From a virus: 45,141 bases of DNA. The notes under the pieces were generated by a model. The model was given only the letters and a program-made list of their open reading frames with translations. It had not been told where the DNA came from and made no database searches. The position numbers were made by a program, and so were the translations under genes. The stretch covers positions 1 through 45,141 of IMG/VR virus record IMGVR_UViG_3300034103_001111; one strand, 5' to 3'. Positions 1 through 45,141 of the stretch are shown here, piece after piece. Each line of letters opens with the position of its first letter. Positions within the stretch are counted from its first letter, which is position 1.

Positions 1-127
1 TTGCGCCTGTGGCGAACGCCTGCGACTCGCCGCGGATCTCGGCGCGGTAGTCCTTTCGCGTCGGGCTGACAATGATCTGGTCCCGTCGCTCTTGCCGATC
101 GTCCAGCGTCCCGCCAACCTGCACATA
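1..127. repeat. Left copy of exact 127-bp terminal repeat
   Basis: Bases 1-127 are identical to 44456-44582 by direct comparison. The first mismatch is G at 128 against A at 44583. Beyond it the copies remain homologous to base 695 (against 45141) but differ by many substitutions and a net 9-base length difference. An exact 127-base overlap equals a k-mer size commonly used by metagenome assemblers, so the repeat probably reflects circular closure through a variant bubble rather than a biological terminal repeat. Confidence 0.85.
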
Positions 128-214
128 GGCGCCGGCCTCGGTGTAGTAGCCACCTGCGCCGTTGATGCCGCGCAGGATGTCCGCCAGCGCGTGTTGCAGG
201 TCGCGGCTACGCAC
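1..214 (-). CDS. Tail terminator-like protein, left copy, cut by the contig end
   Basis: Translation starts at GTG (complement of 212-214) and stays open for 71 codons to base 1, so the 3' part is missing. The residues match the first 71 of the complete 159-residue protein at 44190-44669, with three substitutions near the N-terminus. The position between the FII-like joiner and the tail tube gene (after circularisation) suggests a tail terminator or tail completion protein, by analogy with lambda gpU and HK97 gp10. Role is inferred from order; no motif is decisive. Confidence 0.7.
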   Translation of the reverse strand, partial: MRSRDLQHALADILRGINGAGGYYTEAGAYVQVGGTLDDRQERRDQIIVSPTRKDYRAEIRGESQAFATGA

Positions 215-533
215 GGGACACCACCACGACTACCGCCGATTCGTCGCGCTCTGCAATGCTGTCAACGCGCCAGCGCTGGCCGCTTGCGGCCACCGTAAAC
301 ACGGCGCCCCGCGGCGGGTCTTCCTGAATCTCGGCGCGAGTTGCCCGGATGGTCACTTGATCCGTGACCACCACGCCTTGCAGCAACTGCGCGCCTTGAT
401 CCACCAGCACCGTGCACGGCACCTCATCCGCCGCCGGGCCTGAGCGATACGTTGCCGCATCGCCCATGCCGGCATCAGCAAACGCGCCGTGTAGCTGCGC
501 GTCCATCTCGGCGAGGAAGGCCGCTTGCGTCAT
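207..533 (-). CDS. Head-tail joining protein, lambda FII-like (left allele)
   Basis: A 108-residue protein. It opens with a helical segment ending in a DAAT(Y) motif and ends with a beta-rich stretch (GAVFTV, QRWRVDSI, DESAVVVV). This arrangement resembles lambda gpFII, which forms the tail-attachment surface of the head. It overlaps the start of the tail-terminator-like gene by 8 bases and sits just downstream of the DUF2190-type gene, the expected order. A second allele of 105 residues lies at 44662-44979 and differs at about 20 positions, mainly between residues 50 and 85. Family assignment is by pattern and context. Confidence 0.7.
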   Translation of the reverse strand: MTQAAFLAEMDAQLHGAFADAGMGDAATYRSGPAADEVPCTVLVDQGAQLLQGVVVTDQVTIRATRAEIQEDPPRGAVFTVAASGQRWRVDSIAERDESAVVVVVSRA

Positions 534-536
534 GGC

Positions 537-920
537 TTAGGCCGTCAGCGTCGCGTTGCCCGGGGTCAGCTTGACCGTGCACGTGGTTTCGGTGTTCGCG
601 CCTGCGACCCAAGCTACCGCTGCGCCGGTCACGTCGCCGGATGCCGGGGTTGCAGCCGCGTCGTCAAACGCACCCAGCGAGCTGTTCGCGCTAACGTCCC
701 AGATCAGTTTCTCACCCACCGCGAACACCGCGGCGCTGACCTTCGGGATTCCCGAAAACACGCCTTCCAGCGCCACGCTGCCGGTCGCCGTGCTGGCGAT
801 GTCCTGCAATGCGACGCCGAGGCAGTGCGACAGCTTGACCATTTGGCCAGACGACACGGCGGCGCCGGTGCCGTTGGTCCACTGGATGATGTTGCCTTCC
901 TGCTGATAGTTCGTTGCCAT
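537..920 (-). CDS. DUF2190-type capsid decoration/stabilisation protein
   Basis: A 127-residue protein beginning MATNYQQEGNIIQWTNGTGA. This opening, followed by a 'vaSGqmVklshclGVAlqDIa' stretch and a beta-rich remainder, is typical of the DUF2190 family (often mislabelled RecA/RadA-like) found next to major capsid genes. Such proteins are thought to decorate or stabilise the capsid. It lies 51 bases downstream of the capsid gene and 3 bases before the FII-like gene. A truncated second allele is at the right contig end (44983-45141). Function is known only by family and position. Confidence 0.8.
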   Translation of the reverse strand: MATNYQQEGNIIQWTNGTGAAVSSGQMVKLSHCLGVALQDIASTATGSVALEGVFSGIPKVSAAVFAVGEKLIWDVSANSSLGAFDDAAATPASGDVTGAAVAWVAGANTETTCTVKLTPGNATLTA

Positions 921-971
921 TTCTATTCGCTCCTCGCGAAGTGCCCGGAGCCTTCGCCCCGGGCGAAGTGA

Positions 972-2915
972 TTACGCGCCGTTGTTGCGGACCACGCCGC
1001 GCCAATCGACAGCCGCGATGCCGAAGTCCAGCCGCACCTTCCAGCGCGTGCCGTCCACGGTAAAGCCTTCCTCTTGATCCAAGAACGGAGCGTCCTGCCC
1101 GTCGAGGAAGGCGACTTCGATCACCGGAGCGTCGGCCGGATCGGCAAACAGGTACCAGTAGTTGGTCGTGATGCGCGGCGTTTCGACGATGTCGCGTATC
1201 AGGCCGCGCGACGTGTTCGGGCGAGTGTCCTTGGTGCCGGAGGTCGGGTCAAACTGAGCCTCGTTCACCACCTTCATTTCGGTGCCGTAGGCCAAGTTGC
1301 CGACGAAGATCGACGGGCGCAGGTCCAGATAATCGTTGGCGCCGATGTCCATCTGCTTTGCCATCGCCTGCCGCATCAGCTCCACCGCGGTGACGGTCGG
1401 GGCGGTCTGCGTGTTGCGCGGTGCGGTGCTGCCGCTGGCAAACAAGTTCGCGCGGGCGTCGGTAAACAGCGCCGAGCCCTTGACGGTCGGGTTGCTCGCG
1501 AGGTAGGCGTATACCGCGGCTTCGATCGTGCGGCGCGCGCTGCGACCAAGCTGAGCGGCCAGACCGACAAACGCGCCGAGGTCGTCATTGACGATGGCTT
1601 GGCGGGTCAGGTTGATAATCATGCCCTTCGTGTCGGCCGTGATGCTGGCCTTCTCGCCGTCGGGGATCGGCACGTTGACGAACTCGCCCGCCTCGTTGAC
1701 GCTCTGGAGATTCGGCAACGAGCCGACGCCGTAGCGGTTGTGGGCGCGGAAGTCGGCGACGCTGCCGATGGAGCAGAAGCGGCTCCACGTGTCGGGCGCG
1801 ATGGCATAGGCGCCGGTCAGCGTCTTGTACATCGTGGTTTCGAGCAGCGTCGGGAAGTCCGACTGCGTCTGCGTGAAGGCGCGACCGACCAGCTGCATTT
1901 TGTCCATGCCGGCCGTGCGGACGCCGCAGCGCTCAAGCGAATTGCGCGCGATGTCCAGCAGCGTCAGCCCGCGGAACTCGTTACCGCCGTCGAACTGCAC
2001 CGGCTTGCGGGTTTCCGGATCGACGCTGCGAGCGCGCGCCATCAGAGCCGACACGACCGCGTTGCGCGTCTTGTCTTCCTGCGCGAGACCTGCGGTGATG
2101 TTGCGAGCGCCGCCGGCCTGCGCGTCGGCCGCAACCAGCGCGTCAAGGATCGCGGCGCGAACGTCGCCGATCGGCTTGCCAGAGCGGATCCATTCCGGAG
2201 CCTTGTCCGACATGCCGTGCTTTGCGGCAAGCTCCGCAATGTCTGCGGCGCGGGCTGCGTGGTCAATCTGCGGCTTTTCCTGCGGCGGCACAGGATCAGC
2301 CGCGCGCGTGGTTTCCGGCGCACTTGCCGGCTGTTCCTTTTCCATTTCCGTCTGCTCCTCGAATACGCAGGTTTCGCCGGCCTGCTCCGGATTGCTGCGA
2401 GCACGCGACATCGCGGCGGGGTCCGCCGGGATCGTTACGAAGCTCAGTTCGTGCGGTTGCCAATCGACAGCCCGGTAAACCGGAACCTTTCCAACCTCTC
2501 GGGTGATTTGGTATTTCCTGACCGTGTACCCGACGGAAATGTTGCGGATGATCCCGTCGCGGATGTCCTGCACCAGTCCGGCGACCTCCGGGCGACTCGA
2601 CATCCGGAGCAGCGCCCCGCCTTTGCCTTCGGAAAGGTCGGCTGTTTCGACAACGCCGATTTGGTCTTCCAGTGCGTAGCGGGAGTGATTGTTGAGTACC
2701 GGCGCGGCGCCGCTCTGGAGGCGCGACATATCCACCGCGCCCGGCGACATGTCGAGTTCTTCGTCGTATTCCTCTCCGCTCCACCAGTCGAATCGGCGGA
2801 CTGCGGCGCCGGTTCCCCAATCGACTTCGACCGTTCGCGATTCTTCGTTCCACGTTGCCGGACGGAACGATGCAAGGCGCGTCTGCGGCGGAATCTTGAC
2901 TTGCTTAGCCGGCAT
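972..2915 (-). CDS. Prohead protease-major capsid protein fusion
   Basis: A 647-residue polypeptide joining two normally separate head proteins. Residues 1-175 resemble an HK97-type prohead protease: H77 in LNNHSRY, S127 in RNISVGY and E156 before LSFVTIPADP are the expected catalytic residues. Residues 176-290 are charged and Ala/Gln-rich and could act as an internal scaffold. The rest is the major capsid domain, rich in beta segments, ending VAFLDGQDAPFLDQ...VDWRGV. Fused protease-capsid proteins are known in other phages. The ATG at 2915 overlaps the end of the portal gene by 11 bases. A second start inside the gene (see 2343-2360) could make capsid protein separately. Confidence 0.9.
   Translation of the reverse strand: MPAKQVKIPPQTRLASFRPATWNEESRTVEVDWGTGAAVRRFDWWSGEEYDEELDMSPGAVDMSRLQSGAAPVLNNHSRYALEDQIGVVETADLSEGKGGALLRMSSRPEVAGLVQDIRDGIIRNISVGYTVRKYQITREVGKVPVYRAVDWQPHELSFVTIPADPAAMSRARSNPEQAGETCVFEEQTEMEKEQPASAPETTRAADPVPPQEKPQIDHAARAADIAELAAKHGMSDKAPEWIRSGKPIGDVRAAILDALVAADAQAGGARNITAGLAQEDKTRNAVVSALMARARSVDPETRKPVQFDGGNEFRGLTLLDIARNSLERCGVRTAGMDKMQLVGRAFTQTQSDFPTLLETTMYKTLTGAYAIAPDTWSRFCSIGSVADFRAHNRYGVGSLPNLQSVNEAGEFVNVPIPDGEKASITADTKGMIINLTRQAIVNDDLGAFVGLAAQLGRSARRTIEAAVYAYLASNPTVKGSALFTDARANLFASGSTAPRNTQTAPTVTAVELMRQAMAKQMDIGANDYLDLRPSIFVGNLAYGTEMKVVNEAQFDPTSGTKDTRPNTSRGLIRDIVETPRITTNYWYLFADPADAPVIEVAFLDGQDAPFLDQEEGFTVDGTRWKVRLDFGIAAVDWRGVVRNNGA
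2343..2360 (-). promoter_or_regulatory. Possible internal ribosome-binding site and start in the protease-capsid gene
   Basis: On the minus strand GAGGAG (complement of 2355-2360) lies nine bases before an in-frame ATG (complement of 2343-2345) at residue 191, exactly between the protease and capsid parts. Initiation here would give a 457-residue scaffold-capsid product without the protease, comparable to the nested C/Nu3 arrangement of lambda. This is inferred from spacing and position only. Confidence 0.45.
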
Positions 2916-4356
2916 CTGCGGCCTCCTGTTGCGTGTCCTGCGGTTGCGGCTCTGGCGGTGCCGGTGGCGCGCCGCGCATCAGTTCCATGAGCTTGATGGC
3001 GCCGGTCGATTCCAGCGCAGCGACATCCGCCGCCATCTCGGCAAAGTGCGTCGCCGGGTCGCGGCCCTTGCGCCGGAGCACTTCGGAAAGCGTCTCGCTG
3101 CCCGACTCAAGCGCCTGCCGCTCTGCATCCAAATCCTGCTTCGGGTTGACGTAGTCCCACCGCGGCATGCTGAAATCGAAGGCGTAATCTGCTGGCGTGC
3201 CGTCCATGAGCTGGACGCCATCCGCGAACCAGCGGCACAGCGGGATCAGCAGTCGCGGAACCAGACACATCCACTGGTGCTGCTCCACGTCGCGCCGGAA
3301 GTCAATGTCCCGAATGCGCGCTGAGCTGAAGTTGACCTGCGACGGGTCACCGGTCGCGAGGTGATACGGCACACCGATACCCGCGCAGATCAGGTGAAGG
3401 GATAGCTTGATTGCTTCGACGTATCCCGGCGCCGCTTTCGGTTCAAACGCCGTGATGTTCAGGCCCGGCGGGATTTCGACGATGCCGCCGGCCGGAAGCT
3501 GGCCGAGGTCGCGGGCGTCGGCCTGATCCGATGCAACAGCGGTTTCACCGGAGCGCGGATTCATGAGTCCATCGGGCGACCCGCTGGCCACGAGGCCCAT
3601 TCGGCTTTCGAGGTTCTTGCGGGCGAGTTCCGCGTCTTCGTAGAGCGACAGATCCCGCACGCGGCCGATGACGCTGTGAAGCTTGGTGATCCCGCGACCC
3701 TGCCCGGGGCGGCGCGGTTCGTAGTAATGGATGATCTCGGCGGCCGGAACCATGCGGCTGTCCATGCGACCAGCCGAGAGCGTCTCGCCGGGATGCTTGT
3801 CGTACAGCCAATAGCCACGGACGCGGCCCATTGCATCGTATTCGATACCGGACACAATCGACCCGCCGTCGGCCAGCTGGCCAATCTTCGCGGAGTCGAG
3901 CCAGTCGATTTCCAACAGCTGCACCTGCACCGGATTGCCGCGTCCGGTGCGGATCCGTCGGCGGATCAGGCATTCACCGTCAATCGCCGCGGCGCGTTCG
4001 GCGTCGGCGATGATCGCGGAGAGCGAGCGGATGCCGTCAGCGTCGCAGGTGTATTCCCAGTCCTTGAGCGCGGCTTCGTAGCGCTTGCGGATCCGGCTGG
4101 ACTTGCTGGCGCTGTAGATGCTGACGCCGCTGCCGACATACGCCGACACGAGGCCGTCGATCGCGCGGGTGACGTACGGGACGTTCTGGTACAGCGATCG
4201 CGCGCGAGACCGCAGCGTGTACGCGTCGGCGCGGTGGTCGGTATTGGCCGATGCGCCGGGCCGGCGCGGGCGCCATCCGTCCTTCGGGCTCGCGCCTTCG
4301 TAGGCTCGCAGGCCGACCATTCGGAGCAGGCGGGACCATAGCGACGGGCGCGTCAT
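2905..4356 (-). CDS. Portal protein (lambda gpB family)
   Basis: A 483-residue portal protein that would form the ring at the capsid vertex through which DNA passes. Typical features are the early 'DAYTLRSRARSLYQNVPYVTRAID' region, 'AAIDGECLIRR' (about residue 125), 'EIIHYYEPRRPGQGRGITKLHSVIGR' and the late 'GVPYHLATGDPSQVNFSSAR' region, all characteristic of lambda-type portals. The ATG at 4356 is chosen because it forms an ATGA overlap with the gpW stop; the longer upstream reading frame only shadows gpW. The Pro/Gln-rich C-terminus is probably disordered. Confidence 0.93.
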   Translation of the reverse strand: MTRPSLWSRLLRMVGLRAYEGASPKDGWRPRRPGASANTDHRADAYTLRSRARSLYQNVPYVTRAIDGLVSAYVGSGVSIYSASKSSRIRKRYEAALKDWEYTCDADGIRSLSAIIADAERAAAIDGECLIRRRIRTGRGNPVQVQLLEIDWLDSAKIGQLADGGSIVSGIEYDAMGRVRGYWLYDKHPGETLSAGRMDSRMVPAAEIIHYYEPRRPGQGRGITKLHSVIGRVRDLSLYEDAELARKNLESRMGLVASGSPDGLMNPRSGETAVASDQADARDLGQLPAGGIVEIPPGLNITAFEPKAAPGYVEAIKLSLHLICAGIGVPYHLATGDPSQVNFSSARIRDIDFRRDVEQHQWMCLVPRLLIPLCRWFADGVQLMDGTPADYAFDFSMPRWDYVNPKQDLDAERQALESGSETLSEVLRRKGRDPATHFAEMAADVAALESTGAIKLMELMRGAPPAPPEPQPQDTQQEAADAG

Positions 4357-4574
4357 TCGCCACGACTCCCGCTGAATGTGGTCTTCCAGAACGACCCTCG
4401 GCGCGGCGCAGTGAGCTTGGCGATTTCCGCGGTCAGGTGATTTTTCGCGCGCTCCATGTCGTCCATGGAGCGGTAGACGATCTTCCGGCCGCCGATCTCC
4501 ATGCTGAGCACGCCGGAGTTCATCGCGGCGGTCAGCTTTTCGAGTCGCTGCTGGAGTTCGGATAGCGTGGCCAT
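4353..4574 (-). CDS. Head-tail joining protein gpW-like
   Basis: A 73-residue protein with the gpW outline: an N-terminal helix (MATLSELQQRLEKLTAAMNS), a short beta hairpin (VLSMEIGGRKIVYRS) and a second helix (DDMERAKNHLTAEIAKL). In lambda, gpW (68 residues) plugs the portal after packaging and is needed before FII and the tail attach. It lies immediately upstream of the portal gene with a 4-base ATGA overlap, the usual terminase-W-portal order. Confidence 0.88.
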   Translation of the reverse strand: MATLSELQQRLEKLTAAMNSGVLSMEIGGRKIVYRSMDDMERAKNHLTAEIAKLTAPRRGSFWKTTFSGSRGE

Positions 4575-4651
4575 CCCGACACGCTGCCAGCGGTCGCGGT
4601 GACATATCTACGCGGAATTGTCAGTGTGGAATTATTCGCCACGCTTCCACT

Positions 4652-4867
4652 ATGATTCGCAACGCTAATACCGGCACGCACGAGGATTGCCCCAAGCATG
4701 GCGTGGAGCTTGTCAAAGGAAACGGCTACCACTACTTCGCCGACACGGACGGCAGCTACAAAAATCAAAGCATTCCGTCCGTGATGGACGGAGGGTTCCT
4801 CAGGTGCATGACCGTGGAGCAGTGGGTTAACCACGTCGAATCCAGCTTGGCCGAGTCGCAACGCTGA
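4652..4867 (+). CDS. Small plus-strand gene, function unknown (moron candidate)
   Basis: A 71-residue reading frame opposite to all its neighbours, between gpW and the tRNA. The DNA is visibly less GC-rich than the flanks. The protein has a CPKHG motif near residue 13 and a plausible mixed composition (GNGYHYFADTDGSY). No strong ribosome-binding site precedes the ATG. A strong hairpin begins three bases after the stop. An inserted, reversed gene of different base composition beside a hairpin fits a moron, but expression is not proven. The competing minus-strand frame (4532-4909) looks like a shadow. Confidence 0.55.
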   Translation: MIRNANTGTHEDCPKHGVELVKGNGYHYFADTDGSYKNQSIPSVMDGGFLRCMTVEQWVNHVESSLAESQR

Positions 4868-4870
4868 AAC

Positions 4871-4898
4871 AAAAAAGGCCGCCCGGGGAAGGCGGCCT
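4871..4898 (-). terminator. Intrinsic terminator
   Basis: On the minus strand an 8-bp GC-rich stem (AGGCCGCC pairing with GGCGGCCT, 7-base loop) is followed by six U residues. It would stop leftward transcripts that have passed the terminase genes and tRNA. Read on the plus strand the same hairpin lies just after the 4652-4867 gene but is followed only by ACGGTTTT, a weaker tail. Confidence 0.8.
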
Positions 4899-5043
4899 AC
4901 GGTTTTCACGAGTCAGAGCCTTAGCAGCCCGGTAGCGTCATCACGACGGAACCACCCCGAGACAGACGGCGGCCGGCACACGCCGGAGCCCGATCATCTG
5001 TTTAGGGACGCCCAGAGTATCGGCGCCAGTCGTGTGTGTCAAA

Positions 5044-5117
5044 TGGTAGCGATGGCGGGAATCGAACCCGCGACTCCGGCTTATGAGGCCGGCAAGCTGC
5101 CGCTGCTCTACATCGCA
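5044..5117 (-). tRNA. tRNA-Met (CAU), initiator-like
   Basis: A 74-base cloverleaf with encoded CCA. Acceptor TGCGATG/CATCGCT pairs at six positions, with a U-U mismatch at 1:72. D-stem is GAGC/GCTT, anticodon stem CCGGC/GCCGG, anticodon loop CTCATAA and T-arm GCGGG-TTCGATT-CCCGC. The non-paired 1:72 and the A11:U24 pair are hallmarks of bacterial initiator tRNA. Two of the three initiator G-C pairs (29:41 and 30:40) are present but the third (31:39) is flipped to C-G. An elongator Met or Ile2 identity cannot be excluded. It lies in the late gene block between the terminase and gpW. Confidence 0.9.
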
Positions 5118-5136
5118 ACCGCAGAGTCTGCCAGCG

Positions 5137-5367
5137 TCAGCCCAGCCGGCGCAAGCGGTACGCGTGGCGCTCGCTGATCCCGTGCCGGCGGGCGACGGCG
5201 GCCGCGGTGGATTCGCGCAGCTCGGCCGCGATCCGCTCGCGGTCAGATGCGGTGCGCAGCGGGATGTACACCTGCTGCCCGCCAACCTCGCGCCGGATGT
5301 CGGCCAGCGGGCGGCCTGCGAGCGCGGCGCGGTAGACGGTTTCGAGGATGTCAGGGTCGCGGGTCAT
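5137..5367 (-). CDS. Mor-like transcription regulator
   Basis: A 76-residue basic protein. The segment 'ADIRREVGGQQVYIP' matches the dimerisation region typical of the Mor/C activator family of Mu-like phages, and residues 52-74 (AAAVARRHGISERHAYRLRR) form a helix-turn-helix. Mor-family proteins activate middle or late phage promoters. The gene starts 3 bases after the terminase large subunit stop, so it would be co-transcribed with packaging genes. Family identity is fairly clear; its target promoters are unknown. Confidence 0.7.
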   Translation of the reverse strand: MTRDPDILETVYRAALAGRPLADIRREVGGQQVYIPLRTASDRERIAAELRESTAAAVARRHGISERHAYRLRRLG

Positions 5368-5370
5368 CGG

Positions 5371-7209
5371 TCACCCCAGATTGCGCGGGACAGGTCGCGG
5401 CATCGTACCACGCGGCGCGATAGGCCGGTGACGCGGCGGCGGAGGCGCGGACTCCGGCGGGACGATCTGCGACGCCAGCACGTCCCACGCCGGGCGCAGC
5501 AGATGGATCAGCGCGAGCGAGTAGACGCGGAGGTCAAGCGCTTCGTTGCGGTCGCCTTTCTTGCAGGTCCATCGGTACGTCGGCCGACCCTGTACGTAGA
5601 CGGTGCGGCGCGTCTCGGCCGTGAGTTGATGGAAAAAAGCCATCTCGTACCGTGCCGGGAAATGGCAATACTGCGGACCGGGCGTCGTGATCTTGAGTCG
5701 CGACATCAACAGCAGTTCCTTTGCCGTGTCAACGCCGACGACCAGCAGCTTCACGCCGTGTTGCTTCAGTGGGCGTTTCGACACCTCGACCAGCGGCCGG
5801 CCGGCACCGGCGCGACCAACCAGCGGGAACGCGCGGCCCCGATGTCGCTGGCACCACGCATACACCTCGCGGGTGTAGTGTCCGGCGCTGTCTATCGCGC
5901 ACGCCGACACGGCCAGCACGGCCCCGTCATCGCGTCGGAAGGTGCGGCCGAGTTCGGCAGTGAGCTTGTCCCATATCTCGGGGCGCCCGGGGTCGCCGTG
6001 GAGTACCTTGTGTTCCACGCCCCACGATTCTTCGCCCTTACCCCACGCGACGAACTCGATTTCTAGGCGATCGTCCTGCGTGTCTACCGACATCGTCACG
6101 CACAGCGCGGCCGGTGGCGGTTCGGCGTACGGTTCGCGGCGTTGCGCGATGATGTCGGCTTGCACGCGCTCGCCTTCTTCTTCGCGCCATGGTTCGCCGA
6201 GCGACGTGTTTACGAACGTCTTCAGAAGTTCTGGCGAGTCCTTCGCCTCCAGAAAGTCCGCGACGATCTCGGCCAATTTGCGGAATGGGCTGTACAGTTC
6301 GTTGAGATGGAAGCCTGCAATCCTCCGCTCCGGATGCTCAGGCTGCCACTCGCCGGCCTGCACTGCGGCGTATCTCTCGGCCTCGCCCCATCCGGTGTCG
6401 CAGTGCTCGCAGACGTAGACGGCCGTGGCCGGGTCGCCGTCGGCCCACGACACCTGCTCCCATCGCAGAACCTGTCGCTCTCCGCAGTGTTGGCAGGCGA
6501 CGTGGAATCGCCGCTGGTCCGACAAGTCGAACGCCTTGAGGATCCGCGAGGTATCGGCGTCGCCGGGCGTCGAAAACATCACGACGCGGCGGTTCCAAAA
6601 GCTCTTGGTGCGCGCGATCGCCAGCTTGACCGGGTCGCCCTCGGTGCCCGCGCTCGCAGGGTAGCGGTCAACTTCGTCCAGTAACACGATGCGGATCGGG
6701 CGAGACGCGAGGCCGGCTGGCGCGTTGGCGCCGACCATCGTGATATGACCGGCTGCAAATTGTTTGTGGAGGATAGTGTTCCCACTGTCGCGCGACTTGC
6801 TGTCGGCGATCTTGCCGCGCAATGCCGGGCTATCGCGGATCATCGGGGCGAGGCGATCTTTCGAGAACGTCTCAGCCATTTCGACGTTCGGCTGAACCAC
6901 GAGGATCGTGGACGGATCCTGATCGACGTAGTAGCCGATGGTGGATTTCAGCATCAAGGTCTTTCCGACCTGAGCCGAAAGCATGCCGACAACGGATTCA
7001 ACCGTCGGGTCTGAGATGGCGTCAAGGATGCCGCGCTGATATGGGGCGCGGTCGGCGTTGTATAGCCCGGGCTCCGATGAATCCTCGGCCGACAGGTACA
7101 GATTGCACTCTGCCCACTGACTCAGCGTTAGGTCCGGCGGCGGGCGCAGCACTGAGAGCGCGTGCGCCATGACGCGGGTCAGTGCGGTCATTCGTCGATC
7201 AATTGCCAC
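5371..7209 (-). CDS. Terminase large subunit (lambda gpA-like)
   Basis: A 612-residue packaging motor and nuclease. Visible are a Walker A-type SAQVGKT (78-84), Walker B IVLLDEVD (174-181), a FSTPGD coupling motif (212-217), a zinc-binding set C239/C242/C267/C270, and nuclease acidic residues D376 (SVDTQDD) and D440 (CAIDSAG). The 'LTLSQWAECNLYLSAEDSSEPGLYN' start is typical of gpA-type terminases, which cut at cos sites. The 22-base overlap with the upstream 59-residue gene supports coupled translation. The Pro-rich C-terminus probably docks to the portal. Confidence 0.95.
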   Translation of the reverse strand: MAIDRRMTALTRVMAHALSVLRPPPDLTLSQWAECNLYLSAEDSSEPGLYNADRAPYQRGILDAISDPTVESVVGMLSAQVGKTLMLKSTIGYYVDQDPSTILVVQPNVEMAETFSKDRLAPMIRDSPALRGKIADSKSRDSGNTILHKQFAAGHITMVGANAPAGLASRPIRIVLLDEVDRYPASAGTEGDPVKLAIARTKSFWNRRVVMFSTPGDADTSRILKAFDLSDQRRFHVACQHCGERQVLRWEQVSWADGDPATAVYVCEHCDTGWGEAERYAAVQAGEWQPEHPERRIAGFHLNELYSPFRKLAEIVADFLEAKDSPELLKTFVNTSLGEPWREEEGERVQADIIAQRREPYAEPPPAALCVTMSVDTQDDRLEIEFVAWGKGEESWGVEHKVLHGDPGRPEIWDKLTAELGRTFRRDDGAVLAVSACAIDSAGHYTREVYAWCQRHRGRAFPLVGRAGAGRPLVEVSKRPLKQHGVKLLVVGVDTAKELLLMSRLKITTPGPQYCHFPARYEMAFFHQLTAETRRTVYVQGRPTYRWTCKKGDRNEALDLRVYSLALIHLLRPAWDVLASQIVPPESAPPPPRHRPIAPRGTMPRPVPRNLG

Positions 7210-7367
7210 ACGGGCGAATACTCGCCAGTGCGCATGGCCACATCTAGAGCATCATCAAGCTCGGCGCGGATTTTTTCCAGCTTGGCGCGGAGCTTGTCAC
7301 GCTCTCGCGTCCGCATGTCCAGAGCGTTACGCAGCGCTGCAAGATCGCTTTCGGCTGCTGGGTTCAT
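7188..7367 (-). CDS. Small coiled-coil protein between terminase genes, unknown
   Basis: A 59-residue protein starting MNPAAESDLAALRNALDMRT, mostly helical and highly charged through residue 44 (RERDKLRAKLEKIRAEL), consistent with a short coiled coil. A GGAGG ribosome-binding site lies seven bases before the ATG. It overlaps the terminase large subunit start by 22 bases, so its translation may be coupled to that of the terminase. No family recognised. Confidence 0.7.
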   Translation of the reverse strand: MNPAAESDLAALRNALDMRTRERDKLRAKLEKIRAELDDALDVAMRTGEYSPVWQLIDE

Positions 7368-7391
7368 TCTGTCGCCTCCGTTCTTTCGCGG

Positions 7392-7709
7392 TTATTCGGC
7401 AGTAAACGTCCGGAAGCCGTCCCAGTTTTCGTGCTTCAATAGCAACAGCACGCCCTCCGGAAACTCCCATGGGATCGCGCGGAACGCGGCCAATAGGTCA
7501 TCAACGCTGCAATGATTCACTGCGGCGCCGAATACGTCGGCTTGCATTGCTTTGTTTCCGCCCGCGTGGCCGTCCAGCTTTTGCAGCGCGCATGCTGGCC
7601 CGTACTTGTTGACCAGCCATTCCGACAGAGCGTCGGCATTTGGGTGCTGGTCTTCCGATCCGCCGTCGGCGATTGTCGTGCACAAGAGGATATCGGTTAC
7701 CACGCTCAT
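7392..7709 (-). CDS. Conserved-looking protein of unknown function in the terminase operon
   Basis: A 105-residue acidic protein starting MSVVTDILLCTTIADGG. Its start overlaps the stop of the small terminase gene as ATGA, so it is translated in the packaging operon. Alternating hydrophobic strands and helices (ALSEWLVNKY, VDDLLAAFRAIPW, GVLLLLKHENW) suggest a small globular cytoplasmic protein. No family is recognised and no function can be assigned beyond a possible role in packaging or host takeover. Confidence 0.75.
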   Translation of the reverse strand: MSVVTDILLCTTIADGGSEDQHPNADALSEWLVNKYGPACALQKLDGHAGGNKAMQADVFGAAVNHCSVDDLLAAFRAIPWEFPEGVLLLLKHENWDGFRTFTAE

Positions 7710-8185
7710 TCTGATGCCTCCGTTCCTTCGCTCATTTCGGTCAGCGCCTCGTGCACGATCCGCCGAGCCTCGGCCTCAACCGCGGTCAGCCGATCGGGTG
7801 ATGCGGTGCGCGCGGCCAGCTTCGTCGGCAGGCTCAGCAGCTTGCCGCGGATGCGGGCGAGGACGTCCGTCCATTCGCGCTGTACGTCTGCCGCCGGGAT
7901 CAGGTCGCCGCGCTTCTCGGCCGCCTCCATCTCGGCTAAATCCGCGTCGTGGAAGGCTTTTCGAGCGCGTTCGGCCTCAAAATTGTAGACGCGGCCATCC
8001 TGCGTTACGCCGAAGTCGGCGGCGATTCTGGCGCGTAGCCAGCCGCCCACTGCGGCCGGATCGTAGCCGCCGTGCTGCGTGCGAGTGACCAACTCAGACT
8101 GAGCTTCCAACTGCTGTAATCGGCGCACAGATAAGCCCGCGATTGCGGCGAATTGGGCAATTGTCAGCGGTTGATTAGCGGCCAT
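7706..8185 (-). CDS. Terminase small subunit (Nu1-like)
   Basis: A 159-residue protein. Residues 7-30 (LTIAQFAAIAGLSVRRLQQLEAQ) form the N-terminal winged helix-turn-helix seen in lambda gpNu1-type small terminases, which recognise the cos site. The middle (FEAERARKAFHDADLAEMEAAEKRGDLIP) is a long helix often shared by phage small terminases. It lies two genes upstream of the large subunit and directly after a gene-free stretch that may hold cos. No good ribosome-binding site is visible in front of the ATG. Confidence 0.85.
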   Translation of the reverse strand: MAANQPLTIAQFAAIAGLSVRRLQQLEAQSELVTRTQHGGYDPAAVGGWLRARIAADFGVTQDGRVYNFEAERARKAFHDADLAEMEAAEKRGDLIPAADVQREWTDVLARIRGKLLSLPTKLAARTASPDRLTAVEAEARRIVHEALTEMSEGTEASE

Positions 8186-8328
8186 TGCGTGCGAAATTGG
8201 TTAAAAGGTTATATCTGGTGAGAAGTCTCGGGATTCGCGTCCGCACCTCCCCTCGTGTCGGAAGGACCCGCCCGCCGCCCATGGTCGCGCCGAGTTTCGT
8301 TCAGCTAAGTTAGATACCTGAACGTCGT
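8186..8328. other. Non-coding gap before the terminase genes; candidate cos region
   Basis: This 143-base gap lies between an HNH endonuclease and the small terminase gene, where cos sits in many lambda- and HK97-type phages. On the minus strand it contains GGGCGGCGGGCGGG (complement of about 8266-8279), reminiscent of the GGGCGGCG core of lambda cosN, followed by an A/T-rich stretch (about 8191-8214) next to the small terminase start. The A/T-rich segment could also hold a late promoter. The exact cut site cannot be read from one contig. Confidence 0.4.
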
Positions 8329-9126
8329 TCATGATTGTGAAGCCTGTTCAGAATCGCGCGCGACACCGAATGGATGCAGGCTTGCCTTGGCTTTGTCTCT
8401 TGCCTCGATAGCCTCCCGCATTGAATCAAACCGGCCAAGGTTGATCGACTTGTAATCAACAGCGATTGAAGCGCGCCATTTGCTTCTCTCATTGTCCCAA
8501 TGCACGCCTTGCACGCCAGACTTTGACCTCTTGTAGGGTCTGTGCTTGTTGTGGCAGTTCTGCCGATTGGTCGCTTCTCTCAGATTGCAGATGCGGTTGT
8601 CAGCTGGGTTTCCGTTGATATGGTCGATCTGATTCTCTGGCCACCGCCCGTGATGCAGCATCCAACAAATGCGATGCGCTCTCACGCACTTCTTTTCAAT
8701 GAACATCTGAAGATATCCGTCTCTGTCAACAGCGAACGGAACCGGAGTTCCTGCCCTTCCTTTCCATGGGTGACGCTTGTACGTCAGCACGCCCGCGTCT
8801 GCGTTGTAGTCAAGGATGGCGCGCAACCGATCGGCAGTCAGGTTGCCATACTCAGGGTCAGCGACCTTGCCCTGAAGGTTCGCAATGCGATCATCGCCGA
8901 CAATCCCGTTGACGTATTGAACTGGAACGGTCGGCCATTGGCCATGCACATACAACCACGCAAGCTTGTTGGTCGTGTATTTGCGCTGGTCGATGTTGAT
9001 TTGGAGGTATCCGCCAGCGGATTTCGCTCCGGCTCGGCGTCCATCCTTGCGCCACCTGAACTCCCCGGTCTCGGGGTTGTAGTCCAGCAGTTCTCGCAGC
9101 CTGTCTGCGGTCAGTTCGGTATTCAT
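8329..9126 (-). CDS. HNH homing endonuclease with AP2-like DNA-binding domain
   Basis: A 265-residue protein. Residues about 85-195 carry an HNH fold with the core IDHINGNPADNRICNLR, followed by a basic linker and an AP2-like DNA-binding segment (SGVQGVHWDNERSKWRASI). Residues 3-83 are a second, older copy of the first domain in which the catalytic histidine region reads VQYVNGIVGDDRIANLQ, so it is probably inactive. The ATG at 9126 is preferred because AGAGGA precedes it; the longer frame lacks this. HNH genes beside terminases may be mobile introns' relatives or may help cos cleavage, as in HK97. Confidence 0.88.
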   Translation of the reverse strand: MNTELTADRLRELLDYNPETGEFRWRKDGRRAGAKSAGGYLQINIDQRKYTTNKLAWLYVHGQWPTVPVQYVNGIVGDDRIANLQGKVADPEYGNLTADRLRAILDYNADAGVLTYKRHPWKGRAGTPVPFAVDRDGYLQMFIEKKCVRAHRICWMLHHGRWPENQIDHINGNPADNRICNLREATNRQNCHNKHRPYKRSKSGVQGVHWDNERSKWRASIAVDYKSINLGRFDSMREAIEARDKAKASLHPFGVARDSEQASQS

Positions 9127-9241
9127 CGCGATGTCCTCTTCAACCCTTCCTGAGTCCGCATCGCCAACCGTGAAGGGTTCGGCTGTCCCCGGGTAGCTAC
9201 TCCCGGGTAAGGCGTGCGGGTACTGCAATGGTATCACGCCG
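9127..9241 (-). promoter_or_regulatory. Leader of the HNH gene with inverted repeats
   Basis: The gap holds a perfect 8-bp inverted repeat (AACCCTTC at 9142-9149 and GAAGGGTT at 9172-9179) 15 bases upstream of the HNH start, and two CCCGGG copies around 9199-9212 that can pair. They may limit read-through or translation of the endonuclease. No clear promoter is visible. Confidence 0.35.
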
Positions 9242-9559
9242 CTACTCACACGGCCCCTTCGCCTCTCGCCCCTGCCCATTGTGCGCACTCACGCAATTCA
9301 ACAACGCCTGATGCCGGGTCGCACACTCACACCACGCAGCCCGCTCTGCGATCGCGATGGCCGCGGCCTGATCCGCCGTCACCTCGCCCTCTGGCAGCGC
9401 ATACCGCACCGGCTGGCACGCTTGCAGCGCCTCCGGGGCGCAGACGACAGGCACGGGGGCGGGCGTGCGCTTCGGCAGTGTCAGGCAGCCAGATAGCAGC
9501 AGCGCGGCGCAACAGCCGAGGATTGCTCGGCAGCTGTCAAGGATTCCTTGACAGATCAC
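9242..9559 (-). CDS. Outer-membrane spanin-like lipoprotein (Rz1-like)
   Basis: A 105-residue protein with a lipoprotein signal: hydrophobic ALLLSGC places the lipid-modified cysteine at residue 25. A Pro-rich stretch (LPKRTPAPVPVV) follows, as in Rz1-type o-spanins, and several cysteines (at C-terminal CECATRH and NCV) could form disulfides. The GTG start overlaps the preceding stop as GTGA. With the membrane-anchored protein at 9738-10049 it would form a spanin pair that fuses inner and outer membranes at the end of lysis. A small unknown gene lies between the two. Confidence 0.65.
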   Translation of the reverse strand: MICQGILDSCRAILGCCAALLLSGCLTLPKRTPAPVPVVCAPEALQACQPVRYALPEGEVTADQAAAIAIAERAAWCECATRHQALLNCVSAHNGQGREAKGPCE

Positions 9560-9741
9560 GGACTCTGCTCCAGCGCCCTTCGCGCGGTCTCGCGCGCGTC
9601 GTCAATCGTGCGCCCGTGCTGGTAGATCAGCAGCAGCGCAGAGTGGTAGCGGTCCATCAGATGCCGCGCCTTGTCCAGCTCGCGCGATTGCTGCGCAAGC
9701 GTCGCATCGTACTCCGTCGATAGCTCTGTCCACTCGCTCAC
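9556..9741 (-). CDS. Small helical protein between the spanin genes, unknown
   Basis: A 61-residue protein (VSEWTELSTEYDATLAQQ...) predicted to be almost wholly helical and charged. The GTG at 9741 overlaps the i-spanin stop as GTGA and has GGAGG upstream, so it is preferred over the longer frame. It also overlaps the next gene as GTGA. Its place inside the spanin pair suggests a lysis-related role, but nothing in the sequence proves it. Confidence 0.65.
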   Translation of the reverse strand: MSEWTELSTEYDATLAQQSRELDKARHLMDRYHSALLLIYQHGRTIDDARETARRALEQSP

Positions 9742-10049
9742 TTGATCGCCTCCCTGAGTTCGTCCGCCAGCTCCGCACTCACAGCCCCGCGCCCCGGCGG
9801 ACACTCGGGCGCGACCTCGACAGTCCGCGTTATATACCGCACGCGCTCGGCAGCATCGGCCGTCTGCCGCGATGCGTCCATGATGCGCACCGTCTCGCCT
9901 GCGCCGACCGTGACAGCGTCCTGAGCTTGCGTGGCGGATGTCGCCTTGCTGACCGTACTGCCGTCATACCAGCCGCGGCCGAACCAGCCCGCGCACACCG
10001 CCAGCGCGATGACCAGCACTCCGATGGTGGCGCGGGCTAGCTCGCCCAT
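9738..10049 (-). CDS. Inner-membrane spanin-like protein (Rz-like)
   Basis: A 103-residue protein with one N-terminal transmembrane helix (about residues 5-25, ARATIGVLVIALAVCAGWF) and a periplasmic, largely helical remainder, the layout of i-spanins. In lambda, Rz spans the periplasm and binds Rz1. It lies two genes from the lipoprotein at 9242-9559 and overlaps its neighbours by one and four bases. Assignment is by topology and context because spanin sequences diverge rapidly. Confidence 0.65.
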   Translation of the reverse strand: MGELARATIGVLVIALAVCAGWFGRGWYDGSTVSKATSATQAQDAVTVGAGETVRIMDASRQTADAAERVRYITRTVEVAPECPPGRGAVSAELADELREAIK

Positions 10050-11110
10050 TACCCCACCCGCCAGTTCGTGCCGTCAGAGTAGACGGGAATCAGTGTCGAT
10101 CCGCCGCCGGTCACGGTCGAGCCGAATGTCGGCGAGCTGGCGTCGCTCACGACTGCGCGGGCTCCGGTGCCTGCCGAGCTTGCGGTGGGCAATGCGGACA
10201 CGGTCTGCGGCGCCATGCGAACAATCAGCGGGCGCAGCGTTCCGCCGGCTGTCTCAGGACGCAAAAAGAACCGAGTCCCGTCCGCCACGAGTCGAACGCG
10301 CTCATAAGATGAGTTTCCGCTAGTGGACGTGCGATAGACCGCGAATGATTGCGCGGAACCGCCGGCGCGAATCGCAATCTGATTCGATCCGTCCTCTACG
10401 ATCTGAGATCCAGCATCGAATGAGATCTCAGACGACACAGTTACGTTCGGCGCGCTGATCTGCGCGTTAGCAGTCAGTGTCTCCACGACTGGGTCCGTGC
10501 CGATGTCGCCCGCCGGACCCTGCGGACCCTCGGGGCCAGTGGCTCCAGTAGCGCCTGCCGGCCCTTGCGGACCCGTTGCGCCGGTCGCTCCGGCCGGACC
10601 CTGCGGACCAGTTGGACCCGCCGGACCCTCGGGCCCGACTATTGCCTCAATCCCGAGCGCGTCCTGCAACGCGGTCTGCTGCTCGGTGGTCAGCGTCTGC
10701 GGCGCGTCGAAACGCAGATAGCGAAGGTCGCCATCCGGGCTTGCCGGCGTCTGCGTGCCCGAGCGCGTAGTGTCGGCCGAAACCACCCATTCGCCCTCGT
10801 GCGTGCGGATCACGTCTTCCGCGTCCGCGTCCAGCACGGCTTCGACGTCATAGACCCAGCGTGCGTCACGCCCGCCGGTCTGGACACCCTCGCCGGCAAC
10901 AGCGCCGAGCGTGATCCGAATGCCGCCGGACTCCGCGACAATGCGCTGATTCGAAGCGCCAGCCGAGGTGAAGGCCAGCATGATGTCCGGATCGTCCTTG
11001 CGCTTCCGAACATTGCACCGCAGGCTACGGCCGGTGAGGTTCGCGTCGGTCGTCAGCAGCTCGGACAGCTTGGCGCCTTGCTTCCAGTAGATCGCTCGCT
11101 CGGTAGTCAT
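10049..11110 (-). CDS. Collagen-like virion or fibre protein
   Basis: A 353-residue protein in three parts. Residues 1-115 are a beta-rich domain ([20 protein letters not shown] start). Residues about 159-204 are some 15 Gly-X-Y triplets ([19 protein letters not shown] and so on), a collagen-like trimeric rod. Residues 205-353 are a Ser/Thr/Gly-rich beta domain that could bind a receptor. Such trimeric rods are common in phage fibres and capsid fibres. Unusually it lies among lysis genes, not with the tail genes. Its stop and the i-spanin start share one base (TAATG). Confidence 0.75.
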
Positions 11111-11307
11111 CTCGTGTCCTTCGTGGTGTCAGGGAGGCAAAGCCAAAGGGTGCCGCGATCCGACTTGATCGGCGCCCATGAGTAGTCCGGCGGGCAAGAT
11201 CCGCGCGGGAAATCGGCCGACACGGCGCAGCCGGAAATCACCAGCATCGCAAGCCCGGACACAGCGCCGACGATCCATCGGCCGGCGATGGCGAGTGCGT
11301 CACGCAT
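11107..11307 (-). CDS. Small putative lipoprotein, unknown
   Basis: A 66-residue protein with an N-terminal hydrophobic segment ([17 protein letters not shown]) ending in a lipobox with cysteine 27, then a short periplasmic tail with three more cysteines. AGGTGG upstream of the ATG at 11307 supports this start over an earlier TTG. It overlaps the fibre gene as ATGA. It could be a lysis accessory, superinfection-exclusion lipoprotein, or an alternative o-spanin; the sequence does not decide. Confidence 0.65.
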
Positions 11308-11569
11308 CGGGCCACCTGCCGTCACGGAGTTGCGCAAGCTCGCCGTTGAAACGCGTTACGCACTCCTGCAGCCGTTCGTAAGCCCGGACAGCCTCGGCCG
11401 CCTCGCGTGCGTGGTTGGGTTTCGCCACGGCTTGCGAGGCTTGCAACACCGCGCGGTCGGCAGCAGTGGCAACGTCCATCATCGCCCACCCGATGTCCCG
11501 CAGGGACTTGCTTGGGTAGCGCGCCTGCCAGCGCTTCAGCGCCTCGGCGATTTGCTCCGGAGTGCTCAC
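11300..11569 (-). CDS. Helical protein beside the endolysin, unknown
   Basis: An 89-residue protein starting at GTG 11569 (VSTPEQIAEALKRWQARYPSK), mostly helical, with a Cys near residue 70. The GTGA overlap with the endolysin stop fixes the start; the longer upstream frame only shadows the endolysin. Its position between the endolysin and a lipoprotein suggests it belongs to the lysis block, but no family is recognised. Confidence 0.7.
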   Translation of the reverse strand: MSTPEQIAEALKRWQARYPSKSLRDIGWAMMDVATAADRAVLQASQAVAKPNHAREAAEAVRAYERLQECVTRFNGELAQLRDGRWPDA

Positions 11570-12201
11570 GCGGCCCCCAGCGCATCGCGCGCCACCTGAT
11601 ACCGCTCCATGCGATCGGCGAGGCCGTTGGTTCCGCCGTTGATCGCGCGGGTGGCGCCGGTCACGTCGGCTGCGTCTGCGTGTCGGTTGACGTTGCGCGT
11701 CCGCCAAAACCACGCGGCGATCCGCGCGGCAACGTCTGGCTGTCGCGCTCTGTCAGGGTCGCCGACAAGGTCAATCCCGAGCGCCGTCCCGGCTGCGGTG
11801 TACAGCTCGCGACCGGTCAGCTGGACGATCCCTCGGCCCCTGAAGATGAAGCCGTCCTCGGTGTCGGCGCGGTTGCCCATGCGCCCACCGTAGACGTGGT
11901 TTGCGATCTTGTGATGGACCGCGCGCTTCCCGGGGCCGCGGCCGTGCTGCTCCGCGAGCGCTGGCGTGTATCGGCTCGGCCACACGCGCATCAGGCCAGC
12001 GGGGTCATAGTCGAATGACTCGGTGAGCCGCGTGAACCCGCCGCTTTCGTGCCCGAGCTGGGCAAGCCACATCGCCCACCGGCGCGGCGTGTTCACCGAC
12101 GCTTCGGCCGCGCCGAGGTTCAGAGGCTCGAACCACATGCGCGCGATGTCGCGCGGGACGTTCGCCGCGACTTGAAGTTGATGACTGGTAAGGGATCTCA
12201 T
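11566..12201 (-). CDS. Endolysin, glycoside hydrolase family 19 type
   Basis: A 211-residue peptidoglycan hydrolase. The motif LGHESGGFTRLTESFDYDP carries the expected catalytic glutamates E52 and E61, and FRGRGIVQLTGR (about 120-130) and 'ATRAINGGTNGLADRMERY' are typical GH19 (chitinase-like lysozyme) signatures. No signal peptide is visible, so release probably depends on a holin. It is flanked by other lysis genes and follows thymidylate synthase by 8 bases. Confidence 0.93.
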   Translation of the reverse strand: MRSLTSHQLQVAANVPRDIARMWFEPLNLGAAEASVNTPRRWAMWLAQLGHESGGFTRLTESFDYDPAGLMRVWPSRYTPALAEQHGRGPGKRAVHHKIANHVYGGRMGNRADTEDGFIFRGRGIVQLTGRELYTAAGTALGIDLVGDPDRARQPDVAARIAAWFWRTRNVNRHADAADVTGATRAINGGTNGLADRMERYQVARDALGAA

Positions 12202-12209
12202 GCTTTCGC

Positions 12210-13049
12210 TCAGACCGCGACAGGCGCGCGGATTGCAGGGTGTGGGTCATAGCCGACCAGCTCGATATGCTCGGCGCGAAATCCGTCAATGTCGGTGATG
12301 CTCGGGTCCAATCGAAGCGTCGGCGCCGGGCGCGGCTCGCGGGTCAGTTGCTCGCGGGCTTGGTCAAGGTGGTTGAGGTACAAGTGCGCGTCGCCGATGG
12401 CGTGCACGAACTCGCCGGGCTTCAGGCCGGTCACTTGCGCGACCATGCATGTCAGCAGGGCGTAACTCGCGATGTTGAAGGGCGCGCCGATGAAGACGTC
12501 CGCGCTGCGCTGGTACAGCTGGCAGCTGAGCCGGCCGTCGGCGACGTAGAACTGGAAAAGGACGTGGCACGGCGGCAGAGCCATCACGTCTAGATCTGCG
12601 GCGTTCCACGCCGAGACAATCATGCGCCGCGAGTCGGGCGCCTCGCGAATCTGCGCGATGACGTCCGATAGCTGATCAATCGTGCAACCGCCATCGCAAT
12701 CCGGCCAGCTTCGCCACTGAGCCCCGTAGATTGGCCCAAGCTCTGCACGATCGTCTGCCCACGGCTGCCACAGCTGCCGCGACCGTTGCGGCAGGTCGCG
12801 GACGTTCGTGCTGCCGCGCAGGAACCACAGCAGTTCGTCCACCACGCCCTGCCAGTAGACACGCTTCGTCGTCAGCAGCGGGAACCCGTCGGCGAGGTCA
12901 TATCGGCTCTGCCAGCCGAACAGGCTGCGCGTCCCGGTTCCGGTGCGGTCGGACTTGACGTGCACCGGCGGAGTGCCGGGAACCGCATATCCCGGATGAT
13001 CCGACAGATAGCCCAGCAGCCGGCGATAGGTGTAATCGTGCTCGCTCAT
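12210..13049 (-). CDS. thyA: Thymidylate synthase
   Basis: A 279-residue ThyA-type enzyme that makes dTMP from dUMP with methylene-tetrahydrofolate. Visible are the nucleophile C161 in [13 protein letters not shown], the phosphate-binding [17 protein letters not shown] (181-197), the N-terminal SDRTGTGT loop and the C-terminal [14 protein letters not shown] tail that closes over the active site. It is slightly longer than the E. coli enzyme (264). The ATG at 13049 forms an ATGA overlap with the Lar-like gene. A phage copy would boost thymidine supply for DNA synthesis. Confidence 0.96.
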
Positions 13050-13318
13050 GCCCTGCGGTTCCATTTTTCGATCGCTTCCTGCCGCGAGTGCCCGAAGATT
13101 TCGGCGCCGCAAGTTGCGCGGCATCTCACTTCGTAACATCGGCCAAACTCGGGGTCAGTGCCAGCCATCGCAAGGTCGCGTGCCCCTTCCCCGAATCGGC
13201 GGACGATGTCTCGGTGTCCCATATATCCGCGCGGCGTCCAAAACGATGTCGGAACGATCGTGTCCACGTCATCCGGGTCCGGCTCGTGGCCGCAGAACGG
13301 GCAGGGCTTCAGGGTCAT
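13046..13318 (-). CDS. Lar-like restriction alleviation protein
   Basis: A 90-residue zinc-ribbon protein. It opens [11 protein letters not shown] and ends '[29 protein letters not shown]', the conserved frame of the Lar family. C6, C9, C66 and C70 would bind zinc. In the Rac prophage Lar alleviates type I restriction, so an antirestriction role is plausible here. It sits between two small genes and overlaps both by four bases. Confidence 0.8.
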
Positions 13319-13530
13319 GGCTCGCTCGCCTCGCGTCGCTGGAACCGCTCAAAGTCGGTCGTCTGGCACAGCCGGTGCGCGATCGTGGCGCCGGCCGGTA
13401 GCTCGGGGATGAAGTCGGCCTGTGTCGCGATCCAATCGAGCATGGCGCGATAGTGGGCGCACTCGGTGCGGCGCTGGCACTTCGGCGCGTTCTTGCGCTC
13501 GGTCATCTCGCCGCGGCATAGGTCAATCAC
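13315..13530 (-). CDS. Small Cys-containing protein, unknown
   Basis: A 71-residue basic protein with scattered cysteines (C5, C18, C24, C55). The GTG at 13530 overlaps the stop of the holin-like gene as GTGA and is preceded by GAGG; an internal ATG at 13506 is the alternative start. No family is recognised. It is part of a tightly overlapping operon with the Lar-like and thymidylate synthase genes. Confidence 0.6.
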   Translation of the reverse strand: MIDLCRGEMTERKNAPKCQRRTECAHYRAMLDWIATQADFIPELPAGATIAHRLCQTTDFERFQRREASEP

Positions 13531-13898
13531 TTCGCCGCCTCACGGATCTTGATCTTGACGATCTTCGGCGCCTCGGTCATGACGACGTAGGCCAGCGCAG
13601 CGGCAATCCCGCTGACCGCGAAGGCGTGCCACCATTGCGGCATGTCATCGGGCCGAGGGATGTATGAGATCGCGTACGGAGCGAGCAGCAGACCCGAGAA
13701 CAGCGACATCCCGGCGCGCAATGCTCGCTGACCGTAAGACGTGCCGTTGGGCATCTGGATGGCCGCAATGCACGCACCAATGACCGTTCCGGCGACGCTC
13801 CAAAGGTAGATTTGCTGCTCTGGAGGAAGACCGGCCGTCGGACCGAGTGACGCGAGCCCAAGGGCTGCGAGGCTGTAGAGCATGGCTTCTGCCTTCAT
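13527..13898 (-). CDS. Holin-like membrane protein
   Basis: A 123-residue protein with about four hydrophobic helices (roughly 5-20, 29-48, 62-80, 90-110) and a positively charged tail (KIVKIKIREAAK), the usual signature of holins or other small phage membrane proteins. AGGGG lies upstream of the ATG at 13898. Its neighbourhood with the endolysin supports a role in timing lysis, but topology alone does not prove it. Confidence 0.6.
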   Translation of the reverse strand: MKAEAMLYSLAALGLASLGPTAGLPPEQQIYLWSVAGTVIGACIAAIQMPNGTSYGQRALRAGMSLFSGLLLAPYAISYIPRPDDMPQWWHAFAVSGIAAALAYVVMTEAPKIVKIKIREAAK

Positions 13899-13954
13899 CG
13901 GCGCCCCTTTGGCTTTGCCGATCCGAACGGATTCTGTGCCCACACTCTGTCACC

Positions 13955-14308
13955 TCACCGCTTGAACATTCCGGTAGCGTTCAGAAACGCCACCAATACG
14001 CCCGCGAGCGCGCGGACGGCCGCGATGATCTCGCCGAGTTGCGCGACGCGTTGCAGGCCGTCGCCGTGCTCCACCTCCACCCATGCGACAAGCTCCGCAA
14101 GGCGTTCGCGCCCCCGGCCACGCTCGGGCAGGGCTCGCTCTAGGCGCTTGATCTCGGTGACGATTGCCGGCAGCAAGTCAAGCAACCGCTGCGCAAGCTC
14201 CGGCGCCGTGCTGAGCAGTTGGGCCAGCGAACGGAGCGCGGACAGCGCTTGCCATTCTTCGTCCCGCAGGCCGCGCCACCATTTGCTGATCCGTTCGCTG
14301 ATGCCCAT
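13955..14308 (-). CDS. Helical protein with C-terminal hydrophobic segment, unknown
   Basis: A 117-residue protein. The first 85 residues are amphipathic helices (basic MGISERISKWWRGLR start), and residues 90-112 (LGEIIAAVRALAGVLVAFLNATG) form a hydrophobic stretch that could insert in the membrane. It is next to the holin-like gene and could be an antiholin or a membrane-associated partner. No family is recognised. Confidence 0.6.
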   Translation of the reverse strand: MGISERISKWWRGLRDEEWQALSALRSLAQLLSTAPELAQRLLDLLPAIVTEIKRLERALPERGRGRERLAELVAWVEVEHGDGLQRVAQLGEIIAAVRALAGVLVAFLNATGMFKR

Positions 14309-14362
14309 GGCTTGCTCCGATGTCTAATGTCGCGCGATCGTACACCCGGGCTGCGGATCGTG

Positions 14363-14887
14363 TCAGCGGTCCAGCCTGAGATACGCGTCGATCGCTTCCG
14401 ACGCCGCGAGCCATCCGCGGGCGACGTAGCAACAATTCCCGGCGGCCTCAAGGCTGCGCATCGATTCGACCTGCTCACGCGATGCTCGCCCGGTCAAGGT
14501 CTTCAATTCGACGTAGAGCGCGTGGAATCCACCGCGCGCCACGGGAAGGCAGTAATCCGGGATGCCTGCGCGGACGCCCTCCGCCTTGAGCTTGCCAGCA
14601 ACCGCCGGGTGACGGTCGCCGCCGTTTGGGATCGCGTACATCAGCGACAGTTCGGGATGCCTGACCTTCGCGAGCCTCGCCCACTGCATGAGCGCGACGG
14701 CCTCTTGATGCTCACTCGGTCCGCGTAGCTTCGGGCCTCGCGATCTACCGCGAGGGATTGCAGAGTCACAGCCCGAGAGGCGGGTGCATGAGCCCGTCAG
14801 CGACGCTGAGTGCGGCACTGCCTCTGCTGCCGGCGTTGTTCGGCGAATCCCTGCCCGGGCACTACGCGGCTTGCCCTTGGGTGTCAC
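14363..14887 (-). CDS. VRR-NUC domain nuclease
   Basis: A 174-residue protein whose C-terminal 115 residues form a VRR-NUC (PD-D/EXK) nuclease: D111 in GIPDYCLPV and E127-x-K129 in YVELK are the metal-binding residues, and 'NGGDRHPAVAGKLKAEGVRAG' is the usual preceding motif. The N-terminal 55 residues are basic and low in complexity. The GTG at 14887 overlaps the upstream stop as GTGA. VRR-NUC proteins are common in phage replication blocks and may resolve or process branched DNA. Confidence 0.88.
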   Translation of the reverse strand: MTPKGKPRSARAGIRRTTPAAEAVPHSASLTGSCTRLSGCDSAIPRGRSRGPKLRGPSEHQEAVALMQWARLAKVRHPELSLMYAIPNGGDRHPAVAGKLKAEGVRAGIPDYCLPVARGGFHALYVELKTLTGRASREQVESMRSLEAAGNCCYVARGWLAASEAIDAYLRLDR

Positions 14888-15117
14888 TTTGCCTGCTCCG
14901 TCAAGTGCGACTGAAACTCGCTGCGCCGCTCCGCCATCTCGCGCAGCATGACATCCGCCATCGTCAACGCTTCGTCCAGCGTCGGCGCTTCGCCCTCGCA
15001 GAACCCGCCGTCAAGATCAACGCGGGCGAGCCAGAGCGTACCGTGCGGCATGACCTGAGCCCGGAATCCGTCGCGCTCGGTGACGTAGCGGTCGCCGTCT
15101 TTTGTCCAGTCGGTCAC
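14884..15117 (-). CDS. Small protein, unknown
   Basis: A 77-residue acidic protein (MTDWTKDGDRYVTERDGFRAQ) with a beta-rich first half and a C-terminal helix (LDEALTMADVMLREMAERR). GGAGG is placed eight bases before the GTG start, and the gene overlaps the nuclease start by four bases. The same operon holds recombination genes, but nothing in the sequence reveals a function. Confidence 0.7.
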   Translation of the reverse strand: MTDWTKDGDRYVTERDGFRAQVMPHGTLWLARVDLDGGFCEGEAPTLDEALTMADVMLREMAERRSEFQSHLTEQAK

Positions 15118-15130
15118 TTTGCAGCCTCCG

Positions 15131-15277
15131 TCAGCCTGTCAACGATCGCTTCAATCGTGTTGCCGCGTCAAGCTGCGGAATCAACAGCACAGCATGCCAG
15201 CTCGGCGCGCCTTCAAAGCCAAGCGCTGCGTGCCGAACCAGCGTTTGCCAGCGCGCTGCGTCGATTGCGTCGCTCAT
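15131..15277 (-). CDS. Very small protein between RdgC and the next gene, unknown
   Basis: A 48-residue frame (MSDAIDAARWQTLVRHAALG...) whose ATG overlaps the RdgC stop as ATGA, which supports translation by coupling. It ends 14 bases before the next start. Too short for family recognition. Confidence 0.55.
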   Translation of the reverse strand: MSDAIDAARWQTLVRHAALGFEGAPSWHAVLLIPQLDAATRLKRSLTG

Positions 15278-16140
15278 GACATCAACCCCGCCGCGCGCAA
15301 GCCCTTGACAAGCTCGCGCACTTCCAGCACCAGCAGCGCGAACCGGCCCGCAAAGTCGTCGCGTGCGTCGCCCGGCGTGGCGGATTCTTCCAGCTCGGGC
15401 AGGCGCAGGCGCGTGATGCGGCACGACAAGTCGATCACGAACGTAACGCGCTCAGCGTGCGTCAGCTCGATCGACGTCACGATCCCGGAATACGCGACTC
15501 TCTCAAGCGTCTGGCACGGAAGCTGGTAATGCCGCACCTTTGCTGACGACGCGTCAAGGGTTTCAAAGTCCGCCGATTGTCCGGCAACAAAGCCGGGCAG
15601 AGGGCTGGCACCCCTCACGACATTGGAAAGCAACGATCCAGCGCGCGATGGCATGCCAACCGACTCCACCGGAAGCGATCCCAGCGCCTGCCGCAGCGTT
15701 CGGATGACATTGCCGGCCGCCGACTCGCTGGCCGTGCCGATGACCAGCATGCGCAGGGTCGTGTCGAAGTAGGCGAGCGTCGTCGATCTGACCACGAAGG
15801 CGCGGGACAGAAGGTAGGCGGTCGCGTCGTCCTTGATCTGCTCGCGAACTTTCTTTCCGGGCCTTTCGCCGACTCGCGCGATTGACTCCGCAATGCGCCG
15901 CTCAACCTCGCGCTTCAGAACGCTGGCCGGAACCCGTTTGCGGTCGGTCGCCACGGCAAACAGCGTCGCGCCCATGCCGGTGTGCGTCAGCGTGTCCACC
16001 ACCGGAAGAGCGTCAAAGCCGGTTCGGATTGACTCGCAGGCGAGGATCGGTTGAATCCGGTGCGGATCCAGCGCGGCCTCAAGGTCTGCGGGCGGCTCCC
16101 ATGACTCGGGGAGCGCGAAGAATTGCAGTTGCTTCAGCAT
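15274..16140 (-). CDS. rdgC: RdgC recombination-associated protein
   Basis: A 288-residue protein similar in length to E. coli RdgC (303 residues). It starts MLKQLQFFALPESW and has the family's pattern, including 'DRKRVPASVLKREVERRIAE', 'LRMLVIGTASESAAGNVIRTLRQALGSLPV' and a C-terminal helix. RdgC forms a ring on double-stranded DNA and can restrain RecA; phage copies may protect replicating DNA. GGAGG precedes the ATG at 16140. The gene overlaps the upstream gene by 7 bases. Confidence 0.88.
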   Translation of the reverse strand: MLKQLQFFALPESWEPPADLEAALDPHRIQPILACESIRTGFDALPVVDTLTHTGMGATLFAVATDRKRVPASVLKREVERRIAESIARVGERPGKKVREQIKDDATAYLLSRAFVVRSTTLAYFDTTLRMLVIGTASESAAGNVIRTLRQALGSLPVESVGMPSRAGSLLSNVVRGASPLPGFVAGQSADFETLDASSAKVRHYQLPCQTLERVAYSGIVTSIELTHAERVTFVIDLSCRITRLRLPELEESATPGDARDDFAGRFALLVLEVRELVKGLRAAGLMS

Positions 16141-16601
16141 GACGCCGCCTCCGCCTGCCGCTCGCGCCACGCAATGTCCTCGGCGCTATCCTGCGCGGCC
16201 TTGTACGCCGGATGCTCGCGGCGCTGCTCCGGCGTCAGCGTGCCCCAGTAGCAGGCCACCTCGTGGTCCCACAGTTCAGCGTTGCGCGCGAGCATGTCGG
16301 ACGGCTTCTCATGCCGCGCCCAGAACGGCATGCGCTCCGACCATCGAGCGTCGAACCAGTCGCGGAACGGCAAGCCGTCAGCCGTGTGTGATCCTGCGAT
16401 GGTCAACGCGTGCTGTTCAATCGGATCAAGCTTTCGCCAGTCTGCCGGCTGCAATTCGTCCATGTCGTTTATCTCAGTTGCGGCAGCCCACCCAGCGTGA
16501 GCCGCCATGATTGCCGGTCCTGCGCGGTATGACTCGCGCAGGTCTTCGGGGAGCGATTGCCACCAGCCGGCGAAGGCTGGCGCGTGCATTTCAGTGTCCA
16601 T
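16134..16601 (-). CDS. Protein of unknown function upstream of rdgC
   Basis: A 155-residue acidic protein rich in Trp and Ala (AFAGWWQSLPEDL, MDELQPADWRKL, FRDWFDARWSERMPFWARHE). It is predicted cytoplasmic and helical with no membrane segment. It is translationally linked to rdgC by a 7-base overlap. Unrecognised; a replication-block accessory by context only. Confidence 0.7.
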   Translation of the reverse strand: MDTEMHAPAFAGWWQSLPEDLRESYRAGPAIMAAHAGWAAATEINDMDELQPADWRKLDPIEQHALTIAGSHTADGLPFRDWFDARWSERMPFWARHEKPSDMLARNAELWDHEVACYWGTLTPEQRREHPAYKAAQDSAEDIAWRERQAEAASC

Positions 16602-16646
16602 GCGGCGATGGTATCGGCGTGTCGCTCCGCTCGCTGTAAACGATTG

Positions 16647-16994
16647 TCACGCCGGCAGCGTTGCCAGCTGAGCCAGCTTCATCTCAAGCACGAGGCCGCT
16701 CGGCGGGCTGTCAATCTGCACCACGCGCGAGTACCGGCCGTGCCGGCAGAACGCGACGATGGCCGGCTCCGCGGTGCAGTCCGACGCGATGCCGAGGGCG
16801 CCGGAGCGCCGGGACGCCGCCACGGCCTTGAGCCACACGGACAGAACACGCCCGCGCACGCCCTCCGTGCTGCGGTAGTAAAGCAAGTCCTCGGCGGTGC
16901 CGGGCGGCAGGTCCGCCGGTGTCAGGGGCGCGCCCTCCGGGCTGTAGCGCGCGAGGATGCCGTCAAGTCGCGCGGATTGCTGTGATTCGCTCAT
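16647..16994 (-). CDS. Protein of unknown function after the P-like gene
   Basis: A 115-residue protein starting MSESQQSARLDGILARYSPE. Its ATG overlaps the P-like stop as ATGA; the longer frame upstream only shadows that gene. The second half is beta-rich (AIVAFCRHGRYSRVVQIDSPPSGLV truncated in description). No family is recognised. It belongs to the replication operon. Confidence 0.7.
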   Translation of the reverse strand: MSESQQSARLDGILARYSPEGAPLTPADLPPGTAEDLLYYRSTEGVRGRVLSVWLKAVAASRRSGALGIASDCTAEPAIVAFCRHGRYSRVVQIDSPPSGLVLEMKLAQLATLPA

Positions 16995-17923
16995 GCCGCC
17001 ACCCCCGCCGCACACCGCACCGCAGCCACCTTTCCCGCCTCGCCGTCGGCCACCTCGCCGGCCTCCACGACATCCCCCGCGACCATCACGCACCATCGCC
17101 ACGGACCGCCCTCGGCAGCGGGCGGCGTCACGCTTGCTCGGGCCTCGCGATCGCCAGCGGTGCGCAGCGTCGCAACCCAGCGGCCCCGATCCTCGCGCCA
17201 GTGCACCGGTGGGGCGCCGTCCAGCATCTCGCGGACCGCGGCTAGCGCGGCAGCTGCAACCTCCGGGCTCGCGGGAGTCGGCTCGCGGTCGGTCTGGTCG
17301 GGGAGCGCGGGCAGGATCACGGGCAGCTCGCCACCGGCCAGCACATGAGCCCGGGCCGCGGCGTACGCCTCCGCCAGCATGCGTTCTGAGGTCCGTGCGT
17401 CTGCCTGCCGATAGGCCCACGGGTCGGTCATCTTTCGCGACACCAGCAGGCCGAAGGGCGAGCGCTCTCCATCACGCTTTGCGATCTCGGCGCGGATCTC
17501 GGCGACAGTCGGCAGCCCAAGGCACAGCTCCCGAAACTGCGGCAGGGTCGGCGGCCACCCGTCCTCCGGTCCGTGGCCATCGTTGCAGGCGTCGATCCCG
17601 CGCTTGATCTGGTCCAGAGTCATCGTCGCGAGCCCGACGGCCCACTCGCGGCCGGCAATGGTGTTCGCGTCTTCGCCGTAGGCGCTTGTCCAGCGGAAGC
17701 CGTAGATGGCAGCCATTCGGCCCCAGAGGCGCCGGACAACGTGGCGCGGGTCTGCGGAGCCCCATCGCGTCGCGATCGCTCCACGGTCTTCCTGCTGCGT
17801 GTGCGGGCTATCCGATGAGGCTGAAGTCGATGTCGCCGTAACCTGCGGCAGCGTTTGCGGCTTGGACTCGTTCGACGGCAGAGAGTCGGCGATGGTCTGC
17901 GCGAGGCGGTTGATGTGGTGCAT
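16991..17923 (-). CDS. Lambda P-like replication protein (helicase loader)
   Basis: A 310-residue protein. The central part 'RRLWGRMAAIYGFRW...' and 'WAVGLATMTLDQIKRGIDA...GWPPTLPQFRELC' matches the core of the lambda P family, which loads the host DnaB helicase onto the origin. The N-terminus is Ser/Thr/Gln-rich and the C-terminal half has a variable extension. GGAG precedes the ATG at 17923, which lies inside the O-like gene, so the two overlap by 116 bases, an unusually long overlap. Confidence 0.8.
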   Translation of the reverse strand: MHHINRLAQTIADSLPSNESKPQTLPQVTATSTSASSDSPHTQQEDRGAIATRWGSADPRHVVRRLWGRMAAIYGFRWTSAYGEDANTIAGREWAVGLATMTLDQIKRGIDACNDGHGPEDGWPPTLPQFRELCLGLPTVAEIRAEIAKRDGERSPFGLLVSRKMTDPWAYRQADARTSERMLAEAYAAARAHVLAGGELPVILPALPDQTDREPTPASPEVAAAALAAVREMLDGAPPVHWREDRGRWVATLRTAGDREARASVTPPAAEGGPWRWCVMVAGDVVEAGEVADGEAGKVAAVRCAAGVAA

Positions 17924-18686
17924 TCGGGGCTCCTTCGTTCTGGACTCGGTCAAACCAGCTGGCGATGAACGCGGCGATGCCGCGGGCGGTCTTTCGGCGG
18001 GTCGGGTTCGCGTCGCACCATCTGCGCATCTTCGCGAGTTCGCTGCGGACGTTGGCCGCGGGGTACAGCTGTGCCAGCTGCGTCACGTCCGCCTCGGTCA
18101 CCGCGTGGACGCCGACATTCAGCGGCAGCTCGATCACCACCGGCGACAACGGCAGCGCGACGGCCTGCCCCTTCGCGCGCACGCTCGCACGCTCGCGCGT
18201 AGTAGGGGTATCTGCTGTAGTCTCTGAAGTAGTATCTGTGTCTTTAAGCGAACTGCGCTTTCCGCCATCCCCGGATTGCGCTTTCGCTTCCCCCCGAATT
18301 GCGCTTTCCGCATTTCGGGAATTGCGCATTGTGCGATCGGCGATCTCCGCACCTTCGCCCGCCAGCCACGCCCGGTGCGCGGCGTTGAAGACGTCCCAGT
18401 CGACGCGAAAGAACAGCCGATGCTCAAGCCGCTTGTGCGTCTCCACGACGAACCCTCGCTCGGCGAGCGCTCGCCGAGCCGTGGCCTGCTCCCGGTAGCT
18501 CAGGCCGGTTTCGATGGTCCATTCCTCCGCGGTCTTGTAGACCCCGAGCGGGTTGTCGGTGCGGTCCATCCAGTAGCGCAGCTGTGCAAAGAACACCGCA
18601 GCCGTGACGCTCTCAAGGAACGCCGCGAGCTGCGGGTGATATGCGATCGCGTGACCGAAGTTCTCGGTCGGCCCGCGGACGATCAT
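17808..18686 (-). CDS. Lambda O-like replication initiator
   Basis: A 292-residue protein. Residues 1-100 form a winged-helix DNA-binding domain (HAIAYHPQLAAFLESVTAAVFF, then EEWTIETGLSYREQATARRALAERGFV). A linker of low complexity follows, encoded by DNA with four iterons at 18251-18331. The C-terminal part (LAQLYPAANVRSELAKMRRWC...FIASWFDRV) is typical of phage replication proteins that recruit a helicase loader. The P-like gene follows and overlaps it. The ATG at 18686 overlaps the AlpA-like stop as ATGA. Confidence 0.82.
   Translation of the reverse strand: MIVRGPTENFGHAIAYHPQLAAFLESVTAAVFFAQLRYWMDRTDNPLGVYKTAEEWTIETGLSYREQATARRALAERGFVVETHKRLEHRLFFRVDWDVFNAAHRAWLAGEGAEIADRTMRNSRNAESAIRGEAKAQSGDGGKRSSLKDTDTTSETTADTPTTRERASVRAKGQAVALPLSPVVIELPLNVGVHAVTEADVTQLAQLYPAANVRSELAKMRRWCDANPTRRKTARGIAAFIASWFDRVQNEGAPNAPHQPPRADHRRLSAVERVQAANAAAGYGDIDFSLIG
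18200..18331. repeat. Probable replication origin: four iterons plus adjacent A/T-richer tract
   Basis: Four copies of TTGCGCTTT or a close variant start at 18253 (CTGCGCTTT), 18276, 18299 and 18322 (TTGCGCATT). The spacing is exactly 23 bp each time, about two helical turns. Next to them, on the downstream side of the O-like gene, 18200-18250 is richer in A/T than the surroundings. Iterons inside the O gene with an A/T-rich flank are the layout of the lambda origin. The O-like protein's N-terminal domain is the likely binder. Confidence 0.8.
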
Positions 18687-18871
18687 GCGGCGCCTTTCGG
18701 CTTGCGCGACTCCAGCCACTCGCGCACATCGGATTCACGCCAGCCGATTTGCCGCTCCCCGATCTTGACGGCGGCCGGGAACGTGCCGGCTTTGCCCATG
18801 CGTCGGATGGTGTCGCGGGTGAAACCGGCGATCTTTTGGACCTCCGGGAATCTCAGGATGCGGTCGGTCAT
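18683..18871 (-). CDS. AlpA-like DNA-binding regulator
   Basis: A 62-residue protein with the MerR/AlpA-type fold: RFPEVQKIAGFTRDTIRRMGKAG helix-turn-helix, then FPAAVKIGERQIGWRESDVREWLESR. Such proteins act as transcription regulators or excisionase-like factors. The ATG at 18871 is preceded by AGAGG within the leader carrying hairpin A; frames extending further upstream read through the repeat array. It overlaps the O-like gene as ATGA, so it could control replication genes. Confidence 0.85.
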   Translation of the reverse strand: MTDRILRFPEVQKIAGFTRDTIRRMGKAGTFPAAVKIGERQIGWRESDVREWLESRKPKGAA

Positions 18872-18899
18872 TTGGATGCCTCTTGTGTTCAATTTGGTT

Positions 18900-18921
18900 C
18901 CGGCGGCCTGCGCCCCGCCGG
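18900..18921 (-). promoter_or_regulatory. Hairpin A of the three-copy hairpin/pentamer module
   Basis: A perfect 7-bp stem (CCGGCGG at 18900-18906, CCGCCGG at 18915-18921) closes the 8-base loop CCTGCGCC. It is immediately followed on the plus strand by TAGCTTTGCCTGCC. On the leftward mRNA it lies 28 bases upstream of the AlpA-like ATG. Copies B and C have the same loop and flank but different, fully complementary stems. Confidence 0.75.
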
Positions 18922-19088
18922 TAGCTTTGCCTGCCGTTCCTTGCCGATCCGCTCCGAGCCTTGCCATTCCTGCCGAGCCGCGCCTGTCCGAGCCGCGCCT
19001 AGCCGCGCCAAGCCATACCAAGCCCGGCCGGGCCAGTCCGCGCCTTGCCTGCCTTGCCGATGCGTGCCATGCCTCGGCTAGCCTGCCG
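18922..19088. repeat. Pentamer-repeat array A
   Basis: A degenerate 5-bp repeat (GGCNN on the minus strand, NNGCC on the plus strand) fills the gap between the 187-residue gene and hairpin A. It begins with the shared TAGCTTTGCCTGCC boundary. The minus strand is poor in stop codons because of the repeat, which creates false reading frames. Function unknown. Confidence 0.8.
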
Positions 19089-19090
19089 GG

Positions 19091-19654
19091 TCAGGCTGCG
19101 ACGCTGGCGGCTTCGTCGATAATTTGGCCGATGCGCGCCTTCCAGCCACCAGCCGCCGGATGCTGCGCGCCGATCGCCGCGGCTAAGTCTTCCGCCGACC
19201 GACTCGCCGCCTTGAGATGCCCGATCATCGCGCCCATCGCTTGCTTCACGAGCCGATCATCGGTCGCGATCTGCCGAACGGGCAGGTATCCGCCAGTGCT
19301 CTCGGGCGCGTCTGATTCGACGGCCTCCGGCGGCGTGATGTCGCTGACCTTCGGCAGATACTGCGGCAGCACGCGGACGTGCGCATAGACCGGCTCATCG
19401 CGATCCTCCATTGTGACCCGCACCGCGCGGACAAGGTTGCGCGCCTGAGATTCGCGGAAGCTTTCGGCTGCCGTCCGGTCGCACCACTCGAAGACCGGAT
19501 GAAGCGGCGCCGATGCCTTGCGCGATTCGTCAACCACCGTTGCCGGCGTGATGCTGCCGTGCTCCGCATGGATGCGCGCCAGTTCGGCGGCTGCGGTTTC
19601 TGCCGAAACGCCGCGCGGCTGGAATCCGCTGCGGAACTTGTAGGTGATGCTCAT
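19091..19654 (-). CDS. Protein of unknown function between repeat modules A and B
   Basis: A 187-residue protein. The N-terminal half (SGFQPRGVSAETAAAELARIHAEHG) and 'PLHPVFEWCDRTAAESFRE' suggest a helical domain; the middle has a short beta segment (EPVYAHVRVLP), and the C-terminus is helical. It is flanked on both sides by the hairpin/pentamer modules. A conserved phage protein is likely but no function is known to me. AAGGA precedes the ATG. Confidence 0.75.
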   Translation of the reverse strand: MSITYKFRSGFQPRGVSAETAAAELARIHAEHGSITPATVVDESRKASAPLHPVFEWCDRTAAESFRESQARNLVRAVRVTMEDRDEPVYAHVRVLPQYLPKVSDITPPEAVESDAPESTGGYLPVRQIATDDRLVKQAMGAMIGHLKAASRSAEDLAAAIGAQHPAAGGWKARIGQIIDEAASVAA

Positions 19655-19680
19655 GATGCGATCCTTGATTGTGTGATGGT

Positions 19681-19702
19681 GCGGGAGCCTGAGCCCTCCC
19701 GC
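19681..19702 (-). promoter_or_regulatory. Hairpin B of the three-copy hairpin/pentamer module
   Basis: A perfect 7-bp stem (GCGGGAG at 19681-19687, CTCCCGC at 19696-19702) encloses the loop CCTGAGCC. The same TAGCTTTGCCTGCC boundary follows. On the leftward mRNA it lies 26 bases before the ATG at 19654. Only one loop base differs from copies A and C, while the stem sequence changes on both sides together. Confidence 0.75.
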
Positions 19703-19900
19703 TAGCTTTGCCTGCCGTGCTTTGCCGCTCCGTGCTCAGCCCTGCCTTGCCGCGCCGAGCCCCGCCGAGCCGCGCGCCGCCTTGCCTGCCTTGCCGGTCC
19801 ATTCCTCGCCGCGCCAAGCCCGTCCACGCCTCGGCTGGCGCCGCCTGCCGCGTCATGCCTTACCAAGCCCGTCCCCGCCCATCGCCGCCATTCCTGCCGC
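19703..19900. repeat. Pentamer-repeat array B
   Basis: The same degenerate 5-bp repeat as array A fills the whole gap between hairpin B and the stop of the 213-residue gene. Typical units on the plus strand are TTGCC, GAGCC, GCGCC and AAGCC. No promoter or reading frame with a ribosome-binding site is visible. Confidence 0.8.
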
Positions 19901-19901
19901 G

Positions 19902-20543
19902 TCAAGCGATGCGGAACCTGCCCCAACCCATTCCGGCGCTGCTCTTGCTGTCCGGCCGACCCTCGCCGATACCAACCTGCAAGCCTACGCGGCCGAGCAG
20001 GTTGGCAACGTCCTTCGCCGTGAACTGGTCGCCGTCAAACTGGATGCGCAGCGTAGCGCCCCACTGGCGCCACATCGGACGCACCCGGATGTCAGCGACG
20101 CCGGTAGCGTTGCGCACGGCCATGTCAAGCCGCTCTGGCGCGTTGGCTTCCAGCTTCACCAGCGGCACACCGTCTACCGCGTCCAAGCCATCCCCTTCCA
20201 CGAACACGCTGAGCTTGGCCAGCGTCATCTTGAACCCGATCAAACGGCACGCAGAGATCATGCCGTTGCGGAAGGCGGCCGCCGGAATGCCGGTCCAGCC
20301 CTCGGTGCTGATGTGCATGGCGTTGACCATGTCCGCGTCATAGTCGCGCGCCTCGCGCTCTTTCTTGCCCTTGGCGGTGGAGCCGGCGGCCATCTTGGCC
20401 ATCATGGCTTGCATCGCTTTCGCCGAGAATCGGGCCTGAACCAGCGGTGCGATGCCTTCGATGCGAAACTCCACCGTGCTGATGTTCGCCGGCTTGATCG
20501 TCACGGTTTCGGTGACGGTCGCTTTCGTGTTCTTCGTTGCCAT
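19902..20543 (-). CDS. Conserved phage protein of unknown function near recombination genes
   Basis: A 213-residue protein with a beta-rich start (ANISTVEFRIEGIAPLVQARFS), a central 'TGIPAAAFRNGMISACRLIGFKMTLAKLSVFV' and a Gly-rich end (LQVGIGEGRPDSK...GMGWGRFRI). I recognise this outline as a recurrent phage protein family but know no function. The closing Gly-rich loop recalls RAMP-type RNA-binding folds, which is only a speculation. Its leader carries hairpin C and array C downstream of a promoter at 20911-20939. CAGGGG precedes the ATG. Confidence 0.8.
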   Translation of the reverse strand: MATKNTKATVTETVTIKPANISTVEFRIEGIAPLVQARFSAKAMQAMMAKMAAGSTAKGKKEREARDYDADMVNAMHISTEGWTGIPAAAFRNGMISACRLIGFKMTLAKLSVFVEGDGLDAVDGVPLVKLEANAPERLDMAVRNATGVADIRVRPMWRQWGATLRIQFDGDQFTAKDVANLLGRVGLQVGIGEGRPDSKSSAGMGWGRFRIA

Positions 20544-20570
20544 GTCGTTACCCCTGAGTGATTGATGTTT

Positions 20571-20592
20571 GCGGATACCTGCGCCTATCCGC
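20571..20592 (-). promoter_or_regulatory. Hairpin C of the three-copy hairpin/pentamer module
   Basis: A perfect 7-bp stem (GCGGATA at 20571-20577, TATCCGC at 20586-20592) encloses the loop CCTGCGCC, identical to hairpin A. The flank TGGCTTTGCCTGCC follows. It lies 27 bases upstream of the ATG at 20543 on the leftward mRNA. With copies A and B it shows base changes on both stem sides that keep pairing. Confidence 0.75.
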
Positions 20593-20900
20593 TGGCTTTG
20601 CCTGCCTTGCCGTTCCATGCCTCGCCGTGCCGAGCCTCGCCTGCCTTTCCTTTCCGTACCCTGCCCTGCCTGACCCGGCCTCGCCCCGCCTGCCATGCCT
20701 TGCCGCTCCTCGCCCGGGCTTGCCCCGCCTGCCATGCCGTGCCCAGCCGTTCCCCTTCTCGCCACGCCCGGCCTGCCTTGCCAGTCCGTGCCTGTCCATG
20801 CCAGACCGCGCCCCGCCTTTCCTGCCCGGCCGCACCTTGCCAAGCCGTGCCCCGCCTTTCCTGCCCGGCCGCACCTTGCCAAGCCGTGCCATTCCTGCAC
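20593..20900. repeat. Pentamer-repeat array C, with a 39-bp tandem duplication
   Basis: The longest array, about 310 bases, made of the same 5-bp unit. It includes two perfect tandem copies of a 39-bp block (20811-20849 and 20850-20888). It begins close to the predicted transcription start of the leftward promoter, so it would form the 5' end of that mRNA. Together with the promoter and terminator it accounts for the gene-free stretch 20544-21069. Confidence 0.8.
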
Positions 20901-20910
20901 CGACAGACGC

Positions 20911-20939
20911 ACAGTAACGCATCGCGATGCGTTGCGCAA
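20911..20939 (-). promoter_or_regulatory. Leftward promoter with palindromic operator in the spacer
   Basis: On the minus strand TTGCGC (complement of 20934-20939) and TACTGT (complement of 20911-20916) are 17 bases apart, as for a sigma70-type promoter. The spacer coincides with a perfect 18-bp palindrome AACGCATCGCGATGCGTT (20916-20933), a likely operator. It would drive the genes from 20543 leftward through replication. Confidence 0.6.
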
Positions 20940-20949
20940 GGATCAATTT

Positions 20950-20964
20950 GTAACGAATTGCAAC
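20950..20964 (-). promoter_or_regulatory. 15-bp regulatory motif, copy 1
   Basis: The minus strand reads GTTGCAATTCGTTAC, matching the copies at 22499-22513 (13 of 15) and 30590-30604 (12 of 15). Each copy contains GTTRC twice, ten bases apart, as expected for a protein binding one face of the helix. It lies just upstream of the promoter at 20911-20939. Confidence 0.55.
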
Positions 20965-20985
20965 GCGCGCATGAATCGCAGGCAC

Positions 20986-21012
20986 AAAAAAGCCCGGGAT
21001 GTCGCCCGGGCT
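20986..21012 (-). terminator. Intrinsic terminator ending the leftward operon from 22442
   Basis: On the minus strand AGCCCGGG-CGACAT-CCCGGGCT forms an 8-bp stem with six U residues immediately after it. It follows the 118-residue gene (ends 21070) and precedes the next leftward promoter, cleanly separating two transcription units. Confidence 0.88.
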
Positions 21013-21069
21013 GGGGTAGTGCGGCGGAGTCACGATGCCGGCGCAGTCTAGCCGGCCGGCTCTGGCGGG

Positions 21070-21426
21070 TCAAGGCGCGCCGATGCCGGCGACCGCGGCC
21101 CAGCTGTCGGCGCGGAGCTTCCGCAGGAACGCGAAGTCGTCCGGCGTCCGCGGCTCGGCAAGCCCGTACAGCATCGCGCGGACGCGTGGCCGGATCAGGA
21201 CGAACGTAACGCTTGCGCCAATGTCTTCGTCCGGGTCGGCTGGCGGATTGGCGTTGCGATCCTCGACATCTTCGATCGTGGCGTAAGAGCCGATTACGCC
21301 AGAGACCGAGAACAGCGCAAAGTTCATTTCATCCGGCGGAGTGTCGAAGGTGTCGCGGAGGAATTGCAGGCCGTTGCCTTCGACAAAAGATACGCCGTCG
21401 CGCGGCTTGAAGGTGTAGGCGCTCAC
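21070..21426 (-). CDS. Protein of unknown function, last gene of the 22442-21070 operon
   Basis: A 118-residue acidic protein (VSAYTFKPRDGVSFVEGNGLQF). The GTG at 21426 overlaps the upstream stop as GTGA. 'DEMNFALFSVSGVIGSYATIEDVED' and 'ASVTFVLIRPRVRAMLYGL' suggest a beta-alpha fold. No family is recognised. An intrinsic terminator lies 58 bases downstream. Confidence 0.7.
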   Translation of the reverse strand: MSAYTFKPRDGVSFVEGNGLQFLRDTFDTPPDEMNFALFSVSGVIGSYATIEDVEDRNANPPADPDEDIGASVTFVLIRPRVRAMLYGLAEPRTPDDFAFLRKLRADSWAAVAGIGAP

Positions 21427-21731
21427 TTTGCCACCTCCGCGACGCGGGACAGCTCGCCAGCAATCTCGGCGGCTTCGGCCTGTAGCATGGCGATCCTCGC
21501 CGCCAGCGCCTCCGCGCGGAGGTAAAGGCATGCGGTGTAGGCCGCCCGCGGTGTCGGCCCGTAGCAGTCTCCGGATTGCATGCCGCCGCAATGCCACGCG
21601 AACTCAGAGCCGGCGCACGGGTCGTGTGCAAGCCGCACAAACCGGCCGCACAACGTGATGATGTGGCGACCGCCCGGGCCGGTAGACTCGGCTCCGAGCT
21701 GTGCAAGTTCTGCGATGTGTTCCGGGCTCAC
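21423..21731 (-). CDS. Cys/His-containing small protein, unknown
   Basis: A 102-residue protein (MSPEHIAELAQLGAESTG). Cysteines and histidines cluster at residues 28-56 (LCGRFVRLAHDPCAGSEFAWHCGG...CYG), which might bind a metal. A long C-terminal helix follows (RAEALAARIAMLQAEAAEIAGEL). It overlaps both neighbours by four bases. No family recognised. Confidence 0.7.
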   Translation of the reverse strand: MSPEHIAELAQLGAESTGPGGRHIITLCGRFVRLAHDPCAGSEFAWHCGGMQSGDCYGPTPRAAYTACLYLRAEALAARIAMLQAEAAEIAGELSRVAEVAK

Positions 21732-21943
21732 TTCGTCGCCTCCAATAGCTTGATCGCGTCGCGCTCGATCATCACCGGAACGCTGTTGCCGCTCCGGTGC
21801 GCGTGTATGTATATGCGCAATGCGTGTTCCAGCGCTGCAATGCGCGCGTCTCGGTCCGCGATCAACGCCGAAACCTGCGCGATCATGGATCCGGTGTCGC
21901 GCAGCTTTTCGGTTACGGCCGCCAGTCGTTTCTCAGTGCTCAC
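21728..21943 (-). CDS. Small coiled-coil protein, unknown
   Basis: A 71-residue, mostly helical protein with a heptad-like centre (EKLRDTGSMIAQVSALIADRDARIAALEHALRIYI). The GTG at 21943 is fixed by its GTGA overlap with the upstream gene. No family is recognised; part of an early leftward operon of small genes. Confidence 0.7.
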   Translation of the reverse strand: MSTEKRLAAVTEKLRDTGSMIAQVSALIADRDARIAALEHALRIYIHAHRSGNSVPVMIERDAIKLLEATK

Positions 21944-22200
21944 TTCGCCACCTCCGCCACAATCGCCCGAGCCGCGGCCATCGCGTCGCGCGCGGCGTCC
22001 TGTTTGTCCGCGGAATCGCCGTGGGCGACCATGCGGCCGTCGTGGAGCACGCGCCATGACCAGACGTTGGCGCTGCACGGCAGGAAGGGCTCATCGGCCG
22101 GCGGCGGGAACATGAGCACTTCCGTGCGCGGGTTGGCGTCGATCGTGTGCCGGGCGTACGCGCCCCAGTTGGTTCGATACCACTTGCTCCAGTCGCTCAT
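21940..22200 (-). CDS. Small protein, unknown
   Basis: An 86-residue protein starting MSDWSKWYRTNWGAYARHT. 'VWSWRVLHDGRMVAHGDSADKQDAARDAMAAARAIV' resembles small phage proteins with a beta hairpin followed by a helix. The ATG at 22200 overlaps the upstream stop as ATGA. Function unknown. Confidence 0.7.
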   Translation of the reverse strand: MSDWSKWYRTNWGAYARHTIDANPRTEVLMFPPPADEPFLPCSANVWSWRVLHDGRMVAHGDSADKQDAARDAMAAARAIVAEVAK

Positions 22201-22442
22201 GCTGCCGCCTCGCCGCGGCGGCACTGCCGCAGGGCGGCGGCGAAGTGGTCATCGTTGGCCGACAACCACGCCCACAGGCGGCGCGAGTCGCCGGCCTGCG
22301 CCAGATCGGCGAGGCATTCTGCGTCATCGCCGCGAACGTGAGCGGTGGCGCCGTGCCAGAACCCGCCGCCGAGGAAGATCGCGAAAGCCTCGCGCGGGCT
22401 GTAAGACTCGATCCGGACGCTGCCGACTTGATGCGTGACCAT
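22197..22442 (-). CDS. First gene of the leftward operon, unknown
   Basis: An 81-residue protein starting MVTHQVGSVRIESYSPREAF. GGAG stands ten bases before the ATG at 22442, which is preferred to an earlier GTG at 22469. It is mostly helical in the second half. It is the first leftward gene after the divergent control region and should be expressed early. Confidence 0.7.
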   Translation of the reverse strand: MVTHQVGSVRIESYSPREAFAIFLGGGFWHGATAHVRGDDAECLADLAQAGDSRRLWAWLSANDDHFAAALRQCRRGEAAA

Positions 22443-22573
22443 GGCTCGCTCCACTGTTTGTGTCCGCACAGCATACCGCGCACCATGCCGCGCCGATCGT
22501 AACGCTTTGCAACTCGCAGCACGCGGCGCAGCGTGCCGTGTATAGTTGGCACACCATCACAAGGGAGGACGCG
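22443..22573. promoter_or_regulatory. Divergent early control region
   Basis: This gap separates the leftward (22442) and rightward (22574) gene sets. It holds the regulatory motif GTTGCAAAGCGTTAC on the minus strand (22499-22513). On the plus strand TATAGT (22541-22546) is a good -10 box without a good -35, suggesting activator dependence. On the minus strand TATGCT (complement of 22471-22476) is a possible -10. AAGGGAGG precedes the rightward ATG. Confidence 0.55.
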
Positions 22574-22804
22574 ATGCCGAAGTCATACCCCATCCGCGAC
22601 GGCGTGCCGATCCCGGCGCGTGCCGCGAGCATCTATCCATTCGACCAGTTGGAGGTCGGGCAGATGTTCGCACTTCCGGCCAAAGACGTCGTGGCAGTTC
22701 GGGCGGCCGCGCTGCGGTACGCCCACAAACACCCGGGCACGGCGTTTGCCGTGCGCCGGCTCAAGGGAATCGCGGCCGGCTACGGCTGCTGGAGGAAAAA
22801 GTAA
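22574..22804 (+). CDS. DUF7303-like small phage protein, first rightward gene
   Basis: A 76-residue protein (MPKSYPIRDGVPIPARAASI). The sequence YPFDQLEVGQMFALPAK followed by a basic helix (VRAAALRYAHKHPGTAFAVRRL) is a recurrent small phage protein at the head of early operons. Function is unknown. A GGGAGG ribosome-binding site lies seven bases before the ATG. It shares a TAATG junction with the exonuclease gene. Confidence 0.8.
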   Translation: MPKSYPIRDGVPIPARAASIYPFDQLEVGQMFALPAKDVVAVRAAALRYAHKHPGTAFAVRRLKGIAAGYGCWRKK

Positions 22805-23670
22805 TGAACCGCATCGTCCACGGCATGCCATTCGCCGACTACCTCGCCGAGCCCGGCGTCAGCAGCAGCGGCCTCCGCGCCTTTGCTCGCAGCCCGTGGC
22901 ACTACCGGCACCGCCAGCCGCCGGAGCAGACTCGGCCGATGCTGCGTGGCCAGCTGGCGCACGCGGCGATCCTTGAGCCCGACGCGCTGGCGGCTCGCTA
23001 CATCGTCGTCCCCGAGGATGCTCCGCGCCGGCCGACCGCCGCACAGTGGGCAGCCGCGAAGCCGAACGAATCAAGCCGCGCGGCGATGGAATGGTGGACG
23101 GCGTTCAACGCTGCCGCCGAGGGGCGCGAGATCATCACGGCGGCCGAGTGGGCCGCGGCTGCGGCGCAGCTGGCGGCCATCCGCGATAACCCGGCGCTCG
23201 CCGACATCCTGCGAGACGGCCAGTCTGAAGTGTCGCTGTTCTGGACGGACGCTGACACCGGCATCGAGTGCAAAGCGCGTATCGACTGGCTGTCGTCAGA
23301 TGGTCGCGTACTGGAGCTGAAGACCGCGGCGGATGAAAGCCCGGTCGGATTCGGCCGCGCCGCCGCACGCATGCGCTATGACCTTCAGCGCGCACACTAC
23401 CTCGCCGGCCTCGGAGCGTGCGGCATCGTTTCGGCTCAGTGGACTTGGGCCGCCGTCAGCAGCGAGGCGCCTGCGCTGGCCGTGGCGTATGACCTGACCG
23501 CAGAGCTTGAGATGCAATCCTTTGAGGATCATTCCGAGTTGCTCCAGAGCCTCGCGCAGTGCGAAGCCTCTGGCCATTGGCCGGCATATGGCTCGGGGAT
23601 CCTTGAACTCGACTTCCCGGCGTGGGCGAAGCGCTCCGGCGAAGTCGAAGTGTCGTTTGTGGAGTCGTGA
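22804..23670 (+). CDS. RecE-like exonuclease (PD-(D/E)XK)
   Basis: A 288-residue nuclease similar to the C-terminal part of RecE (exonuclease VIII). GQLAHAAIL (49-57) is the first nuclease motif, D161 and E171-x-K173 (DWLSS...LELKTA) bind metal, and QRAHYLAGL (195-203) is the helical motif. Such enzymes chew one strand of linear DNA to leave single strands for annealing. No classic RecT follows; the 211-residue protein downstream might fill that role. The ATG overlaps the upstream stop by one base. Confidence 0.9.
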   Translation: MNRIVHGMPFADYLAEPGVSSSGLRAFARSPWHYRHRQPPEQTRPMLRGQLAHAAILEPDALAARYIVVPEDAPRRPTAAQWAAAKPNESSRAAMEWWTAFNAAAEGREIITAAEWAAAAAQLAAIRDNPALADILRDGQSEVSLFWTDADTGIECKARIDWLSSDGRVLELKTAADESPVGFGRAAARMRYDLQRAHYLAGLGACGIVSAQWTWAAVSSEAPALAVAYDLTAELEMQSFEDHSELLQSLAQCEASGHWPAYGSGILELDFPAWAKRSGEVEVSFVES

Positions 23671-23672
23671 CA

Positions 23673-24308
23673 ATGGACGTTTCTAACCTGAGCTTTTCAA
23701 TCGTCCCGAAGTCGGATCAGCTCAACGCCGACCAGCTTGTCGGCGGATCGCTGGACATCACCGTTACCGAAGTGCGAATCAGCAGCGCCGCGGATCAGCC
23801 GGTGGTTGTGCACTTCGAGGGCGACGGCGGCCGCCCGTACAAGCCGTGCAAGACCATGCGCAAGGTACTGATTCTCGCGTGGGGTCCGGACGGGCGCGCG
23901 TGGCGAGGCAAGTCCATGACGCTCTACCACGATTCCAGCGTACTGTTCGGCGGGCAGGCTGTCGGCGGCATCCGAATTAGCCACCTGTCGGACATCCCGC
24001 AGGACATCCGCGTATCGCTTGCCGCCACAAAGGGGAAAAAAGCGCTGCACACGATCGGCCGCATGCAATCGCGCGTGCCGAGCCTAGAGCCGTTGCGCGC
24101 GGAATGGCTGACGCTTTCAAGCGATGACCTGACCGCAAAGCTGGCAGAGATTCGCGACGCGCGGCCCGAGCTGAAAGCGCTGCTGCGCGAGGTTGCCGCC
24201 GCGCGCGGGATGAAATGGAACACCGAAGCTGGCGAGTTTCGGTGCAAAAAAACCGGCGAGCGCGTCGCCGGGGCCGATGAAGTCGAACAGCAGGAGAGTC
24301 AGGAATGA
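23673..24308 (+). CDS. Conserved phage protein linked to exonuclease and SSB
   Basis: A 211-residue protein ([20 protein letters not shown]). The segments '[30 protein letters not shown]', '[32 protein letters not shown]' and 'LAATKGKKA' are typical of a family regularly found between phage exonuclease and SSB genes. Its function is not established; a role in annealing or DNA binding is plausible. The C-terminus contains a small helical domain. It starts two bases after the exonuclease and overlaps ssb as ATGA. Confidence 0.82.
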
Positions 24309-24772
24309 GCAGAGGCGTAAACCGCGTAATCCTTGTGGGCAATTTGGGCGCCGATCCCGAGGTGAAGCACACCAGCGGCGGAACGGTCGTTACAACGCTC
24401 AAGGTGGCCACGAGCGAGAGCTGGACCGACAAGGCCACTGGCGAGAAGAAAGAGCGAACCGAGTGGCACCGGGTGAAGCTGTGGGGCAAGCTCGGGGAGA
24501 TCGCGGGCGAGTATCTGCGAAAGGGCAAGCAGGTCTATATCGAGGGGTCGATCCGGACCGAAAAGTATCAGGCCGCCGACGGGTCCGACCGCTACTCAAC
24601 CGACATCATCGCTTCGGAAATGCAAATGCTCGGCGGAAAGGATGGCGGCGGGCGCGATGCCGGGCCGCAGGATGCTCCGCCGCGGGCACGGCCGGTTGCG
24701 AGCGCTCGGCCTGCGTCTGCACCTACACCGCCGGCTGGTCCGCCGGACGACTGGGATTCCATCCCCTTCTGA
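24305..24772 (+). CDS. ssb: Single-stranded DNA-binding protein
   Basis: A 155-residue SSB with a standard OB fold (residues 1-108: [57 protein letters not shown]). A Pro/Ala-rich linker follows, then the acidic tip DDWDSIPF, which recruits host replication and repair proteins. It completes the exonuclease-annealing-SSB group. Confidence 0.96.
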
Positions 24773-24788
24773 CCACAAGGAAACCGAC

Positions 24789-25001
24789 ATGAGCACACCG
24801 ACCGTGCGCGCGATCGAAGCCGCGACCCGCGCCCACCCTTTCGCCGAGCTGATCGTGCACCGATCCGCGGGGCGCGCCGAGCTGCACCTTGACGGCGACT
24901 ACATCGCGGCCGGGATTGAGCCTTTCGTTTCGTGGCCGCTGACCGACGCGGAGGCCGAGGATCTTGTGACGCGCGGCTTCGCGGATCACGTCATCGCGTG
25001 A
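24789..25001 (+). CDS. Small acidic protein, unknown
   Basis: A 70-residue protein (MSTPTVRAIEAATRAHPFAE). AAGGAAA precedes the ATG. The beta-alpha pattern (AELHLDGDYIAAGIEPFVSWPLTDAEAEDL, condensed) suggests a small globular fold. Its stop codon TGA is the start of the regulatory motif at 24998-25012. Confidence 0.7.
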   Translation: MSTPTVRAIEAATRAHPFAELIVHRSAGRAELHLDGDYIAAGIEPFVSWPLTDAEAEDLVTRGFADHVIA

Positions 25002-25050
25002 CAATGCGTTGCGCTTTTGCGCTTGCTTTGTTGCGTGCGGAAGATAGGAT
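24998..25050 (+). promoter_or_regulatory. Rightward promoter with 15-bp regulatory motif, copy 3
   Basis: GTGACAATGCGTTGC (24998-25012) is identical to 25484-25498 and matches the other copies at 12 of 15 positions. Downstream TTGCTT (25023-25028) and TAGGAT (25045-25050) are 16 bases apart. The whole block GCTTGCWTTGTTGCG...TAGGATAG is shared with the promoter at 30614-30641, which supports both. Confidence 0.65.
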
Positions 25051-25079
25051 AGACACACACAGCAACCGGAAGAAAGAAC

Positions 25080-25487
25080 ATGGCGCGCGCACTCAAGATT
25101 GACGAATCGGTAACCACCTGCGATTGCTGCGGGAAAGTCAATCTCAAGCAAACGGTTTTAATGGAGCTTGACGACGGTGCGCGCGCCAACTACGGAACCA
25201 CCTGCGCCGCTCGCAATTCTGGAAAATCGCAGAAGGAAATCCGCGCCGAGATTGCTGCTAAGACATCTGTAGAAAAGTCCGCGATCGAATCGCGGGCGAT
25301 GACTGCTCGCGCAGAGTACCGCGCAAGTCAAGAATTCATCGCGCTCAGTTTTGCAGAAGCGTCTGCGCGCAAGCTTGGATTGATCGGACGATCGTTCAAA
25401 GACTTCTGCGCCATCGCACGCGAAGCTGACTATCGCGCAAGAAACGAAACGGCAGCGAAGCATTCTGTCCCGGCTTTCATGCTGTGA
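25080..25487 (+). CDS. Zinc-motif protein, unknown
   Basis: A 135-residue basic protein. An early CDCCGKVNLKQTV pair of cysteines and the later YGTTCAARNSGK could form a zinc site. The remainder is helical and charged. Similar small proteins with a C-x-x-CG start occur in phage early regions, with no known role. Expressed from the promoter at 25023-25050; AGAAAGAA precedes the ATG. Confidence 0.75.
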   Translation: MARALKIDESVTTCDCCGKVNLKQTVLMELDDGARANYGTTCAARNSGKSQKEIRAEIAAKTSVEKSAIESRAMTARAEYRASQEFIALSFAEASARKLGLIGRSFKDFCAIAREADYRARNETAAKHSVPAFML

Positions 25488-25537
25488 CAATGCGTTGCAC
25501 TTGATTGCTAGCGGTCGGCGACGGCCGCTGGCAAGAT
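25484..25537 (+). promoter_or_regulatory. 15-bp regulatory motif, copy 4, with weak promoter
   Basis: GTGACAATGCGTTGC (25484-25498) again overlaps an upstream stop codon. A possible -10 CAAGAT (25532-25537) has no well-placed -35. The inverted repeat AGCGGTC...CGGCCGCT around 25510-25530 may be another protein site. A CACACACC stretch follows, as after the promoter at 25023. Confidence 0.45.
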
Positions 25538-25568
25538 CGCTGCACACACCAACCAACAGGGGAACAAC

Positions 25569-25778
25569 ATGGCCACAGACATTCGAAACATGACGGCAGC
25601 AAAGGCGTACAGCGTGCGCGCCGACGAACTCTTTGACGTCCTGCGCGGGCTTGAGTCCGACGCGTCCGAAGCGCTGGTTGGCGCGCGCTTCGCCGACTGG
25701 TCCAACGTCGCGGACCTGAGCCGCGCTCTGGAGCTTGCCACGCAGCTTCGTAGCCTCTTGCGCGGGGAGCTGAAGTAA
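25569..25778 (+). CDS. Small helical protein before the helicase-methyltransferase gene
   Basis: A 69-residue helical protein (MATDIRNMTAAKAYSVRADE). AGGGGAA precedes the ATG. Its stop (TAA) shares one base with the next gene's ATG (TAATG), so the two are translationally linked. No family recognised. Confidence 0.75.
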   Translation: MATDIRNMTAAKAYSVRADELFDVLRGLESDASEALVGARFADWSNVADLSRALELATQLRSLLRGELK

Positions 25779-28327
25779 TGGACTACGAAGCCTTCATCAA
25801 GGCCAAGATCATCAGCGCGCCGCGTCTCGGATTCGACGTTGCGCCGGATCAGGTCAATCCGGCAATGAAGCCGCACTGCCGCGTCATCGTGCCGTGGCTG
25901 CTGTCAGGTGGTCGACGCGCGCTGTTCGCAGCATTCGGCCTGCACAAGTCCGTGATGCAACTGGAGGCCGTCAGGCTCGCGTCTGAGCATGTCGGCGGGC
26001 GCGGATTGATCGTTGTGCCGCTCGGCGTGCGTCAAGAGTTCATGCGGGACGCCGTGGAGCGCCTCGGCTGGGCAGAGCCGCCCAAGTTCATCAGGCGCCT
26101 CGACGAAGCCGGCCCCACCGGCGTCTACCTGACGAACTACGAGACCGTCCGCGACGGCAAGTTGGATCCGCGCGAGTTTCAGGCCGCGTCACTGGACGAA
26201 GCCAGCGTGCTACGCGGCTTCGGCGGGACAAAGACGTTCCGCGAGTTCATGGCGCTGTTTGCCGGCGACGATCGGCGCGACAAGGCGAACCGAGTCAAGT
26301 CCGAAGGCATCCGATTTCGGTTCGTCGCGACCGCAACGCCAAGCCCGAACGATTATATCGAGCTGCTGGCATACGCCGCATTCCTTGGGATTATGGACGT
26401 CCCTGCGGCGAAGACTAGATTCTTCAAGCGCAATTCGGAAAAGGCCGACACGCTGACAATCCTGCCGCACAAGGAGCAAGAGTTCTGGCTTTGGGTCGCA
26501 TCGTGGGCCATGTTCCTTCAGAAGCCATCCGACCTCGGCCCGGAGTTCAGCGACGACGGATACAAGCTGCCGCCGATTGACATTCGCTGGCACGAAGTCC
26601 GGTCTGACCACCTGAAAGCCGGCTTCGAGAAAGACGGACAGGGCAAGCTGTTTGCCAATCCGGCAATCAGCCTTCCGGACGCCGCTCGCGAAAAGCGCGA
26701 CAGTCTGCCGACGCGCATTCAGAAGCTGATGGAGTTGCGCGCCGAGGCGCCGGCCGATCATCGCATCATCTGGCATGACCTTGAGGCCGAGCGCGACGCA
26801 ATCGAGCGCGCCATCCCGACCGCGGTCAGCGTGTACGGATCGCAGGATTTGGAAGCCCGCGAGGCCGCGGTGCGCGCCTTCAGTGACGGCGAGATTCAGG
26901 AAATCGCGGCAAAGCCGGTGATGCTCGGCAGCGGCTGCAACCTTCAGCGGTTCTGCAATTGGGCGGTATTCCTCGGCATCGGCCACAAGTTTAACGATTT
27001 CATTCAGGCGATTCACCGCGTCCAGCGATTCGGGCAGACGATGCCTGTCCGGATTGACCTGATCTACACCGAGGCCGAGCGCGAGATACGCGCAAACCTT
27101 GAACGCAAATGGAAACAACACGAGAGCATGGTGCGCACAATGTCTGACCTGATCCAGAACTTCGGCCTAGCCCATGCGGACGCAGCCGCGAAACTCGCCC
27201 GATCGCTCGGCGTTGAACGCATCGAGGTTACCGGCCGCGACTATCGCTGCGTGAATAACGATTGCGTCAAGGAAACCGCGACGATGGAATCAGACAGCGT
27301 CGACTTGATCGTGACGTCGATTCCATTCTCGACTCAGTACGAATACAGCCCGAACTACAATGACTTCGGCCACACCGACGACAACGCGCACTTCTGGCGG
27401 CAGATGGATTACCTGATCCCGAATCTGCTGCGCGTCCTGCGCCCGGGCCGAGTCGCCGCTATCCACGTCAAGGACCGGATTCAGCCCGGCGGCATCAACG
27501 GCTTTGGATTCCAGACCGTTGAGCCATTCAGTGACGAATGTATCGCCGCATTCCGAAAGCACGGCTTCGCGTTTCTCGCACGGAAGACCATCGTCACAGA
27601 CGTTGTGCGCGAGAATAACCAGACGTACCGACTCGGCTGGTCTGAGCAATGCAAGGACGGATCACGCATGGGTGCCGGCATGCCCGAATACATGCTGATT
27701 TTCCGCAAGCCGCCGACCGATCGCAGCAACGGCTACGCGGATCTTCCGGTGGTCAAGGACAAGGCGCAATACACCCGCCCGCGCTGGCAATTCGACGCGC
27801 ACGGTTTCACTCGCAGCTCGGGCAATCGGCATCTCACGCCGCAGGAATTGGAAGGATTGGATCAAGCCGCGATCTATCAGGCATTCAAGAAACACAGCCT
27901 GACGCAGGTCTATGATTTCCGCCATGACGTGACCATCGCCGAATCCGTCGATAAAACTGGATGGCTGCCGACTACGTTCATGCTGTTGCAGCCGCAAAGC
28001 TGGCACCCGGACGTTTGGACCGACATCACCCGCATGCGCACGATGAATACCTTTCAGTCGCACAAGGGGAAAGAGCAGCACATCTGCCCGCTGCAATTCG
28101 ACATTGTCGATCGTTGCATTGAGCAATACAGCATGGCCGGTGAAACCGTGCTGGACCCGTTCGGCGGACTGATGACCGTGCCGTATTGCGCCGTCAAGCT
28201 TGGACGCAAGGGCGTCGGCGTCGAACTGAACCCGACATATTTCCTAGACGGCGTGACCTATTGCCAGTCCGCCGAGCGGGAAATGAGCATGCCAACCCTG
28301 TTTGATTTCATGAAGGAGAGTGCGTGA
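25778..28327 (+). CDS. SNF2-type helicase fused to DNA methyltransferase
   Basis: An 849-residue fusion. The N-terminal half shows SNF2/helicase motifs: a Walker A-like FGLHKS (53-58), motif II LDEAS (139-143), motif III TATPSP (185-190) and motif VI QAIHRVQRFGQ (410-420). The C-terminal half is an amino-methyltransferase: motif IV TSIPF (513-517, usually TSPPY) and motif I LDPFGG (792-797) in the order IV then I, as in beta-class N4/N6 enzymes. It probably modifies phage DNA against restriction, with the helicase part moving it along DNA. The Walker A has His where Gly is usual. Confidence 0.9.
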   Translation: MDYEAFIKAKIISAPRLGFDVAPDQVNPAMKPHCRVIVPWLLSGGRRALFAAFGLHKSVMQLEAVRLASEHVGGRGLIVVPLGVRQEFMRDAVERLGWAEPPKFIRRLDEAGPTGVYLTNYETVRDGKLDPREFQAASLDEASVLRGFGGTKTFREFMALFAGDDRRDKANRVKSEGIRFRFVATATPSPNDYIELLAYAAFLGIMDVPAAKTRFFKRNSEKADTLTILPHKEQEFWLWVASWAMFLQKPSDLGPEFSDDGYKLPPIDIRWHEVRSDHLKAGFEKDGQGKLFANPAISLPDAAREKRDSLPTRIQKLMELRAEAPADHRIIWHDLEAERDAIERAIPTAVSVYGSQDLEAREAAVRAFSDGEIQEIAAKPVMLGSGCNLQRFCNWAVFLGIGHKFNDFIQAIHRVQRFGQTMPVRIDLIYTEAEREIRANLERKWKQHESMVRTMSDLIQNFGLAHADAAAKLARSLGVERIEVTGRDYRCVNNDCVKETATMESDSVDLIVTSIPFSTQYEYSPNYNDFGHTDDNAHFWRQMDYLIPNLLRVLRPGRVAAIHVKDRIQPGGINGFGFQTVEPFSDECIAAFRKHGFAFLARKTIVTDVVRENNQTYRLGWSEQCKDGSRMGAGMPEYMLIFRKPPTDRSNGYADLPVVKDKAQYTRPRWQFDAHGFTRSSGNRHLTPQELEGLDQAAIYQAFKKHSLTQVYDFRHDVTIAESVDKTGWLPTTFMLLQPQSWHPDVWTDITRMRTMNTFQSHKGKEQHICPLQFDIVDRCIEQYSMAGETVLDPFGGLMTVPYCAVKLGRKGVGVELNPTYFLDGVTYCQSAEREMSMPTLFDFMKESA

Positions 28328-28509
28328 TGGAAGACGACCGACTGCACGACGCCGTAAGCGCCGACAACGTCCGCCGGCTGTTGGCCGGCATCCTGACCGA
28401 CCCGATGCCGGGGACGATGGCGGAGCAGGTCCACGAGGCGATTGGATTGCGCGCCGTCGATTTGCTGACGGCGGTGTTCCGCAGCACGAATGAGGGAATG
28501 CCGCGATGA
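28327..28509 (+). CDS. Small acidic protein, unknown
   Basis: A 60-residue protein (MEDDRLHDAVSADNVRRLLA), helical. AAGGAGAG precedes the ATG at 28327, which shares one base with the upstream stop (TGATG); a GTG three bases earlier is possible. It overlaps the next gene as ATGA. Confidence 0.7.
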   Translation: MEDDRLHDAVSADNVRRLLAGILTDPMPGTMAEQVHEAIGLRAVDLLTAVFRSTNEGMPR

Positions 28510-28829
28510 CCCGCGCCGGGATCGAACTCTCCGATCTTTGTTTTGCGGGCGCAGCCATGATTGTCGGCGCGCTCGGCGCAGCCGCAGTCATCAAGCCAGC
28601 CGCCGAAGCCTACGGCATGGGCATCAACGCGCAATGCCGTGACCAGCTGCTGGCTGCGGCTGCCGTTGAGCTTCACGGCCTGCACTGCCCGGGCGCTGCG
28701 GACTATGGCCACAGTGAAGCGTCCATCACGTTGTGCGCAATGGCCGGCGGGCGCACGCCGGAGCAGGTTGCGCGGCTGCCGATCTGCGAGGGCGCGGCGC
28801 CGGCACGGTTGACGGAGGGCGCCCAGTGA
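28506..28829 (+). CDS. Small membrane-anchored protein, unknown
   Basis: A 107-residue protein with a hydrophobic stretch at residues 11-31 (LCFAGAAMIVGALGAAAVI) and three later cysteines (C44, C61, C77). It may be a membrane-anchored or exported protein. Overlaps both neighbours by four bases. No family recognised. Confidence 0.7.
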   Translation: MTRAGIELSDLCFAGAAMIVGALGAAAVIKPAAEAYGMGINAQCRDQLLAAAAVELHGLHCPGAADYGHSEASITLCAMAGGRTPEQVARLPICEGAAPARLTEGAQ

Positions 28830-29419
28830 GGCCGAAGCTGTCACCCGAGGTCGTCGAAGCCATCCGCGCCGCGCTGGCGTCCGGTCTGAACTACAGCGCC
28901 GCCGCGGCAAAGGTTGGCGTATCGAAGCAAAGTGCCGGCCGCATCGCACAGCGTGACGGCGCCGCGAAGCAATGCCGCGACACGTCGCTGCGCCGGGCGA
29001 TCGGCCGGTACATGACCGAGAAGGGCGCCGGCCGTGACGCGGAGATCGGCCGCATGCTGGCCGAGGGCGCGACGAACCGCCACATCGCCGAGCACGTCGG
29101 GCTCGGTGAATCGTCCGTCAGCTACACCGTTACGCGCTGGACGCAGATATTCGACGATGAAGGGTCCGTGCCGGCCGACCACATCCCGATCGGCCGCGGG
29201 AAAGACCCGGCGCGGCTCGCGGAACGCGTGATGCTCGGGCTCGCGGACCTCGGCGCACTGGTGCTGATCTGTCGCGGCGGGCGTTTTGCCGCGGCTCCGC
29301 CCGGAAGCCGCGTAGCACGCACTGCGGAGCGCGCCAAGCCGTGCCCGATCGTCGGCACGTACGCAGAGGGCGCCGACCGCGCTGCGCTTGAGGACGACAT
29401 CAGGGAGGCGCTGCGATGA
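28826..29419 (+). CDS. HTH DNA-binding protein, paralogue 1
   Basis: A 197-residue protein with two helix-turn-helix units: residues 5-36 (EVVEAIRAALASG...AAAKVGVSKQSAGRI) and about 72-100 (ATNRHIAEHVGLGESSVSYTV). The C-terminal domain (GALVLICRGGRFAAAPPGSRVA...CPIVGTYAEG...LEDDIREAL) is shared with the next protein. The GTG start overlaps the upstream stop as GTGA. Probably a phage transcription regulator; the C-terminal domain is of unknown function. Confidence 0.78.
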   Translation: MRPKLSPEVVEAIRAALASGLNYSAAAAKVGVSKQSAGRIAQRDGAAKQCRDTSLRRAIGRYMTEKGAGRDAEIGRMLAEGATNRHIAEHVGLGESSVSYTVTRWTQIFDDEGSVPADHIPIGRGKDPARLAERVMLGLADLGALVLICRGGRFAAAPPGSRVARTAERAKPCPIVGTYAEGADRAALEDDIREALR

Positions 29420-30012
29420 AGAAACTCGGCAGACCATCCCCAAAAGCAGACCCGCGCGGCCCCGAGCTGATCCGCATCTATCGCGAGATAGGCAACGCCG
29501 AGCACGCAGCGCGCCGCGTCGGCATCTGCTACGCCAAGGCGTGCGACATCTTGCGAGCACACGGCGAGATGCGTCAGCGCGGCGTCGATTGGGTCCGGCA
29601 CGTCCCGGAGATTCGGCAGGCGCTGGCGTCCGGCGCCACGATTGCGGAGCTGGCGAAGCGCTACAACAGGTCGAAGGCGGCCGTATGGGAGGCGATCAGG
29701 AGGCATATCAAGGGGCCGGTGTCCGATCAATTCCGCGTCTGCGGACGTATCGGCGAGCCTGCCGCGATTGTGGCTAATCAGGTTGCCAGCTACGTCGAAG
29801 AGATCGGCGCGGCGACGCTGATTTGCAGTCGGCGCGGCATCATCGCTGCTGCGATCCCGGGGACGCGGATTGCATCTCAGGCCGCCGCAGAGGGCTGCGT
29901 CGTTGCGACCTACACAAGCGAGCCGCGCGACCCGCGACACCGGATGACGGGGCAGCAACTGCGCGACGCGATTGCTGAGGACTTGGCGCACGAACAGAGG
30001 GCAGCGGCATGA
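29416..30012 (+). CDS. HTH DNA-binding protein, paralogue 2
   Basis: A 198-residue protein with HTH-like segments near residues 25-50 (GNAEHAARRVGICYAKACDIL) and 72-98 (ATIAELAKRYNRSKAAVWEAI). The C-terminal part (GAATLICSRRGIIAAAIPGTRIA...GCVVATYTSE...LRDAIAEDL) parallels the same region of the preceding protein, so the pair probably arose by duplication. Overlaps both neighbours as ATGA. Confidence 0.78.
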   Translation: MKKLGRPSPKADPRGPELIRIYREIGNAEHAARRVGICYAKACDILRAHGEMRQRGVDWVRHVPEIRQALASGATIAELAKRYNRSKAAVWEAIRRHIKGPVSDQFRVCGRIGEPAAIVANQVASYVEEIGAATLICSRRGIIAAAIPGTRIASQAAAEGCVVATYTSEPRDPRHRMTGQQLRDAIAEDLAHEQRAAA

Positions 30013-30215
30013 GCGGAATCCGCAGGCTGTGCAAGCTTTACGGCGCAATCGAGATCCGCCGCGAGGGCGCCGGACCGGTCCGCTACGTGTGGGACTACGT
30101 CGCCGGCGAAGCCGTCCATGAGTCGGAGATGCCAGAGGGTGGCGAGCGCTGGCAAGCCAGCGAGCGCGCCAAGTGGATGGCGCTCAGGGAGGCGAACGAT
30201 GCCCGCGCACGGTAG
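30009..30215 (+). CDS. Small basic protein, unknown
   Basis: A 68-residue protein (MSGIRRLCKLYGAIEIRREG). A beta-rich first half (VRYVWDYVAGEAV) and a basic helical end suggest a small DNA- or protein-binding module. It overlaps the next gene by 17 bases. No family recognised. Confidence 0.7.
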   Translation: MSGIRRLCKLYGAIEIRREGAGPVRYVWDYVAGEAVHESEMPEGGERWQASERAKWMALREANDARAR

Positions 30216-30588
30216 GCCGCCCGACAAGTACGCGAAGCGGCGCCGTCTGGAGCTGGCCGCGCGGCGACTGGCGGCGAGGCATGCGCCGGCGCCGGAAACG
30301 CAGCCAGAGCCCGCGCAGGAGCCTGTAAAGCGGCCGCGAAACCGAACGCACACGCTACGGATCCGCGCATCCCAAGCGATCCTTGAAGTGATCGACGAAC
30401 TCGGCGCGATGAACCCGCTGATCCGCAGAAGCGATCTATGGACGCTACAGCAGGACATCGAGTTGCTCAGTCTGGTGGCCGAGGGACTGACCATGCCGGA
30501 GGTGGCGGAGCGGCTGAAGCCGATTCGCGATGTCAGCCCGAGGACGGCGGAGACTCGCCTTGCGCGGCTGATCCGGCTGTACGCGTGA
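30199..30588 (+). CDS. LuxR/sigma-like HTH protein, possible late regulator
   Basis: A 129-residue basic protein (MPAHGRPPDKYAKRRRLELA). The C-terminal 45 residues (LLSLVAEGLTMPEVAERLK...SPRTAETRLARLIRLY) read like a sigma region 4 or LuxR-type helix-turn-helix. It is the last gene of the main early operon, where lambdoid phages carry their late regulator Q, so a late activator role is possible but inferred from position. Confidence 0.65.
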   Translation: MPAHGRPPDKYAKRRRLELAARRLAARHAPAPETQPEPAQEPVKRPRNRTHTLRIRASQAILEVIDELGAMNPLIRRSDLWTLQQDIELLSLVAEGLTMPEVAERLKPIRDVSPRTAETRLARLIRLYA

Positions 30589-30589
30589 T

Positions 30590-30641
30590 GTTGCAAAGCG
30601 TTGCAGTTTGGGCTTGCATTGTTGCGCCGTCCGCGTAGGAT
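30590..30641 (+). promoter_or_regulatory. Rightward promoter with 15-bp regulatory motif, copy 5
   Basis: GTTGCAAAGCGTTGC (30590-30604) differs at one base from the copy in the divergent control region. TTGCAT (30614-30619) and TAGGAT (30636-30641) are 16 bases apart. The surrounding GCTTGCATTGTTGCG and TAGGATAG match the promoter at 25023-25050 almost exactly. Confidence 0.68.
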
Positions 30642-30666
30642 AGCTACACCAGCAAAGGGGAACGCC

Positions 30667-30996
30667 ATGAACCAGAACGAAGCCATCACCGTCCGCATCG
30701 GCCGCGGCAACACGAACCACCCGGCCCGTATCGACAACGGTCACCGCGTGCTGGTCTGCGGTTGCCCGAACACGCAGAACGGCCACGGCAACAACGCCTG
30801 CACCACCGTCGCCTTCGGCTGGTCTGCCGTTAATTGCAAGCGCGGCGCTTCGCATCGCGCCGCGGCGGATCAGATCGTGGACGCCAGCGAGGCCAGCCGA
30901 GGCGGCAAGATCGTCACCAGCGTCACCTACGCCGACGGCCGTACCGTGCATGCTGAAGGCATCGTCAAGACCGTCCGCGAATGGCTCAATGCCTAA
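30667..30996 (+). CDS. Protein of unknown function with its own promoter
   Basis: A 109-residue protein (MNQNEAITVRIGRGNTNHPA). It contains several cysteines (VCGCPNTQ, NACTT, NCKRG) and a beta-rich core. AAGGGGAA precedes the ATG. Its TAA stop lies within GCCTAAC, which resembles an attC R'' box, but no partner box follows. Function unknown. Confidence 0.78.
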   Translation: MNQNEAITVRIGRGNTNHPARIDNGHRVLVCGCPNTQNGHGNNACTTVAFGWSAVNCKRGASHRAAADQIVDASEASRGGKIVTSVTYADGRTVHAEGIVKTVREWLNA

Positions 30997-31005
30997 CAAC
31001 CACCC

Positions 31006-31023
31006 GCCCGGCTCCGGCCGGGC
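31006..31023 (+). other. GC-rich hairpin between genes
   Basis: GCCCGGC-TCCG-GCCGGGC forms a perfect 7-bp stem with a 4-base loop 10 bases after the 30667-30996 gene. There is no U-tract, so it is either a weak terminator or an mRNA-stabilising hairpin. Confidence 0.4.
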
Positions 31024-31041
31024 CTCTCACCGGAGCAAGCC

Positions 31042-31437
31042 ATGCAACATCTCGATCCAACAACCACCGGAATCCTCGTGACCATCGGCACCATCGTCGC
31101 AGTGCTCGCCGCGTGGTTCCTGCCGCGCAGCGAGCCCGAGCCGGACATCGGCCTGAACCTTGAGGCCGCCGCGCTCCAGAGCGAGCGCAACCGCATGCAC
31201 TCCGCCGCCGTCGGCGTGGCCGAGGATGTCGGCATGCCGTACGCCATGGATCCGGCGTTGATGGACCTTGCCGACCGGATGGCGCTGGACGTGCACGAAG
31301 GGCGCCGGACGCCGGCCAGTGCGATTCAGCACATGACGGCGGTGGCGAGGCGGTGGACGCGGGAGATGTCTGGCGCGCCGAAGGCGTCGCGTGGATTGAG
31401 TGGTTATGCGCGTGCCACTCAAGATGACGAAGCGTGA
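31042..31437 (+). CDS. Membrane-anchored phage protein with attC-derived C-terminus
   Basis: A 131-residue protein with one N-terminal transmembrane helix (residues 9-27, TGILVTIGTIVAVLAAWFL) and a helical cytoplasmic or periplasmic remainder. From residue 111 to the end (APKASRGLSGYARATQDDEA) it is encoded by DNA homologous to an attC half-site and the leader of an integron cassette (31373-31446, about 85% identical to 31967-32042). The original 3' end was therefore probably replaced when the cassette array arrived. Function unknown. Confidence 0.78.
   Translation: MQHLDPTTTGILVTIGTIVAVLAAWFLPRSEPEPDIGLNLEAAALQSERNRMHSAAVGVAEDVGMPYAMDPALMDLADRMALDVHEGRRTPASAIQHMTAVARRWTREMSGAPKASRGLSGYARATQDDEA
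31373..31409 (+). repeat. attC half-site at the left edge of the cassette array
   Basis: The sequence from 31373 to R' GTTATGC (31403-31409) is identical to the right part of the attC at 31948-32003, but no R'' box lies to its left. The similarity continues past R' into the leader of the next cassette (to about 31446). Confidence 0.72.
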
Positions 31438-31451
31438 CGCAAGGGAATGGC

Positions 31452-31676
31452 GTGGAACCTCAACCAATTGAAACCGCAGAAAAAGACCTGTTTGCTATAA
31501 TTCTGGTTTACCCCGGATGGGCTGGGAACTGGGCGCCAGCCCAATGGGATGGTCATGTATGGCGCAGAATTGGCGCACACTACGAGTTTTCAAAAAACAA
31601 CCCGCCAACTCATTGGATGCCGCAGCCTCCTCCGCCGGATGGATGCCGCTGGCTTAACAAGCGACCTGACGCCTAA
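31452..31676 (+). CDS. Cassette gene 1, DUF551-like small protein
   Basis: A 74-residue protein from GTG 31452 (VEPQPIETAEKDLFAIILVY), preceded by AAGGGA; a GTG at 31434 overlapping the previous stop is the alternative and adds six residues. The opening PQPIETA and the end 'PPTHWMPQPPPPDG' frame a pattern common in DUF551-like proteins. Its TAA stop lies inside the R'' box of attC 1 (31671-31677), a classic cassette feature. Function unknown. Confidence 0.72.
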   Translation: MEPQPIETAEKDLFAIILVYPGWAGNWAPAQWDGHVWRRIGAHYEFSKNNPPTHWMPQPPPPDGCRWLNKRPDA

Positions 31677-31727
31677 CAGTTTGACTTCAGCGGGGCCGAA
31701 GGCATCCGCTGAAAGGAAGTGTTAGGC
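31671..31727 (+). repeat. attC site 1
   Basis: 57 bp from R'' GCCTAAC (31671-31677) to R' GTTAGGC (31721-31727). The inner inverted repeat CAGCGG/CCGCTG encloses GCCGAAGGC. R'' and R' are exact complements. It separates cassette genes 1 and 2. Confidence 0.85.
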
Positions 31728-31728
31728 G

Positions 31729-31953
31729 ATGCCTGACACTACGGATAAAACGCGAGGCGAGGGAACTGCGGTGAGAGATGAAAAAAGCCAACCCGTGATT
31801 AATGATGACGGCACGTTGCGAAACTTTATGCTACGAGTCGGCGGAAAGCCTTACCGTTGCGAATGTGGATGCAACGTGTTCCACAAGCCGGATCAAAAGA
31901 AAGTTGACTTGTACGAGTGCAACGCTTGCGAGACGCGGTTTGAGGCCGCCTAA
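31729..31953 (+). CDS. Cassette gene 2, zinc-ribbon protein
   Basis: A 74-residue protein whose ATG lies one base after the R' box; a GTG at 31771 preceded by GAGGGAA is an alternative start that leaves the conserved part intact. Cysteines C44, C46, C48, C64 and C67 (YRCECGCNVFHK, YECNACETRF) form a zinc ribbon. The TAA stop lies in the next R'' box. Integron cassettes often carry such orphan small proteins. Confidence 0.75.
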   Translation: MPDTTDKTRGEGTAVRDEKSQPVINDDGTLRNFMLRVGGKPYRCECGCNVFHKPDQKKVDLYECNACETRFEAA

Positions 31954-32003
31954 CAGCTGAAATCACGCGCGCCGAAGGCGTCGCGTGGATTGAGTGGTTA
32001 TGC
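31948..32003 (+). repeat. attC site 2
   Basis: 56 bp from R'' GCCTAAC (31948-31954) to R' GTTATGC (31997-32003). The inner stem ATCACGCG/CGCGTGGAT differs from the other sites but keeps the GCCGAAGGC centre. R'' matches the R' that begins its own cassette (GTTAGGC at 31721). Confidence 0.83.
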
Positions 32004-32048
32004 GCTGTGCCACTCAGAACAAACGAAGCGCGACGCAAGGGGAGGGTG

Positions 32049-32234
32049 ATGAGAGAACACGGGTACTACTGGGTTAAGATAGAAGGCCGCTGGAATATCG
32101 CGCATTACGCACCTACCTCCGGCAGATGGCTGCTCAGCTATGAGTACAGTTGCCCGCACGAAGGCAGATACACCGAAGCCGAGCTGATGAAGGTTGCTTC
32201 GGAGATCGGGCCAAGAATTGAGTTCCCGTCCTGA
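32049..32234 (+). CDS. Cassette gene 3, small protein
   Basis: A 61-residue protein (MREHGYYWVKIEGRWNIAHY) with a strong GGGGAGGG ribosome-binding site before the ATG. Aromatic-rich beta strands (GYYWVKI, WNIAHYAPTSGRWLLSYEYS) followed by a helix suggest a compact fold. It ends one base before the R'' box of attC 3. Function unknown. Confidence 0.8.
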   Translation: MREHGYYWVKIEGRWNIAHYAPTSGRWLLSYEYSCPHEGRYTEAELMKVASEIGPRIEFPS

Positions 32235-32235
32235 C

Positions 32236-32290
32236 GCATAACAGTTAATTCAGCGGTGCCGAAGGCATCCGCTGGAGTGCCTAGTTAGGC
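32236..32290 (+). repeat. attC site 3
   Basis: 55 bp from R'' GCATAAC (32236-32242) to R' GTTAGGC (32284-32290), with inner stem CAGCGG/CCGCTG and GCCGAAGGC centre. R'' GCATAAC is complementary to the R' GTTATGC that opens this cassette, as expected if the cassette was inserted as a circle. Confidence 0.85.
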
Positions 32291-32319
32291 GATGGCAAAC
32301 AGCAACGGAGAATGAAAGA

Positions 32320-32535
32320 ATGAGCGACATGACAGATTACGAACTTGGATACGCCGCCGGAATGCGCAGGGCGGCAGTGATTGCCGAAGGATGGAACACC
32401 GGAAGTCAAGCGGCCGGAGACATCCGGCGCGAGGCAAACCGATACGAGTCAATCGCGCGGAACACTCGGGTCATGGAGCATGGCGGGCAAGAATCCGTAG
32501 CGGCTGCCGCTGCCGGCTACGCAACGAGACAATGA
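32320..32535 (+). CDS. Cassette gene 4, small protein
   Basis: A 71-residue helical protein (MSDMTDYELGYAAGMRRAAV) with GGAGAATGAAAGA upstream of the ATG. The end (HGGQESVAAAAAGYATRQ) is Ala-rich. It stops one base before the attC 4 R'' box. No family recognised. Confidence 0.78.
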   Translation: MSDMTDYELGYAAGMRRAAVIAEGWNTGSQAAGDIRREANRYESIARNTRVMEHGGQESVAAAAAGYATRQ

Positions 32536-32536
32536 C

Positions 32537-32594
32537 GCCTAACAGCTTAGATCAGCGGTGACCGCAGGGAATCCGCTGGATGGCACAGTTAGGC
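32537..32594 (+). repeat. attC site 4
   Basis: 58 bp from R'' GCCTAAC (32537-32543) to R' GTTAGGC (32588-32594). The inner stem ATCAGCGG/CCGCTGGAT is imperfect at the outer positions, leaving the unpaired bases that give attC its strand polarity. Confidence 0.84.
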
Positions 32595-32622
32595 GCGAGG
32601 CAAGCACGAAGGAGCGATAGAG

Positions 32623-32787
32623 ATGATGGCGCAAGCAGTTGTGTTGCTTTTCGGAGTTGTGATTATGTTTCTGGCAATGATCCAGATGAACCGCGCGGCC
32701 AGTAACTTGGACACATCCGGGATGATCCGGGGATTCTGGATGACTGCGTTCGGGTGTTTGGTCGCCTTCGTGTCCGGAAAAATCTGA
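32623..32787 (+). CDS. Cassette gene 5, two-helix membrane protein
   Basis: A 54-residue protein with two hydrophobic helices (residues 4-21, QAVVLLFGVVIMFLAMI, and 37-51, FWMTAFGCLVAFVSG). AAGGAG precedes the ATG. It ends one base before a GCCTAAC box. Tiny membrane proteins are frequent cassette products. Function unknown; it could affect the cell envelope or phage entry. Confidence 0.72.
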   Translation: MMAQAVVLLFGVVIMFLAMIQMNRAASNLDTSGMIRGFWMTAFGCLVAFVSGKI

Positions 32788-32788
32788 C

Positions 32789-32930
32789 GCCTAACAGGTG
32801 TTCGACGTCAAACTGACGCGTAACGCCGGAGCATTGGCCAGCGCAACCCGCTGACCCGCAAGGCGAATCACCCGCCGTGACGCGTAACAACAGAGGCCGG
32901 TGATCCCGGGCCTCTGTCTGTTCGTTAGCG
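32789..32930 (+). repeat. Degenerate attC remnants and hairpin closing the array
   Basis: GCCTAAC (32789-32795) is followed by two TGACGCGTAAC repeats (32815-32824 and 32877-32886) and GTTAGCG (32924-32930), with CAGCG...CGCTG between. No complete attC can be drawn. A strong hairpin, ACAGAGGCC...GGCCTCTGT (about 32889-32917), lies between the converging transcripts and may act as a terminator in both directions. No gene is seen. Confidence 0.6.
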
Positions 32931-32936
32931 CACGGA

Positions 32937-33638
32937 TCAGGTCAGCCGCAGCACGAACGGCCCAAACGTCTCGCCGTCAAGCGTCGCCGTGAACTCATAG
33001 TCGCCAGCAACCGCCGTTCCGTCGCACGTAACGATCAGGCACGTTCCGCACGGGCGCAGCAACACCGACCCGGTCGCGTAGCCTGCCGGCGCCGCGGACT
33101 CCCACGTCGCGACGAACGATTCATCCGCCGCGAATCCGACCGTGAATAGCTGCACCATCGCCGAACCGACATCCGTCGCCGCGGCTTCGATAAGCTCAAC
33201 CGGCGGATCCGGCGGAGTCCCGCCCCAACCGCTGCCGGATGGGTAGTCGTCCGCATCGTACGGGCCGGGCGCGCCGCCGAGCGGACCCGGATCGGCGCCA
33301 GCAACCCAGCTGCCGATGATCTCGCGCGCCGCAGTCGCCTGCACCACGAGCGTATCCGTCGCGATCGCGGCGCCAAAGGCGACCTGCACCAGCTTTGTTC
33401 CGGCCGCCAGCGTTACCGTGATCTCAGTCCGCCATTCGCGGCCAGCGCCAGTCCACTGACTGGTCCCGACGCGCTCGCCGTCCACCGTCCACACGGCCAC
33501 TGCGGCGCCGGGAACGTCGATCGTCGCTGTGGCCTTGAGCGTCACCTGCCCGGCCACTGCCGGCGACGTCAGCGCCAGCCGCAAGCCCGGACCCGTCGCG
33601 GCGGTCGCTTTGCGCATCACCAGTGTCAGCTCAGTCAC
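32937..33638 (-). CDS. Ig-like virion protein, last gene of the tail operon
   Basis: A 233-residue protein with two beta-rich domains: residues 1-105 (VTLKATATIDVPGAAVAVWTVDG...) and 150-233 (ending DGETFGPFVLRLT), joined by a Gly/Pro/Asp-rich linker. Immunoglobulin-like folds are common on virion surfaces and help bind cells. It overlaps the upstream tail gene by four bases. Assignment as structural is by composition and context. Confidence 0.7.
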   Translation of the reverse strand: MTELTLVMRKATAATGPGLRLALTSPAVAGQVTLKATATIDVPGAAVAVWTVDGERVGTSQWTGAGREWRTEITVTLAAGTKLVQVAFGAAIATDTLVVQATAAREIIGSWVAGADPGPLGGAPGPYDADDYPSGSGWGGTPPDPPVELIEAAATDVGSAMVQLFTVGFAADESFVATWESAAPAGYATGSVLLRPCGTCLIVTCDGTAVAGDYEFTATLDGETFGPFVLRLT

Positions 33639-35251
33639 AGCGACACCTCCGCCGGCTCAAAGCCAGAGCGCGTGGCGCGGATCGTGTTCTGTCCGGCGGG
33701 CCGCGTCAGCAGCCGCGCCGGGATTGCGACGCGCCCGCCGGAGTCCGCGACCAGCCCGGGCGATCCGTTGACCGACACAGCAGCGCCAGCCATCGGTGCG
33801 CCGGCTGCGTCCACAAGCCTGACCACGGTCGGCGACGCCGCCGCGGTCAGCGTGACCACGTTTGCCGCAGCCTGCGTGCGTGACGTCTGCGCGCCGACTG
33901 TCGGAGTCCCGTAGCGCGGCGTACCGACAGCCGTCACCAGCGCATCGGCCGACCGCACGTCCGCGAGCGTCGCGACCGTCCACGTCTGGCCGTCGATCTC
34001 CACGCCATCGCCGATCCGGCACGATGCCGGCAGACCGGTCAGCGTCGCGGTGTCGGCGTGGCCAGCGCGCAGGATCCGCTCTGCCACTGACAGCGCCTGC
34101 GCCGCGTCCTGAATCCACGGCAGCGTGATCTCTGTCGCCAGCCGCTGGCCAGCGCGCTCGGCGTCGGTCAGCACGGCTTGCAGTTCGCCAGCAGGCCCGC
34201 CGCGAACGCTGCCGTAGCGCACGGTGGCGCGCGTCGGTGCGGCGTTGCGCTCGATTCGCGAGACGCGCCCGCGGCGATGCCGGACAATGCCAGCCAGCGG
34301 GACCGGCACCAGTGCCGGACTTGCCAGTGGCGACCACTGCGCGCCGATGCTTGCACACAGCGCCCGCAGTGCGTCGCGCACCGACCCCTCGGCCTCGATG
34401 CTGCCGGCGATCCGCAAGTCCGCCAGCGCTTCCGCATCGCGTAACAGATCCGCCGCGGTCGGGTCGCCGAGTTGTTGCGCGATGTCGGTCAGGATGTCGG
34501 CCGGCGATTCCAGCAGGCCGGCGGTCGTGTAGCGCCCGCGCCCGACCGCCCACACTTCGGCCGCCGGCTTCGTCAATTCGATCAACGCGACGCGCCGCCC
34601 GGTGCGGTCGGTCAGGTCGCGGTATTGCCACCCGTCGATCCGCACGCCATCGGCTTCGACGCGGTCGATACCTTGCACCGGATGGTCTGCCCACACCCAT
34701 CGCTTTCCGGCCGCATCCAGCTGCACAGCGTATCCGCCGACGCGCCCCCAGCGCCACGGAACAATAACGTCCAGTCCTTCGGGGATCGTCTCGGCGAGAT
34801 CCGAAAGTCGGCGCAGAGCCAGCGGCGCAGCGTCGGCGCTGACAATCTGTAGCGACAACGTGTCGTCGTCAACGTCAAGATCCGCGGACGTGCACCGGCC
34901 GTGCAACAGCACGTCGCCGGATTCGTCCAGCAGTCTGCACGACAAGCCAGCCAGCGGCGATGCCGCCATGACTCGCGCGCCACGGTCGATCGTGAGCGCC
35001 GCCGTCGCAGTTTCGCCGACGGGAGATCCGCGCAGCTCGCTGACCAGCGACAGGCACTGCACCGGGATTGATCCCGCCGGTCTGAGCGACGCGAAGCCGC
35101 GCGCGTGGAGCCATAGCGAGCCGATGTGCAGGCCGACCATGACGCCGGCATCGGTGCGCGGGCCGAGCCACGGCCAATCCGGAATGACGGGCGCAGCCGC
35201 ATCGTACGGCGTCGAACCATCGTACGCGACTGCGGCGTTGTAGGCTGTCAC
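33635..35251 (-). CDS. Tail tip/baseplate-associated protein
   Basis: A 538-residue protein. The first 400 residues alternate beta domains and helices ('CLSLVSELRGSPVGETATAALTIDRGAR', 'GLLESPADILTDIAQQLGD', 'GTWTVATLADVR'-like), an outline seen in siphovirus tail-tip proteins. The C-terminal 80 residues look like a carboxypeptidase-regulatory or Ig-like domain (VVRLVDAAGAPMAGAAVSVNG...). It is translated just after the glycine-rich fibre (4-base overlap). Exact role unknown. Confidence 0.65.
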   Translation of the reverse strand: MTAYNAAVAYDGSTPYDAAAPVIPDWPWLGPRTDAGVMVGLHIGSLWLHARGFASLRPAGSIPVQCLSLVSELRGSPVGETATAALTIDRGARVMAASPLAGLSCRLLDESGDVLLHGRCTSADLDVDDDTLSLQIVSADAAPLALRRLSDLAETIPEGLDVIVPWRWGRVGGYAVQLDAAGKRWVWADHPVQGIDRVEADGVRIDGWQYRDLTDRTGRRVALIELTKPAAEVWAVGRGRYTTAGLLESPADILTDIAQQLGDPTAADLLRDAEALADLRIAGSIEAEGSVRDALRALCASIGAQWSPLASPALVPVPLAGIVRHRRGRVSRIERNAAPTRATVRYGSVRGGPAGELQAVLTDAERAGQRLATEITLPWIQDAAQALSVAERILRAGHADTATLTGLPASCRIGDGVEIDGQTWTVATLADVRSADALVTAVGTPRYGTPTVGAQTSRTQAAANVVTLTAAASPTVVRLVDAAGAPMAGAAVSVNGSPGLVADSGGRVAIPARLLTRPAGQNTIRATRSGFEPAEVSL

Positions 35252-36426
35252 GTCGCGATCCGCGGAATCAGGATCAGCCGCCCCGGCCCGCCATCGCCTC
35301 CGCGGCCGGCATTGCCAGCGCCGTTGCTTGTGCCGCCACCGCCACCGCCACCCGCGCCCGGGCCGCCGCCATCGCCGCCACGGCCGCCGTTGAGGCCGCC
35401 GACTGCGGTTCCACCGCCGCCGCCGCCGCCGGTGCCAAACAGCTCAACCGCGACGCCATTTGCGCCTGCCGTCGGAGTGCCGCCGCCCGCGCCGCCGGCA
35501 GCGCCGGTCGTTGGGTAGCCCACTGCGTTTGCGTTGTACGCGCCGCCGGACGATCCAATCCCATTGCTGTTGCTGCCGCCAGCCCCGCCGCCAGTCGGCA
35601 GCAGTCGAGAGAGTGCAAGCGGCGCACTTGCGCCAGCCGACCCGCCGCCGTTGGCGAAAAAGAGGCCGCCGGGATCGCAGCATGACCCGGCGACCGTCGC
35701 GACGTCAGCAGCGACGCCAGACGTCGGCCCGCCCGGTCCGCCGCCGCCGCCCGGCACCGTCAGCCCGGCGAACGTGACGCTTGCGCCGGTACCGCCGGCA
35801 GTGCCCGCGGTCGTTGCGGTCGTGGCGCCAGCGCCGCCCTGTGCAGTCACGCCGATCGTGATGGCTTCGGACGCGCCGAGCGCTGACGCCGGGATGCGGC
35901 GAAACACCACGCGCCCCGGGCCTGCGCCGACACCGCGGCAGCTGTTTCCGGTGTCGCTCTTGCCGCCACCACCACCGCCACCACCTCCGCTGATGTAGAT
36001 CGCGTCGACGTACACGAGGCCGGCTGGTTTTTCGTAGTTCGCATGCGGCCCGGGGCCGAGGTAGTCCAGCGCGCCGCCGGACGGCGTGGCGGCGTCAATC
36101 TCGCTTTGCATCCGGTCAAGGCGATCCGCAACCGTGCCGTCCGATCCCTCGGGGTCGGTGCCTAGCTCGGTCTGAATCTCGGTCAGCGCCGTAGCAATCG
36201 AAGTGACGGATGTGGCGACCGCTCCGATTCTCGCGCCGACCGTCGCTGACGCGCCCTGCGGGTTGACCCCGAGCGTCGCTGCAATGGCTTCGACCTCAAG
36301 CTCGACTTGGTCGTGTCGCTCTGAGTGCGTCAGCCCGCCGACCTCGGTCGCGGTCGTGGTCGTGGTCGGTGTCGGCGTAGAGCCCGGAAGCTCAGGGATC
36401 GCGCCGGGGAAAACTGCGGTTGCCAT
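35248..36426 (-). CDS. Tail fibre/adhesin with polyglycine-rich C-terminal domain
   Basis: A 392-residue protein. After a Thr-rich start, 'THSERHDQVELEVEAIAATLGVNPQG' is a trimerisation-type stalk often seen in phage fibres, then an 'YISGGGG' transition. Residues about 150-385 are extremely Gly-rich (runs of up to nine Gly) with Ser/Thr/Asn loops, resembling adhesins built of packed polyglycine helices such as phage S16 gp38. GGGAG precedes ATG 36426, which overlaps the previous stop (TGATG). Likely receptor binding. Confidence 0.8.
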   Translation of the reverse strand: MATAVFPGAIPELPGSTPTPTTTTTATEVGGLTHSERHDQVELEVEAIAATLGVNPQGASATVGARIGAVATSVTSIATALTEIQTELGTDPEGSDGTVADRLDRMQSEIDAATPSGGALDYLGPGPHANYEKPAGLVYVDAIYISGGGGGGGGGKSDTGNSCRGVGAGPGRVVFRRIPASALGASEAITIGVTAQGGAGATTATTAGTAGGTGASVTFAGLTVPGGGGGPGGPTSGVAADVATVAGSCCDPGGLFFANGGGSAGASAPLALSRLLPTGGGAGGSNSNGIGSSGGAYNANAVGYPTTGAAGGAGGGTPTAGANGVAVELFGTGGGGGGGTAVGGLNGGRGGDGGGPGAGGGGGGGTSNGAGNAGRGGDGGPGRLILIPRIAT

Positions 36427-39400
36427 CAAATGCTCCCAAGTTCAACAGCAACCGACACGACGCGGCGGCCCGGCTCGGGCTGCATGCCGTGCACGTCGGT
36501 TGCGGACAGTTCGGACGGAGCGCGGTATCGGCTGGCGCTGGACGCGTCGCGATCCTCGACAGCGCCAACCGCCCCGTCGTGATCCGCGCGCGAGTCGCCG
36601 AACGCGGCCAGCAGCGCGCGGTAGCTGGAATGGTCGCAGGCCGAGTGAGCGACGCGAGCAGAGCGACGAACGCCGCGCGGCGTGATGCTCTCGCGGATGT
36701 CGGCGCGGCCAAGCTCCGCGAGCGTGGTCCGCTGCGAAAGCGCCAGCTGCCGGCCAGCGCCGAGGTATAGCCACTGTGCCGAGCCTGCGCCGGTCGTCTC
36801 CACGCGCCATTGCGTGGCGGTCACAGCGGACGGCAGGATTGCGCACCAGCCGTCGGCGGCCTCGGTCATCGTGACGCGCGTCAGTTCGGTGGCGAAGGCG
36901 TCATTGCTGGCGACAAGATCCGCAGCCGTGAGCCCTTCGGTGCCGAGCAATGCCGCGACCTTAACCGGCCCAGATGCGGCCGCGGTGATGTTGGCCGATG
37001 CCGTCCACTTTGCGAGCCCGTCAGCCTTCGGCGACAGCAGCCGCCCGGGGCCGTGGACTGCGATGGCGTCAATCGTCCACCGATCGCCCGGCACCCATGA
37101 CGGGGCCGAACCGCCGGTGAAGGTCAGCGTCATTCCGTCGCCGATCGACAGCGGCCCAATGTCGGCCGCCGCGCTCCACGATCCATTATCGCGACGCCAG
37201 CGAACGCGAGCACCCTCGGCCGAGAACGTGATGCTGTCGCCGAGCCGCCACGGAATAGTTCCCTGCGACAGCGTCAGCGTGACGCCGGATTCATCGTATT
37301 CGGTGGGCGACGCAGGGTCAGCGATAACGTAGTCCGGCAATCCGCCAATCGACCCGCCGCGGACGGACCACGTCTGCGTGATAACCGCATCGCGCCCGCC
37401 GGCCGTCGCCACCGCCTCGCCCCGCGCCAGCTGAAGCGACAGCGTGTCGCCCACCTGATACGTGACCTGCGACACGCCGTCGGCGTTGATCGTGATCGTG
37501 ACGCGGTCGCCAACTTGCAGCTTGCTCGGGCAGGTTTGGATGGCAAATCCAAACTCTCGCGTTTCCCGGAGTCTTTCAATTCCGGTTTCGTCATACTCAC
37601 GCGCCACGCTGTGGTAATACGTATTGGTAAATGCGGGTAAATAAGGCCCGTCGGTGTTGACCCACCAATTCGGCGCCCCAGTGTCTTGCCAGCAATCGGT
37701 CCCGCCCAGATCGCTGGCGTCAGATTTTCCCGACGCTTGGTTGAACCCCTCGCAGAATCGACGCGCGATGATGTCCGGGGCCGCGCCTTCGATGTCGGCG
37801 TACACCCAAGCGTCCGGAAGGTCAGCAGTGACCGCGGCTTGAAACGCCGTCCACGCCGATTCCCAAAGCTCATATCTGCTGGCGTACGTGACCCATGACA
37901 TCGTGTTGTCAGTGGTCGTCGCGGCAAGCGTGTTGTTCCACGTTGGCGCGCTGGCGCCGCTGGTTCCGTTGGTCGTGGCCAGAAACACCACGTCGAACGA
38001 ATCGCTTGGGCGGCGAATCAGCGTGCCGAAGGTGTAGGGCGTTGAAGCTGTCCAGACCGGCGGCATCAGCGTGGCATCCAGCGACACCGACAGCGCGGAC
38101 AGAATGCGCGCGCGCATTGCGTCCACGATCGCCACAAGGAACGCATTCGACCGCGCGACGTTTGACGCCTCGGCGGTGTATTTGACGTTCTGCTGGCCGT
38201 CCTCGATCAACTCCCGACCCGGGTCGGAAATGTCGAACGGCTCCCAAGTCGCCAGCGTCGGCGAGGTTTCAACGGTTGCCCGCGTCCCCGAGCCGAATAC
38301 TGCCGCGTTGGTGGATTGGATCAGCGCCGATAGGTACGTTTCGACCTCGCGCCGGCGGATTTCGACTAGGCCGCTGCTCATGTCGGCGGTCCCGTCATCA
38401 AGGCCGACGCCGAGACAGGCCGGATTCGGCCCGCCTGCAATCGGCTGGTCCTCGCAGTTGCAATCATCTCTCGTGCGCTCCGTGTAGACGAACGTGACGG
38501 ACTTGGACGTGGCATCGCGACCGACGATCGGGCGCCACAGCAGCAGACAGTCGGGCGAGTCAGGCCCGGCCGGCTGCCAGTTGTACGTGATGGTCCCGCG
38601 CGCGCCGGTGGTGTCGGCCGGCAGCTCCTGCGGGATCAGCAACGAAGCGATCGGTCCGCCGGCGAACGTCTCGCCGGATCGGATTTCGCCGATAGCGCCT
38701 GAGATCGCGCCGCGCAGGCGCCACAGCTCGGCGCCGGTGCGGATCTCTACACACTCCACGGTCACCGTCTCGGTCGCCGCAGAGGTCACGGCAGACGCCA
38801 CTACGGCGGCCTCGCGGATGTAGCGCGAGCCCTGACGGACGCTGCTCTGGATGTGGCCATCGGTGCGAAGCGACACCGGAACGATGCCCATCTGACCCGG
38901 GCGTCGATCGTCTGCAACAACGCCGCCGATGGTGACCAGCGCGGAGCCCTGCCGGATGGCGTTGAGCAGCGCGTAGACGGTCGCGTGCGGTCCGTAGGTC
39001 TCGGTGGTCGCCCCCTGCGTCAGCGTCGCAGTGACGCCGCCGGACAAGCTCCACACGGGCACGCCTGCCGGGATCGTGCGCGGCAGCGCGGGCGTCAGGT
39101 TGTACGCGTACTGGCCGTCGGCGAACGTGCGATACAGCCGGCACAAGTGCGAGTCATCGCCGAATCGCAGGATGGGCGCCGAGGCCGGAATGGTTCCATC
39201 GTCCAGCAGATCGACCGCGCCGAAGTTGTACGCGGCGCCCACGCCGATAAGCCCGCTCCCCGCGCCGAGGTCCGTCGGAACGCTGAAGTCCGTGGCCGTC
39301 TCAGTCCAGCCATGCTCGATCGTCAGCGTGATTCCGTTCCCGGGCGTGCCGGCTTGAATCGCCCGCAGCGGCACGCCGAACACGTCAGCGCGAGCGAACT

Positions 39401-39710
39401 GCGCTTCGCTGCCGGCATCGCGCAGCGTCAGCGAGAACGCCTGCGGAGCGACCGACCCATCAAGCGACACGGCAAGCGAGCCGTTCCCGGCGCCGGTGAT
39501 GACGGGCTCCGTGTGCGGGCGCGTGGCGCCTGCGGAGTCCACCACCTCGACATCAATGACGGTATCGTCCGCGCCGGTGTAGCCGCCGGTGATGCTGACC
39601 TGTCCTGACCCGCTGCCCGTGCGCGCGCGAAGCTCCGTCACGTCCGACGCGGCCTGATTCGTCAGGGTGGCCGACGTGATGACGGAATCGCTCGGGCACA
39701 GATAGATCAC
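36426..39710 (-). CDS. Large tail protein (tip or central fibre)
   Basis: A 1094-residue protein, the largest in the window. It contains repeated beta domains and several Cys pairs (DDCNCEDQPIAGGPNPACLG near residue 440; CEGFNQ and CWQDTG near 650-680). Its length and position between the tape measure and the fibre genes suggest a tail-tip hub or central fibre. No single family is obvious; assignment rests on context. Confidence 0.7.
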   Translation of the reverse strand: MIYLCPSDSVITSATLTNQAASDVTELRARTGSGSGQVSITGGYTGADDTVIDVEVVDSAGATRPHTEPVITGAGNGSLAVSLDGSVAPQAFSLTLRDAGSEAQFARADVFGVPLRAIQAGTPGNGITLTIEHGWTETATDFSVPTDLGAGSGLIGVGAAYNFGAVDLLDDGTIPASAPILRFGDDSHLCRLYRTFADGQYAYNLTPALPRTIPAGVPVWSLSGGVTATLTQGATTETYGPHATVYALLNAIRQGSALVTIGGVVADDRRPGQMGIVPVSLRTDGHIQSSVRQGSRYIREAAVVASAVTSAATETVTVECVEIRTGAELWRLRGAISGAIGEIRSGETFAGGPIASLLIPQELPADTTGARGTITYNWQPAGPDSPDCLLLWRPIVGRDATSKSVTFVYTERTRDDCNCEDQPIAGGPNPACLGVGLDDGTADMSSGLVEIRRREVETYLSALIQSTNAAVFGSGTRATVETSPTLATWEPFDISDPGRELIEDGQQNVKYTAEASNVARSNAFLVAIVDAMRARILSALSVSLDATLMPPVWTASTPYTFGTLIRRPSDSFDVVFLATTNGTSGASAPTWNNTLAATTTDNTMSWVTYASRYELWESAWTAFQAAVTADLPDAWVYADIEGAAPDIIARRFCEGFNQASGKSDASDLGGTDCWQDTGAPNWWVNTDGPYLPAFTNTYYHSVAREYDETGIERLRETREFGFAIQTCPSKLQVGDRVTITINADGVSQVTYQVGDTLSLQLARGEAVATAGGRDAVITQTWSVRGGSIGGLPDYVIADPASPTEYDESGVTLTLSQGTIPWRLGDSITFSAEGARVRWRRDNGSWSAAADIGPLSIGDGMTLTFTGGSAPSWVPGDRWTIDAIAVHGPGRLLSPKADGLAKWTASANITAAASGPVKVAALLGTEGLTAADLVASNDAFATELTRVTMTEAADGWCAILPSAVTATQWRVETTGAGSAQWLYLGAGRQLALSQRTTLAELGRADIRESITPRGVRRSARVAHSACDHSSYRALLAAFGDSRADHDGAVGAVEDRDASSASRYRAPSELSATDVHGMQPEPGRRVVSVAVELGSI

Positions 39711-39713
39711 GGG

Positions 39714-42377
39714 TCAACCTCCGAGTGATTGGATGCGGCGAAGCTCCGGGCCGAGCAAGCGCGCGAGGTTCCGCAGCAGCTGCGAGTCTGGCACAGACGA
39801 CGCGCCGGAATCGCTTGGCGCGATGGTATCACGCTGCCCGCCAGTCCCCACGGGGCGCGTGTTCGCTCCGGTCGATCCGCCGGGCGCCGCAGCGGACGTA
39901 ATTGCGAGCGTGACGCGCAGTTCTTCCTCTTTCTCGCGCTTCAGCTCGCGCTGGCGGGCGATCAACTGCGCGAGCCGGTCAAGTTGCTCTTGCTCCGCCT
40001 GCCGGTATTTGGTGCGCAACTGTTCGGCGATGCCGAGTTCTTCCTTGCTCAGCGAAAGCTTCCGCTGCAATAGCTCGATTTGCTTTTCGACGCTGTCGGT
40101 CTGCGCGTCGATTTGCGCCTGAATCTGCTCTTGTATATCGGCGTTTTGCTGCGCCGATTGCTCGGCTTGCTGATTCAGCGCGTCGAAAATCGACTCAAGC
40201 GACGACGCCTGCTGCTCTGCTGCGTCGGCGGTGCGCTCGATTGCATCGGCCGCGCGCTCGGCGGACTTGGCGACCTTGTCGAAGCCGTCCTCGCCATCCT
40301 CGCCAGCGTCGGCGAACTTCTTGCCGGCCTGCTCAGCGGCGGCGGCGATCTCTTTGATTTGCTGTTCGGTGAGATTGCCTTCTGCTTTCAGGCGTTCAAA
40401 CTGGTCAAGCGCGCCTTCAAACTGGCCGGCGGCGTTCGCGTCGCGGAATGCTTGCGCAAGCCGCTTCGTGTCCTCGGCGGCATTCTCTGCGGCGGTGCCG
40501 AGACTTTTGATCGTCTCAACGCCGCGCGCTTCCAGATCATCAGTCGATGCGCCGACGTCGCCAATAGCTTCGGCAGCCTCGGTTCCGGCTTTCGCAGCGC
40601 CGCGCAATCCCGATTCTGCGCCGGTCAGCGCCTTCTCGAAACGCTCGATTCCGCGGCCGCTGTCATCGGTCTTCGCAGCAAGCTCCACCGCAGCGGCGGT
40701 GATCTTGTCGATTTCCTCGGCCGTGTCCGCGCCGCGCACCGCTCGCGCCAGCTCGCCGAATGCATCCGCCGTGCCGACCGCCGCTTCATCGGCGCGCGTC
40801 AAGCCTTTGGCCACGCCTTCGATTTCAGGCTTGGCGGCTTTGGCCTCGGCCGTCAAGTCTTCAATCGCGCCAACAAGCCGCGCCGCAGACTCGCCGGTCT
40901 TATCGAATCTCACGCGCGCGATGTCTTCAAAGGACTTCCGCAGCCCTTCGGCGGCGTCCGTGTTTTCCCCGAAGAATCCGCGGAACGCGATGTCCGCAGC
41001 GGTGAGCCGCTCAAGCACCGTGGCAAGCGCGGTTACAGTCGCGTTGAATGCGGTTGAAATCCCGGCCGCGCCGACTTCAATCGCCTGAAATGTCGTCGTG
41101 ATGGTTGACGCAATCAGCGACAGACTCTCGGCAATCGAGTCAATGTTTTCTGTCAGCGATTGCAGCTGCTCTTTTGCGCCCGCGACGGCTTCGTTGAAAT
41201 CGAGGTTCTTCACGAACTCGATTAGCCGCTCGCTGGCCTGCGTCGCAAAGTCCGCGACCGCTTGCCCGAGTAGCTTCCAATCCTCCGAAACCGCGAGTTC
41301 CGTCAGCCGCTTTCCGACCACCTCAAACGCATCCGCCAACGGCTCCAGAATCGGCGTGGCCAGCTGGTTGCGGAGGTTGGTCAGGATGTTGGTGATGCGA
41401 CCGAGGGCGGCTTGGTACGTGTCCGAAAGGAGCTTGGTCGCGTCCTCTGCGGCGGTGCCGGTGCCAGTGACTGCGTCGCGCAGCTGGTCAAATTGCGGCT
41501 TGGCCAGCGCCACGAGGCCCTGAATTGCCGGGCCTGCCTCCACGCCGAGCGCGAGAAATGCCGCCTTGCCCTTGTCGGTGGAGGTCCGCAACCGCTCGAT
41601 AATCTCCACGAGGTTGGTCGTGGTGATGCCGTAGCTGTCGCGCAACGCCTTGCTGAAGTTGCTGCCCTCATTGGCCAGCGCGGCGAACGTGGCGCGCAAT
41701 GCCGTTCCCGCGCGCTCGCCCTGAAGCCCGGTCTGAGCCAGCGCAGCGAGGATTTCCAGCGTCTGTTCAAGCGTGGTGCCGGCGGCCCGGGCCGAGGTCG
41801 CGGCGTAGCTCAGCGCCAGCCCGAGCGCGTTTACGTTGGTCGTGGAGGCGTTCGCCGCGGTCACTAGGCCGTTTGCCAGCGCGCCGGCCTGTTCAATCCC
41901 AAGCCCAAACTGCGTCAGCGTGTTGACCGTCTGATCGGTCGCGAACTGAAGATCGACCTGCCCAGCGGTGGCCAGATTGATGACCGGCACGAGCGCGGCA
42001 AGCGCCTGCTGCGAGTTCAGACCGGCGCGGCCCAATCCGCCGAGTGCGTCCAGCACTTCGGTTTTTGTGAAAAGCCCGAGCGATTCGGAGACGCGCCGCG
42101 CTTCGGCGTCCAACTTTGCCAATTCTTCCGGCGTGGCGCCAAGGGCGGCCTGCAATCCGGCGAGCTGAAACTCAGCGTCCGCCGCGCCCTTGATGATTCC
42201 CTGAAACGCCTGTCCGGCGCTGGTGAGCAGGCCGATACCTTGCGCGGCCAGCTGAGCCGCAGCGTTCAATTTGACGAACGATGCACCGATGCCGGTAACG
42301 GACTTGCCGATTTCTTCAAGTCCTTTGGACACGTTGTCGATTAGGGAAAGCTTGACTTCCTCGTTGCGCGTTGCCAC
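39714..42377 (-). CDS. Tape measure protein
   Basis: An 887-residue protein with the TP901-type N-terminal core (GIGLLTSAGQAFQGIIKGAADAEF...LNSQQALAALVPVINLATAGQVDL...LSYAATSARAAGTTLEQTLEILAALAQTG). Long Ala-rich helices follow, and a coiled coil near 770-850 (QIQAQIDAQTDSVEKQIELL...). Tape measures set tail length; at about 0.15 nm per residue this would give a tail near 130 nm. The gene follows GpZ-like by 1 base. Confidence 0.92.
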   Translation of the reverse strand: MATRNEEVKLSLIDNVSKGLEEIGKSVTGIGASFVKLNAAAQLAAQGIGLLTSAGQAFQGIIKGAADAEFQLAGLQAALGATPEELAKLDAEARRVSESLGLFTKTEVLDALGGLGRAGLNSQQALAALVPVINLATAGQVDLQFATDQTVNTLTQFGLGIEQAGALANGLVTAANASTTNVNALGLALSYAATSARAAGTTLEQTLEILAALAQTGLQGERAGTALRATFAALANEGSNFSKALRDSYGITTTNLVEIIERLRTSTDKGKAAFLALGVEAGPAIQGLVALAKPQFDQLRDAVTGTGTAAEDATKLLSDTYQAALGRITNILTNLRNQLATPILEPLADAFEVVGKRLTELAVSEDWKLLGQAVADFATQASERLIEFVKNLDFNEAVAGAKEQLQSLTENIDSIAESLSLIASTITTTFQAIEVGAAGISTAFNATVTALATVLERLTAADIAFRGFFGENTDAAEGLRKSFEDIARVRFDKTGESAARLVGAIEDLTAEAKAAKPEIEGVAKGLTRADEAAVGTADAFGELARAVRGADTAEEIDKITAAAVELAAKTDDSGRGIERFEKALTGAESGLRGAAKAGTEAAEAIGDVGASTDDLEARGVETIKSLGTAAENAAEDTKRLAQAFRDANAAGQFEGALDQFERLKAEGNLTEQQIKEIAAAAEQAGKKFADAGEDGEDGFDKVAKSAERAADAIERTADAAEQQASSLESIFDALNQQAEQSAQQNADIQEQIQAQIDAQTDSVEKQIELLQRKLSLSKEELGIAEQLRTKYRQAEQEQLDRLAQLIARQRELKREKEEELRVTLAITSAAAPGGSTGANTRPVGTGGQRDTIAPSDSGASSVPDSQLLRNLARLLGPELRRIQSLGG

Positions 42378-42378
42378 G

Positions 42379-42921
42379 TCAGCCTCCCAGCCTCAACAAT
42401 CGCTTCGCGACCGCTTTGGATGCGCGAACCAATACCACATTTACCACCGATTCCAATACGCCGCGCTTCTCAAACATCATTTCGCGAGCGGTTGCGCCGC
42501 CGATGCTTCGCAGTGGGAATCGCTTGTCTTCCACTCGCGCGACCAATCGACCCTTGATCTTCTGCGACCCTCTGAAGGATCGCGGCACAATCACTGGCGA
42601 TCCGGATTTCAGCAGCTGGACGCGCACGCCTTTTGCCGTGACGCGCGTGCCGGTGAAGTCACTGGCAGGGATCTTCGTCTTTTCGTTCTTCGCGCCGATC
42701 GTGATGGCAAATTCATTCGGCACCGTCTGCGCCTTGATGCGCTGGTTGATCGGTCCGACCTTGACGTTGTACGTCTTCCGGATCTCGCGGTTGGTCTCGG
42801 GCTTTGCCGATCGCAACATGTCGATCGTGGCGCGCTGCAATTCCTTGCGGCCGCGCTCGCCCTGCAGCACAAGCTCTCGGGTCAGCTTTTGCAACCCGCG
42901 GAGGTCAGCCCTTATTGGCAT
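42379..42921 (-). CDS. Minor tail protein Z-like
   Basis: A 180-residue basic protein (MPIRADLRGLQKLTRELVLQ). The motif order 'LQRATIDMLRSAKPETNREIRKTYNVKVGPINQRIKAQ' and 'FAITIGAKNEKTKIPASDF...VTAKGVRVQLLKSG' matches the prophage minor tail Z family, which helps complete the tail. ATG 42921 is chosen because the longer frame shadows the upstream gene. It lies directly before the tape measure gene. Confidence 0.82.
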   Translation of the reverse strand: MPIRADLRGLQKLTRELVLQGERGRKELQRATIDMLRSAKPETNREIRKTYNVKVGPINQRIKAQTVPNEFAITIGAKNEKTKIPASDFTGTRVTAKGVRVQLLKSGSPVIVPRSFRGSQKIKGRLVARVEDKRFPLRSIGGATAREMMFEKRGVLESVVNVVLVRASKAVAKRLLRLGG

Positions 42922-43174
42922 CGGTCGCCACCCGCGGCCACGCCAGCGCCAGCGTGTCCGCCAAGTCCTCGCCCATGCCGCACTCGGCCGCCCACTCGCT
43001 CGCCAGCGCTGCGACCTCGCCGATTTCCAGCCGCAGGACGGCATCGGTAGACGTGCCCATGCGGCACGCCAGCGCGGGCGCGATCTGCCCGAGCAACCGA
43101 TAGGGCGCACCGGCCGCCGCTGCCGCAGGATCGCGGCACACGGCGGTTACGGCGATGGCGTCGCAGAGGCGCAC
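42905..43174 (-). CDS. Tail assembly chaperone-like protein
   Basis: An 89-residue acidic protein beginning at GTG (MRLCDAIAVTAVCRDPAAAA) between the tail tube and tape measure genes, where tail assembly chaperones (lambda G/GT) sit. It is mostly helical with one internal hydrophobic patch. No slippery frameshift site is obvious, so the G/T-type fusion cannot be confirmed. It overlaps the Z-like gene by 17 bases. Confidence 0.6.
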   Translation of the reverse strand: MRLCDAIAVTAVCRDPAAAAAGAPYRLLGQIAPALACRMGTSTDAVLRLEIGEVAALASEWAAECGMGEDLADTLALAWPRVATDANKG

Positions 43175-43177
43175 GGC

Positions 43178-44176
43178 TTACACCGGGCGGCCGTTGACGT
43201 ACAGCGCAGCGGTGTTGCTGTCGAGCTTGTTGATCCCGACCGTCAGCTCAACCGCGGCGACTTCGTCGGCGGTGATGAAGGGAAGCTCCCCGTTCGGCGC
43301 CAAGGTCGCGTCGGGGATCAGGATGTCTTCCTGCGAGCCGATCGGGTTGTTGCTGACGAAGTGCAGGCGACCGCGGACAGCCGACGCGGCGCCGGTGGCG
43401 ACCTGAGCCCAAGTCGTGGCGGCCGGCGTGTAATCGACGGCGAGGTTCAACGAAAAATCGCCCGAGGTCACGGCGGCGAGCGCGTTGGCGTAGGCCGTCG
43501 CAATCTTGCCGGTGGTCGGGATCGACACGAGGCCGAGCGTCGCGTCCAGCAGGTAGTCCGTGCCGGCGGTCAGCGAGTTGATCGTGCCCACATCCTTGAA
43601 CGTCGCGGTGCCGTCGGTGAACGTCGTGCCGTCCGTGGTGAACGTCGGCGGCGACGCGGCCGAAGTGCCGGCGACAGTGCAGATGTACAGATGGTTGTTC
43701 GGCGTCGCGGGGACGTAAATCTGACCGACCGTGTACGCGGTGCTGTTCGCGCGAGCTGTTGCGCTGACGGTGACCGTCACAGACGACACGTTGCGCACGC
43801 CGACAAGGGTCGTCCCGAGCTGGTACGCGCGATCGCTTCGCACCTTGGTGATAGCCTCACCGGTCACCGGCGAGGATGCCTGCGTCACGGTGGACGCATC
43901 GGCGCCGAGGAAGATCGCAAGGTTGTCGGCCGACAGGTTGTCCAGCGTAATCGTGCCGGTGCGGGTCAACCGCAACAGCGTGTCGAGGTCGCGTTCTGCG
44001 AGTCCCGATTCGCTGGATTCGTGAGTGATGTTTTCCGACTCCACCGACACCGTGAAGCCCGGCGCGTTGCCGAGCCGGCGGAACCCTTCGTAGGTGCCGT
44101 CGTCTCTGCGCCGGTTGAACAGCAGCGAGCCGCGGCCAACCTTGTAGGTGTTGGTGACCGTGTTCAGGGTTGCCAT
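43178..44176 (-). CDS. Major tail tube protein
   Basis: A 332-residue protein. A beta-rich core (YKVGRGSLLFNRRRDDGTYEGFRRLGNAPGFTVSVESENITHES) with a characteristic 'SGLAERDLDTLLRLTRTGTITLDNLSADNLAIFLG' and a C-terminal 'NPIGSQEDILIPDATLAPNGELPFI' are typical of siphovirus tail tube proteins. It stacks in rings to form the tail. The gene ends four bases before the assembly-chaperone-like gene. Confidence 0.87.
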   Translation of the reverse strand: MATLNTVTNTYKVGRGSLLFNRRRDDGTYEGFRRLGNAPGFTVSVESENITHESSESGLAERDLDTLLRLTRTGTITLDNLSADNLAIFLGADASTVTQASSPVTGEAITKVRSDRAYQLGTTLVGVRNVSSVTVTVSATARANSTAYTVGQIYVPATPNNHLYICTVAGTSAASPPTFTTDGTTFTDGTATFKDVGTINSLTAGTDYLLDATLGLVSIPTTGKIATAYANALAAVTSGDFSLNLAVDYTPAATTWAQVATGAASAVRGRLHFVSNNPIGSQEDILIPDATLAPNGELPFITADEVAAVELTVGINKLDSNTAALYVNGRPV

Positions 44177-44189
44177 ATCGCGTACTCCG

Positions 44190-44669
44190 TCAAGTCTTTG
44201 CCCACGCCTGCGGGCTTGTGAGTCGAACAGTCGTCACGGCCATTTCGGCGTCTGCGCCGTCCGGTCGTGGCGTGAAGTCAGTGGAAACGATCTGAATCGG
44301 GAAGCCTGCGGATCCGACGCGGACCACATCGGCCAGCATCAACGCGCGCTCTACGTCGTCCAGCAAGTCCATGAGTCGATCGCCCGGCAGGTCATCGGCC
44401 AGCCCGAAGGCGCAGGCCGTGATGTCGAACGACCAGTCGGCCATGAATCGCGAGGTTGCGCCTGTGGCGAACGCCTGCGACTCGCCGCGGATCTCGGCGC
44501 GGTAGTCCTTTCGCGTCGGGCTGACAATGATCTGGTCCCGTCGCTCTTGCCGATCGTCCAGCGTCCCGCCAACCTGCACATAAGCGCCGGCCTCGGTGTA
44601 GTAGCCGCCGGTGCCGTTGATCCCGCGCAGGATGTCCGCCAGCGCGGTCACGAGGTCGCGGCTACGCAC
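44190..44669 (-). CDS. Tail terminator-like protein (complete right copy)
   Basis: A 159-residue protein from GTG 44669 (MRSRDLVTALADILRGINGT). A helix, a beta hairpin (GAYVQVGGTLDDRQERRDQII) and a C-terminal beta region (VVRVGSAGFPIQIVSTDFTPRPDGADAEMAVTTVRL) fit tail terminators that cap the tail tube and join it to the head. It precedes the tube gene and follows the FII-like gene. The left contig end carries a truncated second allele. Confidence 0.75.
   Translation of the reverse strand: MRSRDLVTALADILRGINGTGGYYTEAGAYVQVGGTLDDRQERRDQIIVSPTRKDYRAEIRGESQAFATGATSRFMADWSFDITACAFGLADDLPGDRLMDLLDDVERALMLADVVRVGSAGFPIQIVSTDFTPRPDGADAEMAVTTVRLTSPQAWAKT
44456..44582. repeat. Right copy of the exact 127-bp repeat
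   Basis: Identical to bases 1-127. Here the repeat lies inside the tail-terminator-like gene and is followed by 559 bases homologous to, but diverged from, 128-695. Confidence 0.85.
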
Positions 44670-44979
44670 GGGACACCACCATCACCGCTGCCGATTCGTC
44701 GCGCTCGCTGACGCGATCGACGCGCCATCGCTGTTCGCCGATCGTGAACACCGCGCCCGGCCGAGGTGTGCCGATCTCTGCCAGCTGAGCCCGGATGGTC
44801 ACTTGATCCGTAACCACCCGGTCTTCCAGCAGCTGAGCGCCTTGATCGATCAGCACCGTGCACGGCACCTCATCCGCCGCCGGGCCAGCGCGATACGTCG
44901 CCGCATCGCCCATGCCGGCGTCAGCGAACGCGCTGTGTAGCTGCGCGTCCATCTCGGCGAGGAAAGCCGCCTGCGTCAT
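44662..44979 (-). CDS. Head-tail joining protein, lambda FII-like (right allele)
   Basis: A 105-residue allele of the protein at 207-533. The first 45 residues are nearly identical; the loop after VDQ/IDQGAQLL is different and three residues shorter. Synonymous and replacement changes are both frequent, so this is a natural variant, not sequencing error. It overlaps the tail-terminator-like start by eight bases. Confidence 0.72.
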   Translation of the reverse strand: MTQAAFLAEMDAQLHSAFADAGMGDAATYRAGPAADEVPCTVLIDQGAQLLEDRVVTDQVTIRAQLAEIGTPRPGAVFTIGEQRWRVDRVSERDESAAVMVVSRA

Positions 44980-44982
44980 GGC

Positions 44983-45141
44983 TTAGGCCGTCAGCGTCGC
45001 GTTACGCGGAGAAATGTAGACCGTGCAAGTGGTCTGCCCATCAGATCCCGCGACGTGTGCGGTAGCTGCGCCGGTGAGGTCGCCGCTGGCCGGCGTGGCT
45101 GCTGAGTCATCAAATGCACCAAGCCCGCCGTTTGCCGACAC
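44983..45141 (-). CDS. DUF2190-type capsid protein, C-terminal part (right allele, cut by contig end)
   Basis: The last 52 codons of a second allele of the protein at 537-920, open to the end of the contig. Recognisable stretches are the C-terminal NATLTA and ATPASGDLTGAA. It confirms that the contig ends run into the genes present at the start. Confidence 0.75.
   Translation of the reverse strand: MSANGGLGAFDDSAATPASGDLTGAATAHVAGSDGQTTCTVYISPRNATLTA

Follow-up and report, generated by a model that had tools for sequence, protein, structure and literature searches.

An integrase-less integron-type array with inverted genes at the end of a phage early operon

The phage genome and its cassette array

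Between the early and the structural genes of a phage lie five small genes separated by four attC sites, the recombination sites of integrons. The phage is represented by the IMG/VR virus record IMGVR_UViG_3300034103_001111, which was analysed over its entire length (45,141 b) and is called here the window. The two ends of this record are near-copies of each other (positions 1-680 and 44455-45141, with about 88% identity, exact over at least the first 112 b). Such an end repeat, of about 680 and 690 b, suggests a near-complete, circularly mapping phage genome, probably of about 44.5 kb, and looks as if assembly had gone once around the circular map into a variant. The record encodes a terminase, a portal, a head protease, a thymidylate synthase, a recombination-associated exonuclease, an O-like replication protein and a fused helicase-methyltransferase. 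Rightward (early) genes occupy the stretch between about 25 and 31.4 kb, the leftward structural genes start at 32937 and the array is set in between, in the middle of the record, with a GC content of 0.56 against 0.65 for the record. Its parts are as follows.

31042-31437, plus strand: phage ORF of 131 aa (from the ORF list), last gene of the early operon, its C-terminus running into half-site A
31373-31411, minus strand: half attC site A, left end of the array; 39 b identical to the right half of 31967-32005
31434-31676, plus strand: cassette gene 1, 80 aa, DUF551-like (Pfam DUF551, 16 bits, below cut-off)
31671-31727, minus strand: attC site B, complete, 57 b (46.2 bits, E 7e-11)
31729-31953, plus strand: cassette gene 2, 74 aa, phage family phrog_5768 (E 1e-26)
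31948-32003, minus strand: attC site C, complete, 56 b (56.0 bits, E 9e-14)
32007-32234, plus strand: cassette gene 3, 75 aa, an ORF with no family match in profile searches
32236-32290, minus strand: attC site D, complete, 55 b (42.4 bits, E 9e-10)
32320-32535, plus strand: cassette gene 4, 71 aa, an ORF with no family match in profile searches
32537-32594, minus strand: attC site E, complete, 58 b (35.0 bits, E 1e-7)
32623-32787, plus strand: cassette gene 5, 54 aa, probable small membrane protein, from its hydrophobic sequence (family matches weak and all below cut-off)
32789-32795, minus strand: bare R box G↓TTAGGC at the right end, without an attC body, seen in the sequence (here and below the arrow marks the crossover point)

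Half-site A retains its R box (GTTATGC), spacer and L'', while its L' is shortened and joined in frame to the upstream phage ORF; the covariance model used below matches part of it (31374-31389, minus strand, 11.9 bits). The product of cassette gene 2 has two cysteine pairs, zinc-ribbon-like by eye, and belongs to a family that also has members in Felix O1-type phages. Beyond the right end of the array, TGACGCGTAAC occurs twice (32814-32831 and 32878-32895); it resembles the stop-plus-R-box motif TGACGCCTAAC, and the two copies may be remnants of further cassettes.

The covariance model, R1, was trained on 20 attC sites from Lysobacteraceae chromosomes only. Run on the whole window with filters off, it returns exactly four strong matches, sites B to E (35.0-56.0 bits), the best match elsewhere in the 45 kb reaching 17.5 bits. 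Each of the four sites folds singly into a stem, all are on the minus strand and single ORFs lie between neighbours. A preliminary description of this DNA had proposed four complete attC-like sites separating five genes, in the absence of an integrase, at the point where rightward early genes and leftward genes converge. All of this is borne out: the independent model matches at those positions (E about 1e-7 to 1e-13), the ORFs encode 80, 74, 75, 71 and 54 aa, the leftward genes begin just beyond the array, and the integron integrase profile TIGR02249 has no match anywhere in the 45,141-b record. With at least two model-recognized attC sites and no intI in the record, in a position between phage genes within a phage genome, the array is a phage-borne CALIN and not a complete integron. 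As for attI or a Pc promoter, the bare R box at 32789-32795 is the sole candidate seen, and no promoter-like site was found between 30900 and 33000. We are therefore dealing with a true integron-type cassette array that has no integrase of its own.

Exact patterns of the window type were found neither in viral contigs nor in bacterial genomes, and a looser pattern retrieved nine genome stretches, eight of them from Lysobacteraceae (Arenimonas, Stenotrophomonas, Thermomonas and one Lysobacteraceae MAG). The window sites are thus closest in type to attC sites of the Lysobacteraceae/Xanthomonadales, from which we infer that the host of the phage is likely a member of the Lysobacteraceae. The attC queries tried on isolate-phage records retrieved nothing close, except for class-1-type sites in two records. 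Searches for relatives of the 131-aa upstream ORF gave none, and none of the window phage was reached via this ORF and two structural proteins; the head protein, used as a query, led to one 8.6-kb contig and one distant contig, nothing more. The DNA of the array has no match in phage and plasmid collections, the cassette proteins have none in plasmids, and no empty, array-less site was seen among close relatives of the window phage. A search of 395 Lysobacteraceae genomes for phrog_5768 was negative, with positive controls equally silent, so that it is not evidence of absence.

Polarity of genes and attC sites

An attC site is asymmetric: extrahelical bases in its L'' half set the strand that is recombined, hence the R box that is cut. 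In sites B to E the corresponding pattern (R box, 8 b, an extra C or T, a six-base L'', an extra A) is on the minus strand in 4 of 4 cases, and R1 scores these sites at 35-56 bits on the minus strand versus 12-17 bits on the plus strand. In a canonical cassette the gene lies on the attC top strand and forms a unit with the attC downstream of it. The window departs from this arrangement. All five cassette genes are on the plus strand, all four attC top strands on the minus strand, and the genes are thus inverted relative to attC polarity. Since the extrahelical bases fix strand and box for IntI, the mobile unit should be an attC with the gene downstream of it, and not a gene with its downstream attC. 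The similarity between cassettes 1 and 3 begins in the attC half and continues into the leader of the next gene, as expected if an attC and the gene that follows formed one unit. Likewise, a bare R box at the right end would be expected if, in attC polarity, this is where cassettes enter the array. The consequence of the inversion is that the array is not simply a piece of an ordinary host integron.

The same arrangement is widespread among viral contigs. Two pattern scans, for CAGCGG-type and for AAGCCG-type sites, drew 57 and 39 stretches respectively, and R1 confirmed arrays in many of them; drawn by two sequence patterns, these contigs are not an unbiased survey, several are short, and IMG/VR may include false positives. 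With genes called by a home-made dicodon coding model, inverted genes within the arrays outnumber canonical ones by 45:5 and 53:15 in the two sets, ten of the 15 canonical genes of the latter coming from two loci of a single record. Once duplicates are removed, 50 loci are inverted, two canonical and two tied (among the inverted, L126 and L158 share one record, and the two canonical loci, L209 and L210, likewise share one). Genes flanking the viral arrays run opposite to attC in 69 loci versus five. By contrast, Lysobacteraceae bacterial loci scored in the same way comprise 15 canonical and one inverted (viral versus bacterial orientation, Fisher p = 5e-12). Using the orientation of the longest ORF alone, the split of the viral contigs is weaker (36 inverted versus 22 same) because of shadow ORFs in GC-rich DNA, most of which the dicodon score resolved. 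The two viral sets, although picked by different attC patterns, agree, and inversion is the rule in both. It is not universal among phage arrays, since that of Tetrasphaera phage TJE1, checked with R1, has canonical polarity. The sole inverted bacterial locus (L099, in genome G118, contig C241) is a 1.9-kb contig from a genome without intI, and may be viral in origin.

Closer to the window, R1 was run on 82 loci of relatives and found a match in one, L049, a 41-kb phage whose helicase-methyltransferase is 69% identical to that of the window. In this phage three attC sites follow immediately after the helicase stop codon, with minus polarity and genes on the plus strand. The helicase gene of the remaining relatives stops with TGA (rarely TAG) and has no attC site there. 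Facing the array of L049 is a gene for a tyrosine recombinase of the Xer/phage-integrase type (13943-14944, minus strand); we considered it as the integrase of the array and rejected it, its likeness being to Xer and phage integrases and its similarity to IntI weak, far below the cut-off. Two further viral records stand out. A 43.8-kb contig (L129:3575-7077) has ten attC sites, among the largest viral arrays, with several intervals devoid of a clear gene. A 29.7-kb record (L156; G419:5519-6463) combines attC sites with a true integron integrase (474 bits), and is possibly either a mislabelled contig or a phage that carries an entire integron.

These counts bear on the possibility that part of a host's chromosomal integron was captured once, by chance, so that the window array would be an ordinary CALIN in a phage, with no phage pool of cassettes behind it. 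The Lysobacteraceae/Xanthomonadales type of the window sites would fit such an event, and phage CALINs of ordinary polarity are known (TJE1; Qi et al., 2023). A piece of host array would however have its genes on the attC top strand, as do 15 of 16 bacterial loci, whereas all five window genes are inverted, in line with the 50 to 2 ratio of viral loci; we regard this capture as unlikely. Equally unlikely, in our opinion, is that polarity is set by replication rather than expression. If replication and transcription were co-directional, the attC bottom strand would lie on the lagging-strand template, with more folding and more recombination. The inversion is indeed uniform relative to the direction of the operon, and the bottom strand of attC in bacterial integrons is usually on the leading-strand template, limiting cassette loss (PMC11551772).

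Unit boundaries, movement and cargo

If attC and downstream gene move together, their limits should be visible in DNA shared between arrays. Three near-identical blocks bounded on both sides occur in contigs that are otherwise dissimilar and, on the operon strand, each extends from one 5' box to the next 5' box: 430 b with 100% identity (L141/L158), 1530 b with 99.9% (L118/L142) and 299 b with 99.3% (L144/L148, both from one metagenome). The remaining block starts near a site are mostly near a 5' box, with one at a 3' box (L185/L205), and one short shared block ends at a 3' box (L142/L205). The boundaries thus support the predicted unit of attC plus downstream gene, the three doubly bounded blocks being good but not large evidence.

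The blocks also weigh against the idea that the sites are recombination-dead, retained after an ancient acquisition as stable intergenic hairpins with a role in RNA processing, stability or translation control. Hairpins placed just upstream of gene starts would suit that role, and a half site and a bare R box at the ends of the array would suit decay, but neither the near-identical blocks with boundaries near the box nor the retention of R boxes and extrahelical bases in 4 of 4 sites would be expected, which makes such a fate very improbable. That a foreign array was joined to a phage contig by chimeric assembly, as its lower GC might suggest, is hardly credible when the reading frame of a phage ORF continues into the left half site, and when L049 and about 50 other viral loci have the same layout in phage operons.

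A further regularity concerns stop codons. Of 160 cases, 59 have the stop codon TAA of the preceding gene within the box (RYYYTAA↓C), and another 20 have a stop 7 b ahead of it. The inverted unit thus often has a stop codon where crossover occurs. As a plausible hypothesis, attC would have recombined with G↓TTA, the complement of a TAAC stop, and a phage gene would thereby have become an inverted cassette.

The integrase acting on the phage sites would most likely come from the host. Among eight Lysobacteraceae genomes checked that have such attC sites, seven have intI (the exception is G118), and host IntI would thus be available in trans in such hosts. One of the bacterial integrons offers a link to the window: its first cassette, next to an integron integrase that is intact (TIGR02249, 488 bits; integron at L175:354-1857), is a relative of cassette gene 1 (39% identical over 69 aa; L175:1522-1767, genome G273, Lysobacteraceae). 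This DUF551-like gene is inverted relative to its attC (55.7 bits) and has its TAA at the box.

We consider it probable that the inverted cassettes of this phage-borne, integrase-less array are phage-adapted, that the IntI of the host moves them, acting in trans, and that a phage operon provides their expression. On the operon strand the unit would consist of one attC and, after it, a single small gene with its stop at or beside the box RYYYTAA↓C, complement of G↓TTA. During phage replication the infecting DNA would become partly single-stranded, and the plus strand of the array would fold into attC hairpins. Most likely it is the integron integrase of the host, acting in trans on the phage sites, that would then insert, exchange and excise units of attC plus gene at G↓TT on the minus strand. 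Incoming genes would be in sense with the early operon and probably transcribed from it, read-through being suggested by the lack of any promoter-like site found inside the array. If inserted into a host's integron, such units would run antisense to Pc and be hardly expressed, so that the cassette pools of phages and hosts would stay separate.

What such arrays carry is best seen in the viral sets. The large genes that flank them, scanned as a pool and not contig by contig, belong to phage families (helicase/methyltransferase, RecT/Bet annealing proteins, replication initiation, terminase, integrase). Among 108 cassette genes, ten match N6_N4_Mtase (DNA methyltransferases); other named cargo comprises Mom, Dam, a D12 methyltransferase, Lar restriction alleviation and an Acb2/Tad1 hairpin protein, together with a dATP/dGTP diphosphohydrolase, an RNA ligase and NinX, the majority of the genes having no named function. 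As related arrays carry counter-restriction and counter-defence genes, the likely benefit, which may hold for the five genes of the window as well, would be a rapid reassortment of such genes between phages. One may go further, and propose that phages keep their own pool of inverted cassettes, rich in counter-defence genes and shuffled by host IntI, in which orientation acts as a lock, phage cassettes being expressed in phage operons but antisense and silent in the integrons of hosts, and host cassettes antisense in phages; we see this broader proposal as evenly balanced between right and wrong.

Were this so, site-specific exchange of one gene at a time in a large set of phages would explain how quickly their accessory and counter-defence genes are reassorted, and integron recombination, mostly regarded as serving gene capture by bacteria, would be tied to the phage-host arms race from the side of the phage. 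The inverted unit also provides a simple, testable rule to tell phage from bacterial cassettes in sequence data, and host integrons whose first cassette is inverted might be taken as traces of encounters with phages.

Relation to known systems

The preliminary description knew of no such array within a phage genome. In fact, 17 integrase-less attC clusters have been described in phages, some of them virulent, and five of six phage attC sites tested were active with IntI1 (Qi et al., 2023; PMC9892861). Its reading of an integrase-less cassette array in a phage, at the end of the early operon, stands; its suggestion that this is without precedent in phages is not supported, and it had overlooked the inversion of the genes. 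The clusters of that study (TJE1, Pseudoalteromonas phage H101/PH101) are, like the window, attC clusters in phage genomes without an integron integrase, and they include predicted methyltransferases among their cassettes, as do the viral arrays here. TJE1 is canonical, its genes on the attC top strand, whereas the window and the viral sets have the inverted order of attC plus downstream gene. Judged by title and abstract, papers on integrons with anti-defence genes or reverse orientation, subscription papers lying outside this scope, do not describe inverted phage cassettes. Integron parts in phages are thus already known; the literature searched yielded no description of inverted units, of how prevalent they are in uncultivated phages, or of the evidence from block boundaries.

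Chromosomal integrons of the Lysobacteraceae/Xanthomonadaceae (Arenimonas, Stenotrophomonas, Thermomonas) resemble the window in attC length, R boxes, spacer, extrahelical C/A pattern and central hairpin. They differ in having intI and canonical gene orientation, where the window has no integrase, and three of the four window sites have CAGCGG L boxes, unlike these integrons. Cassettes are reportedly also inserted at non-classical attG sites in bacterial genomes, work that is not known to cover inversion or the growth of arrays in phage operons. Action of IntI outside integrons at minimal G↓TT sites, as in the attG insertion attributed to Loot et al. 2024, could explain entry at a stop codon, as in L049.

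Finally, the accessory and counter-defence islands of phage early operons have much in common with the present arrays: in both, an operon ends in small genes that vary, among them genes for methyltransferases and counter-defence proteins. Unlike those islands, the arrays are divided by attC sites, which would allow single genes to be exchanged in a site-specific manner.
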